In this document: one piece after another, positions 1-64,000 of the stretch
Layout of the letters: the number at the start of each line of letters is the position of its first letter
Position numbering within the stretch: position 1 is the stretch's first letter
NCBI RefSeq assembly: GCF_003149475.2
Contig: NZ_QFWV02000002.1
Location: 233,949-297,948, forward strand
From: Oceaniradius stylonematis
GTDB taxonomy: Bacteria; Pseudomonadota; Alphaproteobacteria; Rhizobiales; Rhizobiaceae
Direction of reading: 5' to 3'
DNA length: 64,000 nucleotides
Notes under the pieces: generated by a model
What the model was told of the DNA's origin: nothing
Seen by the model: the letters and a program-made list of their open reading frames with translations, nothing else
Database searches by the model: none
Made by a program: the position numbers and the translations under genes

Positions 1-218
1 CTGAGCGCCGCGGTGCGCGTCTCCAGCATGGAGCGCGCCGTCGACAGGGCTTGCAGCTCCGCCTCGAGACCGGCGAGGCGCTGTTCATATTCCGACTTCG
101 AGGTCAGCCCCAGATTGCCGGTGATCCCATGGAAGCCGAAATAGCCCAGCGACAGGGCCGCGATGGACGGGATGACGAGATGCCGAAGCGGAGATTTTCT
201 GTACTGGCGCGTCCACAT
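1..218 (-). CDS. ftsB: FtsB/DivIC-family septum formation initiator (partial, 3' part outside window)
   Basis: The visible 72 residues start at an ATG at 218 and run off the left edge. They show a short basic N-terminus (MWTRQYRK), one membrane helix around residues 12-30 (LVIPSIAALSLGYFGF) and then a heptad-like charged segment starting near KSEYEQRLAGLEAELQALS. This single-TM plus coiled-coil layout is that of FtsB/DivIC, a bitopic divisome protein acting with FtsL and FtsQ. The position directly downstream of eno on the same strand is the usual place for this gene in many proteobacteria, Rhizobiales included. The C-terminal half is not in the window, so length and integrity cannot be judged. 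Confidence 0.8.
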   Translation of the reverse strand, partial: MWTRQYRKSPLRHLVIPSIAALSLGYFGFHGITGNLGLTSKSEYEQRLAGLEAELQALSTARSMLETRTAAL

Positions 219-323
219 GACCCGGAACCAAAGCTGCGCGGTGTCCAGTGGTACGGCAGTTTGGTTAAGCGGCTCCTAAGGCGCGCCGAATTCGGCGGCG
301 CGCCTTCCCAAACCGCCCAGCGG

Positions 324-2552
<2,229 letters not shown>

Positions 2553-2556
<4 letters not shown>

Positions 2557-3467
2557 CGGTTTTCTCCCCGCATGTCGAAGGCGAAAAAGGCGCCCTGACC
2601 CGGCGCACGGTCGGCCACCAGCCAAGAGCCGTGCTCGTGCGTCTTGATGCCGTTTTCGGCGAGCAATGCCCGAAGAGCTTCCGGGTCGGCGACGGTGAAA
2701 ACGATGCCTTCGAAGCGCAGGCCGCGCGTTGGCACATGGCGCTCCACGCCGAAATGGATGCGCAAACCTTCCGGCGTCATCACGTTGAGCGTGAAATCGG
2801 CCCCGGCGATCTCGATGCCAAAGGAATGGGCCTGCGTGGCGCGGTTGTTGATGACGTCCTGCAACAGATACTGGAAATCGGCGGGGTTCGCCTCCGAGGC
2901 GATGATCTCCGCCGTGCCGGTCACCGTGTTCGGATGGGTTTGCAGCGCCGCCCGGTCGACCGCCGGCGTGTTCACCCGCTGGCATGTGAACAGGAAACTG
3001 TCGGGCGAGCGAAGATCGGCCGCAAAGGCGAGCTTGAAGGTGGCGCGCGCCTTGGCGCCGGACCCATCGGTCATCGTCCGGCCGAACAGCAGCTTGCGGC
3101 CGGCGGAAATGCCCTGGCGGCGGAAGCCCTTGTGGTCGGCATCGGCATTGTCGGTGCCGAGCGCAATCGCGGAAAATCCGTTGTCGCCGTTGCGGAACCG
3201 GTAGGCCTGATCGCGCGCGGTGAAGACGTTGCCGCGCTGCGCCGTGCGCTCGCATTTCTCGCGCTGGTCGATTGCCAGCGGTTCCAGAAACGTGCCGTCG
3301 TCGAAATAGACGCAGGCATTCTCCGTGCCGAACGGATGCTTGGCATCGGCGGCCACCTGAAAGCCCAGGGCGGTCAGCCGTGCGCGGGCCACGCTCAGTT
3401 CCCCGACGGGCAGAACGCAATGGTCGAAGGCGCGCGGCTGATAGGGCGATATGGCATGGCCGGTCAT
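2553..3467 (-). CDS. VOC-family (glyoxalase-like domain) protein
   Basis: 304 residues with the N-terminal FDHCVLPVGELSVARARLTALGF pattern (a Glyoxalase_3-like VOC module) and a second paired half from about residue 160 (IASEANPADFQYLLQDV). VOC proteins are metal-dependent lyases, isomerases or dioxygenases, or resistance proteins; the substrate here cannot be read from sequence. It overlaps kdsA by four bases (ATGA), so it is co-transcribed with an LPS precursor gene, but a role there is only inferred. The start at 3467 (MTGHAISPYQ) is preferred to an upstream in-frame ATG at 3506 because the conserved domain begins within 15 residues of it. Confidence 0.8.
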
Positions 3468-3582
3468 GGCGCCCGTGTGCCCGATTTGCCGGCGCCGCGC
3501 AAGCAAGGCCTCGGCGTCGACGCCGGGGATTTGCCAAGCGCCCGCCGCGGCCTACTTTTCCATGCACGAGAGGAGACCTGCC

Positions 3583-4032
3583 ATGACCAGACGCCCCCGT
3601 TTCATCCCGCTGGCCCTTGCCGCCGCCGCGACCATGGCCTTCGCGCTCGCCTTCCTTCTGGCGCCCTTGGATCGGGCCCATGCCGACGAGAACGCCGCAC
3701 GCAACGTCATCACCGAGCAGCTCGAGAGCTTTCTGGCGCGCGATTTCGAACGTGCCTACGGATACGCCTCCCAAGACATCAAGCGCATCTACCCGACGCT
3801 GGACGGCTTCATGTCGATGGTCGAGCGCGGCTATCTGCCCGTGCTTCGGCCCGGCAATTACGCATTCGGGCGCGCCGACCGCATGGCCGACGGGCGGATC
3901 ATCCAGGAGGTACTGATCCGCGCGCCGGACGGCAGCGACTGGACGGCGGTCTACTATATGGAGTTGCAGGACGACGGCACATGGCGCGTTGACGGCGTCA
4001 ATCTGCGCAAGGGCGCGGCGGGCCTGACCTGA
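3583..4032 (+). CDS. Secreted DUF4864-type protein
   Basis: 149 residues. The N-terminus is a clear Sec signal peptide: MTRRPRFIPL followed by a hydrophobic Ala/Leu stretch and an AHA-D cleavage-like site near residue 32. The mature part (VITEQLESFLARDFERAYGY, then a compact region ending in WRVDGVNLRK) resembles DUF4864, a small NTF2/SnoaL-like periplasmic fold of unknown function. The start at 3583 follows GAGAGGAGACC with ideal spacing; longer in-frame starts upstream would bury the signal peptide and overlap the divergent VOC gene. It is transcribed divergently from the VOC-kdsA pair and converges on ccdA, so it is probably monocistronic. Confidence 0.75.
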   Translation: MTRRPRFIPLALAAAATMAFALAFLLAPLDRAHADENAARNVITEQLESFLARDFERAYGYASQDIKRIYPTLDGFMSMVERGYLPVLRPGNYAFGRADRMADGRIIQEVLIRAPDGSDWTAVYYMELQDDGTWRVDGVNLRKGAAGLT

Positions 4033-4049
4033 CTTGACCTGCTCTTGGC

Positions 4050-4832
4050 CTAGCCGAGACGCCCCAAGGCCGGGAACTGTTCGAGCAGCCAGAAGGCCAT
4101 CGCCTGCATGCCGCCGGTCAGGAAAAGGATGCCGGCGAGAACCAGAAGTGCGCCGATCAGCTTTTCGACCGTCCCTAGATGCGCGCGAAAGCGAGTCAGA
4201 AAGCGCATGAACTGGCCCGAGAACATCGCCGCGATCAGAAACGGAATTCCGAGGCCCGCCGAATAGACCGCCAGAAGGCTCGCGCCCTGCCCGACACTGT
4301 CCTGGGCGCCGGCAAGCGTCAGGATCGGGCCCAGGACCGGTCCGATGCAGGGCGTCCAGCCAAAGGCGAAGGCAAGCCCCATCACATAGGCGGCGGCCGG
4401 GTTGGCGGGCACCCCCCGGCTTTGGAACCGCGCCTCGCGCGACAGGAGGCCAATGCGGAACAGGCCGAGAAAATTCAGCCCCATGATGATGATCACGACG
4501 CCGGCGATCATGGCCAGCTCGGTCTGCCAGACGCGCAGGAACCCGCCAATGGTCGAAGCGCCAGCCCCCAGCGCGATGAAGACGGTTGAGAAACCAAGCA
4601 CGAAAGCAAGAGCCGCGGTCATGAGCGGCAGACGCACCGCGGTCAGGCGCGCTGTCGCCGCGCCCGACGCGTCGGGCGTGATGCCGGGGTCGCCGTCCGC
4701 GTCGCGGAACTGGTCCATCGACACGCCGGCCATGTAGCACAGATAGGGCGGAACGAGCGGCAGCACACAGGGCGTGACGAACGAGATCATGCCCGCGCCG
4801 AATGCGCTCAGATAGGAAATGTCGATCGCCAT
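4050..4832 (-). CDS. ccdA: CcdA-type cytochrome c biogenesis / thiol-disulfide transporter
   Basis: 260 residues with about six membrane helices. It carries reducing equivalents across the inner membrane to periplasmic thioredoxins for cytochrome c maturation, like the central domain of DsbD. The two conserved Cys-Pro motifs are visible: FVTPCVLPLVPPY in the first helix and FGWTPCIGPVLGPI in the fourth. A polar loop of about 25 residues (DADGDPGITPDASG) sits between helices 1 and 2. The start at 4832 (MAIDISYL) is chosen because the first helix begins right after it; the open frame extends to 4919 without recognisable sequence. No other cytochrome c genes are adjacent. Confidence 0.88.
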   Translation of the reverse strand: MAIDISYLSAFGAGMISFVTPCVLPLVPPYLCYMAGVSMDQFRDADGDPGITPDASGAATARLTAVRLPLMTAALAFVLGFSTVFIALGAGASTIGGFLRVWQTELAMIAGVVIIIMGLNFLGLFRIGLLSREARFQSRGVPANPAAAYVMGLAFAFGWTPCIGPVLGPILTLAGAQDSVGQGASLLAVYSAGLGIPFLIAAMFSGQFMRFLTRFRAHLGTVEKLIGALLVLAGILFLTGGMQAMAFWLLEQFPALGRLG

Positions 4833-4984
4833 GGCCGTGCGGTTGCTATGCCTTCGGGTTCGTTCGCCCGGCTTCAGGGCCGGGATTTGGTCGCTGTTAA
4901 CACAGAACGACGTTCGCAATCACATGCCAATTGCGTGATGCGGCGCGGCACAATGTCATTGGCGTTCGGCTGCGGGAAACCCGG

Positions 4985-5013
4985 TTGACCGGACCGCCGG
5001 CTTTGCGTATGGA
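4985..5013 (+). promoter_or_regulatory. Putative sigma70-like promoter of tRNA-Lys
   Basis: TTGACC at 4985-4990 and TATGGA at 5008-5013 are separated by 17 bases, ending about 43 bases before the tRNA. The -35 is good and the -10 only partial, so this is a reasonable but unproven promoter. Confidence 0.4.
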
Positions 5014-5056
5014 CCCTTTGCCCGCGCCGGCATCCCGGCGCGGTTTCCCTTGTCGG

Positions 5057-5132
5057 GAGCGCGTAGCTCAGCTGGTAGAGCAACTGACTTTTAATCAGTA
5101 GGTCCAGGGTTCGAGCCCCTGCGCGCTCACCA
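5057..5132 (+). tRNA. tRNA-Lys (anticodon TTT)
   Basis: A complete 76-base cloverleaf with encoded CCA. The acceptor stem is GAGCGCG/CGCGCTC, followed by discriminator A and CCA at 5130-5132. The D-arm region reads TAGCTCAGCTGGTAGAGCA. The anticodon stem ACTGA/TCAGT closes the loop CTTTTAA, giving anticodon TTT (Lys). The T-arm has GGTTCGAGCCCC. It lies between ccdA and katG, both on the other strand. Confidence 0.97.
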
Positions 5133-5222
5133 ACAAAATCAAGCGGTTTTCGATTTTTTTCACTTGGCTCGGCCGGTTCCGCCTTCGGTGTTGGCCAGTC
5201 CCGCATGGCTACCCAACGTGCC

Positions 5223-5254
5223 AAAGAAAACGGCCGGCCCTTTCGGGTCGGCCG
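5223..5254 (-). terminator. Intrinsic terminator downstream of katG
   Basis: On the minus strand a 10-bp GC-rich stem (one G-T pair) closing a 4-base loop at 5231-5254 is followed by TTTTCTTT. It lies 24 bases after the katG stop codon, where a Rho-independent terminator is expected. Confidence 0.65.
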
Positions 5255-5278
5255 CATGAGGTTTGACGAGCGGGCGGG

Positions 5279-7573
<2,295 letters not shown>

Positions 7574-7580
7574 TCACCTT

Positions 7581-8507
7581 ATGAACAACCTGACGCTGAA
7601 ACAGCTGCGCTATTTCGAGGCTTTGGCCCGGCACGGCCATTTTGGACGGGCCGCGGAGGCGTGCGCGATCTCGCAGCCGGCACTTTCCATGCAGATCAGG
7701 GAGTTGGAGGATGCGCTCGGCACGGCCCTTTTCGAACGCGGCGCACGGCAGGTCCGGCTGACGGGCTTTGGCGATGAATTCGCCGAGCGGGCACGGGTGA
7801 TCCTGCGGTCCGTCGACGAGTTGGGGGACCTCGCGCGGGCATCGCGTGACCGGCTGGCCGGTCGGTTGCGCATCGGCGTCATTCCGACCATCGCGCCCTA
7901 CCTGCTGCCGACCATTATCGGCGATCTGGCGCGGACCCATGGCGATCTCGATATCCGGGTGCGCGAGACCGTTACGCCAAAGCTCATGCGTGAACTGACC
8001 GAAGGCCGGCTCGACACCGCAATCGTCGCTTTGCCCGTATCAGAACCGTCCTTTGCCGAGACGGCCCTGTTCAAGGAGGACTTCGTGCTCGTCCGGCCGG
8101 GCGCCGACGCCGGCAAGCCGGTGCCGAGCCCCGAAATGCTGCGCGAGATGCGGCTGTTGCTGCTTGAAGAGGGCCACTGTTTCCGGGATCAGGCGCTGTC
8201 CTTCTGCAATCTGCGCTCGCCGCTGCCGCGCGAGCTTTTGGACGGCAGTTCGTTGTCGACGCTGGTCCAGATGGTCGGCGCGGGCATCGGCGTCACGCTG
8301 ATCCCGGAAATGGCGGTGCCGGTGGAAACGCGCTCGGCATCGGTCTCGGTCGCGCGCTTCGGCGACCCGCAACCGTCGCGTACGGTCGGCATGATCTGGC
8401 GGCGGACGAGCCCGCTTGCCAAGCAATTGACGCAGATCGCGGGACTTGTCCGGCAATCCGCCGAGACGCTGCGCGTTGCGCATTCGATGCAGCCGGACGG
8501 TGCCTGA
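7581..8507 (+). CDS. oxyR: OxyR, LysR-type hydrogen-peroxide sensor
   Basis: 308 residues. The N-terminal winged helix-turn-helix is LTLKQLRYFEALARHGHFGR through ISQPALSMQIRELEDALG (residues 5-48), followed by a periplasmic-binding-protein-like effector domain. The peroxide-sensing pair is present: GHC at residue 200 and SFC at residue 209 in HCFRDQALSFC, the same spacing as Cys199/Cys208 of E. coli OxyR. This makes it a true OxyR rather than a generic LysR protein. It is divergent from katG, the classic arrangement in alphaproteobacteria. A perfect inverted repeat ATAAG-N5-CTTAT overlaps its start codon (7568-7582). A strong terminator follows at 8513. Confidence 0.95.
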   Translation: MNNLTLKQLRYFEALARHGHFGRAAEACAISQPALSMQIRELEDALGTALFERGARQVRLTGFGDEFAERARVILRSVDELGDLARASRDRLAGRLRIGVIPTIAPYLLPTIIGDLARTHGDLDIRVRETVTPKLMRELTEGRLDTAIVALPVSEPSFAETALFKEDFVLVRPGADAGKPVPSPEMLREMRLLLLEEGHCFRDQALSFCNLRSPLPRELLDGSSLSTLVQMVGAGIGVTLIPEMAVPVETRSASVSVARFGDPQPSRTVGMIWRRTSPLAKQLTQIAGLVRQSAETLRVAHSMQPDGA

Positions 8508-8512
8508 AACAG

Positions 8513-8540
8513 AAAACGGGCCGCAACGGCCCGTTTTCGT
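8513..8540. terminator. Bidirectional intrinsic terminator between oxyR and cspA
   Basis: AAAACGGGCCG and CGGCCCGTTTT form a perfect 11-bp stem with a CAA loop. A-rich and T-rich flanks give a U-tract in both directions, so it can serve oxyR from the left and the cold-shock gene from the right. Confidence 0.85.
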
Positions 8541-8572
8541 TTGGTGATCCCGTTATGGGATATGTGGGTCGA

Positions 8573-8782
8573 TCAGGCCGCGGTCAGATTGTCGGCCGAG
8601 CTTTTGCCCGAGCGCTGGTCCTGAACCACCTCGTAGTTGATCTTCTGGCCTTCGTCGAGGCCGTGCATGCCGGCGCGCTGAACCGCGGAGATGTGCACGA
8701 ACACATCGTTGCCGCCTGCTTCAGGCTCGATGAAACCAAAACCCTTGGTGGCGTTGAACCACTTGACGGTACCTGTTGCCAT
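8573..8782 (-). CDS. Cold-shock protein (CspA family)
   Basis: A 69-residue single cold-shock domain that binds single-stranded RNA or DNA and melts RNA secondary structure. The RNP1 motif is KGFGFIEPE and the RNP2 motif is VFVHISAV. The ribosome site AAAAGGA lies about 8 bases before the ATG. A stretch of about 200 bases without a gene (8783-8987) lies upstream; long structured leaders are typical for csp mRNAs and this may be one, but I could not identify specific elements in it. It converges on oxyR through a shared terminator. Confidence 0.93.
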
Positions 8783-8987
8783 TTGCGTAATCCTTTTCGT
8801 TGAACGCTTAGTGACGTGCGGCCAAGCCGGGCCGCTTTCCGATCGAGTCGTCTTTTGGAAGTGAGAACGTCAGCAGGCGTGGATAACGCGAGGCCAAAGT
8901 ACGTCGGGCCAAAAAGTGTCGATGCCCCCATATGGCGGGTAATTGTGCCAATAGCAAGGCAAGATGATGCGCGGAGCGCTCCGGACG

Positions 8988-11096
8988 CTATCGGGCGGGC
9001 TCGGCGGCCCTGCGGATATCGGCACCGATCAGAACATCGACATCGCGTTTGGGCATCGGTTTGTGGAACAGGAACCCCTGCCCCCTTTCACAGCCGATCC
9101 TGCGCAGCAATTCGGCTTCGGCCTGCACCTCGATGCCCTCTGCCACCGTCGTATAGCCAAGGTCTCGGCCCAGATGGATCAGCGAACGGACGATCGACTG
9201 GTCGGCCGCCGAGCGCGACAGATCCTTGATAAAGGACTTGTCGATCTTCAGGATGTTGAACGGCAGGCTCTTGAGGTGGGTCAGCGAGGAGTAACCCGTG
9301 CCGAAATCGTCGAGCGCGATCGAAACGCCGGCTTCCCGCAGATGCCTGAGCTGATCCGTCACCGCCGGCGCGGCATGGCTGATGATCGTCGTTTCGGTGA
9401 CTTCGACGATGAAATTGTGCGGCTGCAGGCCTTGGCGCGACAGCGCCTCGATCACCCGCAGCGCAAAGCCGGGCTGGCGCAGCACCGCCGCCGTGACATT
9501 GATCCCGATTCGGCCGAAGGAGCCGCCTTTTTGCTGCCAGTCCGCCATGTCCAGGCAGACCTGCTCCAGCATCGCATTGCTCAACTCCACGCTGACCCTT
9601 GCATCGTCGAAAACCTCGACGAACTGGCCGGCGGTCAGAATGCCTTGTTCGGGATGATCCCAGCGTGCAAGCGCCTCCATCCCGGTGATCCGGCCGCTCG
9701 AGAGTTCGACAACCGGCTGGTACCAGGGCACCACGCGCCCCTGTTTCAGCGCATCGGCAAACTCCTGGACGACCAGCACGCGCCGATGGAAGCTTTCCTC
9801 CATTTCCGGCTCGTAACACTTCAGATTGGTCGCCGCGTCGCGCTTGCCGTCGTAAAGCGCCAGATCGGCGCGCCGCAGCAAGGCCTGCACGTCGGTGCCG
9901 TGCGTCGGTGCGACGGTGTATCCGGCGGTGGCCTGCACGGTGACATTGACATCGGCGATCTCGACTTCGTGCTGCAGCGCCTCATAGAGCGTATCGACGG
10001 CAGACGTCAGTTCGATCGACCTGTGCCCGTCGCCGATCAGGACGGCGAACTCGTCGCCGCCCATCCGCGCGAAGAACCAGTGCTGCGGCAAGGCCGACCC
10101 GAACTGGTCTGCAAAACGCACCAGAACCTGATCGCCGACATCATGGCCGTATTGATCGTTGACCTGCTTGAAACGGTTGAGATCGATCACGCACAGCAGA
10201 AAACTGCGGCCGCTCCTGGCCGCCTTTTCCGCCACCTCGTCCAGCTTTTCGTTGAAGGCGGCGCGATTGGCGATCCCGGTCAGCGCGTCGGTCAGCGCCA
10301 GGTGCCGCATCTTCAGCTCCTGTTCGCGCTGCTCGGTCACGTCCTGGAATGTGCCGAACAGCCGGGCCGTGCGCCCGTCCACCACCTCTGGCTCGCCGAT
10401 CACGCGGGCCCATCGATGCGCGCTGGCCGAAGCATCCAGCTCGAGAATCAGATCGAAAGGCTGCTGGTGCCTGATGGCCTCGGCGATCGCGGCCTGGAAA
10501 ACCGCGCGGGATTTCGGCGCAAACGGACGCTTCGACATTTCCGGCGTCATCGGCGCGCCGATCGGCGCCCCCAGTATGCGGTAGATCTCGTCGCTCATCG
10601 AGATGTGTCCGTCGCCGACGGCCCAGCGCCAGGCGCCGATGCGCGACACCCGCTCGATATGGGCCAGAAGGGTCTGCTGCAGCTTTGCCTCGCGGCCGGT
10701 CGCCGCCAGCAACGCCCGATCCCGCATCTGCTCGGTTATATCGCGCGCGACGCCGCGATAGCCGACGAAACGGCCATCGGGGCCGTGGTGCGGAATGCCG
10801 TTCGATTCAAACCAGCGCACGGAGCCGTCGCTGGCTTCCAGCGGATAGCGGAAACGGCGGAACGGCCGGCGCTCTTCGAGCGTCCGCCGATGTTCGGTCC
10901 AGATGTCGGCATCGAGATCGCGGGTGGCAATCTGCGAGCGCGATCGGCCGATGAAATCGCGGGCCGGCAGACCGGTCAGCTCGGAGAACCCGTTGCTGAG
11001 ATAGGTCAGGACGAGGTTCTCGTCCGTTTCCCAGGCCCAGAAATCGGCGACCTCGAGATAGTCGTCGACCAGATAGCTGCCCTTGGCCCGTGTCAC
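8988..11096 (-). CDS. PAS-PAS-GGDEF-EAL cyclic-di-GMP signalling protein
   Basis: About 702 residues. Two N-terminal PAS-like modules (about 10-130 and 140-265) precede a GGDEF domain (about 265-430) and an EAL domain (about 435-695). The GGDEF motif is intact (FFARMGGDEFAVLIG). The EAL domain keeps GMEALARWDHPEQG, DDFGTGYSSL and KIDKSFIKDL, so both cyclase and phosphodiesterase activity are possible. No membrane segment is evident; the PAS domains suggest an intracellular or ligand signal. The GTG at 11096 is preferred because GGAGCGGGGGAAA precedes it; the TTG at 11120 is an alternative. No known partner is adjacent. Confidence 0.9.
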   Translation of the reverse strand: MTRAKGSYLVDDYLEVADFWAWETDENLVLTYLSNGFSELTGLPARDFIGRSRSQIATRDLDADIWTEHRRTLEERRPFRRFRYPLEASDGSVRWFESNGIPHHGPDGRFVGYRGVARDITEQMRDRALLAATGREAKLQQTLLAHIERVSRIGAWRWAVGDGHISMSDEIYRILGAPIGAPMTPEMSKRPFAPKSRAVFQAAIAEAIRHQQPFDLILELDASASAHRWARVIGEPEVVDGRTARLFGTFQDVTEQREQELKMRHLALTDALTGIANRAAFNEKLDEVAEKAARSGRSFLLCVIDLNRFKQVNDQYGHDVGDQVLVRFADQFGSALPQHWFFARMGGDEFAVLIGDGHRSIELTSAVDTLYEALQHEVEIADVNVTVQATAGYTVAPTHGTDVQALLRRADLALYDGKRDAATNLKCYEPEMEESFHRRVLVVQEFADALKQGRVVPWYQPVVELSSGRITGMEALARWDHPEQGILTAGQFVEVFDDARVSVELSNAMLEQVCLDMADWQQKGGSFGRIGINVTAAVLRQPGFALRVIEALSRQGLQPHNFIVEVTETTIISHAAPAVTDQLRHLREAGVSIALDDFGTGYSSLTHLKSLPFNILKIDKSFIKDLSRSAADQSIVRSLIHLGRDLGYTTVAEGIEVQAEAELLRRIGCERGQGFLFHKPMPKRDVDVLIGADIRRAAEPAR

Positions 11097-11192
11097 TCGG
11101 TTTCCCCCGCTCCTCAGCAAGACAGGGAAACATGATAGGGTTTCGGCAAAGTAAACCGCCGAACCCCGGAATATTGGGCCGGCGGATGACGA

Positions 11193-12827
<1,635 letters not shown>

Positions 12828-12921
12828 TCACGCTTAGAGGGGCGGATGCGATTCCGCAAAGGAAAAATCGTGTTGCGAACAGAAAGGATGGCCGGCGACA
12901 AGCCCGCCGCCGATCGACCGG

Positions 12922-13347
12922 TCAGTTGTTGGGGACGCCGCCCGATGCGCCGCCGCCCGAGGGTACGCCGCCCGCCGGCACCTCGCTGCCCGAAGGCACG
13001 TCGGAGGACGGGCTTTCACCGCCCAGAAGATCGAGCACCCCGCCCTCGCCCGGCACCGGCTCGCCGGTCTCGGCGTCGATCGACTCGCCGATCGCCGGAA
13101 TGCGGTCGAGAACGTCGGTCGGGTCGGTGCCGTAGCGGCCCAGAAGACCCAGGCTCACCGAGGTGACGAAGAAGGCGGCGCCCAGAATGACGGTCAGCCG
13201 CGTCAGCGGATTGGCCTGACCGCGCGCGCTCATCGCATTGTTGCCGCCGCCAATGCCCAGGCCGCCGCCTTCGGACCGCTGCAACAGCACGACGCCGACA
13301 AGCGCGATCACGATCATGAGGTGAATGACGATCAGGATGGTCTGCAT
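12922..13347 (-). CDS. secG: SecG preprotein translocase subunit
   Basis: 141 residues. The small SecYEG accessory subunit has two membrane helices (residues about 3-22 and 50-70) around the conserved loop LLQRSEGGGLGIGGG. The core is typical. The tail after residue 75 is long, acidic and then Gly/Pro/Ser-rich (ending VPSGGGASGGVPNN), a disordered extension often seen in alphaproteobacterial SecG. It lies between tpiA and pyrG on the same strand, as usual in this class. Confidence 0.92.
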   Translation of the reverse strand: MQTILIVIHLMIVIALVGVVLLQRSEGGGLGIGGGNNAMSARGQANPLTRLTVILGAAFFVTSVSLGLLGRYGTDPTDVLDRIPAIGESIDAETGEPVPGEGGVLDLLGGESPSSDVPSGSEVPAGGVPSGGGASGGVPNN

Positions 13348-13463
13348 GGATCAAGGATTTCCGTCTTCGGCGCGGATGCGATGTCGGGGCCGATGGATGA
13401 ATTGGCGCGTCTGTACATGGATTGCCACGCCCTGCCAAGGCCGGGCCGATGCCCGTCCCGTGA

Positions 13464-14231
13464 TCAGCGCGCCTGCACTGTCGCGCAGATGGCAAGGAAG
13501 TCGTCCGATTTCAAGCTCGCCCCGCCGACCAGCGCGCCGTCCACCGAGGAAATCCCGAAGATTTCGCCCGCATTGGCCGGCTTGACCGACCCGCCATAAA
13601 GCAGCCGGAAGCGTGCGCCGGCCGGGCCGAAGCGTTCACGCAGACGTTGGCGCATGTGATCGTGCATTGCCTCGATATCGAGCAGCGACGGCGTCAGGCC
13701 GGTGCCGATCGCCCAAACCGGTTCATAGGCGACGACGGTGTTTCCGGGCGCCGCATCCTTGGGCAGCGAGCCCGCAAGCTGGGTGTCGACCACGTCCATC
13801 GCCTGGCCGTCCTCGCGCTCCTGCCGCGTTTCGCCGACGCAGACGATGGCCGTCAGTCCCTGGGCATGGGCGGCCAGCGTCTTGTCCATCACGTCGATAT
13901 CGGTCTCGCCATGGTCGGCACGCCGTTCCGAATGGCCGACAATGACATGGGTTGCGCCCGCATCGGCGAGCATCGCCGCCGAGACGTCGCCCGTATGCGC
14001 GCCGCTCTCGGCACCGTGGCAATCCTGGCCGCCAATGGCGAGCGGCGAGCCGACCACTGTCTTGATCGCCCGGTCGATAAGCGTCGCCGGCACGCAGATC
14101 AGCGCGTCGTAGGGCGAACTGGACCGGGTGCCGTCAACACCGTCGGCGATCCGCTTGAGTTCGGGCAATTCGGCTGCGGTGCCGTTCATCTTCCAGTTTC
14201 CGGCGATCAGCGGGCGGACGCGGTCGGCCAT
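13464..14231 (-). CDS. tpiA: Triosephosphate isomerase
   Basis: 255 residues. It interconverts dihydroxyacetone phosphate and glyceraldehyde 3-phosphate. The conserved elements are IAGNWKMNG with the catalytic Lys, VIVGHSERR with the electrophilic His, [13 protein letters not shown] with the catalytic Glu, and the phosphate-binding [12 protein letters not shown] and [10 protein letters not shown]. It is divergent from the ppiD-trp operon across about 150 bases and upstream of secG on the same strand. Confidence 0.97.
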
Positions 14232-14382
14232 GGTCGGTCTCTCCAGGTTCGGTTGCCGCCTGCTAGCGTGTTTGACGCCGCAAAAAAAGCCCCGTGCGGG
14301 CCATGACCGCGCTATCCGCCGGCGCTTGCATCGGCCGCATTGGCTACCTAAGAAGGCGCAAGAAACTCAACCGGTGGATTAA

Positions 14383-16278
14383 ATGCTCGGTTCCCTGCGC
14401 GATGCGGCCAAGACATGGGTCGCCAAACTGCTTTTGCTGCTGCTGATCCTGTCGTTTGCCGTCTGGGGCATTTCCGACCAGATCCTGGGCGGCGGTGGCG
14501 GCAATGTCGTCATCGAGGCCGGCGAAACGTCGGTCACCGCGCAGCAATACCGGCTCGCCTATGACCGCCAGCTCGCCATCCAGTCGCAGCAATTCGGCAC
14601 CCGGCTGACGCGCGAACAGGCGCGCCTTCTGGGCATCGACAATGCGGTGCGGGCGCGCATGGTCGGCTCGGCCGTGCTCGACGAGCAGGCACGCGTCATG
14701 GGACTTGGCCTGTCCGAGGACCGGCTGGCCGGCCTGATCGCCGAGGACCAGGCCTTCCAGGGGCTGGACGGACGCTTCGACCGCAGTCAGTTCCGCCTGA
14801 TTCTGCGCGAGGTCGGCATGACCGAGGCCGACTATATCGTCGACCGCGAACAGGCCGCGATCCGCCAGCAGATCATCGAGGCGGTCGCCGACGGCATCAC
14901 GATGCCCGACACCTTCCTGGAGGCCGTTCATCGCTATCAGGGCCAGACCCGCGATGTCAGCTTCGTGGAAATCGACTCGTCGGCGCTGACGCCGCCGGGC
15001 ACGCCCGATCAGGCTGCGCTGGAAGCGTTCTTCGAGGAGAACAAGGACGATTACCGCGCACCGGAATACCGGACCATCCAGTATGTGCTGCTGACGCCCG
15101 AGAGCATCGCCGATCCCGGCGCGATCGATACCGAGACCGTGCGCGCCGAATATGAAGACAATCGCGCCCGCTACGCGCAACCCGAAACCCGCACGATCCA
15201 GCAGCTCGTCTTTGCCGATGAAGACAGCGCGCAGGCCGCGCGCGAGCGCATCCTTGCCGGACAGAGCTTCGAGGACGCGGTTGCGGACACCGGCCGCACG
15301 ATGGCCGACGTGTCGCTGGGCACGCTCGAGCGTGCCGACGTTCCCGACGCGGCAGTGGCCGAAGCGGCGTTCGGCCTTGCCGAGGCAGGCGATATCTCGG
15401 ACGTGGTCGACGGCGCTTTCGGTTCGGTGCTGGTGCGGGTGACGGAAATTCAGCCCGAGCGGGTCCAGCCGTTCGACGAGGTGGCAGACGGCATTCGCGA
15501 AGAACTGGCCGCGCTGGAAGCGCGTGACGTGCTGCTCGACATTCATGACGGATATGAGGATGCCCGTGCCGGCGGGTCATCCATGGCCGAAGCCGCCGCC
15601 ACGCAGCGAATCGCCATGGAAACGCTTCCCGCTATCGATGCGAACGGCAATGGCGAGGATGGCCAGCCGGTCGAGGGAATTCCGGAGGCCGGCGCGCTGC
15701 TGCAGGCTTCGTTCGCCGCCGAGATCGGCGAGGAATCTCGGCCGCTGGACGCCGGCCGCGAGGGCTTTTTGTGGTATGAGGTGACCGGCATCGACCCCGA
15801 ACGGGACCGCACGCTCGACGAGGTGCGCGACCGGGTGATCGCCGACTGGCAGGCCGCGCAGATCGAAGACGCGCTCGATGCAGCCGCCGACGCGGTCGCG
15901 CAAGCCCTGCGCGATGGCGGCGACCCCTCAACGATCGCCGCCGACAATGGCTATCGCGCCGATGTCAAATTCGGCCTGTCGCGCAGCGGCGAAGATGCCG
16001 ATTTCGGCGCAACGGCCCTTGCGGCGGTATTCGGTGTCGGCCCGCGCGGCGTCGACATCGCCGAGGGCGCGACCGGCGACCGGCGGCTGGTCTTCCGGGT
16101 CGACCAGATCACCAACCCGCTCGGCGGCGCCGAGAGCATCGATCCCTCGCTGCGCGCAAATCTCGGCGGCAATCTGGCCGACGATCTGCTCAACCAGATG
16201 GTCAACCGGCTGCAAAGCGAGTTTCCGGTGACGCTTTATCCGACCGCGCTCGAGCGCGCGCTCGACGCGGGCACCTGA
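14383..16278 (+). CDS. ppiD: PpiD-like membrane-anchored periplasmic peptidyl-prolyl isomerase/chaperone
   Basis: 631 residues. A short cytoplasmic N-terminus and one membrane helix ([20 protein letters not shown]) are followed by a large periplasmic region. This has a SurA_N-like chaperone segment (about 35-200) and a parvulin rotamase-like segment (about 240-370). It is expected to hold newly exported proteins at the SecYEG exit. The ATG at 14383 follows a GGTGG site. It is the first gene of a tight operon with trpD, trpC, moaC and moeA, an order well conserved in Rhizobiales. Parvulin catalytic residues were not confirmed, so isomerase activity is uncertain. Confidence 0.88.
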
Positions 16279-16289
16279 GGCGAACCGAC

Positions 16290-17306
<1,017 letters not shown>

Positions 17307-17309
17307 GCC

Positions 17310-18116
17310 ATGGCCGACATCTTGCGCAAGATCGAAGCCTACAAGCGCGACGAGATCGCGGCAGCCAAGGCCACCGTATCGGTATCGGCGCTCGAAGACC
17401 GGATCGCCGACGCCGGACTGCCGCGCGGCTTTGCCGATGTGCTGCGCGCGAAGAGCGCCGCCGGAGATTACGGGTTGATCGCCGAGATCAAGAAGGCCAG
17501 CCCCTCCAAGGGACTGATCCGCGCCGATTTCGATCCGCCGGCGCTTGCCCTTGCCTATGAGGCGGGCGGCGCGGCCTGTCTTTCCGTTCTGACCGATACG
17601 CCGTCGTTTCAGGGCGCACCGGACTTTCTGACCGTGGCGCGGGCCGCAACCGCCCTGCCCGCGCTGCGCAAGGATTTCATGTTCGATACCTATCAGGTGC
17701 TCGAAGCGCGCGCCTGGGGTGCCGACGCGATCCTGATCATCATGGCGAGCGTCGACGACGCGCTGGCGCGCGATCTCGAGCAGGCCGCCTTCGATCTGGG
17801 CATGGATGCGCTGGTCGAGGTGCACGATGCCGCGGAAATGGAGCGCGCATTGCGCCTCGATTCAAAGCTGATCGGCATCAACAACCGCAATCTGCGCACC
17901 TTCGAGGTGGATCTTGCGACCAGCGAGCATCTGGCGCCGATGGTGCCCGATGACAGGCTGCTGGTCGGCGAAAGCGGCATCTTCGCGCCCGACGATTGCG
18001 CGCGGCTGGCGCGCGCCGGCATCACAACGTTCCTGGTCGGCGAAAGCCTGATGCGGCAGAGCGACGTGACGGCGGCGACCAAGGCGCTTCTGGCGCGGCA
18101 GACGGCGGCGGCCTGA
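17310..18116 (+). CDS. trpC: Indole-3-glycerol-phosphate synthase
   Basis: 268 residues, a stand-alone TrpC (no TrpF fusion). It closes the indole ring from 1-(2-carboxyphenylamino)-deoxyribulose 5-phosphate. Conserved motifs: [57 protein letters not shown] and [13 protein letters not shown]. It has the normal TIM-barrel length. It is tightly packed between trpD and moaC; the moaC start codon begins one base after its stop. Confidence 0.97.
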
Positions 18117-18117
18117 G

Positions 18118-18615
18118 ATGGGCGATGCGCCCCTCACCCATCTCGATGAAAGCGGCGCCGCGCACATGGTCGACGTGTCGGCCAAGGCCGACAGCGTGCG
18201 CGAGGCAACCGCCGAAGGCCATGTTGCGATGGCGGCGGCGACGCTCGACGCGATCCTTGCCGGCGATGCGGCCAAGGGCGACGTGATCGGCACGGCACGG
18301 CTGGCCGGCATCATGGCCGCCAAGAAGACATCCGATCTGATCCCGCTGTGCCACCCGCTGCCGATCGCCAAGGTGACCGTCGAAATCGAACCGGCCAGCG
18401 GCGGCCTTGACGTGCGCGCCGCCGTGCGCGTGACCGGCAAGACCGGGGTCGAGATGGAAGCGCTGACCGCCGTCAGCATCGCCTGCCTGACCATCTATGA
18501 CATGGCAAAAGCGCTCGATAAGGCGATGGAGATCAAGGACATTCGCCTTCTTTCAAAGACCGGCGGCAAGTCCGGCGAATGGCGTCGTCCGGATGCGGCG
18601 GCGGACAAGCGCTGA
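18118..18615 (+). CDS. moaC: Cyclic pyranopterin monophosphate synthase
   Basis: 165 residues. It catalyses formation of cyclic pyranopterin monophosphate, the first intermediate of molybdenum cofactor. Active-site segments [31 protein letters not shown] and LTIYDMAKA are intact. Its stop overlaps the moeA start (TGATG), giving translational coupling within the Moco part of the operon. Confidence 0.97.
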
Positions 18616-19832
18616 TGGCGATGATGCCGGTCGCCGACGCGCTTGGACGGCTTCTCGCCGATGCAGGCGCGCTCGAAACCGAAACGGTAGCGCTGCATGA
18701 CGCCAGGGGCCGCGTTCTCGCCGACGACATCGCCGCCCTGCGCACCCAGCCGCCCTTCACCGCCTCGGCCATGGACGGCTATGCGGTGCGCGCCGCCGAT
18801 GTCGGCGGGACGCCCGCAACACTGGAAGTGATCGGCGCGGTTGCCGCCGGCGAGGTCTTTTCCGGTCGCGTGGAGCCCGGCCAGACCGTCCGCATCTTCA
18901 CCGGAGCGCCGCTGCCCGACGGTGCCGATGCGATCCTGATCCAGGAAGATGCCGAGCCCGCCGGCGAACAGGCGATCCGCGCGCTGGAACCTGTGGTGGC
19001 CGGCCGCTATCTGCGCCCTGCCGGGCTCGATTTTGCCGAAGGCGATGTGCTGCTCGAAAAAGGCACGGTGCTCGATGCCGGCCATCTGAGCCTTGCCGCC
19101 GCCGGCAATCATGCCGGCCTGCCCGTCATCCGTCGCCCGATCGTCGGCGTTTTGGCCACCGGCGACGAACTGGTCGCTCCGGGCAACGAGACCGGGCCCG
19201 GCCAGATCGTTGCATCCAACGGGTATGGCGTTGCCGCGATCGCCCGCGACGCCGGCGCCGAAGTGATCGACCTTGGCATTGCGCGCGACAGCGCCGCCTC
19301 GCTCGAAGCCAGGCTGGACGCGGCGCTCGCCGCCAAATGCGACGTTCTGATCACGCTGGGCGGGGCTTCGGTCGGCGATCACGATCTCGTCCGCCCGGTC
19401 TTCACCGGGCGCGGCATGACCCTCGATTTCTACAAGATCGCGATGCGCCCGGGAAAGCCGATGATGTTCGGCCGGCTCGGCGCGATGCGCGTGCTGGGCC
19501 TGCCCGGCAATCCCGTTTCCAGCCTCGTCTGCACGCATCTGTTTGTCGTGCCGCTGCTCGAGACCCTTGGCGGCCGCCCGCAAAGCCAGCGGCGGACAGT
19601 GGCGCGGCTCGGCGCCCCGATCGGCAAGACCGGCCCACGCGAACACTATATGCGCGCAAGCCTTGAGCGGGACGAGCGCGGCGCACTTGTCGCAACGGCC
19701 TTCGACAATCAGGATTCCTCGATCATCCGGCTCTATGCGGCGGCGGACGCGCTGATCGTCCGGGCGCCGGACGCGCCAGCGGCGGAAGCGGGCGAAACGG
19801 TCGAGATCGTCGTGCTGCGCGAGCCGCGCTAA
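18615..19832 (+). CDS. moeA: Molybdopterin molybdenumtransferase
   Basis: 405 residues. It inserts molybdate into adenylylated molybdopterin. Motifs: TASAMDGYAVRA, RIFTGAPLPDGADAI, GVLATGDELV, IVASNGYGVAA, LGGASVGDHDLV, MRPGKPMMFG and VLGLPGNPVSSLV, covering all MoeA domains. The start at 18615 lies inside the moaC stop (TGATG); an upstream in-frame ATG at 18579 would overlap moaC more deeply and adds residues not seen in MoeA. In many Rhizobiales lexA follows moeA; here the operon ends and a LysE gene faces it. Confidence 0.96.
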   Translation: MAMMPVADALGRLLADAGALETETVALHDARGRVLADDIAALRTQPPFTASAMDGYAVRAADVGGTPATLEVIGAVAAGEVFSGRVEPGQTVRIFTGAPLPDGADAILIQEDAEPAGEQAIRALEPVVAGRYLRPAGLDFAEGDVLLEKGTVLDAGHLSLAAAGNHAGLPVIRRPIVGVLATGDELVAPGNETGPGQIVASNGYGVAAIARDAGAEVIDLGIARDSAASLEARLDAALAAKCDVLITLGGASVGDHDLVRPVFTGRGMTLDFYKIAMRPGKPMMFGRLGAMRVLGLPGNPVSSLVCTHLFVVPLLETLGGRPQSQRRTVARLGAPIGKTGPREHYMRASLERDERGALVATAFDNQDSSIIRLYAAADALIVRAPDAPAAEAGETVEIVVLREPR

Positions 19833-19841
19833 GCGCCGGCG

Positions 19842-20471
19842 TCAGGCCGTCCGCTTGGACAGGGCCAGCCAGATGCCGCCGCCGATCAGGAACGTGCCCG
19901 AGACCTTCTCGAGGATGCGCACGTTGCGGCGGCTCAGAAGTCCCCCCGTCTTGCCGGCGGCGAGCGCATAGGCGCCGTCGAGCACCGTTGCCACAGCCAT
20001 GAAGATCAGGCCCAGCAGCAGCGTCTGCAACGCGGCATTGCCCTCGGGCACGATGAATTGCGGGATAAAGGCGCCGAAGAAGAACAGCGCCTTGGGGTTG
20101 GACCAGATGACGAAGAAGCCCTGCCAGAAATAGCCGCGCAGCGACCGCTCCGCCACATCCTTCGCGTCAGGATCGCCAAGCGAACCGTCCGACCGCCACA
20201 GCTTGATGCCGAGCCAGATCAGATAGGCCGCGCCGGCCAGCTTGAGCCAGACGAACATCTCGCCCATCACCGAGACGACCGTTTCGAGCCCCAGCGCCAG
20301 AACGCCGATCATGACCAGAAGGCCGGCCTGCGTGCCCGCGACATTGGCAAGCCCCGAGCGCGCGCCGGTTCGCAGCGAATTGGCGATGATCACGGTGACG
20401 GTCGGCCCCGGCACGATGACGATCAGCGCGCAGGCAAGCGTATAGGCGACAAGGGTCGGCCAGTCGATCAT
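19842..20471 (-). CDS. LysE/RhtB-family amino-acid exporter
   Basis: 209 residues with five to six membrane helices. The family N-terminal signature is visible: IVIVPGPTVTVIIANSLRTGARSGL, with GTQAGLLVMIGVLALGLE next. LysE/RhtB proteins export amino acids or homoserine-lactone-like compounds; the substrate is not predictable. It begins 6 bases after the gyrA stop on the same strand, so it may be read through from gyrA. It converges tail-to-tail on moeA with a 9-base gap. Confidence 0.88.
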   Translation of the reverse strand: MIDWPTLVAYTLACALIVIVPGPTVTVIIANSLRTGARSGLANVAGTQAGLLVMIGVLALGLETVVSVMGEMFVWLKLAGAAYLIWLGIKLWRSDGSLGDPDAKDVAERSLRGYFWQGFFVIWSNPKALFFFGAFIPQFIVPEGNAALQTLLLGLIFMAVATVLDGAYALAAGKTGGLLSRRNVRILEKVSGTFLIGGGIWLALSKRTA

Positions 20472-20477
20472 GGCGGC

Positions 20478-23273
20478 TTACTCCGGCGTGCCTTCAACCG
20501 TGTCTTCGGCACCCGTTTCTAGCGCGGCTTCATCATCTTCGCCATCGCCATTCTCGGTTTCCGGAATGCGTTCGACCGAGACGACCTTTTCGCCCTCGCG
20601 CGTCGAAAAGATCGTCACACCCTTGGTCGCCCGGCTGGCAAAGCGGATGCCCCCGACCGGCACGCGGATCACCTGTCCCGCATTCGTCACCAGCATGATC
20701 TGGTCGCCATCGTCGACCGGGAACGCGGCGACGAGATCGCCGATGTCACCGGCCTTGGAGGTGTCGGTCGCCTTGATGCCCTTGCCGCCGCGCCCCGAGA
20801 CGCGGAAATCATAGGACGAGGCGCGCTTGCCATAGCCGAACTCGCTGACGGTGAGCACGAACTGCTCGCGCGCCGCCAGAGCGTTGAAGCGATCATCGTC
20901 GAGCGCCACGTCGGTCGCGCCCTCCTCCTCGTCGGCGATGGCGGGTGCGGTCTCGTCCTCGGCGCCGTCATCGGCCCGGCGCAGCGCGCTGGCGCGCTTG
21001 AGATAGGCGGTGCGTTCGCCCGGCGTCGCCTCGGTGTGGCCGAGGATCGTCATCGAGATCACATGGTCGCCGGCGCCCAGCGCAATGCCGCGCACGCCGG
21101 TCGACGAGCGGCCGGCAAACACACGGATGTCGGTGACCGGGAAGCGAATGCACTGGCCTTTTGCGGTCGTCAGCAGAACGTCGTCATCCTCCGAGCAGGT
21201 CGCAACGCTCAGGATCGCATCGTCCGATCCATCCTCGAACTTCATGGCGATCTTGCCGTTGCGGTTGACCTGCACGAAGTCGCTCAGCTTGTTGCGGCGC
21301 ACCGAACCGGACGTCGTCGCGAACATCACATTGAGATCGGCCCAGCTTTCCTCGTCCTCGGGCAGCGGCATGATCGTGGTGATCCGCTCGTCGGCCTCAA
21401 GCGGCAGCATGTTGCGCAGGAACTTGCCGCGCGACTGCGGCGTGCCGACAGGCAGGCGCCAGACCTTTTCCTTGTAGACGATGCCGCGCGAGGAAAAGAA
21501 CAGGATCGGCGTGTGCGTGTTGGCGACGAACAGCCGGGTGACGAAATCCTCGTCCTTGGTCGACATGCCCGCCCGGCCCTTGCCGCCGCGGCGCTGCGCC
21601 CGATAGGTGTCGAGCGGCACGCGCTTGATGTAGCCCTGGTGCGAGAACGTGACGACCATGTCCTCGCGCGCGATCAGGTCCTCATCGTCCATGTCCGGGC
21701 CGCCCTCGGCCAGTTCGGTGCGGCGCGGCGTGCCGAACTCGTCTTTCACGGCGGAAAGCTCGTCCTTGACGATCTGCTGGATGCGCTGGCGCGACGACAA
21801 GATGTCGAGATAGTCGCGGATCTGCTCGCCGATCGTGTTCAGTTCGTCGGCGATCTCGTCGCGGCCGAGCGCGGTCAGGCGCTGCAGGCGCAGATCGAGA
21901 ATGGCGCGCGCCTGCTCCTCGGACAGATGGTAGGTGCCGTCCTCGTTGAGCATGTGGCGCGGATCGTCGATCAGCGCCACCAGGGGCGCGACATCCTTGG
22001 CCGGCCAGCGCCGCGTCATCAATTGTTCGCGCGCGGTCGCGGGGTCCGGCGCGGCACGGATCAGCGCGATCACCTCGTCGATGTTGGCGACCGCGATGGC
22101 AAGGCCGACCAGCACATGGGCGCGTTCGCGGGCGCGGCGCAGCAGATATTTGGTGCGGCGGCTGACGACGACCTCGCGGAAGGCGGCAAAGGCGCGCAGC
22201 ATGTCGAGCAGGTTCATCTGCTCGGGCTTGCCGCCATTGAGCGCAACCATGTTGGCGCCGAACGAGGTCTGCAGCGGCGTGAAGCGGTAGAGCTGGTTGA
22301 GGATCACGTCCGCGTTGACGTCGCGCTTGAGCTCGATCACCACGCGATAGCCCTGCCGGTCGCTCTCGTCGCGAATGTCGGAGATGCCCTCGACGCGCTT
22401 GTCGCGCACCAGATCGGCCATCTTCTCGATCATCGAGGCCTTGTTCACCTGATAGGGAATTTCGGTGACGATGATCGACTCGCGGTCGCCCGACCGCTGT
22501 TCGATATGCGTCTTGCCGCGCATGACGATCGAGCCGCGCCCGGTCTCATAGGCGCTCCTGATGCCCGAACGGCCAAGCACGATCGCCCCGGTCGGGAAAT
22601 CGGGGCCGGGAATGTGCGCCATCATCTCGATCAGCGAGATCGCCGGATTGTCGATCAGCGCGATGCAGCCGTCGATCACCTCGCCCAGATTGTGCGGCGG
22701 AATGTTGGTCGCCATGCCGACCGCGATGCCGCCCGAGCCGTTGACCAAAAGGTTGGGGAAGCGGGCCGGCAGGACGGCGGGCTCGGAGTCCGAGCCGTCA
22801 TAATTCTCCTGGAAATCGACAGTGTCCTTGTCGATGTCCTCGAGCAGGTCGTGGGCGACCTTCTGCAGCCGCGACTCGGTGTAGCGCATCGCCGCCGGCG
22901 GATCGCCGTCGATCGAGCCGAAATTGCCCTGCCCGTCGACCAGCGGCACACGCAGCGACCAGTCCTGCGCCATGCGCACCATCGCGTCATAGATCGCGGA
23001 GTCGCCATGGGGGTGATATTTACCCATCACATCGCCGACGATGCGCGAGGATTTCACATATTTGCGGTTCCAGTGATAACCGCTCTCATGCATCGCATAG
23101 AGAATGCGCCGGTGCACCGGTTTCAGCCCGTCGCGCACGTCCGGCAGCGCCCGGCTGACGATCACGCTCATCGCGTAATCGAGATAGGACCGCTGCATCT
23201 CCTCGAGGATGGAAATCGGCTCGATGCCGTCTCCGGCGCCGCCATCGGCGCCGGGGGGTGTCTCGTCGTTCAA
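20478..23273 (-). CDS. gyrA: DNA gyrase subunit A
   Basis: 931 residues. The breakage-reunion domain includes [19 protein letters not shown], and the quinolone-resistance region [12 protein letters not shown] keeps Ser and Asp at the positions equivalent to E. coli 83 and 87 (wild-type type). The catalytic Tyr region is AMRYTESRL. The GyrA box QRRGGKG opens the C-terminal DNA-wrapping domain, separating gyrase from topoisomerase IV. An acidic, low-complexity insertion (around [18 protein letters not shown]) interrupts the wrapping domain, as in other Rhizobiales. The start [10 protein letters not shown] has no well-supported alternative. It is divergent from marC across 221 bases. Confidence 0.97.
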
Positions 23274-23494
23274 ACGCTGGTTTCCCGTGTGAGAATCGTT
23301 CCGCTGAACATAGTGCCTGAAGCGCCAAAAACCAAGATTTCCAAGATATTTGGGCGCTTTTTCACAGGCAGTTGGGCAAGCGCTCGCACACAGATGAAAA
23401 CGCGGGTTTCGCGCCGTGACCGGCCATGGGCACGGATCGCCGGCGGAGCGGGATTTCGATTGCCGGCGCGCAGTCCCCGGTGTAGGCGATCGCC

Positions 23495-24121
23495 ATGGAC
23501 GCGGACCTAATCATCAATGCGACGGTGACGCTGCTCGTCACCATCGATCCGGTGGGGCTGGCGCCGCTGTTTCTGGCGGTGACCGGCGGCATGGACCGTG
23601 CACAGCGCCGCGAGGTCGGCACGCGCGCCATTCTGATCGGTTTCGTGATCATGGTGCTGTTCGCGGTTCTCGGCACGGCGATCCTCAACCTGTTCGGCGT
23701 CACGCTGGCGGCCTTCCGCGTCGCCGGCGGGCTGCTCCTGTTCTGGATCGCCTTCGAGATGATCTTTGAAAAGCGGCAGGAACGGCACGAAAACACCGCC
23801 GAACGGGCGATCTCCGCCGATCAGGTGCGCTCGGTCGCGGTCTTTCCGCTGGCCATCCCGCTGATCGCCGGGCCGGGCGCGATCTCGGCGCTGGTGCTTC
23901 TGTCGGGCGATTTCGCCGGTCCGGTCGAACGCGGCGCGCTGATCGGCATCGTCGCCGCGATCCTGGCGGTCACCTGGGTAATCTTCATCCTGGCCGAACG
24001 GGTCGACCGGCTTCTGGGCGAAACGGGCCGGTCGGTGCTGACGCGGCTTCTGGGCGTCATCCTGTCGGCGCTGGCCGTGCAGTTCGTCGCCGACGGCGTC
24101 AGGACGCTGATGGCCGCCTGA
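23495..24121 (+). CDS. MarC-family integral membrane protein
   Basis: 208 residues, six predicted membrane helices in two triplets, with the MarC family start [21 protein letters not shown] and the repeated [20 protein letters not shown]. The family was once linked to multiple antibiotic resistance but its transport substrate is unknown. A charged cytoplasmic loop ([15 protein letters not shown]) separates the halves. Position next to gyrA, facing a small secreted protein and ssb, is conserved in Rhizobiales. Confidence 0.9.
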
Positions 24122-24144
24122 CCGCCTGCCCGTTCGGCCTTGGC

Positions 24145-24546
24145 TCAGCGCAGCGCGTCGAGATCGACATTCATCTCCGCACCGCCGAAACCGTGCACGC
24201 TGTCGCGGGCGCGCACCGTCACCGATCCGATGGTGCCGTCGATAGACACGCCGGACAGCGAGCGGGTGAAGGGCTGCTCGTCGACATGGGGATGCGCCAG
24301 AACGCGGCTGCCAAGCACCGCGCCGTCGGGGCCGACGACCTCCCACAGATCGGCATAATGGTCCCAGCCCTCGTCGGCGTGGGCGACGGTCACGTCGAAC
24401 CGCCATGTGCCGCTGTCGGCCTGGCGCGCCTCGACGCCGACCACATCGGCTTCGCCCGCAAGCGCCATCGCGGACATGGCAAGCAAAAGCGCCAGAACGC
24501 TGACGGCGAACAGCGGCCTGAGCGCGAACTCCCGCGCCACCGGCAT
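24145..24546 (-). CDS. Small secreted protein of unknown function
   Basis: 133 residues with an N-terminal signal peptide (hydrophobic core FAVSVLALLLAMSAMALAG) and a compact, likely beta-rich mature domain (TWRFDVTVAHADEGWDHYAD, then SVTVRARDSVHGFGG). I do not recognise a named family. The start at 24546 (MPVAREF) is chosen because the signal peptide follows; the open frame extends into ssb but that part is a frame shadow. It lies 46 bases downstream of ssb on the same strand and converges on marC. A periplasmic role is inferred only from the signal peptide. Confidence 0.65.
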   Translation of the reverse strand: MPVAREFALRPLFAVSVLALLLAMSAMALAGEADVVGVEARQADSGTWRFDVTVAHADEGWDHYADLWEVVGPDGAVLGSRVLAHPHVDEQPFTRSLSGVSIDGTIGSVTVRARDSVHGFGGAEMNVDLDALR

Positions 24547-24592
24547 GAAGGCGAAGCCCGATCCCGCCTCGGCGCGCACGGTATTGCGGGTC

Positions 24593-25120
24593 CTAGAACG
24601 GAATCTCGTCATCGAGATCGCGGACAAAGTCGTTGCCGCCCTGTTGGCCGCCCTGCTCGCCACCCTGCTGACCGCCGCCGCGATCCATGCCGCCGGCGCC
24701 CTGCCCGACGCGGTCATTGCCATAGCCGCCGCCCTGCCCGCGGCCGCCATAGCCGCCTTCGGCGTCGGCGCGGCTGTCGAGCATCTGCAATTCGCCGCGG
24801 AAGCGCTGCAGCACGATCTCGGTCGTGTATTTGTCCTGGCCGTTCTGGTCGGTCCATTTGCGCGTCTGCAGCTGGCCCTCGATATAGACCTTGGCGCCCT
24901 TCTTCAGATAGTTCTCGGCCACCTTGGCGAGATTCTCGTTGAAGATCACCACGCGATGCCATTCGGTGCGCTCGCGGCGCTCGCCCGACTGTTTGTCGCG
25001 CCATGTCTCGGACGTTGCCACCGACAGATTGACCACCGGATCGCCCGAATTCAGCCGCCGAATCTCCGGGTCCGCCCCCAGATTGCCGACGAGAATAACC
25101 TTGTTGACGCTGCCTGCCAT
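24593..25120 (-). CDS. ssb: Single-stranded DNA-binding protein
   Basis: 175 residues. The OB-fold (about 1-110) includes [37 protein letters not shown] and the [17 protein letters not shown] strand. It is followed by a Gly/Gln-rich flexible linker and the acidic tip DDEIPF that recruits replication and repair proteins. The head-to-head partner is uvrA; an SOS box lies in the shared 308-base control region, so DNA-damage induction is likely. Confidence 0.96.
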
Positions 25121-25428
25121 GATGTTCGCACTCCAATGCCTGTTTGGCGCATCCTAGGCCTTCGCGCACGGCCGATGAAGACGGCCGCCCGCTGTCCACA
25201 GGGACTTTTCCGGGCGCGCCCCGCGTAACGTGCGACGCTTGCAATAAGTTCCCTTTTTGTTCTATTTTGGCGGAAACGCAATGTCAACCGCCCCGGTGAT
25301 CCACAGATGCGGTGTTTCCTGTCAGCATATCGTCACGGGCGGGTCGACATGGCGCCTTAGGGGCCTACATTAGGGATCGTTTTTCCAGCGCCGGCATCGG
25401 CAGGACCATCACACCCGAACAGACTTTC
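25121..25428. promoter_or_regulatory. ssb-uvrA divergent control region
   Basis: A 308-base stretch without a gene between the two divergent start codons. It holds one clear SOS box at 25248-25262 and AT-rich bases just to its right (25253-25270), a likely promoter zone. I see no open frame with coding character, no repeat and no RNA gene here. Confidence 0.7.
25248..25262 (+). promoter_or_regulatory. LexA (SOS) box, alphaproteobacterial GTTC-N7-GTTC type
   Basis: GTTC at 25248-25251 and GTTC at 25259-25262 are separated by exactly 7 bases, a perfect match to the direct-repeat LexA motif known in alphaproteobacteria (distinct from the E. coli CTGT-N8-ACAG palindrome). It sits between ssb and uvrA, and uvrA is a classic SOS gene in this class. 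Confidence 0.8.
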
Positions 25429-28359
25429 ATGACCGACCAGAAATTCATCACGATTCGCGGCGCGCGCGAGCACAATCTCAAGAACGTCGATCTCGACCTG
25501 CCGCGGGACGCGCTGATCGTGATGACCGGCCTGTCGGGCTCGGGCAAGTCCTCGCTGGCGTTCGATACGATCTATGCCGAGGGCCAGCGCCGCTATGTCG
25601 AAAGCCTCTCGGCCTATGCGCGCCAGTTCCTCGAAATGATGCAGAAGCCCGATGTCGACCAGATCGACGGTCTGTCGCCGGCCATCTCCATCGAGCAGAA
25701 GACGACCAGCCGCAATCCGCGTTCCACGGTCGGCACGGTGACCGAGATCTACGATTACATGCGGCTTCTGTTTGCCCGCGTCGGCGTGCCGATCTCGCCG
25801 GCCACGGGCCTGCCGATCGAGAGCCAGACGGTCAGCCAGATGGTCGACCGCATTCTGGCGCTCGAGGAAGGCACGCGGCTGTATCTGCTGGCGCCCATCG
25901 TGCGCGGGCGAAAGGGCGAGTACCGCAAGGAACTGGCCGAGCTGATGAAGAAGGGTTTCCAGCGGGTCAAGGTGGACGGCGTGTTCCACGAGATCGCCGA
26001 CGTTCCGGCGCTCGACAAGAAGTTCAAGCACGATATCGACGTGGTGGTCGACCGGGTCATCGTGCGCGAGGACATGGCCGCGCGGCTGGCGGATTCGCTC
26101 GAACAGGCGCTGCGCCTGTCGGACGGGCTGGCGGTCGCCGAATATGCCGACAGGCCCCTGCCCGACGCCGAGACCAGTCAGGGTTCGGCCAACAAGTCCA
26201 AGAACGACACCCATGAGCGGATCGTCTTTTCGGAAAAGTTCGCCTGCCCCGTCTCCGGCTTCACCATTCCGGAGATCGAGCCGCGCCTGTTCTCGTTCAA
26301 CAACCCGTTCGGCGCCTGCCCGCATTGCGATGGCCTCGGCACCGAACAGGGCGTCGACCCGTCGCTTGTGGTCCCCGATCCGGGCCTGACGCTGAAAAAG
26401 GGAGCGATCGCGCCCTGGTCGAAGTCGACAAATCCGTCGCCCTATTACACGCAGACGCTGACCGCGCTCGGCAAGGCCTACGGCTTCAAGCTGACCGATG
26501 CCTGGGCCGACCTGACCGATGAGAGCCAGAACGCGATCCTTTACGGCACCGGCGGCGCGGAGATCGAGTTCTCCTATGATGACGGGCTGCGCACCTACAA
26601 GGCGAGGAAAAGCTTCGAGGGCGTGATCGGCAATCTGGAGCGCCGCTGGCGCGAGACGGATTCGGCCTGGATGCGCGAGGAGATCGAGCGCTACATGGCG
26701 CAGAACCCCTGCTCGGTCTGCAACGGTCACCGGCTCAAGCCCGAGGCGCTGGCGGTGAAGATCGACGGGCTGCACATCTCGCAGGTCTCGGCCATGTCGA
26801 TCCGCGCGGCAAAGGACTGGTTCGCCGACCTGCCGGACGCGCTCAACGACAAGCAGAACGCCATTGCGGTGCGGATCCTCAAGGAGATCCGCGACCGGCT
26901 GAAATTCCTCAACGACGTAGGCCTTGACTATCTGACGCTGTCGCGCGGCTCGGGCTCGCTGTCGGGCGGGGAGAGCCAGCGCATTCGCCTTGCCAGCCAG
27001 ATCGGCTCGGGCCTGACGGGCGTGCTCTACGTGCTGGACGAGCCGTCCATCGGCCTGCACCAGCGCGACAATGCGCGGCTTCTGGAAACGCTGCGCCATC
27101 TGCGCGATCTCGGCAACACGGTCATCGTCGTCGAACATGACGAGGACGCGGTGCTGACCGCCGACCATGTGGTCGATATCGGCCCGGCCGCCGGCATCCA
27201 TGGCGGCCACATCGTGGCGTCGGGCACGCCGGCCGAGATCATGGCCAATCCCGCCTCGCTCACCGGCCAGTACCTTTCGGGCGCCAAGGGCATCGCCGTG
27301 CCGGCAGAGCGCCGTCCGGTAGACCTCAAACACCGGGCGATCAAGGTCGTCGGCGCGCGCGGCAACAATCTGCAGGACGTGTCGGCGGCGTTGCCGCTCG
27401 GCACCTTCAGTTGCGTCACCGGCGTTTCGGGCGGCGGCAAGTCCACCTTCCTGATCGAAACGCTCTACAAGGCGGCCGCGCGGCGCATCAACGGCGCCCG
27501 CGAGGCCCCCGCCGAACATGAGCGGATCGAGGGGCTCGAGCATATCGACAAGGTGATCGACATCGACCAGTCGCCGATCGGCCGCACGCCGCGCTCGAAC
27601 CCGGCGACCTATACCGGCGCCTTCACGCCGATCCGCGAATGGTTCGCCCAATTGCCCGAGGCGAAGGCGCGCGGCTATCAGCCCGGGCGCTTTTCCTTCA
27701 ACGTCAAGGGCGGACGCTGCGAGGCGTGCCAGGGCGACGGCGTCACCAAGATCGAAATGCACTTCCTGCCCGACGTCTACGTGACCTGCGATGTCTGCCA
27801 CGGCAAGCGCTACAATCGCGAGACGCTGGAGGTGGAATTCAAGGGCAAGTCGATCTCCGACGTTCTGGAAATGACCGTCGAGGAAGGCGTGGAGTTCTTC
27901 GCAGCGGTGCCCGCCGTGCGCGACAAGCTGGCGACGCTCGAGCGCGTCGGCCTCGGCTATATCAAGGTCGGCCAGCAGGCGACGACCCTGTCGGGCGGCG
28001 AGGCGCAGCGCGTCAAGCTGGCCAAGGAGCTGTCGCGCAGGGCAACCGGCCGCACGCTCTACATTCTCGACGAGCCGACCACCGGCCTGCACTTCCACGA
28101 TGTGGCCAAGCTCTTGGAAGTGCTGCACGAACTGGTCGATGCGGGCAACACGGTCGCGGTGATCGAGCACAATCTGGAGGTCATCAAGACCGCCGACTGG
28201 GTCATCGATCTGGGCCCGGAGGGCGGCGACGGTGGCGGCGAGATTGTCGCCGAGGGCACGCCGGAGGACATCGTGGCAGCCGACCGCTCCTATACCGGCC
28301 AGTTCCTGAGGGAGCTTCTCGAACGCCGCCCGGTCAAGCGCGTCGAGGCAGCGGAGTAG
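25429..28359 (+). CDS. uvrA: UvrABC excinuclease subunit A
   Basis: 976 residues. It is the DNA-damage-scanning ATPase of nucleotide excision repair. Two ABC modules are visible: Walker [15 protein letters not shown] (near residue 35) with signature [17 protein letters not shown], and Walker [11 protein letters not shown] (near 670) with signature [14 protein letters not shown]. Cys-X2-Cys pairs for zinc are present in [25 protein letters not shown] and TCDVCHGK. The start at 25429 ([12 protein letters not shown]) is the family start; an in-frame ATG at 25312 adds unrelated residues. A perfect SOS box lies about 170 bases upstream. Confidence 0.97.
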
Positions 28360-28406
28360 GTAACTTACATGTTGACTTTCGTTTAGAGAAATTTTGAAGT
28401 CGAGTA

Positions 28407-30167
28407 ATGGGCGCATTCGGACGGCTTGTTTATTCAAGAGAATACTCAGAATTGGGAGACGAAGCCCACAAGAGGGGCGCTGTCGCCGTAGGTGCACCGA
28501 GCCTAGTCTGGCATCTCGGGATGTTCGTTGAAAACCCGATTGATCCGCCCCATCAGGAAGACCGCAACGTACGCCGCATCATCTTGGAAAATGCCCGGCA
28601 AATCTTGCACGAAATCGACAAGCGATGCGTGGCTGGCGGCTCGGCAGACGCAGGCGACGAAAGCATCTACTTCCCCCCCGCAAAATCGGCAGTTCCACTG
28701 TCTTCAGGACGCGTGGCAGAAGGCGAAACTCTAAGCTCAGCTAATGAGGATTGGTCGGCCACCGACACTGAGACGTTATTTTGTGTCTACAGCGGTATCC
28801 TCATTAAGCTGATCGTAGAAGTGCATAGCGACTACATTACGGTTACGGTCATTGCTGATTTTTCAAAGAGACCGCCAGACAAGAATCCGATGCCCGATCA
28901 TTTTCGGCTATTTGATGAATCCAGCCAATCCAGTCTACGCGCCCAAGCCGATCTCTATTTCGGTTCATATTTTCAGTACGTCTCCGGCAACAAAGATGAA
29001 AAAGGTCGGCAGGCTGCCATCAACTCGCGAAACTTCTTTCAGGATGAATTCTGGAATACTTTGGGTAAAGAATTGTTCAACGACTTCGAATGCTGGGCGA
29101 ATTCCGAACTTAGGGTATTTGCCGACTTTCGTGGAATTGTTCTTCCCTACCTCGATGAGGGAACTTTTGACTTGGGCGAGAAAAGTCGCCACCGGCAAGC
29201 ACGAAACAACGGAAAGCGCTTCACGCAACAAACGCAAGCTGATGCTCTAGACCGGCTATTGCCGATTTTCGTGCTCGGCGATCCACGCCTCCACATGCGG
29301 GAGCTGATCGCCTGTACCATGATCGGTCGGCGAGCCGTTTACGTTTCGCCACTGGGCTCTACTGTTGTAGCTGGCAATCGTGTACCCAACCGATCCATAA
29401 CCGTTCCCGTCGTCTTTGCCGTGTCGGTAGCCGACATTAATCGATGGCAAATCGGTCGGCTCGTACAACGGATAAATACTCTCGGAACCGCCCGTTTACT
29501 CGCCCTGCGGGATCTACAACGCATTCGGAAGAGCAGCCTCGAGATTCGTCGAATTGGTCGGAGAGTCGATGAAGCGGATAATGAGGAAGCGTTAAGAAAT
29601 CTCAGTCGAGAAATCGACGAAGTAGGAGCAGAATTATATGGGGGTTTAATGTATCGTGTATACAGATCAGCATTTCATGCCTCTTCGTTCAAGAATATAG
29701 TTGACGATTTAAGAGTTTTAAGAATAGAAGGCTGGCAACCTTACGATGAATTTGTTCGTCGAAGACTTTACTCGGCATATGATTTCATCGGCCGAGTCGG
29801 TGACCGGTTAGAATCGCTACGAAATAAAATTCAAAGAAAGTCAAATATTCTTAGATTCAGTGGTTTTGAAAGGAATACGAAAAGTATCGAAAAGATCCAG
29901 AAAAAAATTCACGATTCTCATAAGGTTCAACACGTGATTGAATTAATTGCTGTCGGATACTATGGGGGATATGTTGTTTATTATATTATGAAATCGTTGT
30001 CGCATTTGAGTTTCCTTCAAAGCATGTTTCTATTTAAAGAATTTTATAATGATAAGGAAAACTCGCTTCTTGGCTTTTGCCTGTTCGGATCGCTTTGTCT
30101 CGGCATAGCTTGGTTCAACTATCGACGGATATCGCACCGGCGGTCCCTGTCGTCAGAAGACGAATAG
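28407..30167 (+). CDS. AT-rich membrane-anchored protein, DUF3422-like
   Basis: 586 residues. The DNA is visibly much more AT-rich than its neighbours, most strongly from about 29,600 to 30,100, and uses rare AT-ending codons, suggesting recent acquisition. The segment IGRLVQRINTLGTARLLAL (about 350-368) followed by long helices, a VYRSAFHASSF segment, DEFVRRRL and a C-terminal ELIAVGYYGGYVVYYI matches from memory the layout of DUF3422 proteins (GRLVQR, helical stretch, eF-RRL, then a YY-rich membrane segment). Two membrane segments end the protein (about 512-530 and 553-572). No enzyme motif is seen. The ribosome site before the ATG is weak; a later Met (residue 39) is possible. Confidence 0.6.
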   Translation: MGAFGRLVYSREYSELGDEAHKRGAVAVGAPSLVWHLGMFVENPIDPPHQEDRNVRRIILENARQILHEIDKRCVAGGSADAGDESIYFPPAKSAVPLSSGRVAEGETLSSANEDWSATDTETLFCVYSGILIKLIVEVHSDYITVTVIADFSKRPPDKNPMPDHFRLFDESSQSSLRAQADLYFGSYFQYVSGNKDEKGRQAAINSRNFFQDEFWNTLGKELFNDFECWANSELRVFADFRGIVLPYLDEGTFDLGEKSRHRQARNNGKRFTQQTQADALDRLLPIFVLGDPRLHMRELIACTMIGRRAVYVSPLGSTVVAGNRVPNRSITVPVVFAVSVADINRWQIGRLVQRINTLGTARLLALRDLQRIRKSSLEIRRIGRRVDEADNEEALRNLSREIDEVGAELYGGLMYRVYRSAFHASSFKNIVDDLRVLRIEGWQPYDEFVRRRLYSAYDFIGRVGDRLESLRNKIQRKSNILRFSGFERNTKSIEKIQKKIHDSHKVQHVIELIAVGYYGGYVVYYIMKSLSHLSFLQSMFLFKEFYNDKENSLLGFCLFGSLCLGIAWFNYRRISHRRSLSSEDE

Positions 30168-30228
30168 ATTAAAGAGGTGAGCGGTGCTTTGTCGATCTTG
30201 TCTCGGTCTACTTCAGCGAAAGGAGTTC

Positions 30229-31035
30229 ATGGCCATGCCCATCCGCGCCGGCATTGGCGGCTGGACGTTCGATGCGTGGAACCAGACCTTCTATCCGCCC
30301 GAGGTGAAGAAGAAGAACCAGCTCGACTACGCGTCCCGCCAGCTCCGGACGATCGAGATCAACGGCACCTATTATCGCGGGCAGAAGCCGGAAACCTTCG
30401 CCAAATGGGCGGCGGCGGCACCGGACGGGTTTGTCTTCGCTGTCAAGGGCAACCGGTTCGTCACCAACCGCAAGGTGCTGGCCGAGGCGGGCGAGTCGAT
30501 GGACAGGTTCTTTGCCACCGGCGTCACCGAACTGGGCGACCGGCTCGGCCCGATCCTGTGGCAGTTCGCACCGACGAAAAAATTCGATCCGGACGATCTC
30601 GGCGCCTTTCTCGACATGCTGCCGCGCGAACAGGAGGGCGTGGCGCTGCGCCATGCGGTCGAGGTGCGCCACGAGAGCTTTCAGGTGCCGGAATTCATCG
30701 CACTGGCCCGCAGCCACGGCATCGCCATCGTCGGCGCGCTGCACGAGACTTACCCCGCGATCTGGGATGTCGCCGCCGATTTCGCCTATGTGCGGCTGCA
30801 GACCGGCTCGGACGATATCGAGACCTGCTATGGCGGCAACGAATTGTCGGCATGGGCCGAACGCCTGCGGCAATGGTCGCAAGGTGAAGCGCCCGACGAC
30901 CTGCCGCTGACCGCGCCCGAAACGTCTGCGCAAAACCGCCCGCGCGATGTCTTCGCCTATCTGATTTCCAGCGGCAAATCCCGCGCGCCCGCCGGCGCGA
31001 TGGCGCTGCAAAGGCTGGTGGACGACGACGCCTGA
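30229..31035 (+). CDS. DUF72 family protein
   Basis: 268 residues with the DUF72 (YecE-like) TIM-barrel signature: RAGIGGWTFDAWNQTFYP at the N-terminus, LRTIEINGTYYRGQKPETF, FAVKGNRFVTN, LGPILWQFAPTKKF and AVEVRHESF. The biochemical function of DUF72 proteins is not established. The start at 30229 (MAMPIRAG) follows AAAGGAGTTC with ideal spacing; an in-frame ATG at 30184 lacks a ribosome site. GC content returns to normal here, immediately after the AT-rich gene. Confidence 0.85.
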   Translation: MAMPIRAGIGGWTFDAWNQTFYPPEVKKKNQLDYASRQLRTIEINGTYYRGQKPETFAKWAAAAPDGFVFAVKGNRFVTNRKVLAEAGESMDRFFATGVTELGDRLGPILWQFAPTKKFDPDDLGAFLDMLPREQEGVALRHAVEVRHESFQVPEFIALARSHGIAIVGALHETYPAIWDVAADFAYVRLQTGSDDIETCYGGNELSAWAERLRQWSQGEAPDDLPLTAPETSAQNRPRDVFAYLISSGKSRAPAGAMALQRLVDDDA

Positions 31036-31045
31036 GGCATCGCGG

Positions 31046-32182
31046 CTAGCCGGCTTCCCCGCCAAGGCATGCCATGCCCTGATCGGCCAGCATCGGCAGC
31101 AGCGCGTCTGCGACCGCATCGGAGAGTTGTGCGATCCCCCGGCGCGAGAAGTGCGACTGGTCGGTGAAGTTCTCGGCGACCGGCGCGATGTCGGCGATCG
31201 GATCGATGAAGGTCCAGCCAAGGCGCTGCGCCGCTTGGTCCTGGGCCGTCACCAACAGCGTGTTCAGCCGGGCAAGGTCACGCGCGCCCAGCCCGCGCGT
31301 CTCGTGCCGCAATTGCCGCGTATGGGCCATCTGCTCGTCGAGCGGCAGCCCTTCGCGCAACTGGCCGCGATAGCCGATCGCCAGCACCGGGGTTTGGCCG
31401 ATGGCATCGGCAAGGCGACCCGCCGGCCCGTCGAAGGCCTGCGCGATGTCGGCCAACTCCCCGTCCGGTTTGGGGCCCTCATGCCGTGCCTGGCGTTCCT
31501 GGCGTGCCAGATGAAAAGCGCGGAACAGCTTGTCGGCAAGCCGCGATTGCAGCACCAGCCAAGGATAATGAAGTGTGTAGCCGCCCCGCGCATCGGCCTC
31601 GGCGTGCAGGTGAAGAACGTCGCGCATCGAACCCGACAGCACCACATGCACGTCGGGGTCAAGCGGTGCGACATCGGTGCGCACCAGTTGCGCCAGATGA
31701 TCCATCGTATAGGCCGGGCCGGCGACGGTCACCTGATCGAAGCGGCAGGCCGGCGCGCGGGCGGCCAGCCGGTCGGTCACCTGCGCGGCGATCATCTCCT
31801 CTTCGGCATGTTCGGCGCTGAACAGTTTGGAATCGCCCAGAAAGGCCAGACGGATCGTGCCTTCCGGCTTGTCGGCCGCAATGTCGGGCCCGCGAAATCC
31901 CAACGCGTTGATGGCGATGCCGCCCGCTTCGGTGCCCGGGGCAAAGCGCGGCGGCGCGCCTTCGTCGCCTGGCTGCATGGCGTCCATCAGCGCATACCAG
32001 TCGAACCCCGGCGGCGGAGCCCGCAGCGCGTCATAGCTGCGCGCCAGAACCTCGCCGGCGACAAGTCCCAAGACCACGACCAGCATCGTGCCGGCGCCGA
32101 AGGCGATCTCGGTCTGGCGTTCGGTCAACCGGCCGAGCCACCGCCCAAGCCAGGCGCCGTCGATCAGATCAATAGCGCGCAT
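31046..32182 (-). CDS. Membrane-anchored SGNH-type protein, DltD-like (acyl transfer/hydrolase)
   Basis: 378 residues with one membrane helix near the N-terminus (TMLVVVLGLVAGEVLA), placing the rest outside the cytoplasm. Catalytic motifs of the SGNH fold are visible: GDSK in RLAFLGDSKLF (nucleophile Ser) and the Asp/His block DQSHFSRRGIAQL near the end. It is the last gene of the dlt-like operon, the position of dltD. In Gram-positive dlt systems DltD acts after the MBOAT on the outside. The start at 32182 overlaps the end of the 45-residue DltX-like gene by 14 bases. A GDSL acyltransferase or esterase with another acceptor is equally possible. Confidence 0.7.
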   Translation of the reverse strand: MRAIDLIDGAWLGRWLGRLTERQTEIAFGAGTMLVVVLGLVAGEVLARSYDALRAPPPGFDWYALMDAMQPGDEGAPPRFAPGTEAGGIAINALGFRGPDIAADKPEGTIRLAFLGDSKLFSAEHAEEEMIAAQVTDRLAARAPACRFDQVTVAGPAYTMDHLAQLVRTDVAPLDPDVHVVLSGSMRDVLHLHAEADARGGYTLHYPWLVLQSRLADKLFRAFHLARQERQARHEGPKPDGELADIAQAFDGPAGRLADAIGQTPVLAIGYRGQLREGLPLDEQMAHTRQLRHETRGLGARDLARLNTLLVTAQDQAAQRLGWTFIDPIADIAPVAENFTDQSHFSRRGIAQLSDAVADALLPMLADQGMACLGGEAG

Positions 32183-32306
32183 AACGAAAATCCGCCGGCG
32201 GTTCGACGCTGAGCATGACGATGCCGGCGAGCAGCGCGACATACCAGATCGCGCACAGCCACCCGGCGGTGCGCGGTGAGAAGCGGGTCAGAAGCAGGCC
32301 GTACAT
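32169..32306 (-). CDS. DltX-like 45-residue microprotein
   Basis: 45 residues, too short for standard gene callers. One membrane helix (about residues 14-32, AGWLCAIWYVALLAGIVML) is followed by a short tail ending at the last residue with F40-R-Y42-A-R-Y45. DltX proteins are about 50 residues, have one TM helix and end in an FxYxxF-type motif whose Tyr is reported to take part in acyl transfer between DltB and DltD. The gene lies exactly between the MBOAT gene (17-base gap) and the SGNH gene (14-base overlap). Its ribosome site AGGAAAGGG is good. I infer the same role: acyl relay on the outer face. Confidence 0.75.
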   Translation of the reverse strand: MYGLLLTRFSPRTAGWLCAIWYVALLAGIVMLSVEPPADFRYARY

Positions 32307-32323
32307 GATGGCGCCCTTTCCTC

Positions 32324-33472
32324 TCAGTCGATCAGGCCAAACAGGCGGCCATAGGTTTCAAGCGCGGCGCCCGGCGTGCCGGCGGTCAGGATGACGAAAC
32401 CGAGCCAGACGAAATGGACGGTGAAGACGACCTTGGCCACATGCAGCACGGGCAGCGCGCTTTCCGGCAGCGCCTGCTCGAACCGCGTCGTCCAGCCCTG
32501 GCTCTTCTGCCAGACGATCAGCCCGATCCCGTGCCAGGCGCCCCACAAGAGGAAACGCAGCGAGATCTCGTGCCACAGGCCGATGGCGATCATCGTCGCC
32601 ATGGCGCCGAGCGCCGGGCTTCGCGTCTGGGCGACGACGACCGAATAGACATAGTCGCGGCACCAGCGTGACAGCGAGATGTGCCACGACCGCCAGAAGG
32701 CCGAGATGTTGGGCTGCAGATAGGGCCAGTTGAAGTTCTCCATCACCCGGTAGCCGAGCAGGCGCGCAAAGCCGATGGCAATGTCCGAATAGCCCGAGAA
32801 CTGGAAGTAGAGGTTTAGCCCGTTCTGGACGATTTCCAGATAGATGACGTGCTGCGCGGCAGGATCGTCGAACGTGGCGATGTAGTCGCCGAGCACGCCC
32901 TCGGTCAGGAAGTTGGAGAGGATGACGATCTTGGCATAGCCGTAAAGGATGCGCTCGGCGCCCTCGGAGATCAGCGCCGGGTCCAAGCGCTGCCGGTTGA
33001 GGTCGCGCCGGTAGTCGTCGAAGCGGTTGATCGGGCCGACGACGATGGTCGGCAGGAACAGAAGATAGCCGGCCAGTTCATGGGCGCCGGCGCGCGGGAT
33101 CGCAGACTTGTAGCGCTCCATCAGAAAGTGGATGCAGCGGAACGTGTAGTAGGACAGGCCCAGCGGGATGGCGACCGTGTCGAGCAGGTTGTCCAGATTC
33201 ACCGGCTGGGTGATCTTGTAATAGCCGAGCACGCCCAGCATGGCGATGATCGCAGCCGCGACCGGCCGGAATGTCGGCGCGGCGATGTTGCCGGCCAGAT
33301 GGGTGATCGCGGTGAAGAGCAGCAGCAGGATCGCCGAATCCGGCGAACGGCTGGCAAGGAAAATCACCGTGATCGCCATCAGCACGAACTGGCGCGCCGT
33401 GCGCGGCGCCAGCCAGTAGACCGACACGGTCAGCCACATCCAGAACAGCCATGTGATCGACAGATAGCTCAT
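32324..33472 (-). CDS. MBOAT family O-acyltransferase, DltB-like
   Basis: 382 residues, about ten membrane helices. MBOAT signatures are clear: NLYFQFSGYSDIAIGFARLL, the ENFNWPYLQPNISAFWRSWH segment, LSRWCRDYVY and the catalytic-His region GLWHEISLRFLLWGAWHG. This family moves acyl groups across or within the membrane (DltB, AlgI, PatA). AlgI-type proteins share much of this pattern, but the flanking ligase, carrier, DltX-like and SGNH genes point to the Dlt branch. It starts 25 bases after the 44-residue small gene. The acyl donor would be the carrier domain fused to the upstream ligase. Confidence 0.88.
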   Translation of the reverse strand: MSYLSITWLFWMWLTVSVYWLAPRTARQFVLMAITVIFLASRSPDSAILLLLFTAITHLAGNIAAPTFRPVAAAIIAMLGVLGYYKITQPVNLDNLLDTVAIPLGLSYYTFRCIHFLMERYKSAIPRAGAHELAGYLLFLPTIVVGPINRFDDYRRDLNRQRLDPALISEGAERILYGYAKIVILSNFLTEGVLGDYIATFDDPAAQHVIYLEIVQNGLNLYFQFSGYSDIAIGFARLLGYRVMENFNWPYLQPNISAFWRSWHISLSRWCRDYVYSVVVAQTRSPALGAMATMIAIGLWHEISLRFLLWGAWHGIGLIVWQKSQGWTTRFEQALPESALPVLHVAKVVFTVHFVWLGFVILTAGTPGAALETYGRLFGLID

Positions 33473-33497
33473 GGCCGCTCTGCGGTCTGCGCCGGCG

Positions 33498-33632
33498 TCA
33501 GCGGACGATCAAAAGAACGGCAATGGCAGCGACGGCGGCAAGGCAAGCGATCAGAAAAGCCTGCAGCCAGACGATGGGCGGCGCCGGCCGGTAGTGGGCG
33601 GCAAGGCGCGGCGTGCGGGAGTTGCGGTCCAT
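33498..33632 (-). CDS. 44-residue single-TM microprotein in the dlt-like operon
   Basis: 44 residues: a basic Pro-containing N-terminus (MDRNSRTPRLAAHYRPAPP) and one membrane helix (about 21-42, rich in Ala, Ile and Leu) ending in VR. It starts 6 bases after the ligase-carrier stop and ends 25 bases before the MBOAT start, so it is co-transcribed with them. No family is recognised. Good operon spacing and a clean TM helix support it as real. It could be an accessory or assembly subunit of the MBOAT. It lacks the FxYxxF tail, so it is not itself DltX-like. Confidence 0.6.
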   Translation of the reverse strand: MDRNSRTPRLAAHYRPAPPIVWLQAFLIACLAAVAAIAVLLIVR

Positions 33633-33638
33633 CACCCA

Positions 33639-35501
33639 TCAGCCCCCGGCCCGGTGCTGTTCCAAGATCTCGACCAGATGGCCGAGCGTCGTCACGCGCA
33701 GCACATCGCGCGCCGACAGTGTGACCGAAAACGCGCGCTCCACTTCGCTGATCAGCGTCAGGTGCGCGAAACTGTCCCAGCCGAAGGTCGAGCGCGGTTC
33801 GCTCGTCAGGCGCAGATCGGCGGGCTCGCAGACAAAGACCTGCGCGGCGAGCGCCATCACGCGATCCTCCAGCGATCCGCTTTGCGCCTCGCCCTCGGTG
33901 GCGCCGTCGGTCCCGAACGATGCCTGAAGCCGGTCGACCAGCACCTTGCCGGCCGGATTGCGCGGCAAGGCCTCGATCACCTTGAAGGCGCGCGGCACCT
34001 TGTTGGGGCTCAAAAGACCGCGTGCATGGGCGGTCAGCGCGTCTTGGTCGGGCGCCTCATGCCCCGGGCGCGGCACGATGGCGCAGACGACCCGCTCGCC
34101 CCAGACCGGATCGGGCATGCCCAGCGCGTGCGCTTCGGCGACCGCCTCGTGCGTCAGCATGGCATCGACGATCTCCTGCGGCTGGATGTTCGCGCCGCCC
34201 GAAATGATCAGCGCCTTCTTGCGCCCGGTGATGGTCACGAACCCGTCCGCATCGATCGTCGCAAGATCGCCGGTGCGGAACCAGCCGCCACCGTCGATGG
34301 CGTCCGATGTCAGGTCCGGCCGGTTCAGATAGCCGGCCATGATGTTGGTGCCGCAGATCATCAGTTCGCCCGCTTCGCCCGGCGCGGCGGGTTTGCCGTC
34401 TTCGCCGACGAGGCGGATCTCGCAGTCGACCGGCTTGCCGATCGTGCCGATGCGGAAGGTGTCGTCCGACGGCCCGCAATAAAGCGCCTCGCACACCGTC
34501 TCCGACAGGCCGTAAGTGTTGATGATCTTGACGCCGAAACGGTCCTGGACGCTGCGCCAGAGCGCTTCGGGCAGCCGGTCGCCGCTCGAGCGGATGTACC
34601 GGAAATCCGGCGTCGCGAGCGCGTCGCGATAAGCCTCGCCGAGCCGATCCATCAGCGACAGCATGGCCGGCACGAGATTGAAGTGGGTGATGCGGTCCCG
34701 ATAGACGCTGTCGAGCAACGTCCCCAGTTCCTGCACGTTGAAGCGCTGCGGCCGGTAGAGCGTCGCGCCGGTCATGAAGGCGATCAGCGGTCCGTGCAGG
34801 ATGCCGTCGGTGAAGTGCATCGGCAGCGGGTTCAGGATGCGGCTGTCGGCGTCGTAATCATAGACCTTGAAGAAGGTGGCGAGCTGCGCGGCGAGATTGG
34901 CGTGGCTGAGCTGGACGACCTTGGGCGCGCTCGTCGTACCGGAGGTGAACAGCATCAGGCCGATCGCGTCGGCGGGCACGGGCGCGGGCATCGGCGCCGG
35001 CTCGATGGCAGCCAGTTCGCCGGCCAGACCGGACGGGCCGGCCGATTTCGCGCCGCGCATCAAAAGCTTGCCGATCAGCCCGCCGGCGCCGGTGTCCGGC
35101 TCGATGACGGTGTGGGCCAGGCCGGCCGGCAGCGGGCCGGCATCGAACATCAGCCGGTCGATGAACAGATGCGCCAGATCGGTCGCCGCCAGCGCGTTGG
35201 CGCGCTCGGGCGGCGTCATGGCCGGGTTGAAATTGACGATTGCGACGCCCGCCCGAAGGGCCGCGACGATCAGCGCGGCGGCCATGGCCGCATCGTCGGT
35301 GACGATGCCGGCGCGATCGCCGCGCGAAAGCCCCTTGGCGCCAAACAGCGCAATCAGCCGTGCGACCCGGTCGGTGAACGCGCCATAGGTCAACGGCTTG
35401 CCGTCGACCACCATGAACGGCTTGTTCGCATCGGCCGACTGCGCCGCCCGGTCGAGAAGACCGGTGAGCGGGCCACGAAGATCGAGGGGCTGTTGGTTCA
35501 T
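33639..35501 (-). CDS. AMP-forming acyl ligase fused to an acyl-carrier domain (DltA-DltC-like fusion)
   Basis: 620 residues. Residues about 1-530 form an ANL adenylation enzyme: the P-loop LMLFTSGTTSAPKVVQLSH (Ser where Gly is usual after TT), INTYGLSET, GGWFRTGDLATID, GRKKALIISGGANIQPQEI and the C-terminal Lys in RNPAGKVLVDRL. Residues about 540-620 form an acyl-carrier domain with the phosphopantetheine Ser in FGWDSFAHLTLISEVE. One chain can thus activate an acid and load it on its own carrier, as DltA plus DltC do separately. It overlaps the upstream ligase by four bases (ATGA). The substrate is unknown. Confidence 0.85.
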   Translation of the reverse strand: MNQQPLDLRGPLTGLLDRAAQSADANKPFMVVDGKPLTYGAFTDRVARLIALFGAKGLSRGDRAGIVTDDAAMAAALIVAALRAGVAIVNFNPAMTPPERANALAATDLAHLFIDRLMFDAGPLPAGLAHTVIEPDTGAGGLIGKLLMRGAKSAGPSGLAGELAAIEPAPMPAPVPADAIGLMLFTSGTTSAPKVVQLSHANLAAQLATFFKVYDYDADSRILNPLPMHFTDGILHGPLIAFMTGATLYRPQRFNVQELGTLLDSVYRDRITHFNLVPAMLSLMDRLGEAYRDALATPDFRYIRSSGDRLPEALWRSVQDRFGVKIINTYGLSETVCEALYCGPSDDTFRIGTIGKPVDCEIRLVGEDGKPAAPGEAGELMICGTNIMAGYLNRPDLTSDAIDGGGWFRTGDLATIDADGFVTITGRKKALIISGGANIQPQEIVDAMLTHEAVAEAHALGMPDPVWGERVVCAIVPRPGHEAPDQDALTAHARGLLSPNKVPRAFKVIEALPRNPAGKVLVDRLQASFGTDGATEGEAQSGSLEDRVMALAAQVFVCEPADLRLTSEPRSTFGWDSFAHLTLISEVERAFSVTLSARDVLRVTTLGHLVEILEQHRAGG

Positions 35502-37231
35502 GGCGACAATGCCTTCTCGGTTTGCGTGAGGAGCTGCCGCAGGCGGGCCTTGTCGGGCTTGCCCCGGCCCAGCCTCGGCAGCTCGTCGAGGACGAGGATG
35601 CGCGCCGGCGTCTTGTAGGGGCCGAGCGCGTCATGGATTGCCGCCTTTGCCGTCCGCTCGGCGTCGATGTCGGCGGGTGCACCGACCATCGCGGCGCCGA
35701 TGCGCTCGATCCCGTGCGCGTCCGTCCAGGAAAAGACGCAGGCCTCGGCGACCCAGTCGAGCGCGTTCAGCGCGCCCTCGATCTCGGCCGGGCTGACGAG
35801 CGTGCCTTCGGCGGTCTTGATGATGTCCTTCTGGCGGCCGACGATTTCTAGCCGGCCGCCCGGCAGAAAGCGCCCCAGATCGCCGGTGAAATGCCAGCCG
35901 GCCCATTTTCCTTTTGTCTCGATCGACGCCAGCGGCGACAGCGTCATGCAATCGGAATGGACGACGATCTCGCCGACCTCGCCCGGTGCCACGGGCTGGC
36001 GATTGTCATCGACGAGAATGGCCAAGCAATCGCGCAAAAATCCGCCGCCGGCGCTCATCGTGTGCGGCGTGTCCGGATCGGAATAGGCGGCGGTCGCAAA
36101 TTCCCGTCCGCCATAATAGTCGACGACCGGCAGCGAAAAGCGCTCGCGGAGAAGATCGGCGGTGGCGAAATCGAGAACGCCCGAGCCCGAAAAGACGGTG
36201 CGGACGGACGCCAGTTCCTCGCGCGTCACTCGTGCGCCGGCCTTGGCGAAGGCGCGCAGCACGCCCGGAACCGCGGTCAGCTGCGTCACGCCATAGCGTT
36301 CGCACAAAAGCGCCAGCGCGATCGGGTTGTCGCGGGCCTCGGCGTCGGGAATGACGACCCGTCCGCCGCTGGCGAACGGCAGCGTCACCAGCGACCGGAA
36401 CGCGCTGAGCGCGGTGAAATCGGTTGGCGTGCAGAAGATGTCGGACGCATCGAAGCCGAACGCGCGCTGGGCGATCTCGGTCGACCGGAACACCGCCTCA
36501 TGGCTGGTTTGCATCGCCTTGGGCGCGCCGGTGGACCCGCTTGTAAAGCCGACGAAGGCGGCATCGTCGGGCGTCACCGTCGGAAGCGCCGACCAGAAAT
36601 CGTCGGACGGATCGGGGCAGGCGCCGGCGAACTCGGCGAAGGCATCGAGCGGCACGCCCTCGCCCGCTTCGATCCTGTCGCCGATGACATCGAGCCGGTC
36701 GGAAAAGGTCAGCATGGCGGGCGCGGCCTCGATCATGGCGCGCAGCGCCTTTGGCCCGACCGTGTCGCCGAGGCGCACGACTGTCGCGCCCTGAAGGAGC
36801 GCGGCGAGCGTGACGAGATAGGATTCGAGCCGCTGCGTCGCGTCGACCGCGATGCGGGTGCCCTTGCCGGCCCCGCGCGCCGCGAGCCCGGCGCACACGC
36901 GTCCTACGATGGCCGCCACATCGCCCGCGGTCAGCGCGCCCTCGCCTGCGGCGAAGACGAGTTGCTCGGTCGGCGGCCGCGTCAGGCCCTTGCGGATCAG
37001 CGCGTTGGCGGTGCGCTGTGCCCAAGGCACGGCGGAAACAGCGACCGGCAAGCCGGCGGTTTCGGGCGCGCTGCCGGCAATGTCGGCTTCATCGCAATGC
37101 AGCGCCCGCGCGATGCGATGGCGCGGCGCGCCAAGCGCGCGCCAATAGTCGAGCGCCAGATCCCGCGGCGCCGGCGCATTGTCATCGGTGTGACTGTTCC
37201 GCTGCGTTACCGATGCGGTCATCGCACGCAC
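35498..37231 (-). CDS. Second AMP-dependent acyl ligase (ANL family)
   Basis: 577 residues with all ANL motifs: P-loop FVGFTSGSTGAPKAMQTSHE, YYGGREFATAAY, GWHFTGDLGRFLPGG, GRQKDIIKTAEGTLVSPAEI and the C-terminal catalytic Lys in RGKPDKARLRQL. No carrier domain follows. It overlaps the next ligase by four bases, so both are made together. The start is taken as GTG at 37231 with GGAG six bases upstream; an ATG at 37222 is the alternative. Two ligases suggest two acyl substrates, or a ligase/carrier-loading pair; which is unknown. Confidence 0.82.
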   Translation of the reverse strand: MRAMTASVTQRNSHTDDNAPAPRDLALDYWRALGAPRHRIARALHCDEADIAGSAPETAGLPVAVSAVPWAQRTANALIRKGLTRPPTEQLVFAAGEGALTAGDVAAIVGRVCAGLAARGAGKGTRIAVDATQRLESYLVTLAALLQGATVVRLGDTVGPKALRAMIEAAPAMLTFSDRLDVIGDRIEAGEGVPLDAFAEFAGACPDPSDDFWSALPTVTPDDAAFVGFTSGSTGAPKAMQTSHEAVFRSTEIAQRAFGFDASDIFCTPTDFTALSAFRSLVTLPFASGGRVVIPDAEARDNPIALALLCERYGVTQLTAVPGVLRAFAKAGARVTREELASVRTVFSGSGVLDFATADLLRERFSLPVVDYYGGREFATAAYSDPDTPHTMSAGGGFLRDCLAILVDDNRQPVAPGEVGEIVVHSDCMTLSPLASIETKGKWAGWHFTGDLGRFLPGGRLEIVGRQKDIIKTAEGTLVSPAEIEGALNALDWVAEACVFSWTDAHGIERIGAAMVGAPADIDAERTAKAAIHDALGPYKTPARILVLDELPRLGRGKPDKARLRQLLTQTEKALSP

Positions 37232-37312
37232 TTTCCCCTCCGTACCCGACCTTCAATGTACGCGATTGGCATCCGATGACCTAAGGGAAGAGGCTGAAAA
37301 ACGCTGCGCTGG

Positions 37313-38011
37313 TTAACTGGTTCGGTAAACCCGCGAAGCCGACGACGCCGGCTCGAACGGGCGGGCAACGGGCTGTCCGGCTCGGGCAGGCGCGCTCATG
37401 GCGGTGCGCAAAGCCCGCGCGGCAAAGCCCAGATGGTAGCTGGCCCAGGCGGCGATGCCGGCGAACTTGGCGCCGTCCTCCCAGACGATCGTCGCCACGC
37501 TGCCTTCGATGCCGAAGACGTCGAACGCCAGGCTCATGGCGAGCAGCCCGCCCGCGAGCAGGAACAGGACCGGGTTGAAAGCGAGGATGCGGCGCCAGCT
37601 CAGGACCATGTAGGCCATTGCCATGGACACATAGCCAAGCAGGACGGCAATCTGCGGCACACCGAGCTTCGGCGCGGCGTTTTCGTGGACGAGATAGACG
37701 TCGTCGATGCCGAAAAAGAGGCTGATGAGACCGGCGAACAACAAGGGCATCCACGCCCCGGAACCGCGGTCGATGCGCCTGAGCAGCATTGCGGCAAACA
37801 ACGCGACCGCACCGGTTGCGACCCACATCAGGACGCCGAGCGTCGACATGAAGCCGTACCAGGAGCGGCAGCAATCGCCGGACACGACGCCGGCAATCAT
37901 CGGATCGAGAAACAAAAGGCGCGGATCGACGAGCGGCTGCATGGCTGCGACCAGGGCCAGACCGGCAGCGGCCGCAACGGGCAGATACAGTCTCCAATCG
38001 TGCGTCGTCAT
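37313..38011 (-). CDS. Multipass membrane protein of unknown function, first gene of the dlt-like cluster
   Basis: 232 residues with about seven membrane helices spread over residues 8-205 and a Pro/Ala/Ser-rich tail. Charged residues lie inside the hydrophobic region, notably FFGIDDVYLVHE (two Asp, His and Glu), and VWEDGAKFAGIAAWASYH, which could form a polar or metal site. No named family is recognised. It starts at the ATG at 38011 after GGGGA. It ends 81 bases before the first ligase on the same strand, so it may head the operon, although a promoter in that gap cannot be excluded. Confidence 0.6.
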   Translation of the reverse strand: MTTHDWRLYLPVAAAAGLALVAAMQPLVDPRLLFLDPMIAGVVSGDCCRSWYGFMSTLGVLMWVATGAVALFAAMLLRRIDRGSGAWMPLLFAGLISLFFGIDDVYLVHENAAPKLGVPQIAVLLGYVSMAMAYMVLSWRRILAFNPVLFLLAGGLLAMSLAFDVFGIEGSVATIVWEDGAKFAGIAAWASYHLGFAARALRTAMSAPARAGQPVARPFEPASSASRVYRTS

Positions 38012-38190
38012 GCCGTGGTCCCCGATCGATGGCAGGACCGCGCCGTTCGGCACACCCCCGCAGCATCGGGCAATCCTGCCATGGTGATCTTAAAAAGCCC
38101 TGAAGAGCGAGGGACCGAGATCCGCCCGGCGCCGAGAATGGCGCCGCGCGGTCGCGCGCGGCAGTTTGGAATCGTTAAAAACTAGAGTAT

Positions 38191-38221
38191 TTGACACCAG
38201 TTTAAGGCCGCGTCATATATT
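38191..38221 (+). promoter_or_regulatory. Putative promoter of the Cys-rich gene
   Basis: A consensus -35 TTGACA (38191-38196) and a -10-like TATATT (38216-38221) with a slightly long 19-base spacer. It supports translation start at the downstream GTG (38259) rather than the ATG at 38166, which would lie upstream of the promoter. Confidence 0.45.
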
Positions 38222-38258
38222 GACTCCGAATATCACCTTTTCAGGACCCGAGATTGCC

Positions 38259-38771
38259 GTGAGCGCACCGCTCGACATTGGCCACCTGTCCCCAGCCAGA
38301 CCGCTGATCGGTCCGGCGGAGCGACTGGTCGTTGACGGCCTGCGCCAGTGGACCTCGGGAACCGCCGCCGGCGACAAGCCGCTTCTCGCACTTTTCAAGC
38401 GTGAACTGACCGAAACCCAGGCGCGGACCGCTGCCGTCGCTCTCGAGCAATTCGCAACCGCGCTCGGACTGTGCGCCGTCTGCCCATTGCGCGCCGCCAA
38501 CACCGGTCCCTGCGACCTCAGCCGCGACGAAATGCTGATCCTTGGCCTCGTCTCGGCCATCCAGAATGGCGACAGCGAGGCGGCCGAACTGTGTCTGCGC
38601 GCGCTCACCTGCTCCAGTCGCTGCGATGCGGTCGCCCTGGCGGCCGGCGAATTTGCGCTGATCATGCGCAGTTTGGGAAAGACCCTGCTGCCAATGCCGG
38701 CGCGGCGCATTCACGGTGCACTGGACACGTCCGCGCATCGCGGCCGTCCCCTCGCCGCAAGGCTGCACTGA
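38259..38771 (+). CDS. Cys-containing protein of unknown function upstream of bfd-bfr
   Basis: 170 residues from a GTG at 38259. The chain is mostly helical, with six Cys in two groups: LCAVCPLRAANTGPC and LCLRALTCSSRC, separated by about 25 residues. Such spacing could bind a metal or an Fe-S cluster, but no named family is recognised. I recall similar hypothetical proteins in Rhizobiales. It is followed on the same strand by bfd and bfr (134-base gap), so an iron or redox link is plausible but only from context. An ATG at 38166 in the same frame is less likely because the promoter lies between. Confidence 0.6.
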   Translation: MSAPLDIGHLSPARPLIGPAERLVVDGLRQWTSGTAAGDKPLLALFKRELTETQARTAAVALEQFATALGLCAVCPLRAANTGPCDLSRDEMLILGLVSAIQNGDSEAAELCLRALTCSSRCDAVALAAGEFALIMRSLGKTLLPMPARRIHGALDTSAHRGRPLAARLH

Positions 38772-38905
38772 CGCGGACGGACGATGATGGCCGCGCTGCA
38801 TGTTTATCTTTTCGCCCGCCGCATCCAACGGTTTGACATGGATCATGGGCGCTCCGCCCGGCTCCGTGCCAACTTCGAACAGTTGAATGCAAGGAAACGC
38901 CCGCG

Positions 38906-39220
38906 ATGATCGTGTGCAGCTGCAATGTGATCGCGCTCCGCGAAATCGAGGATGTCATCACCGGCTTTCTCGAGGCCGACGAATGGCAGTTGATCACGCC
39001 CGGCATGGTCTATCATGCGATGGCCAAGCGCGGAAAATGCTGCGGCTGCTTCCCGCGCGTGATCGACACGATCATCTCTGTCAGCGAAGCCTATCATCGC
39101 CGCAAGGCCACGCCCGAGGACAAGATCGTTCCGTTCATCGCACGCATCCGCGAGGAGCATGACCGCTACGAGACCGTGCGCCGCATTGCCAGGGCTGCCA
39201 AACCGCGCAAGGCAGCTTGA
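38906..39220 (+). CDS. bfd: Bacterioferritin-associated ferredoxin
   Basis: 104 residues. The four cluster ligands of a [2Fe-2S] BFD domain are visible: Cys4 and Cys6 in [18 protein letters not shown], and the second pair in [16 protein letters not shown] proteins pass electrons to bacterioferritin to release stored iron. It is longer than E. coli Bfd, with a basic C-terminal extension ([13 protein letters not shown]). The ribosome site is AAGGAAA before the ATG. bfr begins 56 bases downstream on the same strand, the classical pair. Confidence 0.93.
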
Positions 39221-39276
39221 TGTTTCGGCCTTTTGGCCAATTTCAGGACAACAACCAGAATCGGAGGGACTCGGCC

Positions 39277-39762
39277 ATGAAGGGCAATGAGAAGGTCATA
39301 GAACGGCTCAATGAGGCGCTGTTCCTCGAACTGGGCGCGGTCAATCAGTACTGGCTGCACTATCGGCTGCTGGAAGACTGGGGCTATCAGAAGCTGGCCG
39401 CCAAGGAGCGCGCCGAAAGCATCGAGGAGATGCATCACGCCGACAAGATCGTCGAACGGATCATTTTCCTCGAAGGCTTCCCGAACCTGCAGAACGTGGC
39501 GCCCCTGCGCATCGGCCAGAGCGTCCGCGAAGTACTCGAATGCGATCTGGCGGGCGAAAAGGAAGCCTGGGATTCCTACACCAGGTCCCGTGACGTCTGC
39601 GAGGAAGCCGGCGATTACGTGACCAAGAACCTCTTCGAGGAGCTGATCGCCGACGAGGAAGGCCATATCGACTTCCTTGAAACCCAACTCGACCTGCTCG
39701 AAAAGCTGGGCGCCGAAAAGTACGGGCTTCTCAACGCTGTCTCGGCCGACGAGGCCGGGTAA
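39277..39762 (+). CDS. bfr: Bacterioferritin (haem-containing ferritin)
   Basis: 161 residues. It stores iron in a 24-subunit shell. Ferroxidase ligands are at exactly the E. coli positions: Glu18, Glu51, His54, Glu94, Glu127 and His130. The haem ligand Met52 is present in [10 protein letters not shown]. The start at 39277 ([12 protein letters not shown]) follows CGGAGGGAC; an in-frame ATG at 39217 adds 20 unrelated residues and overlaps bfd. With bfd it forms an iron storage and release unit. I found no clear Irr/ICE or Fur box upstream by eye. Confidence 0.97.
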
Positions 39763-39800
39763 CGGCGCGTGGCCGGTTAACCGGTTGCGCACAAGGCGGG

Positions 39801-39829
39801 TTTACAGACGCGCACGCTGTGCTTATCTG
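39801..39829 (+). promoter_or_regulatory. Putative sigma70-like promoter of tRNA-Thr
   Basis: TTTACA at 39801-39806 and TATCTG at 39824-39829 are separated by 17 bases, ending 9 bases before the tRNA 5' end. Confidence 0.55.
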
Positions 39830-39838
39830 CCTTCGAGC

Positions 39839-39914
39839 GCCCCTATAGCTCAGTTGGTAGAGCAACTGATTTGTAATCAGTAGGTCCGCGGTTCGAGTCC
39901 GTGTGGGGGCACCA
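39839..39914 (+). tRNA. tRNA-Thr (anticodon TGT)
   Basis: A 76-base cloverleaf with encoded CCA. The acceptor stem GCCCCTA/TGGGGGC has one T-G pair, followed by discriminator A and CCA at 39912-39914. The D-arm is TAGCTCAGTTGGTAGAGCA. The anticodon stem ACTGA/TCAGT closes TTTGTAA, giving anticodon TGT (Thr). The T-arm has CGGTTCGAGTCCG. Confidence 0.97.
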
Positions 39915-40127
39915 AACGCAACTCGCGCAGCGAAATGCGGAACACGCCCACCAAACTTTGCAGAAGCGGCAAGCGATTGCGCAGCAAACGCTGAGAGCGA
40001 TGGTTCCAGGTTGTTCCGGTCACCTGCACCACTTCTTCGCTCACCGCAGTCTCGCTCCGCTTGACACCTCCGGGGAGCCGGTCAGCCTCCGGGTCACGCT
40101 TGTGCCTTTGCGCGGATTTGAGGCTTT

Positions 40128-40152
40128 GCTGCTGACACACCCTGTCAGCAGC
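40128..40152. repeat. Perfect 10-bp inverted repeat upstream of a VOC gene
   Basis: GCTGCTGACA (40128-40137) and TGTCAGCAGC (40143-40152) with a 5-base spacer CACCC. There is no T-run, so it is not a terminator. It lies 38 bases before the VOC gene start, a position that suits an operator or an mRNA leader hairpin. The rest of 39915-40189 shows no gene. Confidence 0.55.
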
Positions 40153-40189
40153 GACCGGCTAGCCTGTGCCGCAAAACGGGGAATCGGCG

Positions 40190-40582
40190 ATGAGCGTTCT
40201 GAGCCACATCACGCTTGGCACCAACGATACCGACCGCGCCGCGCGGTTCTACGATGCCGTTCTCGGCGCGCTGGGGTTCGCGCGCCTGCCAAAGCCGGAG
40301 GGCAAGCCGCCGGCCTATGAGAAGAACGGCCGGATGCCGACCATCTATCTCTATCCGCCCGCCGACGGCCGGCCCGCCACCTGGGGCAACGGCACCCATG
40401 TGGCATTCGTCGCCGAGACCACCGATGCTGTCGATGCGTTCCATAGGCTGGCGCTCGACCATGGCGGCAGCGACGAGGGCAAACCCGGCCCGCGCCCGCA
40501 CTATGGCGACGACTATTATGCGGCCTATGTGCGCGATCCGGACGGCAACAAGCTGCAGGCGGTGTGCTATCGCGCGCCGTGA
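40190..40582 (+). CDS. Small VOC/glyoxalase-fold protein
   Basis: 130 residues, a single VOC module: VLSHITLGTNDTDRAARFYD at the start, THVAFVAETTDAVDAFHRLA in the middle and YYAAYVRDPDGNKLQAVC at the end. It is typical of small dimeric glyoxalase/bleomycin-resistance-like proteins; the conserved His and Glu-type positions suggest metal binding but the substrate is unknown. The start at 40190 (MSVLSHIT) is the family start; an in-frame ATG at 40166 is the alternative. A perfect inverted repeat lies just upstream. lipB follows after 48 bases. Confidence 0.85.
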   Translation: MSVLSHITLGTNDTDRAARFYDAVLGALGFARLPKPEGKPPAYEKNGRMPTIYLYPPADGRPATWGNGTHVAFVAETTDAVDAFHRLALDHGGSDEGKPGPRPHYGDDYYAAYVRDPDGNKLQAVCYRAP

Positions 40583-40630
40583 AACTCCGCCCCGCTTGCA
40601 TCGGGGCCCAAGCTGCGCCATCTGACGGCG

Positions 40631-41368
40631 ATGAGCGACGTTTCGACAATGCCGTCTCCGCCCGCGCGCGACGATCTGACCGGCCTGTTCCACGCCGTGC
40701 CCGGTTCGCCGCCCGTCGAGTGGTGCATCGCCGACGGGCTGGTGGACTATGAGGCAGCGCTGGCCTTCATGGAGGACCGCGTTGCCGCGATCCATGCGGG
40801 CATCGCGCCGGAAATGGTCTGGCTCATCGAGCATCCCCCGCTCTACACCGCCGGCACCAGCGCCGATGCCGCGGACCTGACCGAGCCGGACCGTTTCCCT
40901 GTGTTCGAAACGGGCCGCGGCGGCCAGTACACCTATCATGGCCCGGGCCAGCGGGTCGCCTATGTGATGCTCGATCTCAAACGCCGCCGGCAGGATGTGC
41001 GCGCCTTCGTCGCCGCGCTCGAAGCCTGGGTGATCGGCACGCTGGACCGGTTCAATGTGAAAGGCGAGCGGCGCGAGGATCGCGTCGGCGTATGGGTCCG
41101 TCGCCCCGAACGCGCTGGCCCCGCGCCCGGCATCGCCGCCGAAGACAAGATCGCCGCCATCGGCATCCGCCTGCGCAAATGGGTGTCGTTTCACGGCATT
41201 TCGATCAATGTCGAACCCGACCTGTCGCACTATGGCGGCATCGTGCCGTGCGGCGTGACCGAGCACGGCGTCACCAGCCTGGTCGATCTGGGCCTGCCGG
41301 TGTCGATGGCCGATCTGGACGTCGCGCTGAAGGCCGAATTCGAAACCGTCTTCGGCCCCGTGAACTGA
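40631..41368 (+). CDS. lipB: Octanoyl-[acyl-carrier-protein]:protein octanoyltransferase
   Basis: 245 residues. It moves octanoate from ACP to lipoyl domains, the first step of lipoate synthesis. Motifs: [34 protein letters not shown], the catalytic Lys in [14 protein letters not shown] and the catalytic Cys in [17 protein letters not shown]. It has an N-terminal extension of about 15 residues before the domain. A palindromic rhizobial-type repeat follows the stop. Confidence 0.96.
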
Positions 41369-41412
41369 GCGCTTTCAGCGAAAGTGGGCACCGGTTTCGC
41401 GGTTCGAAAGCG
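41369..41412 (+). repeat. Rhizobial-type dispersed intergenic element (putative)
   Basis: Directly after the lipB stop lies GCGCTTTCAGCGAAAGTGGG followed by CACCGGTTTCGCGG and TTCGAAAGCGC. From memory, sequences built around GAAAGTGGGCACCGGTTTCG recur between genes in many Rhizobiales genomes. The outer GCGCTTTC and GAAAGCGC are inverted copies, so the unit can fold. I noticed only this copy in the window. Confidence 0.45.
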
Positions 41413-41433
41413 CGGCCAGAAGACAAGTGAAGC

Positions 41434-43446
41434 CTATTCGAACTCCATGATCACCGCGTCGACGGCAAGGCTGTCGCCCGCCTCGGCGTGTATGACGGAC
41501 ACGGTCGCATCGCGTTCGGCGCGCAGCACGTTCTCCATCTTCATCGCCTCGATCACCGCCAGCGTCTCGCCGGCCTGCACGGCCTGGCCGACACGGACAT
41601 TGAGCGCCACGACGAGCCCCGGCATCGGGCACAGGAGCTGTTTGGAGGTATCGGCGACCGCCTTTTCCGGCATCAGCGCTTCAAGGTCCGCCACATGCGG
41701 GCTCATCACCTGCGCCGTCACCGAATAGCCGCGCCAGTCGATCACCATCGCGTTCGCCACGGGCCGGATCTGGGCAACGACGCGCGTGCCGCCGACAGAC
41801 CCGGTCCAAAGCGGATCGCCGAGCCGGAAGCCGGTTTCCAGCGCCGCCGGCCCCTCGCCCTCTGCAGAAACGGTGAACGCCGTCCGGTCACCGAGCGTGG
41901 CCGCCGCGACCGACATCGCCAGCCGCTCATCACCGATCCGAACCACCCAGTCGGTACCGATCCGGCCGGAATGGGGCGCAATGCGCCCGGCATGCCGGTC
42001 GAGCCGGTCCTTGCGGATGATCTCCACGGAAAGCGCGATCGCGGCGAGGATGGATCGCGCCTCCGCATCCGGTTCGGGCGGCATGAAGCCGTCGGGATAT
42101 TCCTCGGCGATGAAATTGGTCGTCAGCCGGCCTTCCCGCCATCTGGGGTGCGCCATCAGCGAGGCAAGGAACGGCATGTTGTGGGCGATCCCGTCAATGA
42201 CGAACCCGTCCAGCGCATCGCGCATCGCGTCGATCGCCGCTTCGCGCGTCGGCGCCCAGGTGCACAGTTTGGCGATCATCGGATCGTAGAACATCGAGAT
42301 TTCGGCGCCCGCGAAGACGCCCGTATCGTTGCGCACGATCAGATCGTCCGTGCACTGCTCGGCGGGCGGCTGGTAACGGGTCAGCCGTCCGATCGAGGGC
42401 AGAAAGCCGCGTACCGGGTCCTCGGCATAGACGCGGCTTTCGATGGCCCAGCCGTTCAGCGTCACATCGTCCTGCGCAATGCCCAGCTTCTCGCCCGCAG
42501 CCACACGGATCATCTGCTCGACCAGATCGAGCCCGGTGATCAGTTCGGTCACCGGATGCTCCACCTGCAGCCGCGTGTTCATCTCGAGGAAGTAGAAATT
42601 GCGGTCCTTGTCGACGATGAACTCGACCGTGCCGGCACTCTGATAATCGACGGCCTGCGCCAGCGCGACGGCCTGCGCGCCCATCGCGGCACGCGTTTCC
42701 GCATCGAGGAACGGCGACGGCGCCTCCTCGATCACCTTCTGGTTGCGGCGCTGGATCGAGCATTCGCGCTCGCCCAGATGGATGGCGTTGCCATGGCCGT
42801 CGGCGAGCACCTGGATCTCGATATGGCGCGGCTCCTCGACGAACTTTTCGATGAAGATGCGGTCGTCGCCAAAGCTGGACGCCGCCTCGGATTTCGACCG
42901 TTCGAAACCGTCGCGCGCTTCATCGTCGTTCCAGGCGATTCGCATGCCCTTGCCGCCGCCGCCGGCCGACGCCTTGATCATCACCGGATAGCCGATCTGC
43001 GCCGAGATCGCCGCCGCCTCGTCCGCATCGGCGATCAGGTCCATATGACCCGGCACGGTGGAAACGCCCGCCTCGGCGGCAATCTTCTTTGAGGTGATCT
43101 TGTCGCCCATCGCGTTGATCGCCTTCGGCTTGGGGCCGATGAAGACGATGCCCTCGGCCTCAAGCGCCTCGCAGAACGAGGCCCGTTCCGACAGAAAGCC
43201 GTAGCCCGGGTGCACCGCCTGCGCGCCGGTCGTTTTGGCGGCTTCGATGATCCTATCGGCGATGAGATAGCTTTCGGTGGCGGGCGGCGGGCCGATATGC
43301 ACCGCCTCGTCGGCCATTTCGACATGCAGCGCATCGGCGTCCGCATCCGAATAGACCGCGACCGTGGCGATGCCCATGCGCCGCGCCGTCTTGATCACGC
43401 GGCAGGCGATTTCGCCGCGATTGGCGATCAATATCTTGTCGAACAT
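41434..43446 (-). CDS. pccA: Biotin-dependent acyl-CoA carboxylase alpha subunit (propionyl-CoA type)
   Basis: 670 residues. Biotin carboxylase (about 1-450) starts FDKILIANRGEIACRVIKTA and has the ATP-grasp SAGGGGKGMRIAWNDDE, GDDRIFIEKFVEEPRHIE and FLEMNTRLQVEHPVTE. A middle BT-type region (about 460-590) is followed by a C-terminal biotinyl domain with the biotinylated Lys in VIEAMKMENVLRAERD. This layout and length fit PccA, which acts with PccB in propionate, odd-chain and branched amino-acid breakdown. A methylcrotonyl-CoA carboxylase subunit is the main alternative. pccB is not in the window. Confidence 0.88.
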   Translation of the reverse strand: MFDKILIANRGEIACRVIKTARRMGIATVAVYSDADADALHVEMADEAVHIGPPPATESYLIADRIIEAAKTTGAQAVHPGYGFLSERASFCEALEAEGIVFIGPKPKAINAMGDKITSKKIAAEAGVSTVPGHMDLIADADEAAAISAQIGYPVMIKASAGGGGKGMRIAWNDDEARDGFERSKSEAASSFGDDRIFIEKFVEEPRHIEIQVLADGHGNAIHLGERECSIQRRNQKVIEEAPSPFLDAETRAAMGAQAVALAQAVDYQSAGTVEFIVDKDRNFYFLEMNTRLQVEHPVTELITGLDLVEQMIRVAAGEKLGIAQDDVTLNGWAIESRVYAEDPVRGFLPSIGRLTRYQPPAEQCTDDLIVRNDTGVFAGAEISMFYDPMIAKLCTWAPTREAAIDAMRDALDGFVIDGIAHNMPFLASLMAHPRWREGRLTTNFIAEEYPDGFMPPEPDAEARSILAAIALSVEIIRKDRLDRHAGRIAPHSGRIGTDWVVRIGDERLAMSVAAATLGDRTAFTVSAEGEGPAALETGFRLGDPLWTGSVGGTRVVAQIRPVANAMVIDWRGYSVTAQVMSPHVADLEALMPEKAVADTSKQLLCPMPGLVVALNVRVGQAVQAGETLAVIEAMKMENVLRAERDATVSVIHAEAGDSLAVDAVIMEFE

Positions 43447-43531
43447 GCCCGTCGGAGCCCCCGCCTTGTGCCTTTTTGTCCGGCCTTGTTACCGAAATCC
43501 GGCACCCGGACAATGATCTGTTTGTCTTAGG

Positions 43532-44473
43532 TCACGCACCGTCTTTCTGGTCCACGGTCCGTTCGCGCCAGAAGACGTAGAGCCCCGACGCGACGATGAT
43601 GCCGATCCCGAGCCATTTGGTCGGCGTCGGAAATTCGCTGAAGAGAAGCAGGCCGAACAGCGCCGCCGAAATGATCTCGATGTACTGGAACGGCGCCAGC
43701 AGCGAGGCCGGCGCCATCTGGAAGGCGCGCACGAACAGATAGTGCCCGGCGACACCGATACTGCCCATCAGCGCCACCAGCGCCCAGACGGTCGGGTCCG
43801 CCGTTGGCGTGACGGCCAGATCGCCAATGCCCGCCACGGTGCCGAACGCCATCGCCACGGCGACGATCGCCATGCCGCCAAGTCCGGAAACGAACTGCAT
43901 GACCATCGCGCCATCGTTTCGGCCGGCAATGCGGTTGAGCATCAGATAGGTGGCGAACAGCGTTGCCGCGCCAAGCGGCAGGAGCGAGACCGGCCCGAAC
44001 ACCGCATAGGAGGGCTGGATGACGATCAGCGCGCCGCCAAAGCCGACAATGACGGCCGCCACACGGCGCCAGCCCACCGGTTCGCGCAGCACCAGAAACG
44101 AAAGCAGGGTCAGAATGAGCGGCTCGACGAAGAAGACCGCGATCGCATCGGCCAGCGGCATGTATTTGAGCGCCACGAAGAAGAACAGGCTCGCCGCGCC
44201 CAGAACCATGCCGCGCACGAAATTGAGACCAAACCGGTTCGAGCGCAGCGCGGCAGCGCCGCCGAAGGCCATCAGCCAGACAAGGCAGAAAGCCGTCTGG
44301 ATCGCAAAGCGGAAGAAAGTGACCTGGCCGGGTGACATGGCGCCGCTCTGGCCCAGCAGTTTGGCGACCGCATCCATGGCCGGCAGCAGAAGCGCGCCGA
44401 CAACGGCCAGTGCCATGCCGCGCACCGGCATGTCGGCTGAAAAGGAGGGTTTTGACGGCAGCGCCTGAACCAT
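43532..44473 (-). CDS. EamA/DMT-superfamily transporter
   Basis: 313 residues with ten predicted membrane helices in two EamA repeats (first from GMALAVVGALLLPAMDAVAK, second from LLPLGAATLFATYLMLNRIA). The segment ADAIAVFFVEPLILTLLSFL is characteristic. Drug/metabolite transporters of this type export amino acids or small metabolites; the substrate is unknown. It lies 85 bases upstream of pccA on the same strand and could be expressed independently. Confidence 0.87.
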   Translation of the reverse strand: MVQALPSKPSFSADMPVRGMALAVVGALLLPAMDAVAKLLGQSGAMSPGQVTFFRFAIQTAFCLVWLMAFGGAAALRSNRFGLNFVRGMVLGAASLFFFVALKYMPLADAIAVFFVEPLILTLLSFLVLREPVGWRRVAAVIVGFGGALIVIQPSYAVFGPVSLLPLGAATLFATYLMLNRIAGRNDGAMVMQFVSGLGGMAIVAVAMAFGTVAGIGDLAVTPTADPTVWALVALMGSIGVAGHYLFVRAFQMAPASLLAPFQYIEIISAALFGLLLFSEFPTPTKWLGIGIIVASGLYVFWRERTVDQKDGA

Positions 44474-44550
44474 CGCTCAGACGTCGCACGGCGCGCACGG
44501 TTGGAAAAGCCCTTATCGGCCCCGAACGGTTCTAACCGGACGTATGATCG

Positions 44551-45552
44551 TCAGGCGACCTGATCGATCAGCGGCGCGAGCGAGGGGTGCACGTCCGGCG
44601 ATTCGTCCCGGATGAATCGCAGCAGCGCCTTTTCGTTTTCGTGCAGCAGCCCGTCGCGGCCCATGCGCCGGGCGATCCAGTCCGCTTCGTCCGTATCGAT
44701 GGTTTCCGCAGCGGCGGTTGCCTCCGCAAACGCCTGGTTGGTTTCGCGCCAGGCGTTTTCGACGCCGGTCTTGGTCATGACCGCGTCCTTGTAGCCCTTG
44801 AGCCCGCCGGCGAAGACGCGCGAGAAGAAGCCGGCCACATCGACGCTGTCGTCGGCCAGCCAGGCCTCGCGCTGGAGCGCCGTTTCGCGGGTCGCCGCCT
44901 GGTGGCGGGTGGCGGCCATCAGCGAAAAGCCGATCGCCTTGACGAACAGGTCCGACCAGGCCGGATCGTTGTCGGCCTCGGCCGTCCGGTCGTTGATGTC
45001 GAACAGAACCTCGGCCTCGTCGCGGGTGATGCCGGCATTGCCGCCGCCGCCATAGGCGTAGAGGATGCGCTTGAGCATGGCGACATCGTCGGCGGTCACG
45101 ACGCCCGGACGCGCCGTGCGGCCGCGGGCCAGCGGTCCGTCGCCATCGGTCACGACATGCGCCACCTGACGCAGCGCGAATGCGCTCAGCGATGCGGGCA
45201 TCGCCGTCGCCCGCTCCATCACGGCGATGAGCAATTCAACCTCGGTGCGTGTGCACACGACGCCGTCGCGCGATATGGCGCTGATCAGCCAGTCGGCATT
45301 GGCGTCCGACACGTAGCCCTTCGGCGCCTCGCGATTGACCAGATAGTCCGACACCGCATCGATGAAGAATGCGTCCCATTCCGGCACGCGCGACCGGCAG
45401 GACGTGTCGATGGCAAACAACGCATCGGCCTCGGGCCGGCACACGACACCGTCACGGAACACCTCGCGGCGCAGCCGCGCAACGTCGTCGGCGGTCACCG
45501 CGTTCCTGGCGACGATTTCGGCCACAGGGCCCTGCAAAACCAGTTCACCCAT
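44551..45552 (-). CDS. Protein of unknown function with an internal duplication
   Basis: 333 residues, soluble and acidic. It contains two related halves: TADDVARLRREVFRDGVVCR (about 18-37) matches TADDVAMLKRILYAYGGGG (about 150-168); each is followed by an EA-LF-I element and a W-FF/LF-A segment, then by DWLISAISRDGVV (first half) and DWIARRMGRDGLL (second half). The repeated Asp/Glu-rich helix pairs recall TerB-like or EF-hand-like folds, but no canonical calcium loop is seen. The start at 45552 (MGELVLQGP) is preferred over 45567. Function unknown; divergent from a methyltransferase gene. Confidence 0.6.
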   Translation of the reverse strand: MGELVLQGPVAEIVARNAVTADDVARLRREVFRDGVVCRPEADALFAIDTSCRSRVPEWDAFFIDAVSDYLVNREAPKGYVSDANADWLISAISRDGVVCTRTEVELLIAVMERATAMPASLSAFALRQVAHVVTDGDGPLARGRTARPGVVTADDVAMLKRILYAYGGGGNAGITRDEAEVLFDINDRTAEADNDPAWSDLFVKAIGFSLMAATRHQAATRETALQREAWLADDSVDVAGFFSRVFAGGLKGYKDAVMTKTGVENAWRETNQAFAEATAAAETIDTDEADWIARRMGRDGLLHENEKALLRFIRDESPDVHPSLAPLIDQVA

Positions 45553-45672
45553 CTCAGTTCCCCGCAATTCGGACGCGACGCGCCCTCAAAAACCCGGGCG
45601 AGACTGACACGGATCGCTTGAATTTCGGCTAAGCGGCGTGGTTAAGCCAAGCTTGCAACCCGGAACCGCCCC

Positions 45673-46503
45673 ATGACCGAGACGACCGACGCGCTCGCCG
45701 ACGCCTATAATGCCGCGCTTGCGCACGAGAAGGCCGGGCAAACCGCAGAAGCGGCCGCACTCTACCGGCGATGCCTTGCGCTCGATCCAGCCGACCGGTG
45801 CGGCGCGGCGATGCGGCTCGCCTCGATGGGCATGGGCGATGCGCCCGAAAAGGCGGCCGACGCCTATGTCGCAACATTGTTCGACCAGCACGCCGAGGAT
45901 TTCGACGACATATTGACCGGCGCGCTCGGCTATGCGGTGCCGATGCAGGCGGCCGAATGGCTCAAAGCCACCCGGCCCGGCCCCTATGGCCGCCTCCTCG
46001 ATCTTGGCTGCGGCACGGGCCTGTCCGGCATGATGCTGATGGAACTGTGCGCGCATGCGACCGGCGTCGACATCGCCGAACAGATGGTCGAAAAGGCCGA
46101 CGAGCGGGCGGCCTATGACGCGCTTTACGTCAACGAGGCGGTGCATTTCCTCGACGAGTGGGCGAAAAGCGACGACCCTGACCACCAGCCCTTCGATCTG
46201 ATCGTGGCGACCGACGTCCTGCCCTATATCGGCGCTTTGGAGCCGCTGTTTGACGGCATTGCGGCCAACGCGACCGCCGACGCGCGGCTCGTCGTCTCCG
46301 CCGAGACCCTGCCGGCGCTCGCCGACGGCGACAAGGACTGGACGGTGACGCCGCACCAGCGCTTTGCCCATTCGGCGGACTATCTGCGGACCATGTGTGC
46401 TCGGGCGGGCTTTCCTGACATCGAACTATTCGAGCCGATCACCGTGCGGCTGGAACAGGGCGCGCCGATCCCGGGTTTTCTGGTCGTGGCGGCGCGGCCC
46501 TAA
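45673..46503 (+). CDS. TPR-containing class I SAM-dependent methyltransferase
   Basis: 276 residues. The N-terminal about 45 residues form a tetratricopeptide-like helix pair (AYNAALAHEKAGQTAEAAAL, LDPADRCGAAMRLA). A Rossmann methyltransferase follows, with motif I in RLLDLGCGTGLSGMML, the acidic HATGVDIAEQMVEKA and post-I LIVATDVLPYIG. The substrate is unknown; similar proteins in Rhizobiales are annotated only as methyltransferases. Its stop codon overlaps the mnmD stop (convergent, 4 bases shared). Confidence 0.82.
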   Translation: MTETTDALADAYNAALAHEKAGQTAEAAALYRRCLALDPADRCGAAMRLASMGMGDAPEKAADAYVATLFDQHAEDFDDILTGALGYAVPMQAAEWLKATRPGPYGRLLDLGCGTGLSGMMLMELCAHATGVDIAEQMVEKADERAAYDALYVNEAVHFLDEWAKSDDPDHQPFDLIVATDVLPYIGALEPLFDGIAANATADARLVVSAETLPALADGDKDWTVTPHQRFAHSADYLRTMCARAGFPDIELFEPITVRLEQGAPIPGFLVVAARP

Positions 46504-47201
46504 TCCGGACGCCGGCCGCGCATCATCTCGCGTTTTCCCCCGAAGCCCGGCACTTTTTCGACGTCGAAACCCGCCGCTTGAAGGTTGCGCCGCACCCAGC
46601 CCGCCGCCGTGTAGGTGGCGAACGTGCCGCCGGGCTGTGTCCGGTCGAACACCGCCTGCATCAAGGGCTCCGACCACATGTCGGGGTTCCTGGCCGGCGC
46701 GAACCCGTCCAGATACCAGGCGTCGGCAAGGCCGTTCCAGCGCGTCACGCCGTCCAGCGCATCGCCGGCCACCACGGTCAGCCGCGTCTGCGGATCGAGG
46801 ATCCATGTCACCGGTGTCGATGTCAGGTCCGGCCAGCGTTCGACAAGGCGGACGCACAAGGGCGCAAGGTCCGGCCAGCGCCCGATCGCCGTCATGATCT
46901 CGTCGGCCGTCATGGGCAGCGCTTCGAAGGAGACAAAATCGAGCCGCGCGCCCGGCAGGCGGTGGAGCCGCCATTGCCGCCAGGTTTCCAGGAAATTGAG
47001 GCCGGTGCCGAACCCCAGTTCCGCGATCACCATGTCGGCGCCGTCGCCCCAGCGCTCGGCCAGCCGGTTCTGGCCAATGAAGACATGGCCTGTTTCGGCG
47101 CGGCCATCCTCGCGGGCGTAAAAATGGTCGCCAAACCGGGTCGAAAACGGCATATCGCCATCCATCCACTCCAGCGCATCGCGTTCCAGATCGTCCGCCA
47201 A
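46500..47201 (-). CDS. mnmD: tRNA (5-methylaminomethyl-2-thiouridine) methyltransferase
   Basis: 233 residues. It methylates aminomethyl-uridine at the wobble position of certain tRNAs. Family motifs: MPFSTRFGDHFYAREDGRAE, GHVFIGQNRLAERW, VIAELGFGTGLNFLETW (SAM motif I) and WYLDGFAPARNPDMWS. The start is read as TTG at 47201, preceded by GGGAGAG; an ATG at 47165 would lose conserved N-terminal residues. The TTG shares a base with the ATG of the divergent FAD gene. In E. coli the two activities are fused in MnmC; here they are separate and divergent. Confidence 0.88.
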   Translation of the reverse strand: MADDLERDALEWMDGDMPFSTRFGDHFYAREDGRAETGHVFIGQNRLAERWGDGADMVIAELGFGTGLNFLETWRQWRLHRLPGARLDFVSFEALPMTADEIMTAIGRWPDLAPLCVRLVERWPDLTSTPVTWILDPQTRLTVVAGDALDGVTRWNGLADAWYLDGFAPARNPDMWSEPLMQAVFDRTQPGGTFATYTAAGWVRRNLQAAGFDVEKVPGFGGKREMMRGRRPD

Positions 47202-48352
47202 TGATTGTCTCTCCCGCTCCTGCCAACCCCGATATCGCCGTCATCGGCGGCGGCATTGTCGGCCTGTGGTGCGCCCGTGAGGCCGCGCGGCGCGGCGCCC
47301 ATGTGCTGCTGATCGAAAAGCGCACAATCGCCTCGGGCGCAAGTGGCGGCATGCTCGGCGCGCTGATGCCGCATCAGCCGACCGGCTGGAACGCCAAGAA
47401 ACGGTTCCAGCTCGACGGGCTCCTGTCGCTGCCCGAGCGCGTGGCATCGCTGGAAGCCGAAACCGGGCTCAGCTGCGGCTATGCGCAAACCGGCCGGCTG
47501 ATGCCGATCGGCCATCCCGAAAAGCGCCGCCAGAGCGCGCAATGGGTGGAGGGCGCCAAAACCCATTGGCCGGATGGGATCGGCTGGACGATCGAAGATG
47601 CCAATCCGGCAACGGGCTGGCTGGCTGGCCACTCGCTGCCCCACGGCGTCAATTGCGACACGCTGTCGGCGCGCATCGATCCGCGCAGGCTGACCGCGGC
47701 CTTGCGCGCTGCGCTCAACGCCAGCGACCGCATCACCATCCGCGAGAACACCAGCGTCATGCGGCTTGGCGCCAATGGCACGCTGGTGCTGGACGACGGC
47801 ACAGAAATCACGCCCGGCGCGACCATCGTTGCCGCCGGAAGCGGCGCATTCGCGCTGATCGAGCCGGAAGATCCCGAGCGCATCGGTCGTGGCGTCAAGG
47901 GCCAGGGCGCCTTGCTTGACCCGGCAACGCCCATCGATCCCGCGTCGCCGATCCTCTACGACAAGGGTGTCTATGTCATCGCGCATGACAGCGGCCTGAT
48001 CGCGGTCGGCTCCACCTCGGAGAACGCATTCGACGCGCCGGACACGACCGACGAGAAGCTCGACGGCATCCTCGCGCAGGCCGCCGCGCTGTGCCCGGCG
48101 CTTGAAGGCGCCACCGTTGTCGAACGCTGGGCCGGGGTCCGCCCGCGCGCGGAAGGCCGCGAACCGCTGGTCGGACCCCTGCCCGGCGCGACCGACACGA
48201 TCCTCGCCACCGGCGGGTTCAAGATCTCCTTCGCCATCGCGCACCTGATGGCCGACGCCGCCGTCGGCTTTGCGTCTGGCGACCAGCCGGAGGGCTTGCC
48301 GGACGCGTTTGCGCCCGACCGGCGCGGCGTCACGCTTCGGCAATCCCCCTGA
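47201..48352 (+). CDS. FAD-dependent oxidoreductase, MnmC(o)-like
   Basis: 383 residues of the DAO family. The FAD-binding Rossmann start is IAVIGGGIVGLWCAREAARRG; later elements are IASGASGGMLGALMPHQP, VKGQGALLDP and VERWAGVRPRAEGREPLVGP, ending TGGFKISFAIAHLMAD. In MnmC the oxidase part cleaves carboxymethylaminomethyl-uridine to aminomethyl-uridine before methylation by MnmD. The divergent mnmD neighbour makes this role likely, but glycine/D-amino-acid oxidases share the fold. No ribosome site precedes the ATG at 47201. Confidence 0.78.
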   Translation: MIVSPAPANPDIAVIGGGIVGLWCAREAARRGAHVLLIEKRTIASGASGGMLGALMPHQPTGWNAKKRFQLDGLLSLPERVASLEAETGLSCGYAQTGRLMPIGHPEKRRQSAQWVEGAKTHWPDGIGWTIEDANPATGWLAGHSLPHGVNCDTLSARIDPRRLTAALRAALNASDRITIRENTSVMRLGANGTLVLDDGTEITPGATIVAAGSGAFALIEPEDPERIGRGVKGQGALLDPATPIDPASPILYDKGVYVIAHDSGLIAVGSTSENAFDAPDTTDEKLDGILAQAAALCPALEGATVVERWAGVRPRAEGREPLVGPLPGATDTILATGGFKISFAIAHLMADAAVGFASGDQPEGLPDAFAPDRRGVTLRQSP

Positions 48353-49865
48353 AAAACCGCGCCGCATCGTCGCGCACGGCCTCGACCTTGTCGCCGCTCA
48401 TCCGGTCGAGCGTGCCATACATCATGCCCATGCGCCGGTTGCCGGCCAGCGTCTCACGGTTCTCGATCAGGAAGTTCCAGTAGAGATAGTTGAACGGGCA
48501 GGCCTTAGGGCCGTTCTTGACGCTCACCCGATAGCGGCACGAGCCGCAATAATCCGACATCTTGTCGATATAGGCGCCCGAGGACGCATAGGGCTTGGAG
48601 GCGAACAGGCCATCGTCCGCATAAAGCGCCATGCCGACCACGTTCGGCATCTCCACCCACTCATAGGCGTCGTGATAGACGATCAGAAACCATTCCTGCA
48701 CCTGTTTGGGATCGAGCCCGGCCAGAAGCGAGAAATTGCCGATCACCATCAAGCGCTGGATATGGTGCGCGTAGGCATTTTCCTTCGTTTCCGTAATGGC
48801 TTGGCGCAGGCAGTTCATGTGCGTCTCGCCGCTCCAGAACCAGTCGGGCAGATCGCGCGTCGCTCCCAGCGCATTGCTGTCGCCATAGTCGGGCATGTTC
48901 CGCCAATAGACACCCCGGATGAATTCGCGCCAGCCGATGATCTGCCGGATGAAGCCTTCGGCGGCATTGATCGGCACGGCGCCGTCCCGCCACGCCTTTT
49001 GGGCCCGCTCGCAGCATTCGCGCGGGTCGAGCAGGCCGACATTGATCAGCGCCGACAGGTGCGAATGGAACATCAGCGCCGCGCCCGTCACCATCGCATC
49101 CTGAAACGTGCCGAAATCGGGCAGCGCGTGCTCGACGAACCAGTTCAGATAGTGGAGCGCCTGCCGGCGGGTGACGGGATAGGCAAACGGTTCGAGATCG
49201 CCGAAATGGTCGCCGAACCGTTCGCCAACCAGATCGAGCACTTCGCGCGTCGTCTCGTCCACGGTCCAGTCGGGACGTTCCGGAAAGTCGAGCCCGTCCT
49301 TGGGCGGCGCGCGGTTATCGGCATCGAAGTTCCACTGCCCGCCGGCCGGCCCGCCATCCTCGATCAGATAGCCCGTGGCCTTGCGCATCTCGCGGTAGAA
49401 ATACTCCATCCGCAGCGCCTTGCGGCCATCGGCCCAGCGGGCGAAATCGGCGTGGCTGGCAATGAAGCGGTCATCCAACCGGACGTCGACCTGGATTCCG
49501 AAAAGGTCCGCCCATCCCTGCTGCATCGCCAGAACCCGCCATTCGGCTGCTTCGGTGACGACGATCCGGTCGGCGCCGTGCCGCTCGACCGCAGCGCGCA
49601 ACGCGTCGGTGAACGAGGCGATCGCGTCATCGTCCGCGTCGAGCCGCCGGTAGTCGACGGTGAAGCCTTCGGCCTCGAGACCGGCCGCGAAATGACGCAT
49701 GGCAGCGAAGATAAAGGCGATCTTCTTCTTGTGATGCCGGACATAGGTCGCTTCGTCCCACACCTCGGCCATCACGATCACATCATGTTCGGGATCGGCG
49801 TCGCGCAACGCCGACAGATCGCGCGAGAGCTGGTCGCCCAGAACCATGCGCAGCGTCTTGCCCAT
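48330..49865 (-). CDS. FeS-BCP class photolyase/cryptochrome (PhrB-like, probable 6-4 photolyase)
   Basis: 511 residues. The N-terminus LRMVLGDQLSRDLSALRDAD and the later GWREFIRGVYWRNMPDYG and TKENAYAHHIQRLMVIGNFS are typical of the iron-sulfur bacterial cryptochrome/photolyase class. The four [4Fe-4S] ligands are visible as ETHMNCLRQAI, SDYCGSCRYRV and KACPFNYLYW. Members repair (6-4) photoproducts or act as light sensors, with FAD and often a lumazine antenna. Its end overlaps the FAD-oxidoreductase end (convergent, 23 bases). Confidence 0.9.
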   Translation of the reverse strand: MGKTLRMVLGDQLSRDLSALRDADPEHDVIVMAEVWDEATYVRHHKKKIAFIFAAMRHFAAGLEAEGFTVDYRRLDADDDAIASFTDALRAAVERHGADRIVVTEAAEWRVLAMQQGWADLFGIQVDVRLDDRFIASHADFARWADGRKALRMEYFYREMRKATGYLIEDGGPAGGQWNFDADNRAPPKDGLDFPERPDWTVDETTREVLDLVGERFGDHFGDLEPFAYPVTRRQALHYLNWFVEHALPDFGTFQDAMVTGAALMFHSHLSALINVGLLDPRECCERAQKAWRDGAVPINAAEGFIRQIIGWREFIRGVYWRNMPDYGDSNALGATRDLPDWFWSGETHMNCLRQAITETKENAYAHHIQRLMVIGNFSLLAGLDPKQVQEWFLIVYHDAYEWVEMPNVVGMALYADDGLFASKPYASSGAYIDKMSDYCGSCRYRVSVKNGPKACPFNYLYWNFLIENRETLAGNRRMGMMYGTLDRMSGDKVEAVRDDAARFFRGIAEA

Positions 49866-49873
49866 CGGCGATG

Positions 49874-50596
49874 TCAGCCCTTGGTGCGCAGCGAGGATCG
49901 CCCGCCATCGACGCCGATCACCTGCCCGGTGATCCAGCCGCCCGCATCTGTGAGCAGCACACGCGCCAGCGCGGCATGGTCCTCTGCACTGCCCAGCCGC
50001 GGGATTGCGTGCATCCCGGCGATCGCCTTGGCCATCTGTTCGGATGCGGTCATAGAGGCGGCAAGCGGCGTCGCGGTCAGGCTGGGAGCGATCGCGTTGA
50101 CGCGCACCTTGGGCGCCAGTTCGGCGGCCAGAGCCCGCGTCAGCCCCTCCACGGCGCCCTTGGCCATCGAAACCGAGGCGTGCGCGGCAAAGCCCTGGCT
50201 CACCGCCACCGAAGAGAACAGCAGCACCGAGCCGCCCTCGCCCGCCTTTAGCGCATCGAGCGAGGCTTGCACGGCCAGCGCGGCGCCCGCCGCGTTGACG
50301 CGGAAATCGGTCAGGAAGTCGTCGCCGGTCATACGGCCGAGCGGCTTGAGATTGATCGTTCCCACCGCATAGACGAGCCCGGCCAGGTCGTCACCGGCTT
50401 CGCCGGCCGCCCTGGCGATCTGGTCCGGATTGGTCACATCGGCGACGCTGTGCCCGGCGCCCAGCTCCGCCGCGACCTCGGAAAGCCGGTCGCCGTCACG
50501 CCCGACCAGATGCAGGTCGTGCCCGTCGTCGGCTAGTGTCCGCGCGATCGCCAAGCCGATGCCGCCATTGCCGCCATAAATCAGATAAGTTCCCAA
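49874..50596 (-). CDS. Short-chain dehydrogenase/reductase
   Basis: 240 residues. The NAD(P)-binding motif is YLIYGGNGGIGLAIARTLAD (GGNGGIG variant of TGxxxGIG). Substrate-binding positions are VNAAGAALAVQ and SVLLFSSVAVSQG. The catalytic Tyr of the usual Y-x3-K is replaced: the segment reads HASVSMAKGAVEGLTRALA, with Ser where Tyr is expected and Lys retained. It may therefore be catalytically altered. TTG at 50596 follows GAGAGGACG; GTG at 50629 is the alternative. It is 8 bases from the photolyase gene on the same strand. Confidence 0.82.
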   Translation of the reverse strand: MGTYLIYGGNGGIGLAIARTLADDGHDLHLVGRDGDRLSEVAAELGAGHSVADVTNPDQIARAAGEAGDDLAGLVYAVGTINLKPLGRMTGDDFLTDFRVNAAGAALAVQASLDALKAGEGGSVLLFSSVAVSQGFAAHASVSMAKGAVEGLTRALAAELAPKVRVNAIAPSLTATPLAASMTASEQMAKAIAGMHAIPRLGSAEDHAALARVLLTDAGGWITGQVIGVDGGRSSLRTKG

Positions 50597-50705
50597 CGCC
50601 CGTCCTCTCGCGACCTTGCAGGCGGACACGACGCCCGCCGCCTTTAACCTAGGCGCAGCGGTGCGGGGTCAACCGGAAAGCGGGAGGCGGCAAACGCCAC
50701 ACACG

Positions 50706-50731
50706 AAAAAAGGCCGGCTTGGCAGCCGGCC
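50706..50731 (-). terminator. Intrinsic terminator of tig
   Basis: On the minus strand an 8-bp perfect stem GGCCGGCT/AGCCGGCC with a 4-base loop is followed by six T residues, 33 bases after the tig stop. Confidence 0.85.
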
Positions 50732-50763
50732 CATTGTCTTTGTGATCTGTCCCGAACGGTTGC

Positions 50764-52230
50764 CTATTCGGCGGCGTCGCCGTCCTTGGCCTCGGCGGCC
50801 TCGGCCTTCTTCTTGGCAGGCGCCTTTTTCTTGGCCGGCGCCTTCTTCTTCGGCGCAGCCTTTTTCGTCTCTTTCTTCGGCGCGGCTTCCTCATCCTCGT
50901 CCTCGGCCATCAGCTCTTCCTTGCTGACGGTCTGGTCGGTGACCGAGACGACGGTCAGGAGGTGATCGACGGTCTTTTCCTCGAAGATCGGGGCGCGCAG
51001 ATTGGCCACCGCATCAGGGTTCTTCTGGAAGAACTCGTAGACCTGCTTTTCCTGGCCGGGATATTGCTGCACATGGCGCATCACCGCCTGCTGCAGCTCG
51101 GTGTCGGTCACCTCGACGCCGGCATCCTCGCCGATCTGCGAAAGCACCAACCCGAGGCGCACGCGGCGCTCGGCCAGCTTCTGGTATTCGGCCCTGGCCT
51201 CGTCCTCGGTCGTTTCCTCGTCCTCGAACGTGCGGCCGGCCTGCTCCAGTTCGTTGGTGATCTGGTTCCAGATATTGTTGAACTCGGTCTCGACCAGCTT
51301 TTGCGGGCTTTCGATCTGGTACATCTCGTCCAAAGCGTCGAGAAGCTGGCGCTTGACCTTCTGGCGCGTCATGCCGCCATACTGGCCCTCGATCTGCTCG
51401 CGCACGACCGCGCGCAGCCGCTCGGCGCTCTCGATGCCGAGCTTTTCGGCCAGTTCGTCATTGATCTCGACCGGTTCGGCCTTTTCGACCAGCGACACGG
51501 TGACGTCGAACACCGCTTCCTTGCCGGCCAGATGGGCGGCCTGGTAATCCTCGGGGAAAGCCACCTTCACCTGGGTCTCGTCGCCCGCCTTGGCGCCGAC
51601 GAGCTGCTCCTCAAAACCGGGAATGAAGGTGCCCGAGCCCAGAACCAGCTTGGTATCGTCATCGGTGCCGCCCTCGAAGGCCTCGCCGTCGATCTTGCCG
51701 ACATAGTCGATCGTCACCCGGTCGCCATCGGCGGCCTTGCCCTTCTTCTCTGAATATTCGGCGGCCGACTGGGCGATCCTCTTGACCTGCTCCTCGACCT
51801 CCTCCTCTGCGATGTCGACCACCGGGCGGGTGATCGCGATCGTCGAGAAATCCTTGGTCTCGATCGGCGGGATGACCTCGTAGCTCACAGAGAACTCGAA
51901 ATCGCTCTCGCCGGTCAGCACCTTTTCCGCCTCGCCCTCATCCTCGGTCATGTCGACATCGGGCGGCGTTGCGGACTTCTCGCCGCGGTCGGCAAGGATG
52001 GAGCGCGGCGTCTCGCTGAGGATCTCGTTGACGATCTCGGCCATGAAGGATTTGCCGTACATCTTGCGCAGATGGCTGACCGGCACCTTGCCCGGCCGGA
52101 AGCCGTTCAGGCGCACACGGCCCTTGGCATCGTGCAGCTTGTCGGTGAGCTTGGCCTGGAGATCGGACTTGGGCACCACGATCTTGATCTCGCGCTTGAG
52201 CCCTTCATTGACGGTTTCGGTGACCTGCAT
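50764..52230 (-). CDS. tig: Trigger factor (ribosome-associated chaperone)
   Basis: 488 residues. The ribosome-binding domain is at the N-terminus ([37 protein letters not shown] with the GFRxGKxP signature). The FKBP-type PPIase domain is in the middle ([20 protein letters not shown]), then the helical arms. An extra tail of about 45 residues is low-complexity, first acidic then Lys/Ala-rich ([16 protein letters not shown]) and ends EAKDGDAAE. Such tails occur in some alphaproteobacterial homologues but this one is long. A strong terminator follows. Confidence 0.95.
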
Positions 52231-52318
52231 CTTCTAACCTTCGTTTCTGCCGGCGCGCTGCCCGTCGGCATGCCTGGGTGCGCCTCTTGGATGTTCAAAC
52301 TGCCCGGTGGCGAATTGG

Positions 52319-52403
52319 TGGTGCGGATAGAGGGAGTCGAACCCCCACGCCTTGCGGCACTGGAACCTAAATCCAGCGCGTCTACCAGTTCCGCCATATC
52401 CGC
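52319..52403 (-). tRNA. tRNA-Leu (anticodon TAG)
   Basis: An 85-base class II tRNA with encoded CCA. The acceptor stem is GCGGATA/TATCCGC; the D-arm TGGCGGAACTGGTAGACGC is typical of Leu tRNAs. The anticodon stem CTGGA/TCCAG closes the loop TTTAGGT, giving TAG (Leu). A long variable arm with TGCCGCAAGGCG follows, and the T-arm has GGTTCGACTCCC. Confidence 0.97.
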
Positions 52404-52439
52404 AGCGCGCCAGGCCGCAGCATGACGCCAGTGGCGGCC

Positions 52440-52467
52440 CCTATAGCATCATGGCCCGGCGCATCAA
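52440..52467 (-). promoter_or_regulatory. Putative sigma70-like promoter of tRNA-Leu
   Basis: On the minus strand TTGATG (52467-52462) and TATAGG (52445-52440) are separated by 16 bases, about 37 bases upstream of the tRNA. Confidence 0.45.
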
Positions 52468-52502
52468 ATGAAAAACGCCGTTCGTTTCGAGCGACCCGCG
52501 CG

Positions 52503-53087
52503 TCAATAGAGCGGCTCGGTGACGATGGTCTCGCCGGCCTGCCGAAACGCCTTGATCTGGCCGGTGCCGTCGGCGCCGACGGCGATGACGATCTCGGTCA
52601 GGCCGCCGGCGCGCATCCGCGCTTCCAGTTCGGGCGCCCGGTGCTCATTGGTGTAAAAGCGCCCTATGCCATAATCGACAAAGAGCGTAACGGTTCTGCC
52701 ATCCAGATAGGGCGCGGTGCCGCGCAGGAAGATGCCTTCATCGGGCTTGGTGAGCGATGCGGCGACGGGCCTGTGGTGGCCGTCCGGCCCGGCCTCGAAG
52801 GTGACATAGACCGGAACGTCACGGCCCGGCTCACGCATGCCGGCTTCCGCCGTCAGGCCGGCCAGCACGTCGCCGGTGATCTGCTGGGCCGGATAGGTCA
52901 GCACAACATAGTGGCCGCGCAGCAGGTCGCGCGGGTCGATCGGTTCGCTCTTGAGAACGATCTCGGCACCCTCGCGCAGGATTTGCGCGCGGCTTTCGAT
53001 CATCCAGGCAAGGATCGCGCACAGAACCGCGGTCGCGGCGACAGCGGCGGGGACGACGAACGGCTTGGCACGCGCCGGCTCAGCCAT
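52503..53087 (-). CDS. GDYXXLXY-domain membrane protein
   Basis: 194 residues. One N-terminal membrane helix (VVPAAVAATAVLCAILAWM) is followed by an extracytoplasmic domain. The family motif is present as RGHYVVLTYPAQ in DPRDLLRGHYVVLTY, where His replaces the Asp of GDY. Later segments are PVYVTFEAGPDGHHRPVAA and VDYGIGRFYTNEH. The family is commonly paired with DUF2157 membrane proteins, as here: it overlaps the upstream DUF2157 gene by 8 bases. Function unknown; an envelope role is inferred from the signal/TM layout. Confidence 0.8.
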   Translation of the reverse strand: MAEPARAKPFVVPAAVAATAVLCAILAWMIESRAQILREGAEIVLKSEPIDPRDLLRGHYVVLTYPAQQITGDVLAGLTAEAGMREPGRDVPVYVTFEAGPDGHHRPVAASLTKPDEGIFLRGTAPYLDGRTVTLFVDYGIGRFYTNEHRAPELEARMRAGGLTEIVIAVGADGTGQIKAFRQAGETIVTEPLY

Positions 53088-54243
53088 CGGCCTGCTCCTC
53101 AATTGCAGCGCGGCGCTTGAAGCGGCGCTCCGCCCAATAGATCCCGCCCGCGATAAGCGTCAGCGTAACCCCGACGGCAAGGAAGAAACCCGCTGTGCCC
53201 AGCAGCGAGGCGACCGTTTCCCCGTAAAGAAACAGGATCTCGCCGACAAAAACCGCATAAGAGACATAACGGATGGTGCGCGAACGCGCGCCGTGGGTAA
53301 ACAGCGCATAGAGCGCAAAACCCAGCGTCATCGGCCCGACGACGAGCAGCGGCAGCAGGTCGCCGCTTTCGACATGCAGCGCAAGAAGGGCGATCAGCCC
53401 CGCGCCGAACGCCGTTTCCGGCCGGCGCAAGAAGGCCGGCGCCGGACCGCCGGCGCCCCGCGCAAGCCACAACCCGGCCAGGCTCGCCGCGAGAAGCGCC
53501 AGCCATATCGCCAGCCGCGCCCCGTCGGGCAGACCTTCATAGAAGTCGGCGATGGCCTCCAGAACCGAAAACAGGAACGGCACGAGGCCGACGAGGAAGG
53601 CCGCTGCCGCCACCCAGCGCAGCCACGGCATGCGGCCGAACCGCGAAAGCGCGTAGCCCGCCGCGCAGAAGGCGGCGAAGATGACGAAATCCGCATCAAC
53701 CAGGGTCTCCGGTGCCGGTGTTTCCAGATACCACCAGGCGATGGCACCGAGCGCGGCGGCCGCCAGCACGTGGCTGCGCACGGCCAGCCCGGCAATGCCG
53801 AGCCCCAGCGCGAAGCCGAACATGGCCTGACCGATATCGCCGGGCAGATGATACATCTGGCCGACCAGCGCCACGCCGCCCACATAGGCGGCGCCCGCCA
53901 CCAGATAGGCCGCCTCCTCCAGCCAGCGCGCATGCCGGCCGCCACGCGCACCGATGACCGCGCCGCCGATCAGCCCGCCGGCGATCAGCACCATGATGCC
54001 GGCAACCTTGGCAAGGCGCGGGATCGCCTCCCAGTTGGCCGAAATGAACATAACGATGGCAGCGGCAAACGAGATGGCCGCGAAAATGGCGACGATTCGG
54101 AAAAACGAGAACGGTTTTGCGTCCCCATCGCGGGCGGCGGCGCCGCTTCGTCCGATATCGGCCAAGAGCGCGGCGGCGACATCGTCGGCGATGATGCCAC
54201 GATTGTGCCAATCTTTGATCTGGTTCTCCAGATAGCTCGCCAT
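53080..54243 (-). CDS. DUF2157 multipass membrane protein
   Basis: 387 residues with about ten to twelve membrane helices after a soluble N-terminus of about 45 residues (YLENQIKDWHNRGIIADD). The family signature FISANWEAIPRLAKVAGIMV is present, as is AYVGGVALVGQMYHLPGD. DUF2157 proteins are of unknown function and are typically encoded with a GDYXXLXY protein, as here (8-base overlap), which suggests a complex. An unusual inverted repeat and the divergent DUF1127 genes lie upstream. Confidence 0.85.
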   Translation of the reverse strand: MASYLENQIKDWHNRGIIADDVAAALLADIGRSGAAARDGDAKPFSFFRIVAIFAAISFAAAIVMFISANWEAIPRLAKVAGIMVLIAGGLIGGAVIGARGGRHARWLEEAAYLVAGAAYVGGVALVGQMYHLPGDIGQAMFGFALGLGIAGLAVRSHVLAAAALGAIAWWYLETPAPETLVDADFVIFAAFCAAGYALSRFGRMPWLRWVAAAAFLVGLVPFLFSVLEAIADFYEGLPDGARLAIWLALLAASLAGLWLARGAGGPAPAFLRRPETAFGAGLIALLALHVESGDLLPLLVVGPMTLGFALYALFTHGARSRTIRYVSYAVFVGEILFLYGETVASLLGTAGFFLAVGVTLTLIAGGIYWAERRFKRRAAIEEQADG

Positions 54244-54318
54244 CGCTCAGTTTTTCTTGTTGAAATTCATATACTTAGAAAACCGACGCCGTTAACGTTC
54301 CGGAAAGGATCATGGCAT

Positions 54319-54358
54319 TTTTGTGCAATGCAAAAACGCATATGTGCTATGCACAAAA
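54319..54358. repeat. Long imperfect inverted repeat upstream of the DUF1127 genes
   Basis: TTTTGTGCA (54319-54327) and TGCACAAAA (54350-54358) form a perfect 9-bp dyad; adding the next bases gives 14-base arms with two mismatches and a 12-base spacer. It lies in the 208-base divergent region between DUF2157 and the first DUF1127 gene, which otherwise shows no gene. It is a good candidate binding site for a dimeric regulator. Confidence 0.55.
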
Positions 54359-54451
54359 CGGGCTTATCACTCCTGAAAGCGCCGCCTATATGCCGGTCGT
54401 AACAGAAATGACAAAACGGATAAAACCGCGAGTCAACTGAAAGGAAAAGTC

Positions 54452-54598
54452 ATGAACTTCGCTCGCTCCTTCTCGCAGTGGCGCAAAGCCCGCCGGACCT
54501 ACAACGAACTCAGCCGCCTGTCGACGCGCGAACTGGACGATCTGGGTATCGCCCGCGGCGACATCGCAGAGATCGCCCGCAAGTCGGTCCGCGCCTGA
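54452..54598 (+). CDS. DUF1127 small protein (first copy)
   Basis: 48 residues, missed by length cut-offs. It has the DUF1127 pattern: basic and aromatic N-terminus (FSQWRKARRTYNELSRL), then STRELDDLGIARGDI and IARKS. In alphaproteobacteria such Arg-rich small proteins are linked to phosphate, RNA turnover or stress responses in a few studied cases. The ribosome site AAAGGAAAA precedes the ATG at 54452. A terminator follows at 54695. It is paralogous to the gene at 54866. Confidence 0.85.
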   Translation: MNFARSFSQWRKARRTYNELSRLSTRELDDLGIARGDIAEIARKSVRA

Positions 54599-54694
54599 TC
54601 CATCGGTTTCGCCCCGCCGGTCTCTCCTCCTCCCGGACCGGTCGGGCAGTGAAGGCTCACGGCACCTCCTCCCTTGCCGCGCCTTCATGTGAAG

Positions 54695-54731
54695 AACACC
54701 CGCCGGTCCTCCCCCGGCGGGTGTTTTCGTT
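54695..54731 (+). terminator. Intrinsic terminator after the first DUF1127 gene
   Basis: AACACCCGCCGG and CCGGCGGGTGTT form a 12-bp perfect stem with a 7-base loop, followed by TTCGTTTG. It lies 96 bases after the stop codon, so it probably ends that transcript and separates it from the second copy. Confidence 0.8.
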
Positions 54732-54865
54732 TGTTGCGCGGCGCATTCCGCAGCCGCGCAGCCCTGCAATAATTCATGGCGGACATGCCGTATCGGCACT
54801 ACCCAAAGCGTTTCGGAACACCCAGATTGGGATCAATCGAAGCCCGCAACAGAAAGGACAGAACG

Positions 54866-55015
54866 ATGATGAAATTCGCGCACACCCTCAAGACTTGGCG
54901 TTCGGTCCGCGACACCGAAAATCAGCTCCGCCGCCTCTCCGAGCGGGAGCTGGAAGACATCGGTTTCGCCCGCGGCGACATTCCCGCCGTCGCACGCGGC
55001 GGCCGCCCGGCCTGA
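54866..55015 (+). CDS. DUF1127 small protein (second copy)
   Basis: 49 residues beginning at ATG 54866 (a second ATG follows directly) after AAAGGACAGAACG. It carries the same pattern as its neighbour: a tryptophan/arginine N-terminus (HTLKTWRSVRDTENQLRRL), then SERELEDIGFARGDIPAV. The middle and end are closely similar to the first copy while the N-termini differ, so the pair is a local duplication. An in-frame ATG at 54776 is unlikely because it lacks the family start. The copy has its own terminator at 55048. Confidence 0.85.
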   Translation: MMKFAHTLKTWRSVRDTENQLRRLSERELEDIGFARGDIPAVARGGRPA

Positions 55016-55047
55016 CGCGGTTCGACCGCATTTATTGACCTCCCGGA

Positions 55048-55079
55048 AACCCGCCGAGCAGCGCTCGGCGGGTTTTTCG
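55048..55079 (+). terminator. Intrinsic terminator after the second DUF1127 gene
   Basis: AACCCGCCGAGC and GCTCGGCGGGTT form a perfect 12-bp stem with a 3-base loop, followed by TTTTCG. It lies 33 bases after the stop codon. Confidence 0.87.
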
Positions 55080-55148
55080 TTGTGGCAGCTATAGCGCCGC
55101 GGCGGCCGCCACATTGATGGCGGAGCGCCGATGCGCTAACCCGTCATC

Positions 55149-56576
55149 ATGACCACCGATCCCGTCCATATTGTCGGCGGCGGCCTTGCCGGCTCGGAAG
55201 CGGCCTGGCAGGCGGCCCAAGCCGGCGTGCCGGTCATCCTGCACGAAATGCGCGGCCTGCGCGGCACCGACGCGCACAAGACCGACCATCTGGCCGAACT
55301 TGTCTGCTCGAATTCCTTCCGCTCCGACGATGCCGAACTGAACGCCGTCGGCCTTTTGCATGCCGAAATGCGGCTCGCCGGCTCGCTGATCATGGCCTGC
55401 GGAGATGCCCATCAGGTGCCGGCCGGCTCGGCATTGGCGGTCGACCGCGACGGCTTTTCGCAGGCGGTCACCGACAAGATCGAAGCCCATCCGCTGATCA
55501 CCATCGTCCGTGAGGAAATCACCGGCCTGCCGCCGGGCGATTGGGATCAGGCTATCATCGCCACCGGGCCGCTGACCGCGCCGTCGCTCGCCGAAGCGAT
55601 CGCCGCCGAGACCGGCCAGGATGCGCTGGCCTTCTTCGACGCCATCGCGCCCATCGTCCACACCGACACGATCGACATGGACGTCGCCTGGTTCCAGTCG
55701 CGTTACGACAAGGTCGGACCCGGCGGAACGGGCAAGGACTATATCAACTGCCCGATGGACGAGGCGCAGTACAATGCGTTCATCGACGCGCTGCTCGACG
55801 GTGACAAGACCGAATTCAAACAGTGGGAAGGCACGCCCTATTTCGACGGCTGCCTGCCGATCGAGGTGATGGCCGAACGCGGCCGCGAGACGCTGCGCCA
55901 CGGCCCGATGAAGCCGATGGGGCTCACCAACGCGCACAGGCCGGACGAAAAGCCCTATGCGGTCGTCCAGCTGCGCCAGGACAATGCGCTGGGCACGCTC
56001 TACAACATGGTGGGTTTCCAGACCAAGCTGCGCTACGGCGCCCAGGCCGACATCTTCCGCACGATCCCGGGCCTTGAGAGGGCTGAGTTCGCGCGGCTGG
56101 GCGGCATTCACCGCAACACATACCTCAATTCGCCGACACTGTTGAACGCAGACCTGTCGCTGAGGAGCCGCGCGGGCCTGCGCTTTGCCGGCCAGATCAC
56201 CGGCTGCGAAGGCTATGTGGAATCGGCGGCCATCGGCCTTCTCGCGGGCCGCTTCGCCGCCGCCGAACGGCTGGGCGGACAGCCGGACCTGCCGCCGCCA
56301 ACGACCGCGTTCGGGTCGCTGCTCGGCCACATCACGGGCGGCCATCTGGTTGCCGACGACGAGCCGGGCAAGCGCTCGTTCCAGCCGATGAACATCAATT
56401 TCGGCCTTTTCCCGCCGCTCGAGCCGGGCGCAATCCGCAAGCCGGACGGCCATCAGGGCCGGTTCCGCGGCAAGGACAAGGCGATGGCCAAGAAGCGCGC
56501 CATGACCGGCCGCGCGATCACCGATGCAAAAGCCTGGCTCTGTACGGACAACATGCATGTGGAGGCCGCCGAATGA
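55149..56576 (+). CDS. trmFO: Methylenetetrahydrofolate-tRNA-(uracil-5)-methyltransferase
   Basis: 475 residues. It makes ribothymidine at position 54 of tRNA using folate and FAD. The FAD motif is [20 protein letters not shown]; family segments are [49 protein letters not shown] and [14 protein letters not shown]-like (here [18 protein letters not shown]). The catalytic Cys is in CSNSFRSDD. Its stop overlaps the next gene by four bases (ATGA). The nearby mnmD pair gives the window several tRNA-modification genes, but not in one operon. Confidence 0.95.
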
Positions 56577-57163
56577 CACGAACCGCCCTGCCCGCTGCCG
56601 CGGCGACCCTCCTGTTGTCCTCTCAGGCCGCGCTCGCCGACTGCGAAGCCGACGCGCGCGCCGCCATGCTCGACGTCGCCCATCCGGTGCCGATGCGCCA
56701 GAATGTGACCACCGAGATGAGCGGCGCGACGATCGAGAGCTTCGCCCTGTCGACGCCGGACGGGCGCGGCATGGCGCTCGATGCCAATGAGACGCCGGTC
56801 AGCCTGTGGATCGGCGGACGCTTCTATTCGAGCGCCGATGGCGGCGAGAGCTGGTCCCTCGTGTCGGAGCAGACCCGGGAACAGCTCGACGCGCAGGCCG
56901 CCGGCCGCCAGACGCAGGCCGACGAGGCCACCAACATCGTTTGCGACTACGACATCGATCTCGACGGCAAGGCCGTGCACCGCTTTGCGCTGGACTATGC
57001 GCTTGCCGGCTCGGGCATACCGGTCAAGAGCCAGTACTGGATCGATGCGAAGACCCGCTTCCCCTGGCGGGTGGTCCACGAGTTTGGCGGCGCGGCGCCA
57101 TCCGTGATCACCCAGAACAACGAGCCGGTCGACGAACTGACCATCCCCGATCCGGACGGCTGA
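56573..57163 (+). CDS. Secreted protein of unknown function, coupled to trmFO
   Basis: 196 residues with a signal peptide ([19 protein letters not shown]; cleavage near residue 22). The mature part holds two Cys (ADCEADAR and IVCDYDID) that may form a disulfide. No family is recognised. The [20 protein letters not shown] and [17 protein letters not shown] segments suggest a beta-rich domain, perhaps of a lipoprotein-carrier type. It overlaps the trmFO stop (ATGA), so it is translated from the same mRNA; a functional link is not obvious. Confidence 0.7.
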
Positions 57164-57247
57164 ACACCTTTCACCCATCCGTGACTTGCGCGTGGTGACA
57201 TCGCCATGCTTGCTGCGCGCGACCGACTTTCAGACAAGGGGACATCC

Positions 57248-57790
57248 ATGCTCATTCCACGCCAGAAGGTGCCCGATCTGACGGTGCCGACGCTCAATCA
57301 CGGCTCGTTCGACCTTGCCGCCGAACCAAGCGAACGCGGCACGGTGATCTGCTTTTATCGGGGCCTGCACTGCCCGATCTGCGCCACCTACCTCAAGGAA
57401 TTCGACAGGCAGGCCCCCGAGTTTGCCGAGCGCGGCGTTGGCGTTCTGGCGCTGAGCAGCGATGGCGAGGAGCGCACGCGCGCCATGGCCGACAAGATCG
57501 AAAATCAGAACCTACGGTTCGGCCACGACCTGCCGCTGTCCAAGGCGCGCGAATGGGGCCTCTACATCTCCACCTCGCGCGGCAAGACCTCGATCGGCAT
57601 CGAGGAGCCGGCGCTGTTCGCCGAGCCCGGCCTGTTCATGGTTACGCCCGAGCAGACGCTCTATTACGGCTCGGTGCAGACCATGCCGTTCGTGCGTCCG
57701 CATTTCCGCGAACTGGTCGCCGCTCTCGATTTCGCGATCGAGAAAAACTATCCGGCGCGCGGCGAATATACGGGCGAACTGCCGAACTGA
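57248..57790 (+). CDS. Redoxin/AhpC-TSA-like peroxiredoxin-family protein
   Basis: 180 residues with the thioredoxin fold of the AhpC/TSA superfamily. The redox site is FYRGLHCPICATYLKEFD, a Cys-x-x-Cys arrangement instead of the single peroxidatic Cys of Prx. It is followed by the typical GVGVLALSSDGEERTRAMAD. It is likely a thiol-dependent oxidoreductase or peroxidase in the cytoplasm (no signal peptide). ATG at 57248 follows AAGGGGA; an in-frame ATG at 57206 is less likely. It lies just upstream of parDE but is separated by that module's own promoter. Confidence 0.83.
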   Translation: MLIPRQKVPDLTVPTLNHGSFDLAAEPSERGTVICFYRGLHCPICATYLKEFDRQAPEFAERGVGVLALSSDGEERTRAMADKIENQNLRFGHDLPLSKAREWGLYISTSRGKTSIGIEEPALFAEPGLFMVTPEQTLYYGSVQTMPFVRPHFRELVAALDFAIEKNYPARGEYTGELPN

Positions 57791-57808
57791 GCCAGCCTGT
57801 TCGCGCCG

Positions 57809-57837
57809 TTGGACGATAGTCCGGCATGTGGTAGGAT
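57809..57837 (+). promoter_or_regulatory. Putative parDE promoter
   Basis: TTGGAC (57809-57814) and TAGGAT (57832-57837) with a 17-base spacer. The -10 lies inside the palindromic operator, so bound antitoxin would block RNA polymerase. Confidence 0.55.
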
Positions 57838-57847
57838 ATGATCCTAC
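57831..57847. promoter_or_regulatory. Putative ParD operator (perfect palindrome)
   Basis: GTAGGAT-ATG-ATCCTAC is a perfect 7-bp inverted repeat with a 3-base centre, 18 bases before the parD start codon. Ribbon-helix-helix antitoxins autoregulate by binding such short dyads. Confidence 0.7.
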
Positions 57848-57865
57848 TTTGTCGGGAGCCGTTCG

Positions 57866-58147
57866 ATGACCAAGCCTGCCGAGAAACTCTCCATCACCAT
57901 CACCGCGCCCATGGCCCAGCGTATCCGCGCCGAAGTGGAGGCCGGCCATTACGGTTCGACCAGCGAGGTGATCCGCGAGGCGCTGCGCCTGTGGGAGAAA
58001 CAGCAGCAGGAACTCGACCTGCTGCGCGCCCGCGTGAAGGCCTCCATCGAGGACCCGAGACCGAGGGTGCCGATCAAGGATGTGCGCCGCCGTATCAAGG
58101 AGCGCCATGAGGCTGCGTTGAACGAAGCGCATGATGACGCCGCTTGA
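57866..58147 (+). CDS. parD: ParD-family antitoxin (ribbon-helix-helix)
   Basis: 93 residues. The N-terminal ribbon-helix-helix is EKLSITITAPMAQRIRAEVE-AGHYGSTSEVIREALRLWEK (residues 6-45), with the family GxYxSxSEVIREALR pattern. The acidic/basic C-terminal part (IKDVRRRIKERHEAALNEAH) should wrap and inhibit the toxin. A GGGAG site precedes the ATG. The stop overlaps parE by 17 bases, giving translational coupling. A perfect palindrome lies upstream. Confidence 0.9.
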   Translation: MTKPAEKLSITITAPMAQRIRAEVEAGHYGSTSEVIREALRLWEKQQQELDLLRARVKASIEDPRPRVPIKDVRRRIKERHEAALNEAHDDAA

Positions 58148-58448
58148 GGTTATCTTTTCCGAGCAGGCCGACGACGACGTTGCCACGATCTACAAATGGA
58201 TCGCCCGTGAAACGGCGTCTTTGGAGACCGCGCTCGGCTTCGTGTCGCGGATCGTCGATCGGTGCGAGGCGATTGGCAACGCTCCCCATGGCGGCACGGC
58301 ACGCGACGATCTGGCGCCGGGCCTGCGAACCGTGCCTTTCGAGCGCTCCGCCCTGATCGCCTATCGCGTCGAGGACGACCGCTTTGCCATCACCAATGTG
58401 TTCTACCGCGGTCGCGACATCGACGCCGCCTTCTCTGACGAAGACTGA
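58131..58448 (+). CDS. parE: ParE-family toxin (RelE/ParE superfamily)
   Basis: 105 residues of the compact RelE/ParE fold: LEVIFSEQADDDVATIYKWI, then FVSRIVDRCEAIGNAP, and the conserved GLRTVPFERSALIAYRVED and TNVFYRGRDID at the end. ParE toxins poison DNA gyrase and so block replication. It starts at ATG 58131 (a second ATG follows) inside the parD end. The antitoxin precedes it, as usual. It lies in a core region with no plasmid or phage genes nearby. Confidence 0.9.
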   Translation: MMTPLEVIFSEQADDDVATIYKWIARETASLETALGFVSRIVDRCEAIGNAPHGGTARDDLAPGLRTVPFERSALIAYRVEDDRFAITNVFYRGRDIDAAFSDED

Positions 58449-58457
58449 ACGATCCGG

Positions 58458-59756
58458 TCAGTTTCGCACCAGCCGCCTGGCAGCCGCGCCCTCGGTGCGG
58501 TCGTAAGCCAGAAGCGCGCGGAACGCGCTCAGCGACCTGTCCGGCTGCTTGCCGTCGGCAAGCGCATAGATGTGCTCATAGTACCAGCCGAGCGCGGCCC
58601 AGGCATTGAGGTCGCGCAGGAAGCTGATCGGCGAGCGCGGCCCCAGGAGCCCGCCGCCGATCACAAGGTCGTCGTCGCGGCTCTCCAGCCGCTCGGCCAT
58701 CCCTTCGAGAAGATGGGCGGCGCCGTCCGGGTCGAGCACCAGCGGACGGCCGAGACCGATCACGTCGACGCCATCGTCGCCGATCGCCGCCTCCATGGCG
58801 TCCCTTGACCGGAAACCGCCCGTCACCATCACCGGGATCGACACGGCGGCGCGCAGCTTGGGCACGAATTCGAGAAAATATGCCTCGCGCCGGCGCGTGC
58901 TTTCCCGCTTCTGGGCGGCGAGCGGATCCTTGCGGTTGAAGTCGATCATGCGCGGCTGTTCGTAATTGCCGCCCGACACCTCGATCATGTCGACGCCCGC
59001 ATCGGCCAGCCAGCCGGCAACGGTCACGCTGTCGTCCTCGGAGAAGCCGCCGCGCTGAAAATCGGCGGAGTTGAGCTTGACCGCAACGGCAAAACCCGGC
59101 GCCACCGTCTCGCGGATGCGTTCAACGATCGTCAGCAGGATGCGCGCGCGGTTTTCCAGGCTGCCGCCCCACTCATCGTCGCGCCGGTTCGACAGGGGCG
59201 ACAGGAACTGGCTCATCAGATAGCCGTGTGCCGCATGGACCTGAACGCCATCGAAGCCGCATTGCTCGGCCGTTTTCGCCGCATGCGCAAAGCCGGCAAT
59301 GATCGTCTCGATCTGCACGGCGGACAGCGGCGTCGGCGTGCCGAAACGGCCATTGCCCATTTTCAGGCCGACATCGGACGGCGCGTTCGGCCTGGGATTG
59401 ATCATCTTCTGGGTCTGGCGGCCCGCATGGTTGAGCTGCATCCAGATGTGCGCGCCGTGCGCCTTGGCCGCCGAGGCCATGTCGGCCAGTGCCGCCAGCG
59501 CCTCATTGCCCTGTTCGCCGTCGATGGCCAGATTACCGCCGCGCTCCAGATGCCAGCGGTCGATCAGAACATTGCCGGTGATCAGAAGCGCCGCGCCGCC
59601 CTCGCCCCAGCGGCTGTACAGGGTGGTGAAGCGTTCGTTGGCGCGGTTCGTCCCGTCGGCCAGCCCCTCCGTCATGGCCGCCTTGGCGATGCGGTTTTTC
59701 AGCACCGCGCCACATGGCAGCATCAGCGGTTGAGCAAGAACAGTCGATTGCGCCAT
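58458..59756 (-). CDS. Old Yellow Enzyme-like NADH:flavin oxidoreductase
   Basis: 432 residues, a TIM-barrel FMN enzyme. Family segments: AKAAMTEGLADGTN, HIWMQLNHAGRQ, GVQVHAAHGYLMSQFLSPL with SNRRDDEWGGSLENRARIL, and VMVTGGFRSRDAMEAAI. It is shorter than the DCR/TMADH type with fused Fe-S domain, so it is a stand-alone ene-reductase-like protein; the substrate is unknown. The start at 59756 (MAQSTVLAQPL) is the family-like start. Its stop is 9 bases from the parE stop (convergent). Confidence 0.88.
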   Translation of the reverse strand: MAQSTVLAQPLMLPCGAVLKNRIAKAAMTEGLADGTNRANERFTTLYSRWGEGGAALLITGNVLIDRWHLERGGNLAIDGEQGNEALAALADMASAAKAHGAHIWMQLNHAGRQTQKMINPRPNAPSDVGLKMGNGRFGTPTPLSAVQIETIIAGFAHAAKTAEQCGFDGVQVHAAHGYLMSQFLSPLSNRRDDEWGGSLENRARILLTIVERIRETVAPGFAVAVKLNSADFQRGGFSEDDSVTVAGWLADAGVDMIEVSGGNYEQPRMIDFNRKDPLAAQKRESTRRREAYFLEFVPKLRAAVSIPVMVTGGFRSRDAMEAAIGDDGVDVIGLGRPLVLDPDGAAHLLEGMAERLESRDDDLVIGGGLLGPRSPISFLRDLNAWAALGWYYEHIYALADGKQPDRSLSAFRALLAYDRTEGAAARRLVRN

Positions 59757-59893
59757 CAGGTTTACCCGTACCGGAAACAGGCCGCAATCTACATGAACAG
59801 GCAAAGTAACGAAAGATTAACCACAAACCTATGGTGCAACACGGTTAACGTGACGAAGTCATTTGCATGTCCGCAATCGGACTTGTCCGCAAT

Positions 59894-60304
59894 TCAACCC
59901 GCCGCCGCGACCACCGTGCCCTGCGCCAGCGCGCACAGGCGCTCGCCCCTGTCGTCGATGGAGAAGATTTCGCAACTGCACACGGCTTGGCGCCGGCCGA
60001 CCCCGCGCGCGGTGGCGCGGGCGATCAGGCGCGTGCCCCTGGCGGGCCGCACATAGTTGATCTTGAATTCCGACGTCAGCGCGTCGGTCCCGAGCCCCAG
60101 CCCGCCGGCAAAGGTGATCGCATTGTCGGCCAGATATGAGATCAGCCCGCCATGGGCAAAACCGTGCTGCTGGCGCAACGCGTCGCGCATTTCGACGGCG
60201 ATCTCCGCACGGCCCTTGCCGGCGGCGACCAGTTCGGCGCCGATCAACTGCGTGAACGGTTGGGCCGCGAAGATATCGGCGGCAAAGGCATGCGTCTCGT
60301 CCAT
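59894..60304 (-). CDS. PaaI-family thioesterase (hotdog fold)
   Basis: 136 residues. The hotdog core and active site are visible: RQQHGFAHGGLISYLADNAI, with the His-Gly-Gly of PaaI-type thioesterases, followed by LTSEFKINYVRPARGTRLIA. It hydrolyses acyl-CoA thioesters; the acyl group is unknown. The start at 60304 (MDETHAFAAD) is used; the open frame runs on upstream but that part is a shadow of the adjacent gene. It is 10 bases downstream of the sterol-desaturase homologue on the same strand. Confidence 0.87.
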   Translation of the reverse strand: MDETHAFAADIFAAQPFTQLIGAELVAAGKGRAEIAVEMRDALRQQHGFAHGGLISYLADNAITFAGGLGLGTDALTSEFKINYVRPARGTRLIARATARGVGRRQAVCSCEIFSIDDRGERLCALAQGTVVAAAG

Positions 60305-60314
60305 CGGATCGGCC

Positions 60315-61319
60315 TTACTCGGCCGGGCTGCGCAAGCCGGACGCGGTGTCGGCCGGCGCGTCGCCCGGAGCCGGCGGCAGGCCCGGCATGCCTGCCTGAT
60401 CGGGATGGCGGCGCACATAGTCCGCCTTGATCTTGGTCGTGTCGTCGCGGCTTCCGTCATGGCTCCAGCCGGGCGGCATGACCAGATAGAAGAACCGCTC
60501 CTTCAAGGTCAGGCCGGGCCGCGCCGCATCGGCGAACATCGCCCACCATTCGTGAAACGCCACCTTGATCGGGTTGAACGTGCCGATGTTCCGCACAAGC
60601 CCGTAGCGCGGCATGTCCTCGTCCAGTTCGGGCACGAAGGTGCCGAACATGCGGTCCCAGATGATCAGCGTGCCGGCATAGTTCGCGTCGAGATAGCGCG
60701 GGTTCGTCGCATGGTGCACGCGATGGTGCGAGGGCGTGTTGAACACCGCCTCGATCGGCTTCCACATCTTGCCGATCGCCTCGGTGTGGATCCAGAACTG
60801 GTAGACGAGGTTCAGCCCGCCCACAAAGGCGATCATCACCGGATGGAAGCCGATCAGCACCAGCGGAATGCGCAGGATGAACATGCCGGTGAAGGTGCCG
60901 GTCCAGCTTTGGCGCAGCGCGGTGGTCAGGTTGTAGTGCTGCGAGGAATGATGGTTGACGTGCTCGGCCCAGACCCAGCGCGAGCGGTGCGCGATGCGGT
61001 GATACCAGTAGTAGCGCAGATCATCGAGGATGAAACACAGAAGCACCGCCCACCAGGAAAAGCCGAAATCGTAGACCGCGAACTGCCAGGCCCACATCAA
61101 AACGCCAAACGCGATGAAGCCGAGTAGCAGCCCGGCGACGACATTGCCGGTGCCCATCAGAAGCGAAGTCAGCGTGTCGCGCGTTTCGAACCCGGCCTTA
61201 CGCTCGTCGCGGAAGCGCTTGATCAGGTAGAGTTCGACGATGATGGCGATGATGAAAAACGGGATCGCCACCTGCGTGACATCGGGATAGTTGGGGATCA
61301 GCGCATCGAGATCCATCAC
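60315..61319 (-). CDS. Fatty acid hydroxylase/sterol desaturase family protein
   Basis: 334 residues with about four to six membrane helices. The di-iron histidine motifs are present in order: YYWYHRIAHRSRWVW, EHVNHHSSQHYN and PSHHRVHHATNPR. The family oxidises sterols or hydroxylates fatty acyl chains; the bacterial substrate here is unknown. It overlaps the upstream gene by four bases (ATGA). A Pro/Asp-rich tail of about 45 residues follows the catalytic region. Confidence 0.9.
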   Translation of the reverse strand: MMDLDALIPNYPDVTQVAIPFFIIAIIVELYLIKRFRDERKAGFETRDTLTSLLMGTGNVVAGLLLGFIAFGVLMWAWQFAVYDFGFSWWAVLLCFILDDLRYYWYHRIAHRSRWVWAEHVNHHSSQHYNLTTALRQSWTGTFTGMFILRIPLVLIGFHPVMIAFVGGLNLVYQFWIHTEAIGKMWKPIEAVFNTPSHHRVHHATNPRYLDANYAGTLIIWDRMFGTFVPELDEDMPRYGLVRNIGTFNPIKVAFHEWWAMFADAARPGLTLKERFFYLVMPPGWSHDGSRDDTTKIKADYVRRHPDQAGMPGLPPAPGDAPADTASGLRSPAE

Positions 61320-61750
61320 GCGGCCTCCGACAGGGAAATCGCATCAAGGCCGAGCGCCGCAACGGCCGTGTCGCGTTCTTCGCGCGAGGCGAACGCGATG
61401 ACGATGCGCGGCAGCGTCATCTCATGGGCGTCGAACGCCAGCGATGCCTCGTCCTTCATGCTGATCATGGTGCCGAATTCTTCCCTTTTGTAGTGCCGCG
61501 TCAGCGATTTGGAGCCGACCGTGTGCACCAGCCCGAGACTGCCGTCGGCCAACAGCAGCAGCGCCTCATAGCCGTCCGCCGATTCAAAACAGCGCGCGAC
61601 GTCCGCATCGGGAAAGTCGATCCGGAACCGTTCGGCCACCCGGCCGGCGCTGCCCAGCGGCACCCGCTGCGACCCGCCGCTCAGATGCACGAGCAGCACG
61701 ATCAGACCGATGCCGAAGCCGACGATGGCGACCAGAAGCGGCAGGCTCAT
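61316..61750 (-). CDS. Small membrane-anchored protein upstream of the sterol desaturase homologue
   Basis: 144 residues. One N-terminal membrane helix (LLVAIVGFGIGLIVLLVHL) is followed by a cytoplasmic or periplasmic domain of about 115 residues with no recognised family (FRIDFPDADVARCFESADGY, REEFGTMISMKDEASLAF). The ribosome site GGAGGAGCGCC is excellent, and the stop overlaps the next start (ATGA), so the two proteins are made together and may work together. Confidence 0.68.
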   Translation of the reverse strand: MSLPLLVAIVGFGIGLIVLLVHLSGGSQRVPLGSAGRVAERFRIDFPDADVARCFESADGYEALLLLADGSLGLVHTVGSKSLTRHYKREEFGTMISMKDEASLAFDAHEMTLPRIVIAFASREERDTAVAALGLDAISLSEAA

Positions 61751-61817
61751 GGCGCTCCTCCCCAAGAACCGGGTCAGACTAGCGGTTTTGACGTAAACGT
61801 CAAAGGAAGATTGGCGA

Positions 61818-62657
61818 TCAGAAGCCGAGCGCCTGCCGCGTCATCCGCCATTGCACGGTGACGGGCGAAAGGCGCACGGGCTCGGCGCGGGCCGATCCAC
61901 CCGCCTTTGCCGCCTTGGTGAACACCGCATCGGCAACGCCCAGCACGGCGAACGGCGCGCGCAGGCCCTTGGGCACGTCCGCAAGCGCTTCGCGCGCCTT
62001 GGCCAGATGCTCGCGCCCGAGCGCGACAAAGGCGGTGATCGCGGTGGCAAAGGCCGCATCGTCGTCCTCGGCCAGCCAGTGGCCGGCATCGGTGCCCGCC
62101 GCGGCCAGCAGATCGGCGGGCAGGAACACCTGTCCGCGCGCCCGGTGCTGCGGCATCTGCCGGATCAGCGTGGCGATCCCGTAGGCAACGCCCGCATGGC
62201 CGGCCGCGTCCGCCGTCGGCGGGGTCTGCCCGCCATTGACGATCTGACAGGCCATCTGGATCAGCATGGAGGCCGTCTCACCCAGATAGCCCTCAAGGTC
62301 GGTGCGCGTCGGCATGGGATCGTCATAAAGATCGAAAATGCGCGCTTCGAGCAGATTGTCGAAGGCGCTCGCCGGCAGGTCCTGCGCGGCGATCACATCG
62401 AGCAGCGCGGCGGCGAGCGGGTTCTGCCGCGCCTCCTCGGCCCGGGCGCCGGCGATCACGTCGCGCCACCATTGCAGGCGGATTTCCCCGGGCAGGGGTT
62501 CGGAGACCAGATCGCGCAGCCGCGCCGTCTCCGCATTGAACAGGAACAAAGTCGCCAGCGCCGCGCGCCTGTCCTCGGGCGCGAACAGCACCGACAGGTA
62601 CCGCTCACGGTCCGCCTCGCGCAACTGGTTCAGAAGATCGCCGGAGGTGTCGTCCAT
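61818..62657 (-). CDS. Squalene/phytoene synthase-like protein, NDUFAF6-like
   Basis: 279 residues of the class I trans-isoprenyl synthase (SQS_PSY) fold. It lacks the first Asp-rich catalytic motif: the equivalent segment reads FLFNAETARLRDLVSEP followed by GEIRLQWWRDVI, which is instead the pattern of NDUFAF6-type homologues involved in respiratory complex I assembly. It is therefore probably not an active squalene or phytoene synthase. The second region is YLGETASMLIQMAC. The start at 62657 (MDDTSGDLLNQL) is preferred over longer in-frame starts. No carotenoid or hopanoid genes are adjacent. Confidence 0.82.
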   Translation of the reverse strand: MDDTSGDLLNQLREADRERYLSVLFAPEDRRAALATLFLFNAETARLRDLVSEPLPGEIRLQWWRDVIAGARAEEARQNPLAAALLDVIAAQDLPASAFDNLLEARIFDLYDDPMPTRTDLEGYLGETASMLIQMACQIVNGGQTPPTADAAGHAGVAYGIATLIRQMPQHRARGQVFLPADLLAAAGTDAGHWLAEDDDAAFATAITAFVALGREHLAKAREALADVPKGLRAPFAVLGVADAVFTKAAKAGGSARAEPVRLSPVTVQWRMTRQALGF

Positions 62658-62792
62658 GGGAGCCGATATGGCACCGGCGGGCCGGGTTGGCCAGTGGAGT
62701 TGGCGAGGCAGCGTGCGCACGCGATGATTTGTGCTCACCGGCTGCCGCCCTTAGAGTGCTCTGGTCGTGGCGCCGTAGACGGGATGGGACAG

Positions 62793-63707
62793 ATGAAGCG
62801 GCTTCTCCCTCACCAGACAGATCAGCGCTTTCTCGTCTTCGCGGCGACCGGAACGGATTTGATCTTCAACAGGGGTGTCGAACTGCCCGGGTTCGCGTCA
62901 TTCCCGCTGGTTGAAGACGCAACAGTGCAGCCGATCATCGTCGACCAGATGCGCGATCTGACGAAGGTGGCGGCCGATTTCGAACTGGGATGCATCATCG
63001 ACACGCCGACCTGGATGGCGAACCGCGACCGCGCGGCACCGCTGGGCTACGATTCAAACCAGCTGGCGGTATTGAACCGGACGGCAGTGGACCTGATGTG
63101 CGGCCTGCGGACGGAAGCGGCGCGCGATGACGTATTGGTGGCGCTGTGTATCGGGCCCGCCCGCGATGCCTATGCCAAAACCAAGCCCATGACCGTGGCG
63201 GACGCGCGCGCCTATCATGCCGTTCAGATCGGCTCGGTCGCCGATGCGGGTGTCGATCTGGTCAACGCCTATACCTTCAATCACGTCGAGGAGGCGGCGG
63301 GCGCCGTGCTGGCCGCCAGGGATTGCGGGGTGCCGATCGCCGTCTCGTTCGTTGTGGAGACCGATGGGTGCCTCGACAATGGCACTGGCCTGAAAGACGC
63401 AATTGACCAGGTCGACGCGCTCACCGAGCAAGCCGCAGCATACTTTATGGTCAACTGCGCCCATCCCGATCATTTCAGCCATGTGCTGACGGGTCATGCT
63501 CGGTTGAGGGGCATTGTCGTCAACGCCTCGCGGTGCAGCCATGCTGAACTGGATGAAGCAACCGAACTGGATGACGGCGATCCGGTGGAATTGGGCGCCG
63601 AGGTCGCACGGCTCTTACACGCACACCCAGCGCTCTCGATAGCTGGTGGCTGCTGCGGGTCCGACTTCCGGCACATGCGGGAGATCGCGTCGCGCATAAG
63701 AGCCTGA
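62793..63707 (+). CDS. Homocysteine S-methyltransferase family protein
   Basis: 304 residues with the zinc-methyltransferase barrel: VFAATGTDLIFNRGVELPGF, the Zn-Cys segments YFMVNCAHPDHF and SIAGGCCGSDFRHMREIA. The normal acceptors are homocysteine or related thiols; the methyl donor (SAM, S-methylmethionine or betaine) is not predictable. The start is taken at ATG 62793, with an ATG at 62784 as alternative. The open frame begins far upstream but that is a shadow. Head-to-head with the squalene-synthase-like gene. Confidence 0.85.
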   Translation: MKRLLPHQTDQRFLVFAATGTDLIFNRGVELPGFASFPLVEDATVQPIIVDQMRDLTKVAADFELGCIIDTPTWMANRDRAAPLGYDSNQLAVLNRTAVDLMCGLRTEAARDDVLVALCIGPARDAYAKTKPMTVADARAYHAVQIGSVADAGVDLVNAYTFNHVEEAAGAVLAARDCGVPIAVSFVVETDGCLDNGTGLKDAIDQVDALTEQAAAYFMVNCAHPDHFSHVLTGHARLRGIVVNASRCSHAELDEATELDDGDPVELGAEVARLLHAHPALSIAGGCCGSDFRHMREIASRIRA

Positions 63708-63723
63708 CGTCAATGACCTTCAG

Positions 63724-64000
63724 TTACCCCGGCTCATCGTCCATCATCTCGAAGCTCAGCCCCGCATGTTCGGTGATCCGGTCGCGCAGAAGCGGGCCCA
63801 TCGCCGCCGCCGGGGTCCAGAAGCCGCCGCCGACCGCGATCCTGTCCGCATCCTCGGCCAGGCACAGGGCGGCTTCGGTCAGCATCAGCGTCGTCGACCG
63901 CACGCCCGGATCGCCCTGCGCCGTGATGCGTGCCTTCAGGATGGTGCCATCGGGCATCTCGCCCACCATGACCATTTCATAGGAGCCGGTTTCACGGACT
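63724..64000 (-). CDS. Saccharopine dehydrogenase-like / trans-acting enoyl reductase family (partial)
   Basis: Only the C-terminal 91 residues are in the window; the frame stays open across the right edge. The visible part, ARITAQGDPGVRSTTLMLTE followed by AALCLAEDADRIAVGGGFWT and MGPLLRDRITEHAGLSFEM, matches from memory the C-terminal domain of saccharopine-dehydrogenase-like proteins. Members include trans-acting enoyl reductases; which applies cannot be said. It converges on the homocysteine methyltransferase with a 16-base gap. Confidence 0.7.
   Translation of the reverse strand, partial: VRETGSYEMVMVGEMPDGTILKARITAQGDPGVRSTTLMLTEAALCLAEDADRIAVGGGFWTPAAAMGPLLRDRITEHAGLSFEMMDDEPG

Follow-up and report, generated by a model that had tools for sequence, protein, structure and literature searches.

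Within the 64,000-nucleotide stretch of DNA studied here (the window), an operon on the minus strand encodes a 45-residue microprotein that is, judged by sequence comparison, the product of a real, conserved gene. We consider it highly probable that this microprotein serves as the acyl-shuttle subunit in an MBOAT-SGNH pathway which depends on a carrier protein and attaches acyl esters to a periplasmic or surface polymer. The features concerned are the following.

32169..32306, minus strand: microprotein, 45 aa, one TM helix, C-terminal FRYARY; in 12/12 orthologous loci
32172..32189, minus strand: acyl-shuttle-type hexapeptide F40-R-Y42-A-R-Y45; overlaps the SGNH start codon
31046..32182, minus strand: SGNH protein, 378 aa, N-terminal TM helix, S118 / D341 / H344; predicted SGNH fold
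32324..33472, minus strand: MBOAT acyltransferase, 382 aa, DltB-like, no fused C-terminal motif; H264 and H301 invariant in 11 rows
33498..33632, minus strand: second small one-TM protein, 44 aa, no acyl motif; between carrier ligase and MBOAT, found in L028-L030
33639..35501, minus strand: AMP-forming ligase with C-terminal acyl carrier domain (GWDS, Ser577), 620 residues (the carrier ligase)
35498..37231, minus strand: second AMP-forming ligase, 577 aa; no carrier domain found

The microprotein gene

The microprotein frame runs from 32306 to 32169 on the minus strand and comprises 45 codons with an ATG start and a TGA stop (protein MYGLLLTRFSPRTAGWLCAIWYVALLAGIVMLSVEPPADFRYARY). The upstream region, TGAGAGGAAAGGGCGCCATC-ATG, contains the stop codon of the MBOAT gene, followed by a purine-rich AGGAAAGGG site and the start. 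The ATG is located 17 bases past the MBOAT stop and is preceded by AGAGGAAAGGG. Since the SGNH ATG (at 32182) sits within the Tyr42 codon (32181-32183, TTATGCGCGC), the microprotein and SGNH genes overlap by 14 bases.

The original prediction had described an intact 45-residue frame between the MBOAT and SGNH genes with this overlap, a good ribosome site, one TM helix and an end exactly at FRYARY. The coordinates are as it gave them, with ATG and TGA on the minus strand, the purine-rich site precedes the ATG, and FRYARY is seen in the translation. The TM helix agrees with our own prediction, i.e., a single hydrophobic stretch at residues 16-34 with a mean Kyte-Doolittle value of 2.2. The net charge is +2 before and 0 after this stretch. 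Based on hydropathy and charge balance, one TM helix with the N-terminus inside and the C-terminus outside is predicted for 13/13 aligned rows.

Conservation and selection

A collection of named genomes yielded 21 loci, 12 of which are clear orthologs: two Roseitalea, one Phyllobacteriaceae MAG, an Azospirillaceae MAG, two contigs of one Pseudomonadota MAG, Donghicola, a MAG labelled Nitrosomonas, Paraglaciecola, two Minwuia and Mangrovimicrobium. These 12 loci are not independent: three belong to the window's genus or are adjacent to it, one MAG contributed both L032 and L033, and L037 and L038 are near-copies.

A frame of 45-49 residues with one TM helix, ending in [FI]xYxx[FYLI] with invariant Tyr, is present in 12/12 orthologous clusters (Pseudomonadota). 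The respective tails are FRYARY (3), IRYGRL, FLYLAL (2), FSYGAL, FAYLEI, FKYLAL, FRYLEI and FIYAGF (2), and in L052, a more distant cluster that came from the survey of the phylum, the frame ends in FIYWDN. Across 13 aligned microprotein rows, Met1 and Tyr42 are the sole invariant residues. The motif's F is kept in 12/13 rows (I at the first position in L031), and the last residue is Y, L, I or F. Rows from outside the genus share 18-44% identity with the window. Searching relatives for a short TM frame near the MBOAT gene had been put forward along with the original prediction, together with the outcome that would count against it, namely frame and tail not conserved in relatives with the same MBOAT; we looked for this outcome and did not find it. 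The predicted terminal FxYxx(F/Y) held in part: the Tyr is invariant, but the last residue can also be L or I and is N once, and the first is I once.

We also counted how often such a tail occurs in other frames. Among 1900 frames of the 12 orthologous loci (40-130 aa stop-to-stop, both strands), 13 end in [FI]xYxx[FYLI], a letter class set after the sequences were seen; 12 of these are the microprotein (one per locus) and one is located elsewhere. Across 20 comparison stretches around other MBOATs, the same tail is observed in 2/3300 frames. Within the genus, the microprotein's dN/dS is 0.11-0.48 (first 40 codons, SGNH overlap excluded; six pairs of four sequences), which indicates purifying selection. 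The 44-residue one-TM protein shows a dN/dS of 0.14-0.34 (three pairs, genus).

The carrier ligase is present in 4/5 genomes of the window's genus, and MBOAT and microprotein are found in the same four. The fifth (G003) is without MBOAT and carrier ligase and gives no significant match to the microprotein profile. Strong matches of this profile in eight other genomes are the profile's own rows and add no proof; the remaining ones are weak. Surveys at E<=1e-70, with only 4-5 candidates scored per genome, returned 3/398 genomes of the phylum and 2/385 of the class, the window's own counted in each; one of the three phylum-survey genomes (G500, with L053) falls outside the clade in our tree. This suggests that the clade is rare. 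A plasmid search for relatives (E 1e-40) gave three records, i.e., two Loktanella and one Leptolinea, all below 60% identity. Searching solved structures with the microprotein profile gave one match at chance level.

Partner enzymes

The MBOAT of the window ends in GRLFGLID and 0/12 orthologs end in the motif, which rules out an MBOAT with its own fused shuttle motif. Among solved structures, the MBOAT profile matches only DltB. For the predicted model (mean pLDDT 81.8), the top Foldseek match by E-value is likewise DltB (6bug; 8.9e-11, TM 0.73), ahead of PORCN (1.6e-7, TM also 0.73) and HHAT in this ranking. H264 and H301 align with the histidines counted as 289 and 336 in the DltB chain, which we take to be the catalytic ones. 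An MBOAT histidine is described as required in the available text of PMC12148441. The DltB equivalog model (TIGR04091, cut-off 375) is not reached by the MBOAT (171 bits).

The predicted SGNH model (mean pLDDT 84.5) aligns with CgnD at a VIA-align Z of 18.3 (254 residues, 4.1 A) and with TesA at 16.6 (176 residues, 2.3 A). Neither DltD nor PatB is among the matches listed for this model, and DltD (PF04914) has no match at E<=0.01 in the genome G000. S118, D341 and H344 are identical in 12/12 aligned SGNH rows, the two Minwuia rows being weakly aligned.

Fatty-acyl and aryl-CoA ligases are the best families of the carrier ligase, and the carrier serine in GWDS is invariant across 9 ligases. Against the DltA model (TIGR01734, cut-off 559.85), the carrier ligase gives a partial match of 83.4 bits and ranks seventh among the genome's eight matches; the remaining ones score 80-118 bits. 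For the second ligase, no match to this model is listed at E<=1e-20. Since the DltA and DltD models fail, the cargo is probably other than D-alanine. By eye, 8/9 carrier ligases have an Asp in an HxxDG stretch, which could contact an amino or hydroxyl group. Relatives of the second ligase adjoin the carrier ligase in L028-L031 and are farther off in L034. In L032 (1585-4107) and L033 (917-3439), the ligase protein has 840 aa in total, with a ligase part, a carrier domain and, in between, a stretch that shows weak second ligase similarity in L033.

Operon and gene order

On the minus strand, the operon order is 577-residue ligase, carrier ligase, 44-residue one-TM protein, MBOAT, microprotein and SGNH protein; beyond the latter, a DUF72 gene is located on the other strand. 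MBOAT and ligase/carrier are present in 12/12 orthologous loci, and SGNH was found by tblastn in 9/12, while its identity in L037, L038 and L039 is based on motifs and alignment only.

The arrangement varies between loci. In Minwuia (L037, L038), the genes are arranged as SGNH-microprotein-ligase/carrier-sulfotransferase-MBOAT. The microprotein gene is here flanked by the SGNH-like gene on one side and the carrier ligase on the other, ~3.9 kb upstream of where the MBOAT ends, and thus goes with the cluster and not merely with the end of the MBOAT. The SGNH gene is on the opposite strand in L032 and L033. L031, L034, L035 and L036 show no SGNH overlap, and the Tyr is still present. Ahead of the MBOAT in L039 (Mangrovimicrobium) and L052 lies an SGNH-like gene in which GxS and DxxH motifs can be read by eye; respective Pfam matches are weak and below cut-off in L052, and there are none in L039. 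That the parts remain together despite the changed order speaks for one machine.

A sulfotransferase gene is located between carrier ligase and MBOAT in four loci (L035:2987-3910, L036:7088-7990, L037:7081-8001 and L038:7081-8001), identified via PF13469 in L035, L036 and L037 and via the sequence start in L038. The two loci searched for XrtA genes, L032 and L036, both have nearby matches to XrtA/PEP-CTERM-associated models (ligase, decarboxylase, hydrolases, amidotransferase); two of these pass cut-offs in L036, and three are below cut-off in L032. The association with XrtA/PEP-CTERM loci that contain an acyl ligase is partial. Together, sulfotransferase and XrtA/PEP-CTERM neighbours are hints of surface polysaccharides.

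Relation to DltX and other known systems

The DltX model (PF12459; threshold 25 bits) does not match the window protein at E<=1 or any other protein in G000, nor any of 7 further clade microproteins at E<=10. When applied to three microproteins from outside the clade, it gives 13.5 bits for L040. A profile comparison via hhalign of the clade's microproteins with six Firmicute/Planctomycete ones gives a probability of 74-77%. This range was reached by 0/60 controls with full column shuffles, 0/60 with the motif kept and 1/60 with only the motif scrambled.

With ~45-50 aa, one TM helix, a positive N-terminus and a C-terminal FxYxx tail, the microprotein resembles DltX, and so does its setting, i.e., an MBOAT partner without fused motif, an SGNH partner and a carrier-protein donor. 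It differs from DltX in lacking a Pfam DltX match and in its Gram-negative host. While dltX is placed before dltA, the gene studied here lies between MBOAT and SGNH (in Minwuia, between SGNH and ligase). Furthermore, the ligase is not DltA by model and is fused to its carrier, and the SGNH protein is not of the DltD family. The DltX-like reading of the original prediction is supported by size, the single TM helix, the C-terminal Tyr motif and the place between MBOAT and SGNH. It is strengthened by the conserved carrier-bearing ligase and the DltB-type MBOAT without fused motif. Most likely, the microprotein works like DltX even though it has no match to the Pfam DltX model.

PatA/PatB (peptidoglycan O-acetylation) and other fused pairs also combine MBOAT and SGNH proteins with a C-terminal FxYxxF-type acyl shuttle, but here the shuttle is encoded separately and there is a carrier domain. 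According to the available text of PMC12148441 (2025), fused-motif MBOATs bear the motif on two extra helices and use an acyl-CoA donor without carrier. The same text describes an acyl-Tyr shuttle for DltX, shown for the fused PatA, and states that other (non-Dlt) MBOAT/SGNH pathways are without carrier and DltX-like microprotein. To this rule, the clade looks like an exception.

In its available portion, Kamar 2017 (PMC5541007) reports that Dickeya and Pectobacterium have dlt genes; for Gram-negative species, it describes DltX as sharing the topology while being dissimilar in sequence. Following that portion's description, these operons share with our loci a DltX-type microprotein in Gram-negatives, and a split shuttle in such a host is not new in itself; they are set apart by being described as D-alanylation genes. 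What appears to be new within the open-licence literature is the split shuttle in a clade with non-Dlt-family ligase and SGNH protein.

Proposed mechanism and alternatives

In the reaction sequence we propose, the ligase would activate a carboxylic acid and load the phosphopantetheine of its own carrier domain, which is seen in the sequence (Ser577). The DltB-like MBOAT with its two invariant histidines would then transfer the acyl group across the membrane to the microprotein's Tyr42; the microprotein would be held in the MBOAT by its single helix with the C-terminus outside. For this step, sequence and predicted fold are at hand, and we infer the reaction from DltX and PatA. The FRYARY tail would pass the acyl group on to Ser118 of the SGNH protein, for which we have the predicted fold and the Ser/Asp/His residues. 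Finally, the SGNH protein would esterify a hydroxyl of an envelope glycan.

The closest competing explanation is an ordinary Dlt pathway in a Gram-negative, with D-alanine as cargo and the microprotein as a diverged DltX. Ligase, carrier, DltB-like MBOAT, microprotein and SGNH protein match the dltXABCD architecture, the Asp in HxxDG (8/9 ligases, by eye) could contact an amino as well as a hydroxyl group, and the clade's microproteins reach the 74-77% hhalign probability with the Firmicute-type ones (also reached by 1/60 motif-only scrambles). The available portion of PMC5541007 describes dlt genes for Dickeya/Pectobacterium and, for Gram-negative species, a DltX of equal topology without sequence similarity. 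Against this, the carrier ligase has a partial match of 83 bits at a DltA cut-off of 560, ranks seventh of eight genome matches and has fatty-acyl and aryl-CoA ligases as best families. In addition, no DltD-family match exists in the genome, and the MBOAT has 171 bits where DltB needs 375. These DltA, DltD and DltB model tests lower the ordinary D-alanine operon to an unlikely reading.

We regard it as still more doubtful that the microprotein is a structural or regulatory subunit joining MBOAT and SGNH without a covalent acyl-Tyr step. Small single-TM proteins can act as assembly factors, and the motif varies at its last position. Yet Tyr and start Met are the sole invariants in 13 rows despite 18-44% identity outside the genus, and the Tyr occupies the position of the residue that is acylated in DltX and PatA, as described in the available text of PMC12148441. 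That the frame is no gene, its conservation stemming from SGNH overlap plus chance, has a negligible probability. The frame is short and, in the window, its end overlaps with the SGNH gene, but frame and Tyr persist without overlap in L031, L034, L035 and L036, dN/dS is below 0.5 outside the overlap, and 12/13 motif-ending frames in the 12 loci are the microprotein gene. Moreover, G003, which is without the operon, gives no significant profile match, and among the 12 loci none is seen with MBOAT, carrier ligase and SGNH but without the frame. Conservation, selection and motif counts rule out a chance frame. By analogy, an acyl-shuttle function of the microprotein is very likely.

With regard to the cargo, we lean somewhat towards a separate Gram-negative clade in which a free shuttle microprotein and a ligase-fused carrier deliver a non-D-alanine cargo (e.g., a fatty, hydroxy or aryl acid) to a surface polysaccharide. 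A proteobacterial clade with carrier and microprotein but without DltA-/DltD-family partners would widen the account given in the available text of PMC12148441. The microprotein would be a short gene needed in any reconstitution of the pathway.

Split versus fused shuttles

We compared the clade with 35 MBOAT loci outside of it (L005-L027, L040-L050, L053). The motif F[IL]YF[QNR]F is fused to the MBOAT end in 24/35 loci, and a separate microprotein is found in 8/35 (L040-L044, L046, L048, L053). The other 3/35 loci are in neither class: L008 (contig end), L016 and L045. In L016 (L088), the MBOAT frame runs to 855 residues with FLYFRF in another frame, for which we suspect a frameshift or assembly error. 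L045 is a short MBOAT of Bacteroidota, for which neither a fused motif nor a microprotein was found. At the fused loci, motifs were searched initially within a flank of ~1.5 kb on one strand and later in 20 longer stretches on both strands.

A ligase with fused carrier domain is present in 12/12 split clusters of the clade. Among fetched neighbourhoods of other MBOATs, 0/20 contain a ligase (tblastn, E 1e-8) or a carrier domain (profile, E 0.1); these 20 comprise 19 of the fused type and one around L016, are 6.5-20 kb long (five below 12 kb owing to contig ends), include one with two MBOATs and are without L008, L026, L047, L049 and L050.

In a maximum-likelihood tree of 44 MBOATs, the 12 split clade rows form one group (100/99) and 23 fused rows another (100/99), while L042 and L053 adjoin the split clade with lower support. 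The tree has several long branches and is without L028 and L029 (near-copies of the window), L008 and L026 (partial), L016 and repeat loci.

The Firmicute-type loci L040, L041, L043, L044, L046 and L048 have a microprotein ending in FIYQNF or FIYTDF behind the MBOAT. A ligase is near only 1/6 of them (L040, on the other strand), two of the contigs without ligase being shorter than 7 kb. A carrier ligase beside the cluster is thus not universal for split shuttles, and the carrier-with-split rule is seen only among the proteobacterial sets. If the reading of a separate clade with non-D-alanine cargo is true, it would suggest for proteobacterial MBOATs that a carrier-protein donor goes with a separate shuttle and a CoA donor with a fused one. 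The clade would also offer a natural comparison for understanding why only some of the machines have a fused shuttle and the rest a free one.

Two frames in the 20 stretches end in the motif, i.e., the one in L016, which has no hydrophobic stretch, and a DUF5989 protein in L095 (16742-16951; G056:C13; PF19451, 83.7 bits, E 9e-24) with one hydrophobic stretch and a C-terminal FIYTIF. The latter's gene has an SxtJ-like gene on one side and a carbamoyltransferase gene on the other and lies ~1.4 kb behind a fused-motif MBOAT. Shuttle-type tails therefore occur in other settings too. Searching the open-licence literature for DUF5989 by name returned nothing; based on its sequence, this protein is possibly a shuttle for another transferase.

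Two further split loci differ in their surroundings. In L042 (8971-9435, Planctomycetota), an MBOAT, a microprotein ending in FIYVAF and a possible free carrier protein of 83 residues (E 0.005) lie in a row. L053 (G500:C37, Pseudomonadota) has an MBOAT with an SGNH-like neighbour, a microprotein frame ending in FRYAGF and, ~1.3 kb away, a ligase that scores 159 bits against the DltA model; by these sequence matches, it may be a Gram-negative Dlt-type locus.
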